Source: an uncultured Collinsella sp. (GTDB taxonomy: Bacteria > Actinomycetota > Coriobacteriia > Coriobacteriales > Coriobacteriaceae). Taken from it: a stretch of 38,434 nucleotides of DNA. A program made the position numbers and the translations under genes. The DNA lies in the NCBI GenBank assembly GCA_934630385.1, contig CAKTWE010000012.1:1-38434 (forward strand), given 5' to 3'. Under the pieces are notes generated by a model, which had not been told where the DNA came from, did no database searches, and saw nothing but the letters and a program-made list of their open reading frames with translations. Below are positions 1-38,434 of this stretch, piece after piece; position 1 is the first letter of the stretch, and every line of letters starts with the position of its first letter.

Positions 1-1688
1 TGCGTGCCACGTTCCACAACGCGACCATGCTCAACGGTCGCAATCTCGTCAGCATGCTTAATAGTCGAGAGACGGTGGGCAATGATAATCGTGGTACGGC
101 CGCGTGCCAGCTCTTCGAGCGACTCCTGAACCGCTTCCTCGCTCTCGTTATCCAAAGCACTCGTCGCCTCGTCCAAGATCAAGATTTTGGGATTCTTGAG
201 AAACACGCGCGCGATGGCGATACGCTGTTTCTGTCCACCCGAAAGACGGCTGCCGCGCTCGCCCACAATCGTGTCATAGCCTTGCGGCAGCGATTTGATA
301 AAGGCATCGATATTGGCGCGGCGAGCGGCCTCGGCGATTTCACCCGCCGTAGCGCCCGGCTTGCCGTAGGCGATGTTCTCGCCAATCGTACCGTCAAACA
401 GGTAGACATCCTGCTGCACGAGGCCAATAGCACGGCGCAAACTCTGTTGCGTCACGTCGCGCACGTCCTGCCCGTCGATGCTGATGGATCCGTCAGCCAC
501 GTCGTAAAAGCGCGGCAGCAGCGAACAAGTCGTAGACTTGCCGCCGCCCGAGGGGCCAACCAGCGCGATGGTCTGGCCGGGCTTGATAGACAGGTCCATG
601 TGGTCGATAACAGGGCGTCCGTCAGCGCCGCCCTCGTCCAACTCAACATCCTCATAGCTAAAGCACACGTCGCGATACTCAACAGCGCCCGCCGTCACCC
701 GCAGATCCACGGCACCCGGCTTATCCTGAATATCCGGCGCGGTCGAAAGTACCTCGTCCATGCGCTTAAAGCCGGCGATGGCCTTCTGATACGTTTCGGC
801 CGAATTGACGAGCGTCTCGAGCGGCGTACAGAACAGCGAAATATAGAGTGCGAAGGTCGCCATATCGACCGCCTGCAGCTGTCCCTGGGCGACCAGCCAG
901 CCGCCCAGCAGCACCACGATCACATAGAGCACACCCGAGAGCAGGCCATACGTCGCGGTATAAACGCCCATGACGTGGTACATGTTCTCCTTGGACGAAA
1001 GGTAGCGGTCGTTAGAGGCACGGAACTTGGCACGCTCGGTCTCCTCGTTGGCAAAGCTCTTGACCACGCGCATGCCCGCCAGCGAATCCTGCAGCTGCGC
1101 ATTAATGCCGCTGATTTTTTTGCGGTTGTCGCTAAAGACTTCACGCATGCGCATGTTCTGCCAAAACATGACGACCGCAAACGCCGCCGTCACCACGGCC
1201 ATGGCAAGCGCCAGCACCGGGGCGATGGTAAAGAGGATCACAAACGAGCCGATAATCTCGATACCGCAGATGATGATCCACTCGGGTACGTGATGCGCCG
1301 CCTCACAGATATCAAATAGGTCGTTGACCACGCGACTCATCATATCGCCCGAGCTGTTGCGGTCGAAGTATGCAAAGCTAAAGCGCTCGTACTGATCAAA
1401 CAGGTCCTCGCGCATCTTGGACTCCATACGCGCGCCCATCACGTGGCCCCAGTAGCTCACAAAGTAGCGGCAGGCACAACGAATGGCATACATCAGCACC
1501 AAGCCCACCGCGATCATGCCGAGCGCCTGCATAATGGCAGCCTGGCCCTGAGTAAACAGCCCTCCGGTCAAATTGCGCAGAATAATGGGGAACGCCAGGT
1601 CAATGGCGGCAAGCACCAGGGCGCAAACAGTATCGGCAACAAAAAGCCCCATCTGGGGCTTGTAATACGAAAGAAAACGCTTCAGCAT
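1..1688 (-). CDS. ABC exporter, fused membrane and ATPase domains (C-terminus cut off by window edge)
   Basis: This is a type IV (MsbA/MdlB-like) half-transporter that would dimerise in the membrane and use ATP to export an unknown lipid, peptide or drug. The first ~320 residues are a six-helix membrane domain. The ATPase domain follows, with Walker A (GPSGGGKS, about residue 376), the signature LSGGQ (about 479), Walker B ILILDEATSALD (about 500) and the H-loop IIIAHRLST (about 535). About 562 codons are visible, so only some 20 C-terminal residues are missing. The start ATG at 1688 follows a gagg Shine-Dalgarno, and the protein begins MLKRFLSYYKPQ. Such half-transporters are often paired with a second copy, which could lie beyond the left edge. 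The substrate cannot be told from sequence. Confidence 0.93.
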   Translation of the reverse strand, partial: MLKRFLSYYKPQMGLFVADTVCALVLAAIDLAFPIILRNLTGGLFTQGQAAIMQALGMIAVGLVLMYAIRCACRYFVSYWGHVMGARMESKMREDLFDQYERFSFAYFDRNSSGDMMSRVVNDLFDICEAAHHVPEWIIICGIEIIGSFVILFTIAPVLALAMAVVTAAFAVVMFWQNMRMREVFSDNRKKISGINAQLQDSLAGMRVVKSFANEETERAKFRASNDRYLSSKENMYHVMGVYTATYGLLSGVLYVIVVLLGGWLVAQGQLQAVDMATFALYISLFCTPLETLVNSAETYQKAIAGFKRMDEVLSTAPDIQDKPGAVDLRVTAGAVEYRDVCFSYEDVELDEGGADGRPVIDHMDLSIKPGQTIALVGPSGGGKSTTCSLLPRFYDVADGSISIDGQDVRDVTQQSLRRAIGLVQQDVYLFDGTIGENIAYGKPGATAGEIAEAARRANIDAFIKSLPQGYDTIVGERGSRLSGGQKQRIAIARVFLKNPKILILDEATSALDNESEEAVQESLEELARGRTTIIIAHRLSTIKHADEIATVEHGRVVERGT

Positions 1689-1719
1689 GTGGTCCTCAAA
1701 GAAATATCAGCAACATAAG

Positions 1720-1758
1720 GCCCTGGGACAAAGTAATCAGTAGTTCTTGTCCCAGGGC
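1720..1758 (-). terminator. hairpin after the Nudix gene
   Basis: A perfect 12-bp stem (gccctgggacaa with its complement) encloses a 15-nt loop. It lies 12 bp downstream of the Nudix stop on the minus strand. The T-tract after it is weak (cttatgtt), so termination may be partial and let transcription run into the ABC exporter gene 31 bp further on. Confidence 0.6.
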
Positions 1759-1770
1759 TATCCCCACTCG

Positions 1771-2466
1771 TTACAGCTCGGCTCCGCCTAGTCTATGCGC
1801 GATGCTGTCGCAAGCCAAGGCGCCCACGACGGTCTTGGCGTCTTCGATCTTGCCGTCGAGCACGGCGTCGATCAGCTCGTGCAGCGGCACCAGGTCAACG
1901 TTGACGAACTCGTCATCATCGGGGTTGGGCGCATCAAACTCGAGCTTGGTGGCCAAGTAGATGTGGATGATCTCATCGCAAAAACCGCAGGACGTGACAA
2001 TCGACGTCAAAAAGCGAATGCGACCAGCCCTAAAGCCCGTCTCCTCATGCAGTTCGCGCTTGGCGCAATCGAGCGGGTCCTCGCCTGGATCGAGCTTGCC
2101 GGCGGGAATCTCGACCGTCACGCGGTCGATGGCGGTGCGGTACTGACGCACCAGTACGATCTTGCCGCTCTCGGTCAGCGCCACAACGGCCGCCGCACCC
2201 GGATGGCGAACGATATCGCGGGCGCTGCGGCGACCGTTGGGCAGCTCAACCTCAAGACGATGGACGTCGAGGATCTTGCCCTTCCAGGCGCACTCCTCCG
2301 AAAGAATCTTCTCGTGCAGCTCGGCATCGTGCGGGTCGTCGTCGCCCAGCACCAGCGCCGGCTCGTCAGCGACCTCGCCACCAGGCTCGCCCTCGGCGTG
2401 CCCATACATGCGGCCGTCCTCTTCGACGATCTGCGCGTCCACGAGCTCTTCGTTCTTCTCGTCCAT
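1771..2466 (-). CDS. Nudix hydrolase, ADP-ribose pyrophosphatase type
   Basis: The protein hydrolyses a nucleoside diphosphate linked to another group, most likely ADP-ribose to AMP and ribose-5-phosphate. It has a complete Nudix box, G-x5-E-x7-REL-x-EE-x-G, in the stretch GKLDPGEDPLDCAK followed by RELHEETGF, in the middle of the protein. The approach KGKILDVHRLEVELPNG and DIVRHPGAAAVV is typical of the NudF/ADP-ribose pyrophosphatase group. About 60 acidic, low-complexity N-terminal residues precede the domain and are not part of the family core. I chose the ATG at 2466 because GAGG lies about 10 nt before it; the ATG at 2475 has the GAGG only 1 nt away and would add three residues. It lies about 21 bp after purD and is probably co-transcribed with it. 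The exact substrate is unproven. Confidence 0.88.
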   Translation of the reverse strand: MDEKNEELVDAQIVEEDGRMYGHAEGEPGGEVADEPALVLGDDDPHDAELHEKILSEECAWKGKILDVHRLEVELPNGRRSARDIVRHPGAAAVVALTESGKIVLVRQYRTAIDRVTVEIPAGKLDPGEDPLDCAKRELHEETGFRAGRIRFLTSIVTSCGFCDEIIHIYLATKLEFDAPNPDDDEFVNVDLVPLHELIDAVLDGKIEDAKTVVGALACDSIAHRLGGAEL

Positions 2467-2487
2467 CCGTCTCATTCCTCTCGGATT

Positions 2488-3792
<1,305 letters not shown>

Positions 3793-3815
3793 GGGTGCCT
3801 CCTCTATGGATGAAC

Positions 3816-3834
3816 GGCCCGCTCCGCGCGGGCC
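3816..3834 (-). promoter_or_regulatory. GC-rich leader hairpin before purD
   Basis: A 7-bp stem (ggcccgc with gcgggcc) with a 5-nt loop lies about 15 nt upstream of the purD Shine-Dalgarno. It has no T-run, so it is not a typical terminator. It could influence purD translation or stabilise the 5' end. No known purine riboswitch core was recognised. Confidence 0.35.
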
Positions 3835-3846
3835 CTTTACAAGCAA

Positions 3847-3888
3847 ATATACCCCTCGGCCGCCCATCCGGGCTGCAAAGGGGTATAT
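3847..3888 (-). terminator. purA terminator
   Basis: The inverted repeat atatacccct/aggggtatat (10 bp) has an additional inner GC-rich pairing region. It starts about 22 bp after the purA stop on the minus strand. The run after it is TTTGCTTG, a short T-tract. Confidence 0.65.
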
Positions 3889-3909
3889 CGCAATAACCGT
3901 ATAAACCGA

Positions 3910-5205
<1,296 letters not shown>

Positions 5206-5262
5206 TTACATTCATGGACTGTCTGTACGCCACAATGGCGCGCAGAAGCACAAAACATTCCC

Positions 5263-5268
5263 AGTATA
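5263..5268 (-). promoter_or_regulatory. candidate -10 element for purA
   Basis: On the minus strand the sequence gggTATACTggg lies about 66 bp before the purA ATG. TATACT is a good sigma-70 type -10 element. No clear TTGACA is seen at the expected distance, so the -35 is weak or absent. Confidence 0.4.
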
Positions 5269-5289
5269 CCCGTGCAGCGGGCACCTGTC

Positions 5290-6681
5290 CTACTCCTCGG
5301 CATGCGCCCCATCAAGCTCATAGAACTTGGTGGATGCCGGCAGGAACATCAGGTCGACGTCGCCGATCGGGCCCGAACGGTTCTTGGCCACGACGATACG
5401 CGTAACGCCCTCGTCGGGTCGATCATCGCGCGAGGCCTCGGCCTCGTCGGCAGAACGGTCCAGGAACATGACGATGTCGGCGTCCTGCTCGATGGAGCCC
5501 GATTCGCGCAGGTCGGAAAGCTGCGGGCGCTTGCCGGTACGGGATTCGACCTGACGCGACAGCTGCGACAGTGCAATGAGCGGGATCTTGAGCTCCTTGG
5601 CCATGATCTTTAAACCACGCGACATCTCGGAGACCTCGACGGTACGGCTCTCGGAACGACGGCCCGGCGGAGGACTCACCAGCTGCAGGTAGTCCAGGAT
5701 GATGATCGCCTTCTCCTTGTTATGGAGCATGCGGCGGCTCTTGGCGCGGATCTCGGTCACCGTGGTACCGGGCGTATCGTCAATCAGGATATCAAGCTTG
5801 GACAACGTCTGCGTAGCCTCGTTGATATTGGCCCACTGCTCGGGACTAATGCGGCCCGTGCGGAAGTCGCTGATCGACATCATGGCATAGGCGCAAATCA
5901 GGCGCTGGGCAATTTCCTTCCCCGACATCTCCAGCGAGAAGAAGCCGACTGTATAACCCGCGGCGGCAGCGTTGAGCGCCAGGTTCAGAGCGAACGACGT
6001 CTTACCTACAGCAGGGCGGGCGCCGATGATGATGAGCTGGCCCTCGCGGAAACCCATGAGCATACGGTCGAGTGACGGAAAGCCGGTGGGCACGCCCGCC
6101 GCCTGACCACCGGCCTGGCACACTTCCTCGGCCTCGTTATAGGCCTCGACCATAAACTCGGTCAGCGTCTTGTAGCTCGACTTGACCTCGCGCGCCGTAA
6201 CCTTGAGCAGCTTGCTCTCGGCCAGCTCCACGACCTCTTTGGTGTCGGTGGGGGCGTTATAGGCCAGCGCGTTGATTTCGTTGGTGGCGCCGATCAACTC
6301 GCGCAGCATCGAGTCGCGGCGCACGATGGCGGCATGGTGCTGCCAGTTGACGAGCGACAGGGTCTGACCCATCAGCTCCAAAATGTACGCCTCGCCGCCC
6401 ACAGCATCGAGCTTGTTGATGCTTCGCAGGTAATCGATGAGCGAGATGGAGTCGATGGGAATGCGGCTGTTGTACATATCGACCATCGCGGTATAGATGG
6501 TCTTATGAATGGGCCGGTAGAAGTCATCGGGCTGCAGCTCGACCTGGGCCTCTTCGACCACCTCGGGCGACAGCAGCATAGCGGCCAGTACATTGGCCTC
6601 TGCGTCTTGGTTTTGAGGGAGACCCAACTTGGAGCCACGGTCCTCGACCGTCAGCCCCGCCTCCCTGTCGTCATATGCCAT
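5290..6681 (-). CDS. dnaB: replicative DNA helicase
   Basis: This hexameric helicase unwinds DNA ahead of the replisome and recruits primase. The N-terminal domain (PQNQDAEANVLAAMLL onward) is followed by the RecA-like domain with Walker A GARPAVGKTSFAL, Walker B IIILDYLQLVSP, and the conserved EVSEMSRGLKIMAKEL and LSQLSRQVESR stretches. I chose the ATG at 6681 (MAYDDREAG), seven bases after GAGG. Two ATG codons at 6687 and 6693 would add 2 or 4 residues but have no well-placed ribosome site. The length, 463 residues, is normal, and there is no intein. It follows the rplI terminator and so is a separate unit, as often seen next to the rpsF–rplI cluster. Confidence 0.97.
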   Translation of the reverse strand: MAYDDREAGLTVEDRGSKLGLPQNQDAEANVLAAMLLSPEVVEEAQVELQPDDFYRPIHKTIYTAMVDMYNSRIPIDSISLIDYLRSINKLDAVGGEAYILELMGQTLSLVNWQHHAAIVRRDSMLRELIGATNEINALAYNAPTDTKEVVELAESKLLKVTAREVKSSYKTLTEFMVEAYNEAEEVCQAGGQAAGVPTGFPSLDRMLMGFREGQLIIIGARPAVGKTSFALNLALNAAAAGYTVGFFSLEMSGKEIAQRLICAYAMMSISDFRTGRISPEQWANINEATQTLSKLDILIDDTPGTTVTEIRAKSRRMLHNKEKAIIILDYLQLVSPPPGRRSESRTVEVSEMSRGLKIMAKELKIPLIALSQLSRQVESRTGKRPQLSDLRESGSIEQDADIVMFLDRSADEAEASRDDRPDEGVTRIVVAKNRSGPIGDVDLMFLPASTKFYELDGAHAEE

Positions 6682-6844
6682 GAGCATCCTCATTCATATC
6701 GCTTGCGAGCATCCATAGTATCAGCCACGGTCCCAAAACGGGCCGCACCCCGGCAATCATCACCGAACGAAACGGATAAACGGCCCCGCATTTGGAACCT
6801 CACCGCAACGCCTGCCACGGCGCTCGCCGAGCGTAGAAAATAAA

Positions 6845-6872
6845 AGGGCGCCCTGGTCTCCCAGAGCGCCCT
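6845..6872 (-). terminator. terminator of the rpsF–ssb–rpsR–rplI operon
   Basis: The stem agggcgc/gcgccct, with an additional inner ctgg/ccag pairing, is followed on the minus strand by TTTTATTTT. It lies 34 bp after the rplI stop, a clear intrinsic terminator. Confidence 0.85.
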
Positions 6873-6905
6873 TCTTAGAACAAGATTGTTGCGTTGCAGC
6901 AAATG

Positions 6906-7445
6906 CTACTCGGCAGCAGCCTCGGTCTCGACCTCGGCGGTCTCGGCCTCGGCGACCTCAGCGGCCTCCTCAACCTCAGCCTCGGCAGCGAGCTCCTCGG
7001 CGGTAACGCCGACGAGAACGACAACCTCGGCCTTGATCTCGCGGTACAGCGAGATGGCAACGGTGTGGGCACCGGCAACCTTGATGGGCTTACCGAGCTC
7101 GACGCGCTTGCGGTCGATGTCCATACCGAGCTGAGCCTTGATGGCGTCAGCGATCATAGCGGCGGTAACGGAGCCAAAGAGGATGCCCTCGTCGCCGACC
7201 TTGACGTCAACGGTGACCGTCTTGCCCTCGAAGGCAGCCTTGGTCTCGTTGGCGGTAGCCAGACGGACGGCCTCGCGCTTGGCGATGTTGTTGCGACGCT
7301 CGTCAAGCTGCTTGAGGTTGCCCTTGGTGGCGGCAACAGCGAGCTTCTTGGGGAACAGGAAGTTCTCAGCGTAACCCTGAGCGACCTCTACGACGTCACC
7401 CTCGCCGCCCTTGCCCTTGATCTCATCGAGAAGAATAACCTTCAT
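6906..7445 (-). CDS. rplI: 50S ribosomal protein bL9 with acidic C-terminal tail
   Basis: bL9 binds 23S rRNA and spans the ribosome surface through a long helix. The N-terminal signature MKVILLDEIKGKGGEGDVVEVAQGYAENFL is unmistakable, seen here in two blocks, and the C-domain contains GSVTAAMIADAI and LGKPIKVAGAHTV. The family is usually about 148–150 residues; this one has 179. The extra ~30 residues are almost only Ala, Glu, Val and Thr and resemble other acidic tails in this genome (GyrA, Nudix protein). It is the last gene of the ribosomal protein operon, 15 bp after rpsR, with an intrinsic terminator behind it. Confidence 0.97.
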   Translation of the reverse strand: MKVILLDEIKGKGGEGDVVEVAQGYAENFLFPKKLAVAATKGNLKQLDERRNNIAKREAVRLATANETKAAFEGKTVTVDVKVGDEGILFGSVTAAMIADAIKAQLGMDIDRKRVELGKPIKVAGAHTVAISLYREIKAEVVVLVGVTAEELAAEAEVEEAAEVAEAETAEVETEAAAE

Positions 7446-7460
7446 GATGCGTCTCCCTTC

Positions 7461-7727
7461 TTAGCCGCGGTCGCGGTTGCCACGAGAGGAAACCACGGGG
7501 ACGGTGTACGGCAGGAGAGCCATCTCGCGGGCGCGCTTGATGGCGTTGGCGATGTCATGCTGATGCTGCGTGCAAGCGCCAGTGACGCGACGGGGCTTAA
7601 TCTTGCCACGGTCGGTCATGTACTTACGGAGAAGCTGAGTGTCCTTATAGTCGATGAACTCAGTGTTCTCCTTGCAGAACTGGCAGTACTTACGACGCGG
7701 CTGACGTGCAGAATAATCATTAGCCAT
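7461..7727 (-). CDS. rpsR: 30S ribosomal protein bS18
   Basis: bS18 binds 16S rRNA with bS6 on the platform of the small subunit. The protein of 88 residues has [33 protein letters not shown] and [21 protein letters not shown], all diagnostic. The YCQFC pair and the later Cys suggest a zinc-binding (C+) form. The start is the ATG at 7727 (MANDYSARQ), preceded by AAAGG at 9 nt. A longer frame to 7778 would add 17 residues without homology. It sits between ssb and rplI in the classic order. Confidence 0.97.
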
Positions 7728-7799
7728 GTCAAAATACCTTTCGTTTGGCAACTTCGGCGAGCCGAAGCCGCCTCTCACTCAAAAATAGGTGAACAACCC

Positions 7800-8252
7800 T
7801 TAGAACGGGATGTCCTCATCGTAGACGTCGACCGCGGGCGGCGTAGCCACCGGTGCGGCGGGACGTGCTGCGGGCGCGGGAGCTGCGGGGGCGTAACCGC
7901 CCTGGTCGTAGCCACCCTGGCCACCACGGGAGCTCATAAACTCGATTTCATCGACGATGACCTCAAGCTTGCTCCTGCGCTGACCGTCGCGCTCCCAAGA
8001 GCTGTAGCGCAGCTTGCCCTCGATCGCGACCTTGTTTCCCTTTGCCAGGAAACGGCTCACGGCCTCGGCGCGGGTGCCGAACATAGTGCAGTCGACAAAG
8101 TTGGGATAGTCCTCCCACTCGCCAGTCTGCGCGTTACGGCGACGATCGTTGACGGCGACGCCAAAGGACAGAACCTGGGTTCCGCCGGCGGTGGCGCGCA
8201 GCTCGGGATCGCGGGTGAGGTTACCGGTGATGTTCACTCGATTGATGCTCAT
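7800..8252 (-). CDS. ssb: single-stranded DNA-binding protein
   Basis: SSB coats single-stranded DNA at forks and recruits partner proteins through its C-terminal tip. The OB fold covers about residues 1–105, with MSINRVNITGNLTRDPELR, FGVAVNDRRR and LRYSSWERDGQRRSKLEV. A Gly/Ala/Pro-rich flexible linker follows, and the protein ends in the canonical acidic tip DEDIPF. The length of 150 residues is normal. It lies between rpsF and rpsR, the usual place for the housekeeping SSB. Confidence 0.98.
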   Translation of the reverse strand: MSINRVNITGNLTRDPELRATAGGTQVLSFGVAVNDRRRNAQTGEWEDYPNFVDCTMFGTRAEAVSRFLAKGNKVAIEGKLRYSSWERDGQRRSKLEVIVDEIEFMSSRGGQGGYDQGGYAPAAPAPAARPAAPVATPPAVDVYDEDIPF

Positions 8253-8300
8253 AACTCACTACTTCCTCTTGGGGCACAAGCCCAGTCCAAAACGACAGTC

Positions 8301-8594
8301 TTACTCCTGGTCGTCGCGGCGGACGATCATGTGGCGGACCACAGCGTCGGTGATGCGCAGGACGCGATCAAGCTCGGCGATCTGGGTAGGATCTGCGTGG
8401 AAGTTGATGAGGGTGTAGTCACCATCGGTGAGGTCGTTGATCTCGTAGGCGAGCTTGCGCTTGCCCCACTCGTCAACGGAGTCGACCTTGCCAGCGCCCT
8501 CAGCGATCGTGGTATCGATACGCTTCATAACAGCGAGACGAGTCTCGGGGTCGAGCGACGGGTCAACAAAGAACAGCAGTTCATAAGCCTTCAT
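8301..8594 (-). CDS. rpsF: 30S ribosomal protein bS6
   Basis: bS6 partners with bS18 on the 30S platform. MKAYELLFFVDPSLD, the central WGKRKLAYEIND and the C-terminal LRITDAVVRHMIVRRDD match the family. The start is the ATG at 8594 because GAGGAGGTGA lies 4–5 nt before it, giving 97 residues. An extension to an upstream TTG near 8615 would run through the ribosome-binding site itself. It is the first gene of the operon rpsF–ssb–rpsR–rplI. In many bacteria bS6:bS18 represses this operon through a leader structure; a hairpin is present here, but the known rRNA-mimic bases were not recognised. Confidence 0.97.
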   Translation of the reverse strand: MKAYELLFFVDPSLDPETRLAVMKRIDTTIAEGAGKVDSVDEWGKRKLAYEINDLTDGDYTLINFHADPTQIAELDRVLRITDAVVRHMIVRRDDQE

Positions 8595-8621
8595 ATTGTC
8601 ACCTCCTCTGGGCAAATGTGG

Positions 8622-8648
8622 CTTCAGGTCGTGAAGGTGCGCCTGAAG
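8622..8648 (-). promoter_or_regulatory. rpsF leader hairpin
   Basis: The perfect 7-bp inverted repeat cttcagg/cctgaag with a 13-nt loop lies about 28 nt before the rpsF ATG, just upstream of its Shine-Dalgarno. Its position fits a translational control element for a ribosomal protein operon. The CCG box of the described S6:S18 leader is not visible in it, so the role is inferred only. Confidence 0.4.
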
Positions 8649-9045
8649 CAGGAAAAGACTTGGTAATAATATCTTTCAACCTCCTAGGCTGCAAGAATAT
8701 GCAGCTACAACCTCATGACCTCCACATATGCCCATACTCGCACGGCGTTTCATGCGTATTCCAACCAAATGCTGACCAAATGCTTGACGGATTTGTGGGC
8801 AAGATACGGCACCGCGGGGACAAACTTGGTTAAGCCGCAGGTCAGCGGGCGCATAGCTTTGGTCGCAAAATACATACCAGTGGCCCAATCGACTGCCAAA
8901 AATTTTTTAACTTCGTTCGCTCGTGGCTTATAACGTCCTTTTTTAAACATTTTACTCAACACGATTTTGCTGGTCAGGCTACTTGTATCGTGCACTTACG
9001 GCGCGACATGCGACGCCGCGAATCAAAAAATGCTAAGTTTTCGAC

Positions 9046-9073
9046 TTGCACCTTGCGATTCCTCGTGTATACT
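9046..9073 (+). promoter_or_regulatory. promoter of the tRNA-Ser genes
   Basis: The -35 element TTGCAC (9046–9051) and the -10 element TATACT (9068–9073) are separated by 16 bp. The mature tRNA starts 17 bp after the -10, which fits a short leader. Confidence 0.7.
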
Positions 9074-9089
9074 AACTTTCGCATTTAAC

Positions 9090-9180
9090 GGAGAGTTGTC
9101 CGAGTGGCCGAAGGAGCACGATTGGAAATCGTGTAGGCGTCAAAAGCGTCTCCAGGGTTCAAATCCCTGACTCTCCGCCA
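9090..9180 (+). tRNA. tRNA-Ser(GGA)
   Basis: The 91-nt sequence folds as a class II tRNA. It has an acceptor stem GGAGAGT/ACTCTCC, an anticodon loop TTGGAAA with anticodon GGA at 9124–9126, a long variable arm and the T-loop TTCAAAT. The 3' CCA is encoded. It reads UCC and UCU serine codons. Confidence 0.97.
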
Positions 9181-9189
9181 GTTAATTCC

Positions 9190-9219
9190 AAAGCAGGCCT
9201 TTGAGCCTGCTTTGTTTTT
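9190..9219 (+). terminator. terminator between the two tRNA-Ser genes
   Basis: The stem aaagcaggc/gcctgcttt (9 bp, 6-nt loop) is followed by gttttt. It lies 10 bp after the first tRNA and 10 bp before the second, so the second tRNA depends on read-through or on a promoter not recognised here. Confidence 0.75.
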
Positions 9220-9228
9220 ACCCCACGC

Positions 9229-9319
9229 GGAGGGGTGGCAGAGTGGTTGAATGCGGCGGTCTCGAAAACCGTTTGGCCTGTATAAGGTCACGAGGGTTCG
9301 AATCCCTCCTCCTCCGCCA
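9229..9319 (+). tRNA. tRNA-Ser(CGA)
   Basis: A class II tRNA of 91 nt, with acceptor GGAGGGG/CTCCTCC (one G-U pair), anticodon loop CTCGAAA with anticodon CGA at 9263–9265, a long variable arm, the T-loop TTCGAAT and an encoded CCA. It reads UCG. Its last 25 bases before CA recur inverted at 9384–9408. Confidence 0.97.
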
Positions 9320-9330
9320 TTTTGGTTGAG

Positions 9331-9360
9331 AAAGCTCCCATGAATGGGAGCTTTTTTGTT
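9331..9360 (+). terminator. terminator after tRNA-Ser(CGA)
   Basis: The stem aaagctcccat/atgggagcttt has only a 2-nt centre between the arms and is followed by a T-rich tail (ttttttgttttg). It lies 11 bp after the tRNA CCA. Confidence 0.85.
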
Positions 9361-9383
9361 TTGAGTCCCTAACAAGCAAATAC

Positions 9384-9408
9384 GGCGGAGGAGGAGGGAT
9401 TCGAACCC
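9384..9408 (-). pseudogene. 3' fragment of a tRNA-Ser, inverted
   Basis: On the minus strand this 25-mer is identical to positions 9294–9318 of tRNA-Ser(CGA), that is the T-arm and acceptor strand up to GCC. Nothing upstream of it on the minus strand folds as the rest of a tRNA. A copied 3' tRNA end is the usual footprint of a tRNA-targeting integrative element or of a rearrangement. Here it is inverted relative to the intact gene, which a simple integration would not give. Confidence 0.65.
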
Positions 9409-9462
9409 GTCAGGGTGCGGAGCGTAAAGAAAACGCGCCCGTGACGCGTTTTTAGCGCAGCG

Positions 9463-9482
9463 CGGTCGGCGCAAGCCGACCG
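9463..9482. repeat. perfect 8-bp stem with gcaa loop
   Basis: cggtcggc and gccgaccg flank a GCAA tetraloop; aataaatttt follows on the plus strand. It could act as a terminator-like structure, but no gene on the plus strand ends just before it. Confidence 0.6.
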
Positions 9483-9485
9483 AAT

Positions 9486-9510
9486 AAATTTTGAGCTCCG
9501 CTCAAAATTT
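9486..9510. repeat. perfect 11-bp palindrome with 3-nt loop
   Basis: aaattttgagc and gctcaaaattt enclose tcc, only 3 bp after the previous hairpin. The pair of palindromes sits in the spacer between the tRNA fragment and the TRIC gene. The function is unknown; a repeat-family member or an operator is possible. Confidence 0.6.
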
Positions 9511-9640
9511 GGACATCCCTCCTATCCAACCCGCGCCCGCATCCAGTCCCGACCGTTTACCGAGCAATAGGGTCGCCACGCCCGCCAACCATGTACTATG
9601 TACGGGCATTGTCTAAACCCACAATCAGAAGGACCCTATC

Positions 9641-10330
9641 TTGCCCGTCGTCGCCGCTATAACCGTTACCTCACATGCCTCGGATGCCATGGTCGCTATT
9701 CCGTTTTGGCTTGAGATGTTCGCTGTTGTCGCGGCATCGATCTCGGGTGTGCTGGTTGCGCGCGAGCACAAGCTCGACCTGGTGGGCGCCGTCGCGCTCG
9801 CCGTGGTTTGCGGCCTGGGCGGCGGTCTTTTGCGCGATATGACGCTGCAAGTGGGCAACGTCTACATCCTCAACCAGCCGATGGCGCTCCCGCTTTCCAT
9901 TGCCACGGCGGCCATCATCTACATTTTCCCGGCAATCGTCGACAAGCCCGAAAAACTCATCCCTCTGCTCGACATCATCTCGGTCGGCATCTATGCCGCC
10001 ACCGGAGCAGACAAAGCGCTGGTCTACGGCTTTGAGCCGGCGGTGTGCATCATGATGGGCTTTTTCACCGCGGTGGGCGGCGGCATGCTGCGTGACAGCT
10101 TTATGGGCGTGGTGCCGGGCATTTTCCAGCGCACCAACTTCTATGCCATCGCAGCCATCGCCGGCTCGGCGAGCTATGTATGCCTTGTCATGAGCGGCGT
10201 CGTCAGCAACATCACCGCGTTGATCGTATGCGTTGCGATAACCATGGGGCTGCGCTGGCTGTCACTGCGCTTTGACATCAAAAGTCCCACCGAGGACGAC
10301 ATCGCACGCTTTTTGCACCGCAAAAAGTAG
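9641..10330 (+). CDS. TRIC-family (UPF0126) cation channel
   Basis: An integral membrane protein of 229 residues with about seven hydrophobic segments arranged as two repeats. Each repeat carries the family glycine signature, GLGGGLLRDM in the first and AVGGGMLRDSFMG in the second. Members form trimeric, monovalent cation channels; the physiological role in bacteria is uncertain. The start is TTG at 9641, seven bases after gaagga; the first internal ATG would remove about 16 residues of the weakly conserved N-terminus. It is monocistronic, with no strong terminator seen in the 106 bp before the next gene. Confidence 0.9.
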   Translation: MPVVAAITVTSHASDAMVAIPFWLEMFAVVAASISGVLVAREHKLDLVGAVALAVVCGLGGGLLRDMTLQVGNVYILNQPMALPLSIATAAIIYIFPAIVDKPEKLIPLLDIISVGIYAATGADKALVYGFEPAVCIMMGFFTAVGGGMLRDSFMGVVPGIFQRTNFYAIAAIAGSASYVCLVMSGVVSNITALIVCVAITMGLRWLSLRFDIKSPTEDDIARFLHRKK

Positions 10331-10436
10331 ATTGCGCGGACTCATCCTTCGAAATGCAACCGAGAGGCTCTTTTAGAGCGCCCACGCGTTGGGTACCCTG
10401 TTAGGTGCATGTCGAGCATCTGACGAAGGATTCACT

Positions 10437-11582
10437 ATGCCCTGCAATCAATTCCCGTCGACCCAGCGCCGTAAAGCGTGGGGCCGCATCACCATCCTAT
10501 TCGCGCTCATCGCGCTGGCGCTCACCGCACTTCCCACGGCGTCGTTCGCCGGCACGGACACCGCAGGAAACATACTTGCGACCGACAATGACGCCAATCC
10601 GTCCGGTGTCGAGGGTGACCTGTACTGGGCAGGCCAGGCCCTCAACTTGGACGATGCGTCCATCGACCGCGATATCATCGCCGCGGGCGATACCCTCTCG
10701 ATCCGCGACTGCACGGTGGGCGGCGCCGTCCGTCTGGCGGCACGCACCATCGACATTGCCAAGACCACGGTTGATGGCAGCGTCACGGTAGCCGGTCAGC
10801 ACGTTGTGCTCAACACCGACAGCTCTGCCAACTGTTTTTACGCGATGGGCGAGACGGTTGCCCTGCGAGGCTCCACCAAGTCGGCAGCACTTGCAGGCGA
10901 TACGGTGACCATCGACGGCACCGTCGAGGGCGATGTCGAGGTTTGGGCCGACAAGCTCGTCTTGGGCAAGAATGCCCGCATTACCGGCACCGTGAACGCG
11001 CACGTCTCCGAGGATCCCGAGCGTGCCGCTGGAGCCGAGGTAGGCGCACTTAAGATCGACCGCACCGAGAACGAAGATACTTCCACCCTTAACGATGTCA
11101 TCGGCGGCATCGTCGCCGCGGCGCTCTCGACCTGCTTTGTCGCCCTGCTGCTCGAGCTCGCCTTTCCGCGTGCGACCGCCAGTGCCGCCGGCATGCTCCA
11201 CCAGCGCCCCACGCCCCTGTGGGTGAGCGGTCTTCTGGGTACGATTGCTGTCGTCCCCGCCGTCTTGCTGCTGATTATCTCTATCGCTGGCCTGTCGCTT
11301 GCCGGAACCCTCTTGTGCGGCGTTATCGGCATCGCATTGGTGTCGAGTGCCTTTGCGGGGTGCGCGATCGCCCGCATGGTCGGACACAGCCAGAACCGTT
11401 ACGCCATGGCGGCCGTGGGCGGCATCGCCGCGGGCGCGCTTACGGCAATCCCCCTCGTAGGCGACTTCATCAGCGGCGTGGCCTTTGTCTTTATGCTCGG
11501 CTACATCATCCAAATCATCTGGCGCAACGCCCACCTCAAGCCGCAGCAGCCGGCTAACATGCCGGGACTCCCCACCGCTTAG
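10437..11582 (+). CDS. exported bactofilin-like beta-helix membrane protein
   Basis: The predicted protein of 381 residues begins with a signal peptide (hydrophobic 18–36, cleavage likely after SFA at 38). A repetitive beta-rich stretch follows at about 60–190, with repeats such as DTLSIRDCTVGGAVRLAA and DTVTIDGTVEGDVEVWAD, the style of the bactofilin/polymer-forming fold. Four or five transmembrane helices lie between about 221 and 363. The beta-helix would sit outside the membrane. The start ATG at 10437 follows gaagga by six bases; the longer frame from 10389 has no ribosome site. Similar secreted polymer-forming proteins are common in Gram-positives, but their role is unknown. Confidence 0.8.
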   Translation: MPCNQFPSTQRRKAWGRITILFALIALALTALPTASFAGTDTAGNILATDNDANPSGVEGDLYWAGQALNLDDASIDRDIIAAGDTLSIRDCTVGGAVRLAARTIDIAKTTVDGSVTVAGQHVVLNTDSSANCFYAMGETVALRGSTKSAALAGDTVTIDGTVEGDVEVWADKLVLGKNARITGTVNAHVSEDPERAAGAEVGALKIDRTENEDTSTLNDVIGGIVAAALSTCFVALLLELAFPRATASAAGMLHQRPTPLWVSGLLGTIAVVPAVLLLIISIAGLSLAGTLLCGVIGIALVSSAFAGCAIARMVGHSQNRYAMAAVGGIAAGALTAIPLVGDFISGVAFVFMLGYIIQIIWRNAHLKPQQPANMPGLPTA

Positions 11583-11588
11583 CCGCCA

Positions 11589-11623
11589 ACCACCACAAAG
11601 GGGCCAGGCACCTTTGTGGTGGT
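11589..11623. repeat. palindromic repeat, left flank of the pilus locus
   Basis: accaccacaaagg pairs perfectly with cctttgtggtggt over 13 bp, with a 9-nt loop. A similar unit lies at 17449–17481. Both are followed by ctttgcaccaa and then by a strong terminator hairpin. The two copies are about 5.9 kb apart in the same orientation and bracket the pilus genes. Confidence 0.75.
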
Positions 11624-11657
11624 GCAAGGGGGACAGATTGCTTTGCACCAACAAACG

Positions 11658-11699
11658 AAGCGGGGCACCCGGCCACATTCGACCGGGTGCCCCGCTTTT
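11658..11699 (+). terminator. strong terminator after the bactofilin-like gene
   Basis: aagcggggcacccgg and its complement form a 15-bp stem with a 10-nt loop, followed by ttttc. It lies 75 bp after the stop codon of the plus-strand gene and could also stop minus-strand transcripts from the pilus operon. Confidence 0.85.
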
Positions 11700-11724
11700 C
11701 TTGGAGGGTTCTCTAGTACCTATT

Positions 11725-11814
11725 TCAAAACCAATGATCATCAGGTCGGTAGGCCTGCGCGTCACTCGCTACGGAGATAGTGCGCCATTGAGTAAGGGGG
11801 CAATTATTTTTCAT
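11725..11814 (-). pseudogene. 29-codon frame overlapping the pilin stop; possible gene remnant
   Basis: The ATG lies inside the last codons of the pilin gene, eight bases after GAGG, a good ribosome-binding arrangement. The frame encodes MKNNCPLTQWRT and ends DDHWF before TGA. No known domain is recognised. In sortase-assembled pilus operons the next gene is usually a class C sortase, so this could be the decayed start of a lost gene, or a small coupled peptide, or chance. Confidence 0.3.
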
Positions 11815-13450
11815 GGCGATTTCCTCGCCGCTTGATGACAAGCGCGACAATAATAGCCACCACTCCGATGGCAGCCAAAACCGCCACCGGCACCAACGTT
11901 CTATCTCCCGTCGAGGGCATAAAGCCTCGACTTGCTTCTTTGCTTGGGGTGTTGAGCACCGACAGCTCAATCGAACCCGTCCCAGCATCGACGGCATCAA
12001 CCCGCAGAGGGCTTTCGGCCGACACGGTCACTTTGGGCTTCGCGGCTGCCGTCTGCTTAACGTCCAGACCCTCAGACGTAACCGTTACCGCTCGTTTACC
12101 CTCAAAGGCGGTGTATCCCTTGGGAGCCACGACCTCCTCGACGGTGTAGACGCCCGCGTCCACACCCCTCAATTCCACATGGCCGTCCGCGCCCGTGGTG
12201 ACGTACGCATCGGCATCCGTCGACCACGCGCCGTCAGTCGTTAGGATGTGGCCGCGGTCATCGATGATGCGCAGTTTGGCACCCGCGAGCGGCTTATCGT
12301 CTGCGCTTGAACGCTTGATCAGACTGAGTCCCCAAGTGTACGCCGTCGCATCGTCGCTTGGCGTGCGGGTGAAACCGGCGTCGCCGGACTGGTCGGCGAG
12401 GGGAGAGCGCGGGTAGCGCAGGTAGACCTCGTTGGGGTTGCCCTTGATAGCACCTCGATTGCAGTTGACCCCCAACGGCGCGTTGTACACGGCGACCACG
12501 CGGGCGCCCGCGGTGAAGGCGTCGGCCCCGCCGAGCGCGGCGACCAGGTCGCCGGTGCGCACGGTGAAGGCATTGCCCTCGACCGAGACCCCGCACTGGG
12601 CGGTGATGTCGGTCCAGCCCTTCGCGGTCTCGGTGCCGGCGCGGCCGTCCTTGCCGGTCTGGACCGCGTCAAAGCCGCCGTCCGCGCCCGCCGCCGCGTA
12701 CACGCGCATGCTCGCAGTGACCTTGGAGGGGTCGAGCCCCGCGCCCATGGTGTCGACGAACTGCACCGTATAGGTGTCGTAGGCCGTGAGCCCCGCCGGG
12801 ACCGTGGCCGAGAGGCGCCAGTACAGGTCGTCGGCGACCGTGGCGTCGGCGGCCTTCTGCCAGGCGGCGGTGCTGTCCTCCAACACGTGCTTGGACACCT
12901 TGGGGGTCGCGGCCTTGGGCTTGACGGTGACGGCGCTGCCGCCCACCAGGGCCATGACCGGCGCGGTGCCGGCCTCGTTCTGGGAGATGGCATCGTCGGC
13001 GGCGACGATGAGCCAGTATCCGCTGGGCAGCTCGGCCGTTGTGCCCGCGTTAAGGGCCACGGAAGCAACACCGGCACCGCAAATCGCACGAGCGATCTTT
13101 ACCGTTAGCGCGCTCGTCATGTGCCCCTTGGCATTCATCCATTCGGCGGCATCTTGCGCCGTCGACACCGAGCTATCGAGCCCCGCATCGTAAAGCACGG
13201 GAAGAACGGCCCGACGAACCGCGTCGTTCGACCACGTCAAATCGGTCGCAACCTTTTGGTCATCGCCGGTTTTATCGGCAACAGTTGCCGCGAAAATCTG
13301 GTATGCGTTATACCGAGCCGCGACCGTGCCGCCAACTGTAATGGCACCGGTCTCACCCGCTCGGGCAACTCCAGGCATTGCGGCAAAAGCAACCAGCGCG
13401 AGCAAAATAACCGTTCCAAAAGCCATTGCGCGACGGAACATCTTATTCAC
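11804..13450 (-). CDS. SpaA-type isopeptide pilin with MPSTG sorting signal
   Basis: A secreted, wall-anchored pilin of 548 residues (numbers here are for the GTG start). A signal peptide ends near ARA-G (residue 32). SAVTVKPKA at about 172–180 resembles the pilin motif whose lysine is linked by sortase. A D2-type isopeptide domain follows, with KHVLEDS and GNPNEVYLRYP. A CnaB/SpaA domain at about 375–505 has LSLIKRSS, the E-box YTVEEVVAPKGY and SVLNTP, so Lys, Glu and Asn for an internal isopeptide bond are present. The sorting region is FMPSTGD, a hydrophobic helix and KRRGNRHEK. I chose GTG at 13450, downstream of GAGGTGA; it overlaps the upstream gene by 8 bp. GC content is visibly highest around 12.4–12.9 kb. 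Confidence 0.88.
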   Translation of the reverse strand: MNKMFRRAMAFGTVILLALVAFAAMPGVARAGETGAITVGGTVAARYNAYQIFAATVADKTGDDQKVATDLTWSNDAVRRAVLPVLYDAGLDSSVSTAQDAAEWMNAKGHMTSALTVKIARAICGAGVASVALNAGTTAELPSGYWLIVAADDAISQNEAGTAPVMALVGGSAVTVKPKAATPKVSKHVLEDSTAAWQKAADATVADDLYWRLSATVPAGLTAYDTYTVQFVDTMGAGLDPSKVTASMRVYAAAGADGGFDAVQTGKDGRAGTETAKGWTDITAQCGVSVEGNAFTVRTGDLVAALGGADAFTAGARVVAVYNAPLGVNCNRGAIKGNPNEVYLRYPRSPLADQSGDAGFTRTPSDDATAYTWGLSLIKRSSADDKPLAGAKLRIIDDRGHILTTDGAWSTDADAYVTTGADGHVELRGVDAGVYTVEEVVAPKGYTAFEGKRAVTVTSEGLDVKQTAAAKPKVTVSAESPLRVDAVDAGTGSIELSVLNTPSKEASRGFMPSTGDRTLVPVAVLAAIGVVAIIVALVIKRRGNRHEK

Positions 13451-16400
13451 GACGCTCACCTCGCTTCAAATCGCGCTGGCGACGAGCATGCATCCATGTC
13501 GCCGCAAAGCACAACAGTGAAGCGCCGGCCAGATAGGTCATAGTCAGACCAGAGCCGCCCGCCGCGGGAAGCGTAGTTGAATACTTATTGGTAAAGGTCG
13601 GCGGAGTTGAAGAGACGCCATCGTAGGTGACGGTGGCCTTGAGCTCGCCTTTGCCATTTTCCACCTTGACCATAACCTTGTGCTCGGTTGCGTCGTAGGC
13701 AATATGATCCTTGACGTTTTTCACAGCGCCTTCGGGGACAACTTCGCAGATGGTGTATTCGTAAGTCCCTACCTTGCTGTAATCCAGATTAAAGTTAATC
13801 TTCCCGTCCGCACCATTTTTGACGGTCTGCAAGACCTTGCCGTTTGCGTCCTTGAGCACAAACGAGAACTGTCCCTCCTTTAACGACGACCCCTGAAGCA
13901 CCTTTGTGGCCGAGATCGTGACCTTCCCAGAATAAGGTGCATCGTAAACCGTAATATCAGTACTTGCCGTTGGAATCTCAACGGCAGCATCCCTCTGCCT
14001 TAACTCCGCTACCTTCGCGAGCGCGTCCCGATACTGCTGCTCGTCTTGGCCCTTGAGCATAATCCACACCGGCTTATCGACGACGTTATAGCCCTCGGGT
14101 GCCTGAGTCTCCTCAAGGCAATACAGCGTATAGGCTTCCATCTTTTTGTCGGCAGTCCCAAATGTCGCCGTACCGCTATCGCCCGTCGAAACCTCTTGAA
14201 ACACCGTTTTTGCCGCATCGACGCCATCAGTTAAAGCCATGCCCATATCAACCTTATAGAGCGTAAACGTAGCGCCGGAAAGTTTCTTTTCGATATCGCT
14301 CTTGTCGACCTTGGTCACCGTGACACCATAGCCGCTGCCGCCAGCCGAACCAGACGCCTTTTGAATTTCCCAATTCTTGGAATGACTCTCCTCGCCGTCC
14401 CAAACGCCCGTAAGCGATGCTTTGTTGGTAAGCGAGACCGTCTCGCCCGCATTGCCGGCAGGAATTACCTCATATTGAACCTTAAGATGCGACCCATCGG
14501 GCACCTTAAGCGTCATCTTTGTACACGCAGCGCCGGACTCGTCCTTGATGGTCTCGGCACCAACGGTGTACTCGTCCGAGCCAAGCAAGTTCCAACCCTT
14601 GTCTTTATGCTGGTACACCTTAACCGAAGACGGTACCAGCGCGCATTGAGCATCCATGACATCGACGAGCTCAAGGAAGTCGCTGTCGCTCTTAAGGTTA
14701 ACTGCCGATTCATTGACAAGGATGGTGTACCTGATGCGATTGCTGTTGGCGACCTGGTCTCCGGTCTTTAGCAGCACGTTGTTATTGATGGTGACGGTGC
14801 CGCTGCCGGAGCCGAACTTCTTATCATCCGACTCGGCACGAGCGGAATTCTTTAGCTTGGTCGAGTTTGTAGAAGTGTCGAGCACGCTACGCTTTATTGC
14901 CGTTTTATACGTAAGCTTGACATAGCCGGCATAGTCTCCGAGTCCATCTGTAGGCACGGTGAAGCTAATTTCATTGTCTGAAACGGTACCTTCCACGCTC
15001 CGGTCTTGTACCACCACACGCTCAGCGTCGCCACGCTCTTCATAGGGATTCGCATAGAGCGTATACGCGGCAGATCCGGGAACAAAGCTCATAGTTCCGT
15101 CCGACGGCAAGGTATCCTTAATCGTTATGGGCTGACCGCCAAGCTTTCCAGCACCATAGAATTCATTAGCAGGAGTTTTATAGCGGTTGGCGTAGACCGT
15201 CCACGTTGCAATCCAAGCACCCTTTTCAGTCGAATCGCGCTCGATTGTCGACCAGTCAAAGTTACCATTCCACACAAAACCATCCGATGATTTGTCCACA
15301 TCAGGCGTCACGGAGTTATTAACGATGTAATACGGCTCTGACGAGTACTGCTTAAAGTCCTTTCCGGCAAATGGAAACTGTACTGCCGCCAGATTCCAAT
15401 ACTGGCCGTCAAGGTTATCAGTCACAGTCGTGTACGTGACATCAATCTGGTATCCGTTGGCCCTGAGCTTTTCTTTTACTGTATCGGTGGCACGCATCTG
15501 GATATTAAAGTTAATCTTGTTGCCACTCGTTACCTCATCACGAGTGTAGAAATAATAGTCTCCACTCGTACTAGTCCCCTCGGCGAGCGCAGTGTCACCA
15601 ATTTTTACGGTTAGCGATTCAACTTTAAGGTGCTGCAGGTACGTACTTCTGAACGTATCCAGAATCTTAACTTGAGATACATCGACCGTCTCAGGGATCT
15701 TTACGTGAGTAGTCCAGGTAGCGTGACCATTCTCGTCAAGCGATATCAGTTCCTTGGTAATCAGCTGCTCAACGATTCCGCGCCCAAACGTTGCTGTGCT
15801 CGTTCCCGACGGTGCCGTCGTTCCCTCGTGCTCGATTTTAGCTGTATTCTCGACCGGCTCGTACGAGTCTTGGTCCTTCATTATGGTGTGATAGACAATG
15901 CGATAGGGCTGATACCTATCCGCTTCGGAAAGATTCGAGAAGGTATAGCTAAACGTATTGACAGAATTACTAAGATCGCCTTCGGCAATCTTATTGCGAT
16001 CGTCAAGACCCTTATAAACTATGTATTTACCTGTATACGCCTGCTTGTCGTCCAAGGTATCGGTGAATTTATAGCCATTCATGTCGGTTTTAATGTCACC
16101 GTTATTAAGCGTGACCGTCCAGGTGATATCAGACGGTGTGCTGTCGAGGCTGTGAGACTTGCCGATCATGTCGTAGCGAAACTTATTTGCTAAGCCTTCA
16201 CAGTTATTCGAATTCTCGCTGCTTTGACCCCATGTCCAAGCAGCGTTATTTTTAGAGCCCTCGAGTTCGTTAATCCAAACATAATTATCTACAGGAACGT
16301 TTGGATTCATAACCGAGTCATAGGTAATCGTATAGGTCCCTTGGGACAAATCACCCAGATTCAGTTGTGCAGTCTGTCCATTTATGCTTGGCTGTTGTTT

Positions 16401-17147
16401 GAGCTTCTGATCGTTGAGCCTAAATGACCCAGGCACGAACGAAAAATTTTCGCCAAGCACATCCGTGAGTTGGACATTTGACGCATGGGATTCAACCTGG
16501 AGTTTGAGAGTCCAAGTTACTCTTCCCTCTCCTCCGGATTGAGAAAACTTTCCTTCTTTCGTTCCCGTCACGCTGCCGTCTTTGGTCGCAATGTCGATTT
16601 CGCCTGTTCCGGGAAAATTAACTTTCGTCGAATCGCCAGAGCCGACGTCCTTATTTGCCAGCTCAAAAGAAAAATCGGCAGCGACGTACACATCGGACGG
16701 ATGCCGTTGCAACCATTCGGTGTCAAACGTAAAGAACAGCTTATTCTTCTCTATTCTCCATGTGCCGGCCTTGGTGGCAGCGCTCCCTGTGCCATTCAAA
16801 AGATCTCCGCCGGTATTATCTTTTACATTGATGGTATCCGGGAACGTATACACGGCCGTATATTTATCGACCGTCGGTTTGGACTCCGCCTTAAAGACCG
16901 CACTGAACGCCCCATAGAGCATATCGGTTGAGAGCACCGCGTCAGAACCCAGGGCAGTATTGTGGTTGGCATCTTTATACAGGTTAACGGTAACCGTGGC
17001 CGTATCGCCGTTAATCTCGATTAGGTTGGCTGCGGCAACGCCATCGGCGAGCACGGGAGCCACACCGCGAAGAGCTGCGACAGCAAGGCAAATCAACATT
17101 AAGGCAATGGCGGCCGCGCCCAGCGACCGCGTGCGATGAGTGTCCAT
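13443..17147 (-). CDS. large pilus adhesin/surface protein with LPAAG sorting signal
   Basis: A 1234-residue exported surface protein, probably the tip adhesin of the pilus. A signal peptide covers residues 1–35. Residues 40–930 are a series of Ig-like beta domains of the adhesin type, with repeated phrases such as GRVTWTLKLQVES, DITWTVTLNNG and HATWTTHVKIPE. A SpaA domain lies at about 944–1068 with VTKVDKSD and the E-box LYCLEETQAPEGY. A pilin isopeptide-linker (Spy0128-like) domain covers about 1073–1188, with ATKVLQG and FTNKY. The wall signal is LPAAGG at 1193, a hydrophobic segment, then RRQRDLKRGERRE. The start is the ATG at 17147 after AGGGG. GC content is lower than in the neighbours, suggesting transfer. 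It is first in the operon. Confidence 0.88.
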   Translation of the reverse strand: MDTHRTRSLGAAAIALMLICLAVAALRGVAPVLADGVAAANLIEINGDTATVTVNLYKDANHNTALGSDAVLSTDMLYGAFSAVFKAESKPTVDKYTAVYTFPDTINVKDNTGGDLLNGTGSAATKAGTWRIEKNKLFFTFDTEWLQRHPSDVYVAADFSFELANKDVGSGDSTKVNFPGTGEIDIATKDGSVTGTKEGKFSQSGGEGRVTWTLKLQVESHASNVQLTDVLGENFSFVPGSFRLNDQKLKQQPSINGQTAQLNLGDLSQGTYTITYDSVMNPNVPVDNYVWINELEGSKNNAAWTWGQSSENSNNCEGLANKFRYDMIGKSHSLDSTPSDITWTVTLNNGDIKTDMNGYKFTDTLDDKQAYTGKYIVYKGLDDRNKIAEGDLSNSVNTFSYTFSNLSEADRYQPYRIVYHTIMKDQDSYEPVENTAKIEHEGTTAPSGTSTATFGRGIVEQLITKELISLDENGHATWTTHVKIPETVDVSQVKILDTFRSTYLQHLKVESLTVKIGDTALAEGTSTSGDYYFYTRDEVTSGNKINFNIQMRATDTVKEKLRANGYQIDVTYTTVTDNLDGQYWNLAAVQFPFAGKDFKQYSSEPYYIVNNSVTPDVDKSSDGFVWNGNFDWSTIERDSTEKGAWIATWTVYANRYKTPANEFYGAGKLGGQPITIKDTLPSDGTMSFVPGSAAYTLYANPYEERGDAERVVVQDRSVEGTVSDNEISFTVPTDGLGDYAGYVKLTYKTAIKRSVLDTSTNSTKLKNSARAESDDKKFGSGSGTVTINNNVLLKTGDQVANSNRIRYTILVNESAVNLKSDSDFLELVDVMDAQCALVPSSVKVYQHKDKGWNLLGSDEYTVGAETIKDESGAACTKMTLKVPDGSHLKVQYEVIPAGNAGETVSLTNKASLTGVWDGEESHSKNWEIQKASGSAGGSGYGVTVTKVDKSDIEKKLSGATFTLYKVDMGMALTDGVDAAKTVFQEVSTGDSGTATFGTADKKMEAYTLYCLEETQAPEGYNVVDKPVWIMLKGQDEQQYRDALAKVAELRQRDAAVEIPTASTDITVYDAPYSGKVTISATKVLQGSSLKEGQFSFVLKDANGKVLQTVKNGADGKINFNLDYSKVGTYEYTICEVVPEGAVKNVKDHIAYDATEHKVMVKVENGKGELKATVTYDGVSSTPPTFTNKYSTTLPAAGGSGLTMTYLAGASLLCFAATWMHARRQRDLKRGERRE

Positions 17148-17296
17148 AGTTTCCCCTAATTCCTGCAACACAATGTGGAATAAGGCGACTCGCCGGATTG
17201 CACACGGACCCCGACATCAAGATGAATATGTCCAGTACACTGCAAGAACCCTCTAAAAGCGCAATTACCAAAATGGTACGCCTATGCCACGTGCAT

Positions 17297-17326
17297 AAAA
17301 TACAACATTGATGCCAGTTATGTAAA
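17297..17326 (-). promoter_or_regulatory. candidate promoter of the pilus operon
   Basis: On the minus strand a -35-like TTTACA (17321–17326) and a -10-like TATTTT (17297–17302) are 18 bp apart. They lie about 150 bp before the adhesin ATG. No homopolymer or invertible repeat typical of phase variation is visible within it. Confidence 0.45.
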
Positions 17327-17448
17327 CGGCAGGTAGAAAGGTCTTTTTATTTAATACCAGTCGATTTTTCAATTAACCGCTTTGTATTAATACGGCAATA
17401 AACCTATGGATTGTGCATATGTTTAAACAACTAAAATCTAGCTTCAAG

Positions 17449-17481
17449 CCACCACAAAGGTGCCTATCCCCTTTGTGGTGG
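17449..17481. repeat. palindromic repeat, right flank of the pilus locus
   Basis: ccaccacaaagg pairs with cctttgtggtgg (12 bp, 9-nt loop). Like the copy at 11589 it is followed by ctttgcaccaa and a terminator hairpin, so it is the same repeat type in the same orientation. Confidence 0.75.
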
Positions 17482-17501
17482 TACGATCCCCTTTGCACCA
17501 A

Positions 17502-17534
17502 AAAGGGCGCCGACCGCGATGGTCGACGCCCTTT
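17502..17534 (-). terminator. typA terminator
   Basis: aaagggcg-cgacc pairs with ggtcg-cgcccttt with one mismatch; on the minus strand it continues into TTTTT. It lies about 28 bp after the typA stop. Confidence 0.85.
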
Positions 17535-17561
17535 CTCGTTAGTCGCTATAAAGCCCAACGC

Positions 17562-19400
<1,839 letters not shown>

Positions 19401-19517
19401 GTAGTTCCCCTATCTTCTATCCATATACAAACGGCACGCGTATGCGGCCCGCCCAGCGATACAACGCTCAGCGGGAATATTGAGCCTTTTACCGAAAACT
19501 CGTTTATTTTAGCGATT

Positions 19518-19967
19518 TTAGATGAGAGGGGTTTCCTCACCTGCAGGTTCAGGGTCGCTCCACATAAAACCATCGCCGGCGCCCATGCCCTCATACAGCA
19601 CATATGCCGAAAAACCGCTCTCGAGCGTAGTTTCGAAAAAGCTCACGAGCAGAGCGTCATGGTAGCCGCCGTCAATCTCGACGCAGCCGGTATAGCCGAT
19701 GGCATAGCGGGCGATACGGCCCAGGCCCTCGTCCTTAAGACCCATCTTGTGCTCGGAGATAAAGTTGGTGGCCGCCTCGAGGCACGCCTCTTCGCCATCC
19801 TCATCGAGCGCCGCCAGATAACGGTTGGAAGCGGCGTCCTCAATTGCCACGACCACGCCGGGGTTTTCACCGGCGGCAAGGTCGTCCAAGAACGCACCGA
19901 TCAGATCGCACACCATGGCGTCGAGCTCGGCGGAGACGTTACCGGCGTCCTGCATATCCTGTGCCAT
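19518..19967 (-). CDS. conserved-type protein of unknown function, 149 residues
   Basis: An acidic, soluble protein with no recognised family. It has no signal peptide or membrane helix. It has a mixed alpha/beta look, with AELDAMVCDLIGAFLDDLAAGENPGVVVAIED in the N-terminal half and repeated short hydrophobic strands such as GYHDALLVSFF and SGFSAYVLYEGMG. The start ATG at 19967 follows GAAGG by seven bases. It is the third gene of an operon with the BFN nuclease and a small membrane protein, with 30 bp between stop and start, so a linked function is possible. Codon usage is like its neighbours. The function is not known. Confidence 0.75.
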   Translation of the reverse strand: MAQDMQDAGNVSAELDAMVCDLIGAFLDDLAAGENPGVVVAIEDAASNRYLAALDEDGEEACLEAATNFISEHKMGLKDEGLGRIARYAIGYTGCVEIDGGYHDALLVSFFETTLESGFSAYVLYEGMGAGDGFMWSDPEPAGEETPLI

Positions 19968-19997
19968 CTTTAGACCTTCCCATCGAGTCTGGCGTCG

Positions 19998-20387
19998 TTA
20001 CAGTTCTTGCGCCTCGGCGGCGATCTTAGCGGCGGCATCGCGGGCGCGCATCATGTCCGACGCGCGCTTGTCGAGCACCTTGATCTGGCTGGTCAGCATG
20101 ACCGCATCGACCACGCCCCAAATCACCAGGCCCGTAGAGATCGAAAACCCAAGCGCACCAACTGTACCACGAAGGCGCGAGCAGATTGCCGCGACAAGGG
20201 CGGAGATGACAACCATCTTGATAAACGAGCCGCGGCGTTCACGAAGCGTGCGGGCCTGCGTCACATAGGCAATGCGTGCCGCCTCAGAAGCCCCCGAGCG
20301 CATCTGGGCCTCGCGGGCAATCGCAGCCGCCTCGGCAGAAACTCCGGCGCTCACGAGCGCGCGCTCCGTCGCGCCTTTGTCGAGCAT
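19998..20387 (-). CDS. small membrane protein of unknown function
   Basis: A 129-residue protein with two adjacent hydrophobic segments around residues 56–69 (FIKMVVISALVAAICS) and 78–98 (GALGFSISTGLVIWGVVDAVML). Both flanks are Ala/Arg-rich and likely helical, with QIKVLDKRASDMMRARDAAAKIAAEAQ at the C-terminus. Its ATG at 20387 begins at the base right after the TAA of the BFN gene, so translation is probably coupled. No family is recognised. The charged helical arms suggest a membrane hairpin with cytosolic coiled ends. Confidence 0.75.
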   Translation of the reverse strand: MLDKGATERALVSAGVSAEAAAIAREAQMRSGASEAARIAYVTQARTLRERRGSFIKMVVISALVAAICSRLRGTVGALGFSISTGLVIWGVVDAVMLTSQIKVLDKRASDMMRARDAAAKIAAEAQEL

Positions 20388-20888
20388 TTAGAAATCATCG
20401 GGGGAGAGCGTATGGACGAACTCGTCGAACTTCTCGAACTCCTGCTCGTCGTCAACTTCCTCGGCATGGGCAGAAACAGTACCCAGGCGATTCATGATGT
20501 CGTCCTCCACAAACATGGGGGCATTACTGCGCACGGCAAGGGCAATGGCGTCACTGGGGCGGGCGTCAACCTTGCGCTCGTTACCATCGACCAGCACGAC
20601 AATCGTCGCATAGAACACCGGCGGCTCGGCACGAACGATCTCGATGCGCTCGAGCTTGGCGCCCAGGACATCGACGGTGTCGAGCAGCAGGTCGTGCGTG
20701 ATTGGGCGATCGGCGCGGCCGCTGTCGATGCCGCGGCTGATTGCCGCAGCCTCAAACGAGCCAGTCTGGATGGAGAGGGAGCGCAGCGGCGCGGGGGAAT
20801 CCGACTTGCTGCAGCGCTCGCGAAGCACGATAAGCGATGGCACGGGACCGGCGGCCATGACGATGGTCTCTATGTCGACACGAACCAT
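20388..20888 (-). CDS. bifunctional nuclease domain (DUF151/BFN) protein
   Basis: A 166-residue protein whose first ~140 residues match the DUF151 family: VPSLIVLRER, LSIQTGSFEAAAISRGI, RPITHDLLLDTVDVLGAKLERIEIV, FYATIVVLVDGNERKVDARPSDAIALAVRS and APMFVEDD. Plant and mycobacterial members have been reported to have RNase and DNase activity; the bacterial role is unclear. The start ATG at 20888 follows CGGAGG, and the longer frame to 20936 adds 16 residues upstream of that ribosome site. The gene leads a three-gene operon. The acidic tail after about 145 is not part of the domain. Confidence 0.9.
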   Translation of the reverse strand: MVRVDIETIVMAAGPVPSLIVLRERCSKSDSPAPLRSLSIQTGSFEAAAISRGIDSGRADRPITHDLLLDTVDVLGAKLERIEIVRAEPPVFYATIVVLVDGNERKVDARPSDAIALAVRSNAPMFVEDDIMNRLGTVSAHAEEVDDEQEFEKFDEFVHTLSPDDF

Positions 20889-20979
20889 GGAACACCTCCG
20901 GTACGTAGCGGTTAACACACGGCAGGGTCGCCGCATTGAATAGCTATACTACCCAATCTTTCGCCCAGCACACAAAATC

Positions 20980-21017
20980 AAAGTAGTTAATTTGGGACGG
21001 GGTATTTTGACTACTTT
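20980..21017. repeat. interrupted palindrome aaagtagt/actacttt
   Basis: Two 8-bp arms in inverted orientation are separated by 22 bp, in the spacer upstream of the BFN operon and downstream of the tRNA terminator. The centre carries gggacggggt. It could be an operator for the BFN operon or a copy of an intergenic repeat. Confidence 0.45.
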
Positions 21018-21033
21018 TGTTGGATAAGAAAAA

Positions 21034-21058
21034 AGCCCTGAGGCAATGCCCCAGGGCT
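21034..21058 (-). terminator. terminator after tRNA-Ile (first copy)
   Basis: agccctg/cagggct with an inner ggc/gcc pairing; on the minus strand it is followed by TTTTTTCTT. It lies 13 bp after the CCA end of the tRNA. Confidence 0.85.
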
Positions 21059-21071
21059 CTTAACGTTTTGA

Positions 21072-21148
21072 TGGTGGACCTGACAAGATTCGAACTTGTG
21101 ACCTCCCGGTTATCAGCCGGACGCTCTAACCAACTGAGCTACAGGTCC
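21072..21148 (-). tRNA. tRNA-Ile(GAT), first copy
   Basis: A 77-nt tRNA with acceptor GGACCTG/CAGGTCC, D-arm AGCTCAGTTGGTTAGAGC, anticodon loop CTGATAA with anticodon GAT (plus-strand complement at 21112–21114), the T-loop TTCGAAT and an encoded CCA. It reads AUC and AUU. The sequence is identical to the copy at 21296. Confidence 0.97.
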
Positions 21149-21152
21149 ATCA

Positions 21153-21228
21153 TGGTGGAGGTTAGGGGGATCGAACCCCTGACCTCAGGCTTGCAAAGCC
21201 CGCGCTCTCCCAGCTGAGCTAAACCCCC
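21153..21228 (-). tRNA. tRNA-Ala(TGC)
   Basis: A 76-nt tRNA beginning GGGGGTTTAGCTCAGC, anticodon loop TTTGCAA with anticodon TGC (plus-strand complement at 21193–21195), the T-loop TTCGATC and an encoded CCA. Only 4 bp separate it from the next tRNA-Ile, so they form one transcript. It reads GCN alanine codons. Confidence 0.97.
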
Positions 21229-21239
21229 ACGGAGAAAGT

Positions 21240-21284
21240 AATAAACACCCCAGCGGCGACTCGGCTCTCGCTGGGGTGTTTATT
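21240..21284 (-). terminator. terminator-like hairpin between tRNA-Ile (second copy) and tRNA-Ala
   Basis: aataaacaccccagcg pairs perfectly with cgctggggtgtttatt (16 bp, 13-nt loop). It sits between the two tRNA units. The bases after it on the minus strand are ACTTTCT, not a clean T-run, so it may be leaky. Confidence 0.65.
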
Positions 21285-21295
21285 GCGAAAGAAAG

Positions 21296-21372
21296 TGGTG
21301 GACCTGACAAGATTCGAACTTGTGACCTCCCGGTTATCAGCCGGACGCTCTAACCAACTGAGCTACAGGTCC
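21296..21372 (-). tRNA. tRNA-Ile(GAT), second copy
   Basis: Identical over 77 nt to the copy at 21072–21148, with anticodon GAT (complement at 21336–21338) and an encoded CCA. It has its own good promoter at 21387–21416 and is followed by a hairpin. Confidence 0.97.
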
Positions 21373-21386
21373 ATCGCGCAAGGGAT

Positions 21387-21416
21387 ATATTAGACGAGTC
21401 GTTACGCGCGCGTCAA
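21387..21416 (-). promoter_or_regulatory. promoter of the tRNA-Ile cluster
   Basis: On the minus strand the -35 TTGACG (21411–21416) and the -10 TAATAT (21387–21392) are 18 bp apart. The tRNA begins 15 bp downstream of the -10. The hexamers are each one base from consensus. Confidence 0.75.
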
Positions 21417-21441
21417 CAACTTTTTTGAAAAACTTTGAAGG

Positions 21442-21577
21442 GTGTCCGCCGAGTGGGTGAGATGGGTTAGGTTTGCTGCTCGGACAGTCCTGCGCAAGAC
21501 GAAGGCCACATTAAGTGGCCTTCTTTGCGTGCGGAACTCGCGACAAACCTAACCCATCTCACCCACTCGGCGGACAC
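21442..21577. repeat. 136-bp element with perfect 34-bp inverted arms
   Basis: The left arm 21442–21475 (starting gtgtccgccgagtgggtgag) is the exact reverse complement of the right arm 21544–21577. The 68-bp centre contains a second hairpin, gaaggccac/gtggccttc, at 21501–21523. As RNA or extruded DNA the whole unit would form one long stem with a branched head. It sits between the tRNA-Ile promoter and the gyrA terminator and contains no open reading frame. No clear target duplication is seen at the ends. A MITE-like element or a structured RNA are both possible. Confidence 0.85.
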
Positions 21578-21600
21578 GGGGGTCCAAGATTGTCAAAAAA

Positions 21601-21627
21601 GCGGTCGGCGCGCAGTGCGCCGACCGC
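21601..21627 (-). terminator. gyrA terminator
   Basis: gcggtcggcgc/gcgccgaccgc (11 bp, 5-nt loop), followed on the minus strand by TTTTTT, 41 bp after the gyrA stop. Confidence 0.9.
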
Positions 21628-21667
21628 CGATATATGGGGTCTGATGATTTTTACCAGCTAGGGCCTC

Positions 21668-24406
21668 TTACTCGTCGAGGAGTTCCTCTGGCATGTCGTT
21701 ACCGTCGCCTAGGTCGACTGGGGCTTCTTCGGTTTCGGCTGCGGCCTCGGTACCTTCGCCTTCGGGCTTCTCCTTGGCGGCCGTCATGCGGGCTACGGCG
21801 CATACGCGGTCGTTGTCGTCGACGGTCATCATCTTGACGCCCTGGGTGGCTCGGCCGGTTTGGCTGATCTCGTCGGTCTTGACGCGAATGACCGTCGCGC
21901 CCTCCGTCACGATGAACAGTTCATGCTGCGGGCCCACCGTCTTCATGGCTGCGAGGTTACCCTTGCGCTCGGTCATCTGGATGGTGTAGACACCCTGGCC
22001 GCCGCGGTTCTGCTCTGGGTAATCCGAGACCGGCGTGCGTTTGCCGTAGCCGCGCTCGGTAATGACGAACAGGTCGCCGTTACCGTTGGTAATCTCCATA
22101 CCAAGAACGCTCACGCCTTCCTTCATGCCAATGCCGCGGACGCCGCTGGTATCGCGGCCGGTGGCGCGCACCTGGTCCTCGGGGAACATAATCGCCTTGC
22201 CCGCGGTGGTTGCCATGATGATCTTGTCACCCTCGCGCACGCGACGTACAGCGAGCAGCGCGTCATCGTCCCTCAGGTTGATGGCGATCAGGCCGTCGCG
22301 GCGGCTACGGTCGTAGGCGCTCATCACGGTCTTCTTGACCATGCCGCTCTTGGTGGCAAACATCAGGTACTCGTCGGCGGGGAACTCGCGGCAGCTGATG
22401 ACGCTCGCGATCTTCTCGCCCTCCTCGAAAGGAAGCAGGTTGACGATCGCGGTGCCGCGCGCCTGGCGCGTGCCAACCGGCAGCTCGTGCACCTTCAGGC
22501 GATAGACCTTGCCCTTGCTCGAGAAGAACAGCACGTACTCGTGCGTGGACGCGATAAACATCTCGTCGATAACGTCGTCCTCTTTGAGGTTGACGCCCGA
22601 CACGCCCTTGCCGCCGCGCTTCTGGGCGCGGTAGGCAGCCACCGGGATGCGCTTGACATAGCCGGTGTGGGTGATGGTCACGACCATGTCCTCGTCGGCA
22701 ATCAGATCTTCGACGTCCAGGTCCTTCTCGACATGGCTGATCTCGGTGCGGCGCTTGTCGCCGAACTTCTTGGAAATCTCGCGCATCTCTTCCTTGATGA
22801 CGCCCAGGATTTTCTCCTCGTGCGCCAACAGGTCCTCGTAGTAGGCGATGGCGCGGCGCAAGCCGTCCAGCTCTTCCTGAATCTTGTCGCGCTCCAGGCC
22901 GGTCAGGCGGCGGAGCTTCATCTCGAGGATGGCCGTAGTCTGCTCGGGCGTAAAGCCAAAGCGCTCGATCAGGCGACTGCTGGCCTCAGAGTCGGTCTGC
23001 GAGGAGCGGATGATGCTGATGACCTCGTCGATATGGTCGAGAGCCATCAGGTAGCCCTCGAGGATATGGGCACGCGCCTGGGCCTTCTTGAGGTCAAAGC
23101 GGGTGCGTCGGGTGACGACGTCGACCTGGTGGTCGATATAGTGCTGCAGCATCTCGCGCAGGCTCAGGCATTTGGGAACGCCGTTGACAAGCGCCAGGTT
23201 GTTGGCGCCAAAGGTCGTCTGCAACGAGGTGTACTTGTACAGGTTGTTGAGTACGACCTGCGGGATGACGCCCTTCTTGAGTTCGATGACCAGACGGATA
23301 CCCTTCTGGTTGGACTCATCGCGCATATCCGAGATACCCTCGATGCGCTTGTCGTTGACGAGCTGGGCAATCTTCTCCTGAAGGGTGCCCTTGTTGACCA
23401 TGTAGGGGATCTCGGTAAAGACCAGGCGGCTACGGCCGGTCTTGGTGGACTCCACATGAGCCTTGGCGCGCACGGTGATGGAGCCGCGGCCGGTCTCGTA
23501 GCTCTGCTTAATGCCGGCACTGCCCATGATGATGGCGCCGGTGGGGAAGTCCGGACCGGGCATGATCTGCATGAGCTCGTCGACGGTGGCGTCGGGGTTG
23601 TCGATTAGGTAGCACGTGGCTTCGATCGCCTCGGTGAGGTTGTGCGGGGCGATGTTGGTGGCCATGCCGACGGCGATACCCTGGCTGCCGTTGACCAGCA
23701 GGTTGGGGAAGCGCGCGGGCAGCGCCACGGGCTCGGCGAGCGACTCGTCGTAGTTGGGCTGCCAGTCGACGGTATCCTTCTGCAGGTCACGTAGCAGCTC
23801 CATGGCGGGCTTTGCTAGGCGGCTCTCGGTGTAACGCATGGCGGCGGCGCCATCGCCATCGATGTTGCCGAAGTTACCGTGGCCGTCGATGAGCGGTGTG
23901 CGCATGGAGAACCACTGCGCCAGGCGAACCATGGCCTCATAGACCGCGGAGTCGCCGTGCGGATGGTACTTACCGATAACTTCGCCGACCGTCCAGGCCG
24001 ACTTCTTGTGTGGGCGGTTGGGGTAGATGCCGCTCTCGTTCATCGCGTACAGAATGCGGCGGTGAACCGGCTTTAAGCCGTCGCGCACGTCCGGCAGGGC
24101 GCGCGCCGTGATGACCGACATCGAATACTCGATGAACGACTGCTTCATCTCACGGCCGAACTCCGAAATCTGGAGCTGGCCGCCGTTTATATCCTCGCCG
24201 GCAGAGGCACCACGGTCGACTTCGCCAAAGCTCTCCTCGAGCTCGGCGTCGTCCTCCTCCTCATCATCATCGGCATCGGGGTTATAGGCGTCCGGATCGC
24301 CGTCCTCGCCCTGCTCAGCGCGGGCGAGCAGGCGCTTCAGATCGTCAGGCATGCCGGCGTCGCCGGCCTCGTCCATACCCTCGTTGTTGTTGATATCGTC
24401 TGCCAC
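21668..24406 (-). CDS. gyrA: DNA gyrase subunit A with acidic N-terminal extension
   Basis: GyrA cuts and rejoins DNA in the A2B2 gyrase that introduces negative supercoils. The core begins around residue 76 ([20 protein letters not shown]). The quinolone region reads [17 protein letters not shown], with Ser at 153 and Glu at 157 (E. coli 83 and 87 equivalents); Ser is the susceptible-type residue and Glu is common in Gram-positives. The catalytic tyrosine is Y192 in [10 protein letters not shown]. The GyrA box QKRGGKG confirms gyrase rather than topoisomerase IV. The first ~75 residues are an acidic extension, and the C-terminal tail is also acidic. The start is GTG after GAGGAGGTAAC. gyrB ends 11 bp upstream, so the two are co-transcribed. 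Confidence 0.98.
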
Positions 24407-24417
24407 GTTACCTCCTC

Positions 24418-26490
<2,073 letters not shown>

Positions 26491-26501
26491 TTATCGTAAA
26501 A

Positions 26502-26527
26502 AAATACCCTCGGGAACGAGGGTATTT
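26502..26527 (-). terminator. terminator of the dnaN–recF–DUF721 unit
   Basis: aaataccctcg/cgagggtattt with a 4-nt loop ggaa; on the minus strand it is followed by TTTT. It is 27 bp after the DUF721 gene stop, so gyrBA are transcribed separately. Confidence 0.85.
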
Positions 26528-26553
26528 GGCTCTACAAGGCCACCAGATGCGAT

Positions 26554-27117
26554 TTAAGGCTCTTTTTTGCCCTGCACGCCCTTGGCCCACTCGGCACTGG
26601 CTCTCATGGCGTTCTCGAGGGCCTCGCGCAGTTTTTGGTCTTCGATGGGTGCCACTTGGCGCTCGATCTCGGCACGCTCGGCATCGCTTAGGTCGGCATG
26701 CGGAGCCGACGGACGCTCGGCCACGGCCGGACGCAGGCGCTCTTTGGCGGTGGGCGGTGTGTGGCCGGGGGCGGTCGTCTTGAACACCAGGCCGTCGACG
26801 TGCGCGCCGGCGCGCTCCATGCGCGCGCGGATAATCTCGCGCAAAAGTGTCATCTCCTGCGTCCATGAGGGCGAATCGAGGTACACCAGCAGTTCGTTGG
26901 ATTCGGGCAGGTAGCGCAGGCCCGTCACATGGCGCCCCTCGCGCGTACCCGAGCATACTGCATTCCAGGCGTGATAGACCGCACGAGATTCCTCTGCAGC
27001 CTCCATTTGCGCGCGGCGCTCCGGTGTCGCCGCGGCCAAAATGCGCCGGCGTTCGGCATCTAAAAAGCCGCCGAAAGCAACCGTGCCGTTCTCACGCTCA
27101 TAATTAGCACGCCTCAC
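26554..27117 (-). CDS. DUF721 (DciA-like) protein
   Basis: A 187-residue protein with the DUF721 fold in the middle: YHAWNAVCSGTREGRHVTGLRYLPESNELLVYLDSPSWTQEMTLLREIIRARM. In other bacteria DUF721 proteins called DciA load the replicative helicase; this gene's place after recF and before gyrB is the typical Actinobacterial one. The C-terminal 70 residues are low-complexity and charged. The start is GTG at 27117, which overlaps the last 14 bases of recF, so translation is probably coupled. DciA function is inferred from family and context only. Confidence 0.85.
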   Translation of the reverse strand: MRRANYERENGTVAFGGFLDAERRRILAAATPERRAQMEAAEESRAVYHAWNAVCSGTREGRHVTGLRYLPESNELLVYLDSPSWTQEMTLLREIIRARMERAGAHVDGLVFKTTAPGHTPPTAKERLRPAVAERPSAPHADLSDAERAEIERQVAPIEDQKLREALENAMRASAEWAKGVQGKKEP

Positions 27118-28210
27118 CCATGCTCACCACCTTGGCTCGATCAAGCAGGTCATCGGTAAAGTACCCCAGATTGGTGGTGGTTATGACCGTCTGGATATCA
27201 TCGCCGATCAACTGCAGAAAAGCGTCTCGGCGCCCGGCGTCGAGCTCACTCATCACGTCATCCAACAGCAGCAGCGGGGCAGTGCCCAAAATGCCGCGGG
27301 CAACGGCCACCTCCGCTACCTTCCAGGCCAGCACCAGCGTACGCTGCTGCCCCTGGCTGGCAAATGAACGGGCAGACCGCCCTGCAACGGAAAACTCGAT
27401 CTCGTCGCGATGCGGCCCCACGAGTGTCACGCCGCGGCGCATCTCCTCGTCGGCGCGCTCGTCGAGCGCCGCCAACATGCGCTCGTACGCCCAGCCCTTC
27501 AGCTCTTCTCGGTCCTCGGTCTGGGGCAAATCTCCCAGCGTGGACACGTAGGACACGTCCGCGGGCTCGCCGGACGCCACTTGCCCGTAAGCATCGCGCA
27601 CATGGCCCGCCAGTCGGTCGACCAGAGCCAAGCGATGCACGAGCAGTGCCGAGCCCGCACGGGCAAGCGATTCATTCCAGGCGCCGAGCATCTCGCGGCA
27701 GCACCAGCTCTCCTTGAGCAGGGCATTGCGCTGCGTCACGCAGCGGCCATAGGTACTCGAAAGGTCGGCGTAGCGCGCACTCAGCTGCACGCCAAATTCG
27801 TCGAGCGCGGCGCGGCGGACGCTGGCGCCGCGCTTGACCATATCCAGGTGGTCCGGGCAAAACAGAACGCTCGGCAGCACGCCGCGCACGCCGGCGGCCG
27901 CGCACCGCTTGCCGTTGCGGCTAAACGAGCGCCTGCCGTCCTCTACACACAGCCCCATGTCCAGCACGCGCCCATCGCCCTCGAGCCTCAGCTCGACCTT
28001 GCACGAGCCCACGCCGTCATGCACGAGCTCGGCAGCGGTCGGATGCCTAAACGAGGTGCCGCTCGTCAGCAGCTGCAGCGCCTCTATGAGGTTGGTCTTC
28101 CCCGCCGCGTTGGGTCCCGCGAGCACCGTTACGCCGCCGCTCAGGGTCAGACGATAACGGTCGAAGCTGCGGTAGTGCGCGACGGAAAGCTCGCGGGCGA
28201 ACATAGTCAT
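27104..28210 (-). CDS. recF: DNA replication and repair protein RecF
   Basis: RecF is an SMC-like ATPase that helps load RecA at gaps and blocked forks. LSVAHYRSFDRYRLTL, Walker A AGPNAAGKTNLIEALQLL, the signature FASQGQQRTLVLAWKVAE and Walker B PLLLLDDVMSELD are all present. Its 368 residues match the family. The start at 28210 (MTMFARELS) lies 9 bp after the dnaN stop and has no clear ribosome site, so it may be read by coupled translation; a second ATG is two codons on. It overlaps the DUF721 start. Confidence 0.96.
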   Translation of the reverse strand: MTMFARELSVAHYRSFDRYRLTLSGGVTVLAGPNAAGKTNLIEALQLLTSGTSFRHPTAAELVHDGVGSCKVELRLEGDGRVLDMGLCVEDGRRSFSRNGKRCAAAGVRGVLPSVLFCPDHLDMVKRGASVRRAALDEFGVQLSARYADLSSTYGRCVTQRNALLKESWCCREMLGAWNESLARAGSALLVHRLALVDRLAGHVRDAYGQVASGEPADVSYVSTLGDLPQTEDREELKGWAYERMLAALDERADEEMRRGVTLVGPHRDEIEFSVAGRSARSFASQGQQRTLVLAWKVAEVAVARGILGTAPLLLLDDVMSELDAGRRDAFLQLIGDDIQTVITTTNLGYFTDDLLDRAKVVSMGEAC

Positions 28211-28219
28211 CGATAGACG

Positions 28220-29323
28220 CTAGATGCGCACCGGCATGACCAGATACAGGTAGTTGATCTTGTCGTAGGACTTAAAAATACCCGCCTGCGAATAGCTCTT
28301 GAGCTCCAGTGTGATCTCTTTCTCCTTGGACAGGGCATTGAGACAGCCGAAGATGTAGTGGTAGTTGAAGGCGATGGTGCCCGACTCGCCCTCGGCCTCG
28401 ACGTCAATGGTCTCCTGTGCCAGATCCTGGTCGTTGGAGATGGAGGACAGGCCCATCTGGCCGTTCTCGACATCGATCTCGAATTTGACGGCGGGGTTGG
28501 CGCTGGCAATAACGGCCACGCGCTTGAGGGCGGCGTTAAAGGCGGCGACGTCGATCTTGACGCTCGTCACGCACGAATCGGGGATGAGCTGCTTGTAGTT
28601 GGGGTACACGCCCTCGATACGGCGCGACACGTAGGTGGTGTTGCCGGCCTCGAAGACGACCTGGGTGTCGGTAGCCCCGATCATGATGGTCGCCTGGCTG
28701 GCCATGATGTTCAGTGCGTCGTTAAAGGCGTCAGCCGGAACGTTGAGCTCAAAGGAGCCCTCGAGGGTCGAGGTCTCGACCTGCGTATCGCACACGGCCA
28801 AGCGAAAGGAATCGGTCGCTACCAGGCGTACGGTGTTGTTCTCGACCTTCATGTGCACGCCGCCCAGGATGGGGCGAGCCTTGTCGGTCGAGGTGACGCG
28901 CCACACGCGGCCGACCATTTCGGACAAGACATCGGTCGGCAGCTCCACGGCACTCTCGATGGCATAGGCCGGAAACTCGGGGAAGTCATTGGCATCGAGC
29001 GTGTTCAGGCGGAAAGAGCTCTTCTCGCAACCAATCAGCACCTGGCGCTCGGACAGCTCAAAGGTGACCGGTGCATCGGGGAGGGTCTTGGTGATATTGG
29101 AGAGCATCTTACAGGGAATAACCATCTCGCCCTCTTCTTCGACATGCGCCGCGATGCGATGACGGATCGAGATGGTGTAGTTAGAGGTCTGGAATTCCAA
29201 GATGCCGTCTTGGGCCTTAACGAGCACGCCCGACAGGATGGGGAGGGTGGATGCCGAAGCGACACCCTTCATAACGACGCCGATGGCTTGTGTAAGCGAG
29301 CTCTGGCTGACGGTGAACTTCAT
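28220..29323 (-). CDS. dnaN: DNA polymerase III sliding clamp (beta subunit)
   Basis: The beta clamp is a ring that holds polymerase III on DNA. The N-terminal MKFTVSQSSLTQAIGVVMKGVASASTLPIL, the central IRHRIAAHVEEEGEMVIP and the C-terminal NYLYLVMPVRI are typical of its three-domain fold. Its 367 residues are normal. The ATG at 29323 follows AAAGG by 8 or 9 nt. A 238-bp spacer separates it from dnaA, so it may have its own promoter. It is followed directly by recF. Confidence 0.98.
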   Translation of the reverse strand: MKFTVSQSSLTQAIGVVMKGVASASTLPILSGVLVKAQDGILEFQTSNYTISIRHRIAAHVEEEGEMVIPCKMLSNITKTLPDAPVTFELSERQVLIGCEKSSFRLNTLDANDFPEFPAYAIESAVELPTDVLSEMVGRVWRVTSTDKARPILGGVHMKVENNTVRLVATDSFRLAVCDTQVETSTLEGSFELNVPADAFNDALNIMASQATIMIGATDTQVVFEAGNTTYVSRRIEGVYPNYKQLIPDSCVTSVKIDVAAFNAALKRVAVIASANPAVKFEIDVENGQMGLSSISNDQDLAQETIDVEAEGESGTIAFNYHYIFGCLNALSKEKEITLELKSYSQAGIFKSYDKINYLYLVMPVRI

Positions 29324-29561
29324 CTTTTAATACCTTTCTATAGATATAAATATCTTAATAATAGTAATAGCACTGACGAAACTGTTGATTACTCCCAAAG
29401 ACGCAGGTCAGACCCAGAAAGAGAATCGACAGCAACCTGTGTGCAACAGGGGTGGTTTTCCACGTTCAAAACCTGCGCAAAACTTTTCATCACCGCGGGT
29501 TGGGTTTTAGACACCTTATGCCCGTGGCTTCGACAAGTTTTCAACAGGTGTCTCTATTTCC
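29324..29561. other. dnaA–dnaN intergenic region with candidate DnaA boxes
   Basis: This 238-bp spacer contains AGTTTTCAACAGG at 29536–29548, exactly as found twice upstream of the dnaA operon. Looser candidates are TTTTCCACG at 29456–29464 and the palindromic cctgtgtgcaacagg around 29436–29450. An AT-rich stretch (tatagatataaatatctta) lies just before dnaN. It may be a secondary origin element or a DnaA-responsive regulatory region for dnaN. Confidence 0.5.
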
Positions 29562-31286
29562 CTACGAGCGCAGTGTAATTTTATCGCGCAGCGACTTGAG
29601 GTCTTCGGTGACAGTGCGGTCTTCCTGGATCATCTTCTGGACCTTTTTGTAGCTCGTGCTGACGGTCGAGTGGTTGCGGTTGCCAAATTCGGCGCCCACC
29701 GCCGTGGTCGTCATCTCGCACATCTCGATGGCTAGGTAGATAGCGATATGGCGTGCTTTGGCGATATTGGCGTTGCGACGCGGGCCGATGAGCTCCTCGT
29801 GCGTCACGCCGTACTGCTCTTCGATGACGGACTGAACCGTCTGGACGTTGATCTTTTTGGCCGATGTGTCGAAGTACTGGCTGGCGATGGCGTCGATATC
29901 GTCAAAGGTGAGCTCCCCGCCCTCGCGCTCGCGGTCGCCCGCCTCGCCGGCGCAGCGCTCGCAGAAGCTCTCGAGTTCGCGGATGTTGGTGCCCGAGACC
30001 TCGGCCATGTGTTTAAAGTGCTCGTCGGTCAGGTGCCCGCCGTCGCCCCCATAGGCCGCCAGCAGCGAGTCGTCGCCTGCCTCGGGAGCGGCGACGATGG
30101 TGTTCTCGTAATAGCGCTGCAAGATCTTGTATTTCATCTCGTAGCTGGGCTCTGCGACCAGGCAGAGCATGCCGGCGTTGAAGCGGCTGGTCAGACGCTC
30201 GTCCATGCTCAGGTCCTTGGGGGCGCGGTCTGCCGCGATGACGACCTTCTTGTTGTTGCGGATAAACTCGTCCATGAGCTGGAAAAAGTAGTCCACGCTC
30301 GCGCGCTTGCCGATGATGTTTTGGATGTCATCGATGATGAGCACGTCCACGCCGTGGTATGCCTGCATGATAGGGGCGTTGCTCTTCTTTTGGCGGTCGA
30401 ACTCGGTCATCAGGTCGTCCAGATATGCCTGGGAGTTGGCATACTTGACCTTGATCTCGGGCGACTTCTCGGCGAGCTCGTTTTTGATGGCAAGCAGCAG
30501 GTGCGTCTTGCCCAGGCCCGATTTGCCGTAGATGAACAGTGATGTGCACGTGCCGCGCTCGTCCGCGAGGGCGGCAAACTTGAGTGCCGAGCGATAGGCA
30601 TGGCTGTTCTCGGGGCCGTAGACAAAGTTCTCAAAGGTAAATTTTGAGTTCGCGGCGAGCGGGGCTCCATCCGCATTCTGCTCGGCCGGTACGGTCGGTG
30701 CTGGCATGGGTGAAGCGGGGGTCACAGCTTGCGTGGACTTAGTCGGCGCTCCGCCCTTCATCTGGTTCATCATGCGACGAAAATCATCGGCCGAGAGCGT
30801 GTTCTTGATTGCAATGCCCGAATCCGCGCCCGCCGCTGCGTCGTGAGCGATAGGCATGTGCGTGACGGGTGCGTTCGTTGACGTCGCCGCCGCGGTCGGC
30901 AACGGTGCCATGGTTTCACGGGAAACATCGCCGTGCTGGTGCTCGATTGTCGGCACGTCGCCTGCGGAGGCCGGCACCGCCGGGGAAGCAGCGGGAGCCG
31001 TGGCGGGCGCCGTCGCGGCGGCAGATTCGGCCGTTGCGCCTTGCGGTGCCACGATGTCGAGCGCGATCGGTGCAAAGGCGATTTCTTCCAGATAGGCCTC
31101 AATAGTCGGCTGATGCTTTTTGAGCTGCGCGATGGCAAAGCGCGAGGGGGCCTCGATCGTGAGCGTATCTTCGGTCAGGCTTATGGCGCGCGATTGCCCC
31201 AGCATGTTGATGAGGCGCGCATCTTGGCCATCGCGCTGGCAAAAGGCGATGGCGTCTCCCAAGATGATGCTTGCTTCCTCGTCCAC
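29562..31286 (-). CDS. dnaA: chromosomal replication initiator DnaA
   Basis: DnaA binds boxes at oriC and opens the duplex. Residues 1–75 form domain I. About 85–210 form a long Ala/Pro/Thr-rich domain II. Domain III starts at FTFENFVYGPENSHAY, with Walker A YGKSGLGKTH (254–262) and Walker B VLIIDDIQ (315–322). Domain IV has the DnaA signature EFGNRNHSTVSTSYKKV at the C-terminus. The start is GTG at 31286 after GGGAGAGACA. Its 574 residues are on the long side, from domain II. The ATPase/winged-helix gene ends 15 bp upstream and probably shares the transcript. A degenerate parS lies within domain II. Confidence 0.98.
   Translation of the reverse strand: MDEEASIILGDAIAFCQRDGQDARLINMLGQSRAISLTEDTLTIEAPSRFAIAQLKKHQPTIEAYLEEIAFAPIALDIVAPQGATAESAAATAPATAPAASPAVPASAGDVPTIEHQHGDVSRETMAPLPTAAATSTNAPVTHMPIAHDAAAGADSGIAIKNTLSADDFRRMMNQMKGGAPTKSTQAVTPASPMPAPTVPAEQNADGAPLAANSKFTFENFVYGPENSHAYRSALKFAALADERGTCTSLFIYGKSGLGKTHLLLAIKNELAEKSPEIKVKYANSQAYLDDLMTEFDRQKKSNAPIMQAYHGVDVLIIDDIQNIIGKRASVDYFFQLMDEFIRNNKKVVIAADRAPKDLSMDERLTSRFNAGMLCLVAEPSYEMKYKILQRYYENTIVAAPEAGDDSLLAAYGGDGGHLTDEHFKHMAEVSGTNIRELESFCERCAGEAGDREREGGELTFDDIDAIASQYFDTSAKKINVQTVQSVIEEQYGVTHEELIGPRRNANIAKARHIAIYLAIEMCEMTTTAVGAEFGNRNHSTVSTSYKKVQKMIQEDRTVTEDLKSLRDKITLRS
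30912..30927. promoter_or_regulatory. degenerate parS within dnaA
   Basis: On the minus strand TGTTTCCCGTGAAACC differs from the parS consensus TGTTTCACGTGAAACA at two of 16 positions. It encodes DVSRET of the DnaA linker, a peptide typical of parS sites inside coding regions. ParB binding is uncertain. Confidence 0.45.
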
Positions 31287-31301
31287 TGTCTCTCCCGTTC
31301 C

Positions 31302-32654
31302 TTAACCCTGCGTCTGCACGCGGTCTCTGCCGAGCTCGGTCAGATGGTATTTCTGGCCGTGCTTGATCACCAAACCAACTTGCGCTAGGTCGTTGAGCGT
31401 GCGTGACCACGTGGGGGCAGAGCTCCCAAGGGCCCGTGCCAAGTCGGTGGCTCCGCATGCTTCGTTTTGAGCTAAATAGCCCAGCGCTTTCTTTCCACGT
31501 TCGCTTACGTATGTGTTCGCCGGCGGCTGCGGATATTGTTGAGCCGCATTAGGATACATCATTTGAGCTGCCGGTTGTTGAGAACTCTGCATTGGCGGCA
31601 TCTGCTGTTGAAAACTTTGCGGCCACTGTTGGTAAGGCTGTTGCGGCATCTGCTGGGGCCAAGGGCTGTACTGTGCCTGGGGCATTTGCTGGTATGGCTG
31701 TTGATATCCCTGCGGGTACTGCTGCGGAAACGGGTGGGCATACCCCTGCTGCGGCATATATTGGGCGGGATATCCCTGCGGGTATGGCTGGTAGCCCATT
31801 TGCGGCGCGCTCGGTGTTCCCGCCACTTGCTGTGCGATGCCCGGGTCCAGATCTGCCGCCGGCATGGCCTGCGGCATGCTTTGCGTCATTGCCCCCGACG
31901 GTTCCATGGCCTCCTGCATGGGGAAGGCCATGGGCTGCTGGGCATATGATGCTGACTGTTGCATTTGCGGCGCCGCCATGGGCTGCTGCGTAAAAGTTCC
32001 AGGCAAGGGATATGCCGGCTGCTCCGTCTCGGGGCGTACGGCGGCTCCGCGTCCACCGGCGCGCTCGATCTCCTGCACGCGTTTGGGGTTGAGGCTTACG
32101 GTCACGACGGTGCCGTTGCCCATGTTGTCCTCGATCGATACCGCGCCGCCGGCGTTTTCCAGGTACTCCTGCACCATGGGGAAACCGGCTCCAGTGCCGC
32201 GGATATATCGTTTCATACTGCTATTTGCGCTGGTTACGCCAAAGTCGAAGGCGCGTTCCTTGTCATCGATGCCCGGCCCCTGGTCGGCAAAGCGAATGGT
32301 GTCGCCCCCATCGAGGATGGAGATGATGGGCTCCGCGAAGTGCGCGTGGATGAAGTTTTCCACAATCTCGCGAATCACCATGAGCGAGATATGACCGCCC
32401 TGTTCCTTCATGCACTGATAGACGGTGTTGGTCGTCTCTTCCAGGTAGGTACGGACGTCTTGCGGCTCGATAACGATCACGCGCGGCGTCGACAGCATGT
32501 CGTCGTAGACGGCGATGCGCGCCGCATACATGGCGCTCGGTGCTTTTTTTGCCGCGTCGTCGCTCGCGATCCGCTCTTCGCGCACACCGGTGATGTGCTC
32601 GTTATCGGGCGCCGGGTCTCCCGAATCAACCATGGTGTAGAAGTCGTCTGACAT
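31302..32654 (-). CDS. GHKL ATPase–P/Q/Y-rich–winged-helix protein upstream of dnaA
   Basis: A 450-residue protein with three parts. Residues ~55–190 form a GHKL/HATPase_c domain: the N box is IREIVENFIHAHF (Glu96, Asn100), the G1 box FADQGPGID (124–130), and the G2 box RGTGAGFPMV (152–161). It lacks a histidine phosphoacceptor domain, so it is closer to anti-sigma kinases such as SpoIIAB than to full sensor kinases. Residues ~220–380 are low complexity, rich in Pro, Gln, Tyr and Met, with short repeats such as QGYPAQYMPQQGY. Residues ~384–447 look like a winged helix (GYLAQNEACGATDLARALG, then LAQVGLVIKHG). It lies between the putative oriC and dnaA, 15 bp before dnaA. A role in origin or dnaA control is inferred from position only. 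Confidence 0.85.
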   Translation of the reverse strand: MSDDFYTMVDSGDPAPDNEHITGVREERIASDDAAKKAPSAMYAARIAVYDDMLSTPRVIVIEPQDVRTYLEETTNTVYQCMKEQGGHISLMVIREIVENFIHAHFAEPIISILDGGDTIRFADQGPGIDDKERAFDFGVTSANSSMKRYIRGTGAGFPMVQEYLENAGGAVSIEDNMGNGTVVTVSLNPKRVQEIERAGGRGAAVRPETEQPAYPLPGTFTQQPMAAPQMQQSASYAQQPMAFPMQEAMEPSGAMTQSMPQAMPAADLDPGIAQQVAGTPSAPQMGYQPYPQGYPAQYMPQQGYAHPFPQQYPQGYQQPYQQMPQAQYSPWPQQMPQQPYQQWPQSFQQQMPPMQSSQQPAAQMMYPNAAQQYPQPPANTYVSERGKKALGYLAQNEACGATDLARALGSSAPTWSRTLNDLAQVGLVIKHGQKYHLTELGRDRVQTQG

Positions 32655-32935
32655 GCTGCTCGCAATCGTTCAAAAGGTTTCGAACAAATAGTAGCTCAGC
32701 GCGCAATGTTTCTCATCTTTCGACAACTTTTCAAAACCTGTTGAAAACTTTGGAAAACGGGCGAAAAGTTCTCAACATTGCCAACATGACCTGTTGAAAA
32801 CTCGATGAAATATCGTGAAAAGTGTTTCGTCGGCCCCGAGAGCTCACGGGCTTATGGGGGAACCGTGTACACTCTGCAACCTTTTACCTTTGATTTCTTG
32901 ACATTTGAACATTGATTTCCCTACAATCTTCAAGC
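32655..32935. other. putative origin of replication (oriC)
   Basis: Genes diverge here: dnaA side on minus, rpmH side on plus, as expected at a bidirectional origin. CCTGTTGAAAACT occurs at 32737–32749 and 32790–32802 and matches AGTTTTCAACAGG in the dnaA–dnaN spacer. Variants are TTTTCAAAA at 32728–32736 and AGTTCTCAACA at 32767–32777. An AT-rich segment at about 32,881–32,935 could be the unwinding element. The core TTTTCAACA differs from E. coli TTATCCACA at two positions. Confidence 0.65.
32898..32927 (+). promoter_or_regulatory. rpmH promoter
   Basis: A perfect -35 TTGACA (32898–32903) and a -10 TACAAT (32922–32927) are separated by 18 bp, about 70 bp before the rpmH ATG. It lies at the edge of the AT-rich part of the putative origin. 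Confidence 0.85.
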
Positions 32936-32999
32936 TCACGTGTCTATATCTGCGTCCGCGTCCCCGCGGACACTCGAAATGCAGCAGGAGGAACTTAAG

Positions 33000-33134
33000 A
33001 TGAAGCGTACGTATCAGCCTAATAAGCGTAAGCGTGCCAAGACCCATGGCTTCCGTGCCCGTATGGCCACTAAGGGTGGTCGTGCCGTGCTCGCCCGTCG
33101 TCGCGCCAAGGGCCGCAAGCGTCTCACTGTCTAG
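33000..33134 (+). CDS. rpmH: 50S ribosomal protein bL34
   Basis: bL34 is a short, very basic 23S rRNA-binding protein. The 44 residues begin [21 protein letters not shown] and include [21 protein letters not shown], the complete family pattern. The start is the ATG at 33000, with AGGAGG about 8 nt upstream; a longer frame from 32940 is in the leader. It leads the rpmH–rnpA–yidD–yidC–jag cluster, driven by a strong promoter. Confidence 0.98.
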
Positions 33135-33154
33135 CAGCGATACACACATCTCGC

Positions 33155-33493
33155 ATGAAGACTATTAAGTCTCGGCAAGATTTCGAGCATGTGTTCAGTC
33201 AGGGGCGTCGTTTCAATCACCCTCTGATTCGAATGACCATATGTGAATCGGTTGGCGAAGGCGACTCCGGAAGGGTCGCCTTCGTTGGTGCTAAGCGACT
33301 CGGTTGTGCCGTCGTGCGCAACCGGTCTAAGCGTGTGATGCGCGAGGCCGCCCGCAGCTGCGGATTTCCCGTTGCGGGTTATGACATCATCTTGTTTGCA
33401 ACTCCCAAGACGAGGGTTTCCTCGCCGCAGGAGATGGACAAGGCGTTGCGTTCGCTTATGAAGCGCGCCGGCGTTGCCGGGGAGGAGCGATGA
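33155..33493 (+). CDS. rnpA: ribonuclease P protein component
   Basis: RnpA binds the RNase P RNA and helps it recognise precursor tRNA 5' leaders. MKTIKSRQDFEHVFSQGRRF is the N-terminal signature, and the RNR helix VRNRSKRVMREA is intact. The 112 residues are normal. It starts 20 bp after rpmH and overlaps yidD by 4 bp. Confidence 0.97.
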   Translation: MKTIKSRQDFEHVFSQGRRFNHPLIRMTICESVGEGDSGRVAFVGAKRLGCAVVRNRSKRVMREAARSCGFPVAGYDIILFATPKTRVSSPQEMDKALRSLMKRAGVAGEER

Positions 33494-33714
33494 GCAATCA
33501 CGTTTTGCGACGTGTTGCCATCGCTCCTATTCGCATATATCAACAGGTTATTTCGCCCTTATTGCCTGACGCCTGCATTTATTATCCAACGTGCTCGCAA
33601 TACGCCATCCAGGCGATTGAGAAGTACGGTGTTTTGAGAGGCTGCTGGCTTGCCGTGAGGCGCATCGCTCGCTGCAATCCCCTGCACGTCGGCGGTTATG
33701 ACCCTGTGCCTTAG
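33490..33714 (+). CDS. yidD: membrane protein insertion efficiency factor YidD
   Basis: YidD is a small membrane-associated protein that assists YidC-dependent insertion. The family pattern is full: PIRIYQQVISPLLPDACIYY, PTCSQYAIQAIEKYG and RCNPLHVGGYDPVP. The 74 residues fit the usual size. The ATG overlaps the end of rnpA (ATGA type), so translation is coupled, and yidC follows 29 bp later. Confidence 0.96.
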   Translation: MSNHVLRRVAIAPIRIYQQVISPLLPDACIYYPTCSQYAIQAIEKYGVLRGCWLAVRRIARCNPLHVGGYDPVP

Positions 33715-33743
33715 CGGGCACTCGCTATCGGAGGAAAACTTAC

Positions 33744-34514
33744 ATGTGGGATTGGATCGTTAACATCCTTTTTGAGCTGCTCAAGCTCATCCAGACCTTT
33801 GCGGTCGACTGGGGCCTGTCCATCATCATCCTGGTGGTCATCATCCGTCTGCTGCTGACGCCGCTTATGCTCAAGTCGACCAAGTCGACGGCTCGCATGC
33901 AGGTGCTGCAGCCTAAGATGCTCGAGATCCAGGAGCGCTATGCCGACGATCCCCAGCGTCAGGCAGAGGAGATGCAGAAGTTCTACAGCGAGAACAAATT
34001 CAACCCCATGGCTGGTTGTTTGCCGCTGTTGATCCAGATGCCTGTCCTGTTCGCCCTGTTTACGCTGCTGCGCAACCTTCCGAACTACTTTAACGACGGC
34101 ACGTTCTCGTTCTTCAACATCCTGCCTGACCTTACCACCACGCCGAGCGCTTCCTTTGCCGATGGCTTTATGGTTGCGCTGCCTGCGCTGGTTTGCCTGA
34201 TTCTGTTTGCCGTTCTCACTTTGATTCCGCAGCTTTATATGTCGCGCAATCAGACTGGCCAGCAGGCCCAGAGCATGCGTATGATGGCCGTTGTCATGAC
34301 CGTCATGATGCTTTGGATGGGTTGGAGCCTGCCCGTCGGCGTTCTGCTGTACTACGACGTGTCTTCTGCCTGGCAGGTTATCCAGCAGATCTTCGTGACG
34401 CAGAAGGTTATCGAGAAGGCCAAGGCCGATGAGGAGGAGCGCCTCAAGAACGCTCCGCTGCAGGTCGAGGTTACCCGTCGAGAGAAGAAGCCGCGCCCGC
34501 ACAAGAAGAAGTAG
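33744..34514 (+). CDS. yidC: membrane protein insertase YidC/Oxa1
   Basis: YidC inserts membrane proteins alone or with SecYEG. The 256-residue protein has the Gram-positive (short, no large periplasmic domain) form. Helices include VDWGLSIIILVVIIRLLLTPL with the conserved Arg inside the membrane, MAGCLPLLIQMPVLFALFTLL, FMVALPALVCLILFAVL and MMLWMGWSLPVGVLLYYDVS. A cytosolic helical segment EIQERYADDPQRQAEEM lies between the first pair. The basic tail KKPRPHKKK may contact the ribosome. The ATG at 33744 follows GGAGGAAAAC. No lipobox is present. Confidence 0.97.
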   Translation: MWDWIVNILFELLKLIQTFAVDWGLSIIILVVIIRLLLTPLMLKSTKSTARMQVLQPKMLEIQERYADDPQRQAEEMQKFYSENKFNPMAGCLPLLIQMPVLFALFTLLRNLPNYFNDGTFSFFNILPDLTTTPSASFADGFMVALPALVCLILFAVLTLIPQLYMSRNQTGQQAQSMRMMAVVMTVMMLWMGWSLPVGVLLYYDVSSAWQVIQQIFVTQKVIEKAKADEEERLKNAPLQVEVTRREKKPRPHKKK

Positions 34515-34560
34515 TCGGGATATCAATCTTATTTAGGTACCTAACTTTTTGGAGTACGTT

Positions 34561-35130
34561 ATGTCTGAAGAGATCATCGAGGATATGCTTGAGGAGGTTG
34601 CCCCGCAGGTCGCGGGCGATTATCCCGAGATTGCACAGCGCTACAAGGCTGGTGAAGAGCTGACCGATGAGGAGCTCGACACCATTGCCGATGTTGCGAT
34701 TTCCATTCTGCGTTCCATCCTTTCGCACTTCGATGCCGCCAACTCTCCTATCGATGAGTATGAAGGCGACGAGGGCGAGTTGATTCTGGATGTAACTGCT
34801 CCTGATCTTGCTGTTCTCATTGGTCGCCATGGACGCACGCTTGATGCCCTTCAGGTCATGTTCTCTCTGCTGGTAAGTCGCAAGCTCGGCTTTAGGTATC
34901 CGGTTGTCGTCGACGTCGAGGGTTATAAGAGTCGCCGTCAGGACAAGGTCGCCGCTATGGCTCAGTCTGCTGCCGAGCGTGCTATCCGTACTCATAAGAG
35001 TGTGTCGCTTCCGCCTATGAATGCCTATGAGCGCCGATTGGTTCATATTGCGCTTCGTGGTAATGATGCAGTCGATACACATTCCGAGGGCTCTGACCCT
35101 GATCGCCATGTGGTAATTGTTGCTCGATAA
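34561..35130 (+). CDS. jag: KH/R3H RNA-binding protein Jag (KhpB-like)
   Basis: Jag/KhpB binds RNA and is linked to cell elongation and division in other Gram-positives. The KH domain has LAVLIGRHGRTLDALQVMFSLL, and the R3H end reads SVSLPPMNAYERRLVHIALRG with SEGSDPDRHVVIV after it. The N-terminal ~60 residues are acidic (EEIIEDMLEEVAPQVAGDYP) and do not show the classical Jag_N domain. The start is the ATG at 34561, six bases after GGAG; an in-frame TTG at 34549 overlaps that ribosome site. It is the last gene of the rpmH cluster and is followed by a strong terminator. The 189 residues are on the short side. Confidence 0.94.
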   Translation: MSEEIIEDMLEEVAPQVAGDYPEIAQRYKAGEELTDEELDTIADVAISILRSILSHFDAANSPIDEYEGDEGELILDVTAPDLAVLIGRHGRTLDALQVMFSLLVSRKLGFRYPVVVDVEGYKSRRQDKVAAMAQSAAERAIRTHKSVSLPPMNAYERRLVHIALRGNDAVDTHSEGSDPDRHVVIVAR

Positions 35131-35149
35131 TCTACTCGAGCTTATGCTA

Positions 35150-35179
35150 AGGGGACGTGGTTTCCACGTCCCTTTTTTT
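35150..35179 (+). terminator. terminator of the rpmH–jag cluster
   Basis: gggacgtgg/ccacgtccc with a 3-nt loop, followed by TTTTTTT. It lies about 20 bp after the jag stop. Confidence 0.92.
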
Positions 35180-35225
35180 GTCAAAAGTTCTCGATACACT
35201 GGTTTTTGTCAGAAAGGAGCTTTCG

Positions 35226-35963
35226 TTGTTAGTACTTACTGATCTGCAGGCTGACGAGATGCTGAGTCATCTAACTTCCTATTGCAAAGAGTATTCCTTG
35301 AGCGTAACTGATACTGAGCTGAGGAAATGTATTCAGCATTTGGATTTGGTTTTGGAAACAAACAAGACAACCAATCTCACCCGCATTCTTAACGTAGAGG
35401 ATGCTGCGGTGCTTCATATTCTCGACTCACTTGTTTTGCTCCCTTATATCAATAAGGCTCCTGAGGGTGCTTTGCTCGATATGGGAACAGGTGCAGGCTT
35501 CCCCGGCATTCCATTAACGATAGCTACGCGCCGTAAAGCCACTTATATTGACTCTGTTGGCAAGAAGGTTGATGCTGTCAATTCTTTTGTTCATGCTCTG
35601 GGATTGAAACATGCTCATGCGGTTCATGATCGTCTTGAAGAATATGCTCAAAGCCATAAGAAGCAGTTCTCTGTCGTAACCGCCCGCGCACTGGCACCTT
35701 TACCCATTCTTGTTGAGTATGCGGCTCCGTACCTCAAGGATGGAGGTCTATTTGTTATCACCAAGGGCAATCCTTCGGATGAGGAGCTTGCTTCCGGCAT
35801 GTCTGCTGCAAAGATCTGTGGTTTTACATTGCTCCAGAACGATGCAATTGATTTGCCGAGCGGTTTAGGCCATAGGGAGTTCATTGTTCTAAAGAAGAGT
35901 CATCCAGCTTCTGTTTCATTGCCTCGTGCAAATGGCATGGCAAAGAAGAATCCGCTTGCCTAG
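35226..35963 (+). CDS. rsmG: 16S rRNA m7G527 methyltransferase
   Basis: RsmG (GidB) uses S-adenosylmethionine to methylate N7 of 16S rRNA G527. The SAM pocket reads LLDMGTGAGFPGIPLTI, with VTARALAPLPILVEYAAPYLKDGG and HREFIVLKK later. I chose TTG at 35226 (LLVLTDLQ), preceded by AAAGGAGC at a good distance, giving 245 residues. The longer frame from 35157 would run through the terminator T-run. Codon use is visibly less GC-rich here than in the left half of the window. The first parS site begins 1 bp after the stop. Confidence 0.96.
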   Translation: MLVLTDLQADEMLSHLTSYCKEYSLSVTDTELRKCIQHLDLVLETNKTTNLTRILNVEDAAVLHILDSLVLLPYINKAPEGALLDMGTGAGFPGIPLTIATRRKATYIDSVGKKVDAVNSFVHALGLKHAHAVHDRLEEYAQSHKKQFSVVTARALAPLPILVEYAAPYLKDGGLFVITKGNPSDEELASGMSAAKICGFTLLQNDAIDLPSGLGHREFIVLKKSHPASVSLPRANGMAKKNPLA

Positions 35964-35964
35964 A

Positions 35965-35980
35965 TGTTTCACGTGAAACA
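35965..35980. promoter_or_regulatory. parS site 1
   Basis: Perfect TGTTTCACGTGAAACA, the ParB-binding palindrome, 1 bp after the rsmG stop. Confidence 0.97.
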
Positions 35981-36003
35981 TAATGGATACTAACAGCTTG
36001 CAG

Positions 36004-36019
36004 TGTTTCACGTGAAACA
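36004..36019. promoter_or_regulatory. parS site 2
   Basis: Perfect TGTTTCACGTGAAACA. Its first base is exactly 39 bp after that of site 1. Confidence 0.97.
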
Positions 36020-36042
36020 TGGCGGTTGATATCGAATCGGAA

Positions 36043-36058
36043 TGTTTCACGTGAAACA
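36043..36058. promoter_or_regulatory. parS site 3
   Basis: Perfect TGTTTCACGTGAAACA, exactly 39 bp after site 2 and about 40 bp before the parA start. Confidence 0.97.
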
Positions 36059-36097
36059 TCCTCCGTTTGACAGCTTTAATACACACCAGGAGGGACC

Positions 36098-36898
36098 GTG
36101 GGATTTCGCGACGTTAAGCGTTCTAAGAGCGCAAAAGACACGCGTATCATTGCAATCATCAATCAAAAAGGCGGCGTCGGTAAGTCAACGACGGCTGTAA
36201 ACCTTGCAGCAGCACTGGGTGAGCAAGGCCGGAAGACGCTGATTGTCGATTTTGATCCGCAGGGAAACAGCACTAGTGGATTCGGAATTGAAAAAGAGGA
36301 CCTCGATCAATGCATCTATGATGCATTGTTGAATGATGTGCCGGCAGAATCGCTTGTTCTTGATACAAATTGCAAAAAGGTATTCGTAATTCCAGCTACA
36401 ATTCAGCTTGCAGGCGCCGAAATTGAGCTCGTAAGCGCAATTGCTCGTGAAACTCGCCTCAAAGATTTGCTTGAGCCCATTCAAGACGAGTTCGATTTTA
36501 TTTTCATTGACTGTCCTCCTTCGCTCGGCCTGCTTACCATCAACGCTTTGACCGCAGCAGACAGCGTTTTGATTCCAATCCAGTGTGAGTATTACGCACT
36601 TGAGGGCGTTACGAAGCTGCTTGAGTCAATGAAGATGGTCAAATCACGTCTGAACAAGGGCTTAGACACCTATGGCGTGCTTATGACCATGTATGACTCG
36701 CGTACTTCTTTGTCGAATCAGGTTGTTGAGGAGGTTCAGTCGTACTTTGGTGATAAGGCTTTTAAGACTCTAATTCCCCGTACAGTAAAAATCTCTGAGG
36801 CTCCGTCTTTTGGAGAGCCGGTAATTACCTATGCACCTCAAAATAAGGGTGCAAAAGCGTATATGAACCTTGCAAAAGAGGTGATCAAGCGTGCCTAG
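36098..36898 (+). CDS. parA: chromosome partitioning ATPase ParA (Soj)
   Basis: ParA forms ATP-bound dimers on DNA and is released by ParB to move origins apart. The deviant Walker A is NQKGGVGKSTTAVNLAAALG; VDFDPQGNSTSGFG and DFIFIDCPPSLGLLTINAL follow. The start is GTG at 36098 after AGGAGG. The 266 residues are usual for chromosomal ParA without a long DNA-binding extension. parB overlaps its end by 8 bp, and three parS sites lie just upstream, possibly also regulating the operon. Confidence 0.97.
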   Translation: MGFRDVKRSKSAKDTRIIAIINQKGGVGKSTTAVNLAAALGEQGRKTLIVDFDPQGNSTSGFGIEKEDLDQCIYDALLNDVPAESLVLDTNCKKVFVIPATIQLAGAEIELVSAIARETRLKDLLEPIQDEFDFIFIDCPPSLGLLTINALTAADSVLIPIQCEYYALEGVTKLLESMKMVKSRLNKGLDTYGVLMTMYDSRTSLSNQVVEEVQSYFGDKAFKTLIPRTVKISEAPSFGEPVITYAPQNKGAKAYMNLAKEVIKRA

Positions 36899-37787
36899 CC
36901 CCAAAAAACGCAGCGGATTGGGTCGTGGATTGAGCGCACTGGTATCCGAAGCAGAATATGAAACCGGTGGGACGTCTTCTGCACCGACTTCCGATACCAA
37001 GCTGCCTATCGAAGATATTGTTCCCAATCCGAATCAGCCTCGAATTCATTTCAATGAAACTGAACTTCGCGAGCTAAGTGAGTCTATCCAGGAACACGGT
37101 GTTTTACAGCCGCTCTTGGTTCGTAAGCATGGCAACGGCTATGAAATCATTGCTGGCGAGCGTCGCTATCAGGCATCCAAACTGGCAGGCCTTGAGGAGC
37201 TGCCGGTCATCATTAAGGAAGTTAATGATGAGGAGATGCTTGCACTCGCGCTGATTGAAAACCTTCAGCGTTCTGACCTCAACCCTGTCGAAGAGGCTAA
37301 GGGATATCGACAGCTCATCGATGCGAGCGGTATGACTCAGGAAGCCTTGTCAAAGGCTGTCAGCAAGTCTCGCTCTGCAATTACCAATTCGTTGCGCCTG
37401 CTTGATCTTCCGGAGGTAGTTCAGCAGATGATATTCGAAGGCAAGCTGACTGCTGGTCATGCTCGTGCAATTCTTGCGGTTCCGTATGAAGATGCACGCA
37501 TTAAGCTTGCTGAGAAGGTTATTGCAGAGGGTTTGTCTGTCCGTGCGACAGAAAATCTTGCCCCACTGTTTTCTGCCGGAGAGACGCCTAAAACACCTCG
37601 CCCTGCAACGCCTCGGTCTTTTAAGAAAGCTGCACGCGTTTTGCGTCAAGTGTTTAACACGAACGTTCGCGTCAAGAGCTCGCGCGGTAAGAATAAAATC
37701 GAGATTGAGTTTAAGGATGAGGAAGAGCTCTCTCGAATTCTTGGTGAAATGATTCAAGTTGATCAAGGAGGTCAGGATGAAGAGTAA
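36891..37787 (+). CDS. parB: chromosome partitioning protein ParB (Spo0J)
   Basis: ParB binds parS and uses CTP to clamp and spread on DNA. The basic N-terminus PKKRSGLGRGLSALV is the ParA-stimulating region. The CTP-binding part has VPNPNQPRIHF, LLVRKHGNGYEIIAGERRYQAS and LIENLQRSDLNPVEEAKGY. The helix-turn-helix is MTQEALSKAVSKSRSAITNSLRLL. The C-terminal ~75 residues include a KSSRGKNKIEIEF dimer domain. The start is GTG at 36891 inside parA. The small membrane protein gene overlaps its end by 11 bp. Confidence 0.97.
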   Translation: MPSPKKRSGLGRGLSALVSEAEYETGGTSSAPTSDTKLPIEDIVPNPNQPRIHFNETELRELSESIQEHGVLQPLLVRKHGNGYEIIAGERRYQASKLAGLEELPVIIKEVNDEEMLALALIENLQRSDLNPVEEAKGYRQLIDASGMTQEALSKAVSKSRSAITNSLRLLDLPEVVQQMIFEGKLTAGHARAILAVPYEDARIKLAEKVIAEGLSVRATENLAPLFSAGETPKTPRPATPRSFKKAARVLRQVFNTNVRVKSSRGKNKIEIEFKDEEELSRILGEMIQVDQGGQDEE

Positions 37788-38031
37788 AGTTCTGACTGCT
37801 CTTGCTTTGGCTGCAACTGTAGCAGTTGGTGCATTTGCAGGATTTAGGGTTGCAACAGATGATGAATTGCGTGGGCGTTTGCTTCGTGGAGCGCAGGATA
37901 TTGTCGATACATCCAAAAAGAAAATGGATGTTATGACTGAGGATGTCGCTATGCGTACAGCTCAGATAACCAAGAATCCCAAGATTAATCAAGATTGGGT
38001 TAATCATCAATGGGAAAATGTAGGCTTTTAG
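37777..38031 (+). CDS. small membrane-anchored protein coupled to parB
   Basis: An 84-residue protein with a single N-terminal hydrophobic segment (VLTALALAATVAVGAFAGF) and a charged, probably helical rest (LRGRLLRGAQDIVDTSKKKMDVM). The ATG at 37777 follows AAGGAGG and overlaps the last 11 bases of parB, so the two are translationally coupled. It resembles YtxH-type small proteins in layout but no conserved motif was recognised. Its tie to ParAB suggests a link between the origin complex and the membrane, which is inference only. A terminator follows. Confidence 0.8.
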   Translation: MKSKVLTALALAATVAVGAFAGFRVATDDELRGRLLRGAQDIVDTSKKKMDVMTEDVAMRTAQITKNPKINQDWVNHQWENVGF

Positions 38032-38058
38032 GTACCTAACAATTACTAGCCTTTTTTG

Positions 38059-38100
38059 AAGGGGTCCTTGTCTGAACGCCAGAACAGGGACCCCTTATTT
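38059..38100 (+). terminator. terminator of the parAB operon
   Basis: aaggggtcc/ggacccctt with further weak inner pairing, followed by attt. It lies about 28 bp after the last gene. Confidence 0.8.
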
Positions 38101-38153
38101 GTTGCGAAAAAGTTGTTGAACAATTGCGCGATGCGAATTAGCGGTAGATATGA

Positions 38154-38189
38154 AATAGCCCCGGTTGCAATTAAGCAACCGGGGCTATT
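38154..38189 (-). terminator. rlmN terminator
   Basis: A perfect 15-bp stem aatagccccggttgc with its complement and a 6-nt loop. On the minus strand it ends in TATTTC. It lies about 36 bp after the rlmN stop. Confidence 0.8.
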
Positions 38190-38192
38190 CGA

Positions 38193-38208
38193 TGTTTCAC
38201 ATGAAACG
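38193..38208. promoter_or_regulatory. degenerate parS between rlmN and its terminator
   Basis: TGTTTCACATGAAACG matches the parS consensus at 14 of 16 positions; the two changes are in the centre (A for G) and the last base. It may be a weak ParB site. Confidence 0.55.
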
Positions 38209-38224
38209 TTTGGGTTGGTCTCCC

Positions 38225-38434
38225 CTACGCGTTCTTCTGAACCTTGAAACGCTGCTTGAGTTGGCCACAAGCAGCATCGATATCGTTGCCACGAGAGTTA
38301 CGGATTGTGGTCTCAATACCACGGGACTCAAGACGACGTTGAAGGTCTTCAACCTTATGGATCGGCGACGGCTTGAGAGGACTGCCCTCGATATCGTTAA
38401 GCTGAATCAGGTTAACGTGGCACAGCGTGCCCTC
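38225..38434 (-). CDS. rlmN: 23S rRNA/tRNA adenine-C2 methyltransferase, C-terminal part
   Basis: Only the last 69 codons are in the window. RlmN is a radical-SAM enzyme that methylates A2503 of 23S rRNA and A37 of some tRNAs. The visible part reads LCHVNLIQLNDIEGSPLKPS, then LESRGIETTIRNSRG and NDIDAACGQLKQRF, the conserved RlmN ending with the catalytic-loop cysteine (AACGQL). The radical-SAM CxxxCxxC cluster lies beyond the right edge. Its transcription converges on the parAB operon. Confidence 0.93.
   Translation of the reverse strand, partial: EGTLCHVNLIQLNDIEGSPLKPSPIHKVEDLQRRLESRGIETTIRNSRGNDIDAACGQLKQRFKVQKNA

Follow-up and report, generated by a model that had tools for sequence, protein, structure and literature searches.

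What is a gene for a GHKL-type ATPase joined to a winged helix doing directly ahead of dnaA, and is that where it belongs? In the window, by which we mean the whole 38,434-nucleotide stretch of Collinsella DNA analysed here, this gene lies between rpmH and dnaA, and the first-pass annotation had proposed that its product regulates initiation or dnaA transcription.

The gene and its surroundings

The features on which the analysis rests are the following, with coordinates in the window.

29324..29561, no strand: dnaA-dnaN gap, with DnaA-box-like sites at 29383, 29456 and 29538
29562..31286, minus strand: dnaA, GTG start, 15 bp downstream of the GHKL-winged helix gene (ORF and domain match)
31302..32654, minus strand: GHKL ATPase-linker-winged helix gene, 450 aa, ATG start (ORF list, domain search, AlphaFold2)
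31305..31523, minus strand: winged helix, residues 378-450 (Pfam, AlphaFold2, fold search; profile in 234/236 loci)
31530..32054, minus strand: P/Q/Y/M-rich disordered linker, residues 201-375, lineage-specific (AlphaFold2, composition, family comparison)
32055..32525, minus strand: Bergerat-fold (GHKL) ATPase domain, residues 44-200 (Pfam, AlphaFold2, Foldseek)
32184..32204, minus strand: G2 box IRGTGAG, residues 151-157 (pattern in 233/236 loci)
32268..32285, minus strand: G1 box DQGPGI, residues 124-129 (pattern in 233/236 loci)
32343..32369, minus strand: N-box E96...N100..H103 A104 (E96, N100 and H103 invariant in 23 sequences)
32625..32654, minus strand: extreme N-terminal motif MSDDFYTMVD (pattern M-x-x-F-[YF] in several Coriobacteriia groups)
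32655..32999, no strand: gene-rpmH gap, 345 bp, candidate origin and operon control region, with DnaA-box-like sites at 32739, 32749, 32769 and 32792
33000..33134, plus strand: rpmH, divergent neighbour of the gene (ORF and domain match)

The ORF coordinates agree with the earlier placement of the gene's stop 15 bp ahead of dnaA, and a gap this short suggests that the two are cotranscribed. A simple scan of the minus strand within 31200-33020 returned no promoter-like site, which is weak evidence either way. Across the whole window, Rfam at the gathering threshold gave five tRNAs and no other match (three clustered and two more; positions 21075-21372 on the minus strand and 9090-9316 on the plus strand). 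A 187-aa ORF at 26554-27117 (minus strand) adjoins a recF-like ORF, the sort of position for which PMC5109545 reports PF05258 (DciA) genes.

Domain architecture across the family

The window protein matches HATPase_c over residues 93-189 above the Pfam cut-off (E 8.3e-11), and no HisKA or other phosphoacceptor domain appears in Pfam at E<=1, which bears out the first-pass description of a complete N/G1/G2 ATPase that lacks one. At the C-terminus several winged-helix Pfam families match, all below their cut-offs (best HVO_A0261_N, 6.7e-8). The annotation had staked its case on a winged helix at this end, and AlphaFold2 models one, with a single helix past the wing as the end of the chain. Both folded domains are modelled with confidence, and pLDDT falls below 50 for residues 202-373. 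Among 236 non-redundant loci, the N-box, G1 and G2 patterns recur as listed above (233 for each), all three together in 229, and the two loci missed by the winged-helix profile, L263 and L271, are short ORFs.

The region between these domains behaves differently. In the window protein P, Q, Y and M make up 61% of residues 201-375 and charged residues 4.6%, and the composition described earlier for a P/Q/Y linker holds there; the linker as a prion-like, generally working part of the protein does not. Its length from profile end to profile start has a median of 187 residues in the window's family (group A). Groups B and C, drawn mostly from families f2 and f3, have medians of 94 and 96, and the remaining families of the class one of 27. 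Outside the class the median is 15 for other Actinomycetota, 62 for the Bacillota phylum and 20 for Sysuimicrobiota (where the length ranges from 11 to 24). The range is 157-219 residues in the window's group and 6-94 in the groups outside the class. With linker length not conserved between groups, a condensate-driving linker was rejected as a general feature, and the long linker may have a role in Collinsella-like species alone. The variable spacer comes after a short N-terminal motif, M-x-x-F-[YF], which is found in 29/29 loci of group A, 23/27 of group B, 2/12 of group C and 21/29 of group D. Outside the class it is rare (2/39, 2/18 and 0/19 loci; 19/63 in a mixed set of named relatives), and there other hydrophobic N-termini were seen by eye, such as MQDFFLRL and FSRLFRK.

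Linkage to dnaA within the Coriobacteriia

The first survey covered 296 genomes of the class, of which 285 have some match at E<=0.001; the matches listed for them include ordinary kinases, so that this figure is not a gene count. We therefore worked with 98 strong-match loci (30, 40 and 28), which together with the window make 99. In 97 of these dnaA comes next on the same strand, the stop-to-stop frames of gene and dnaA lying anywhere from a 440-nt overlap to 200 nt apart; the two exceptions, L049 and L050, run into a contig end 108 and 239 nt past the frame. Homologues scattered away from dnaA, which would have counted against the first-pass reading, were thus not what the synteny survey of the class returned. 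Upstream, rpmH is divergent in 95 of the 99 loci; L053 and L094 gave no rpmH, and on L061 and L064 the rpmH match reads otherwise.

Absence was surveyed in 60 chosen genomes, many of them picked for a weak match: 28 combine a strong match with DnaA, 11 show DnaA but no strong match, and 21 are without a DnaA match. Nine of the 11 (G162, G227, G132, G030, G062, G021, G009, G012 and G140; loci L131-L135, L137 and L139-L141) have rpmH and dnaA together on a single stretch, where no GHKL-winged helix gene was found between them, and in the other two, G146 and G096, the region is cut by contig ends. Three of the nine belong to genera in which other genomes have the gene: G007 has it and G030 of the same listed genus does not, and G073 has a strong match in the same genus as G162 and G227. 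Since the gene is both present and absent within single genera, it can be lost, and with at least nine genomes of the class lacking it, it is not universally essential.

Occurrence in other phyla and descent

A profile of 18 relatives matched 157 of 396 genomes of Actinomycetota at E<=1e-15, genomes of the class included; in one genome, at G063:C1:47210-48094, the profile match spans one in-frame TAG. Among 39 loci outside the class, dnaA is next in 33, and in the remaining six the contig breaks off 6 to 371 nt past the gene; for G335, one of the six, dnaA stands at the start of the other end of the contig (L160). A scan of named genome contigs gave, from the best 80 of 226 relatives among the matches listed, dnaA as the next gene in 79: 78 by the same strand and a frame within 600 nt, plus L250, where the DnaA match begins directly after the gene. 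The 80th, L271, ends at a contig end. The named relatives include Collinsella, Olsenella, Eggerthella, Slackia, Rubrobacter, Candidatus Hakubella, Armatimonadetes CSP1-3 (now Candidatus Sysuimicrobiota) and Bacillota MAGs. Around the Bacillota MAG G655, 26 of 249 genomes of its phylum match at E<=1e-20, and around CSP1-3 (G658), 38 of 43 genomes of its phylum match. Here a further 40 loci have dnaA next in 39 cases (L288 meets a contig end 318 nt on) and six more loci of the Bacillota phylum in all six, so that dnaA is next in 25 of the 26 Bacillota-phylum positives and in all 20 examined of the 38 Sysuimicrobiota positives. It should be noted that the locus sets overlap, the same genes entering twice, which makes the counts not additive, and that sampling follows the phyla of three centres.

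Wherever dnaA does not follow, the contig itself runs out, 1 to 371 nt past the open frame; the loci examined, a subset of the positive genomes, include no family member located away from dnaA. When all 279 records with a DnaA match are taken, duplicates counted, the dnaA frame starts within 300 nt in 277. The other two are L153, with 489 nt between gene and dnaA and a 161-codon frame in between, and L240, with 505 nt and frames of up to 168 codons; these gaps may hold another gene or reflect a badly read dnaA start. In several other records the beginning of the DnaA match lies further into the dnaA frame, and there is overlap with small frames in that part.

The gene is mostly present once: a single match was seen in 147/157 positive genomes of Actinomycetota and 23/26 of the Bacillota phylum (the top candidates being scored in both) and in 38/38 Sysuimicrobiota. 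In a tree of 86 rows, the Coriobacteriia (31 rows; support 100/98) and the Sysuimicrobiota (12 rows; 100/99) each form one clade. Two changes are required to account for the Bacillota rows and two for the other Actinomycetota, and two long branches meet. A family tree that tracks the larger taxa in this way fits mostly vertical descent, and transfer between phyla may also have taken place. Relatives also occur in records titled Desulfuromonadales (P0197) and Aeromicrobium (L212, a bin), which may reflect wrong binning or a wider spread.

DnaA boxes and candidate control sites

If the protein binds DNA near its own gene, which sites could it use? In the window, the gene-rpmH gap holds four 9-mers at two mismatches to TTATCCACA, a raw count made without a control, and the variant TTTTCAACA has four copies in the whole window, two of them in this gap, one in the dnaA-dnaN interval and one within the gene at 31606. 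Box-like sites lie beyond dnaA too, at the three positions listed above. As the gap sites are two-mismatch 9-mers and TTTTCAACA also occurs elsewhere in the window, we treat 'oriC' as inferred. Boxes with at most one mismatch to TTATCCACA were then counted per locus from rpmH to the start of the ATPase domain and set against simple shuffles. They average 2.56 vs 0.08 in other Actinomycetota (36 loci), 3.05 vs 0.14 in named loci (66), 9.06 vs 0.22 in the Bacillota phylum (18) and 4.55 vs 0.04 in Sysuimicrobiota (20); the window itself has none at this threshold, and has two exact copies of TTTTCAACA ahead of the gene. The dnaA-dnaN interval is likewise enriched (2.03 vs 0.15 in 30 loci of other Actinomycetota; 1.77 vs 0.14 in 66 named loci), and boxes found on both sides of dnaA do not single out the GHKL-winged helix gene.

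Several words recur upstream of the gene: TGTTGAAAA in 28/31 loci of group A (0.8 expected) and 12/26 of group B (0.0), TGTGGAAAA in 9/10 loci of group C (0.2) and TGTGGATAA in 25/28 of group D (0.0). With box-like words masked, no word or dyad common to groups B to G was found that could be an operator distinct from DnaA boxes, and the enriched words left were mostly promoter- or ribosome-site-like. A GAAA-N2-TTTC dyad in group B (11/26 loci) was discarded as a separate site, as it overlaps a variant DnaA box.

The window DnaA reads GNRNHSTV; among the 135 relatives in which this motif was read, 90 carry Asp at the corresponding place (GGRDHTTV type). Together with the TTTTCAACA boxes, this suggests that DnaA-box specificity has shifted in the window's family and a neighbouring one. 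The DnaA motif could be read in those 135 of the 236 loci, and all 236 were sorted by the recognition helix of the GHKL-winged helix protein. With the helix T-W-[ST]-R (72/236 loci), CAACA-type boxes lead by 44 to 5, with 23 tied or without boxes, and the canonical DnaA Asp is found in 0/40 read; with STAYRxL (120/236), CCACA-type boxes lead by 90 to 12 (18 tied or none), and Asp stands in 78/80 read. The remaining helices (44/236) go with CCACA (23 to 6, 15 tied or none) and with Asp in 12/15 read. We take this match of helix and box as a noteworthy coincidence and not as evidence of binding, because the loci of the T-W set essentially make up a single clade, and in the third class the helix is altered but the boxes are not.

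In group D, boxes of the form CGAACN4GTTCG, which we take to be the LexA-like consensus, are present at up to one mismatch in 11/28 loci (0.2 in shuffles), compared with 2/10 in group C, 0/31 in group A and 0/26 in group B. They lie 54-115 nt ahead of the open frame in L073, L095, L096, L097 and L098, among others, and hint at SOS control of the gene-dnaA operon in group D.

Possible functions

Adjacency to dnaA alone is not function. A gene that stands beside dnaA in at least three phyla should have some connection with replication or with the supply of DnaA, and we give about even chances to the family protein being an ATP-binding, DNA-binding regulator encoded with dnaA that acts on the dnaA operon and/or oriC. 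We regard this as the best reading because adjacency spans phyla, the gene is mostly single-copy, the protein combines ATP motifs with a DNA-binding domain, and the upstream region is rich in DnaA boxes. Of the regulator first proposed, then, the ATP- and DNA-binding architecture and the tight link to dnaA stand, the latter now across phyla, and the prion-like linker as a general part falls away. Against this reading count the missing separate operator, the boxes between dnaA and dnaN, the nine genomes without the gene, and the fact that 157 of 396 genomes of the phylum match. How might such a regulator work? The GHKL domain would bind ATP, as its near-invariant motifs and predicted fold suggest, and the ATP, ADP or dimer state would set the hold of the winged helix on DNA. 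The target would be the DnaA-box-rich region ahead of the gene, and from there the protein would tune expression of the operon that it shares with dnaA, or initiation at oriC, or both. The linker would act as a tether of variable length, and the short hydrophobic motif at the N-terminus may be a docking site for a partner.

Alternatively, the protein could be a kinase that phosphorylates DnaA or another partner in trans, in the manner of SpoIIAB on SpoIIAA, the winged helix merely recruiting it to the origin. Histidine-kinase catalytic domains are indeed most of the Foldseek matches listed, the SpoIIAB model TIGR01925 matches 9/18 members at E<=0.001, and Glu-96 sits four residues ahead of Asn-100, both invariant in 23 sequences; we take them to be the catalytic base and metal ligand pair of other GHKL proteins. 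Yet L180, with 24.2 bits, stays far below the TIGR01925 cut-off of 135, HATPase_c_2 is without a match at E<=1, and among the neighbours scored at family loci (rpmH, dnaA and dnaN) dnaA is the sole known travelling partner, all of which makes a phospho-switch rather unlikely. It is less likely still that the protein is a direct initiation factor, an ATP-dependent dimer that clamps origin DNA, remodels it or assists DnaA in opening it. The link to dnaA across phyla with its cluster of DnaA boxes, the MutL model (6/18 members at E<=0.001) and the joint change of boxes and recognition helix in one clade speak for this; the listed fold matches are to kinase-type rather than clamp-type ATPases, and nine genomes do without the gene around an intact dnaA region, an absence more in keeping with a regulator than with a core initiation factor. 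We judge it equally improbable that the protein regulates transcription of other genes and happens only to share the dnaA promoter, held in place by gene order and origin-proximal dosage. Its winged helix does resemble MarR-type transcription regulators and gene order around dnaA is often conserved anyway, but here the order is kept in three phyla, and no member lies off dnaA among the loci examined.

On a broader reading the family would be an ancestral replication control of deep Bacillati, a partner of DnaA passed on mostly by vertical descent. Its GHKL ATP switch and winged helix would work at the origin alongside DnaA, and the recognition helix would have changed with the DnaA boxes in Coriobacteriaceae and Atopobiaceae; we hold this tentatively, as somewhat unlikely. 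If the regulator reading itself is true, a GHKL-type nucleotide switch joins the regulators of bacterial initiation, and the reading is open to direct tests in cultured members.

Relation to known proteins

A full-text literature search, with subscription journals mostly outside it, found no description of the gene among the papers listed or in passages of PMC13270200, PMC5109545 and PMC5847659. Among the fold matches listed there is no known DnaA regulator (YabA, Soj, SirA, DnaD, Hda or DiaA), which is not evidence of difference.

The closest ATPase folds include DIP2311 of Corynebacterium diphtheriae (PDB 3lmm), along with histidine kinases. At the level of fold, DIP2311 shares the order of a Bergerat domain followed by a winged helix. 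It differs in being larger, with chains of 477 to 556 residues, and in the N-terminal AlbA_2 domain that it and its family presumably carry, for which Pfam gives no match at E<=1 in the window protein; we know of no tie of the DIP2311 family to dnaA. With sensor histidine kinases the family shares HATPase_c, found in 18/18 members at E<=0.01. No HisKA or DHp domain is among the 23 Pfam families at E<=0.01 in these members, and the NCBIfam kinase models among the matches listed lie far below cut-off.

SpoIIAB, to which the gene had first been compared, and RsbW likewise have a GHKL domain without a phosphoacceptor, and there are weak matches to TIGR01925 and PDB 1th8. The family differs from them in several ways: besides the low score of the SpoIIAB model, TIGR01925 is absent for the window protein among the NCBIfam matches listed (best 25 of 47), HATPase_c_2, the marker of the SpoIIAB/RsbW family, is also missing at E<=0.01 from the 18 members, the closest folds are DIP2311 and histidine kinases, and the family protein has a winged helix and a linkage to dnaA. 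The sequence matches to MutL, CheA and SpoIIAB are all weak. The MarR family shares the winged-helix fold, with scores below the Pfam cut-offs (MarR_2 23.1 bits vs 27; MarR 16.5 vs 24.6); in contrast to the MarR type, the chain has a single helix beyond the wing before it stops, and a linker ties it to an ATPase. On the features tested, then, membership in the kinase and anti-sigma families fails, and a like function may still apply. The GHKL domain and the winged helix are known parts, and what would be new is the dnaA-linked system that they form, given its proposed role.
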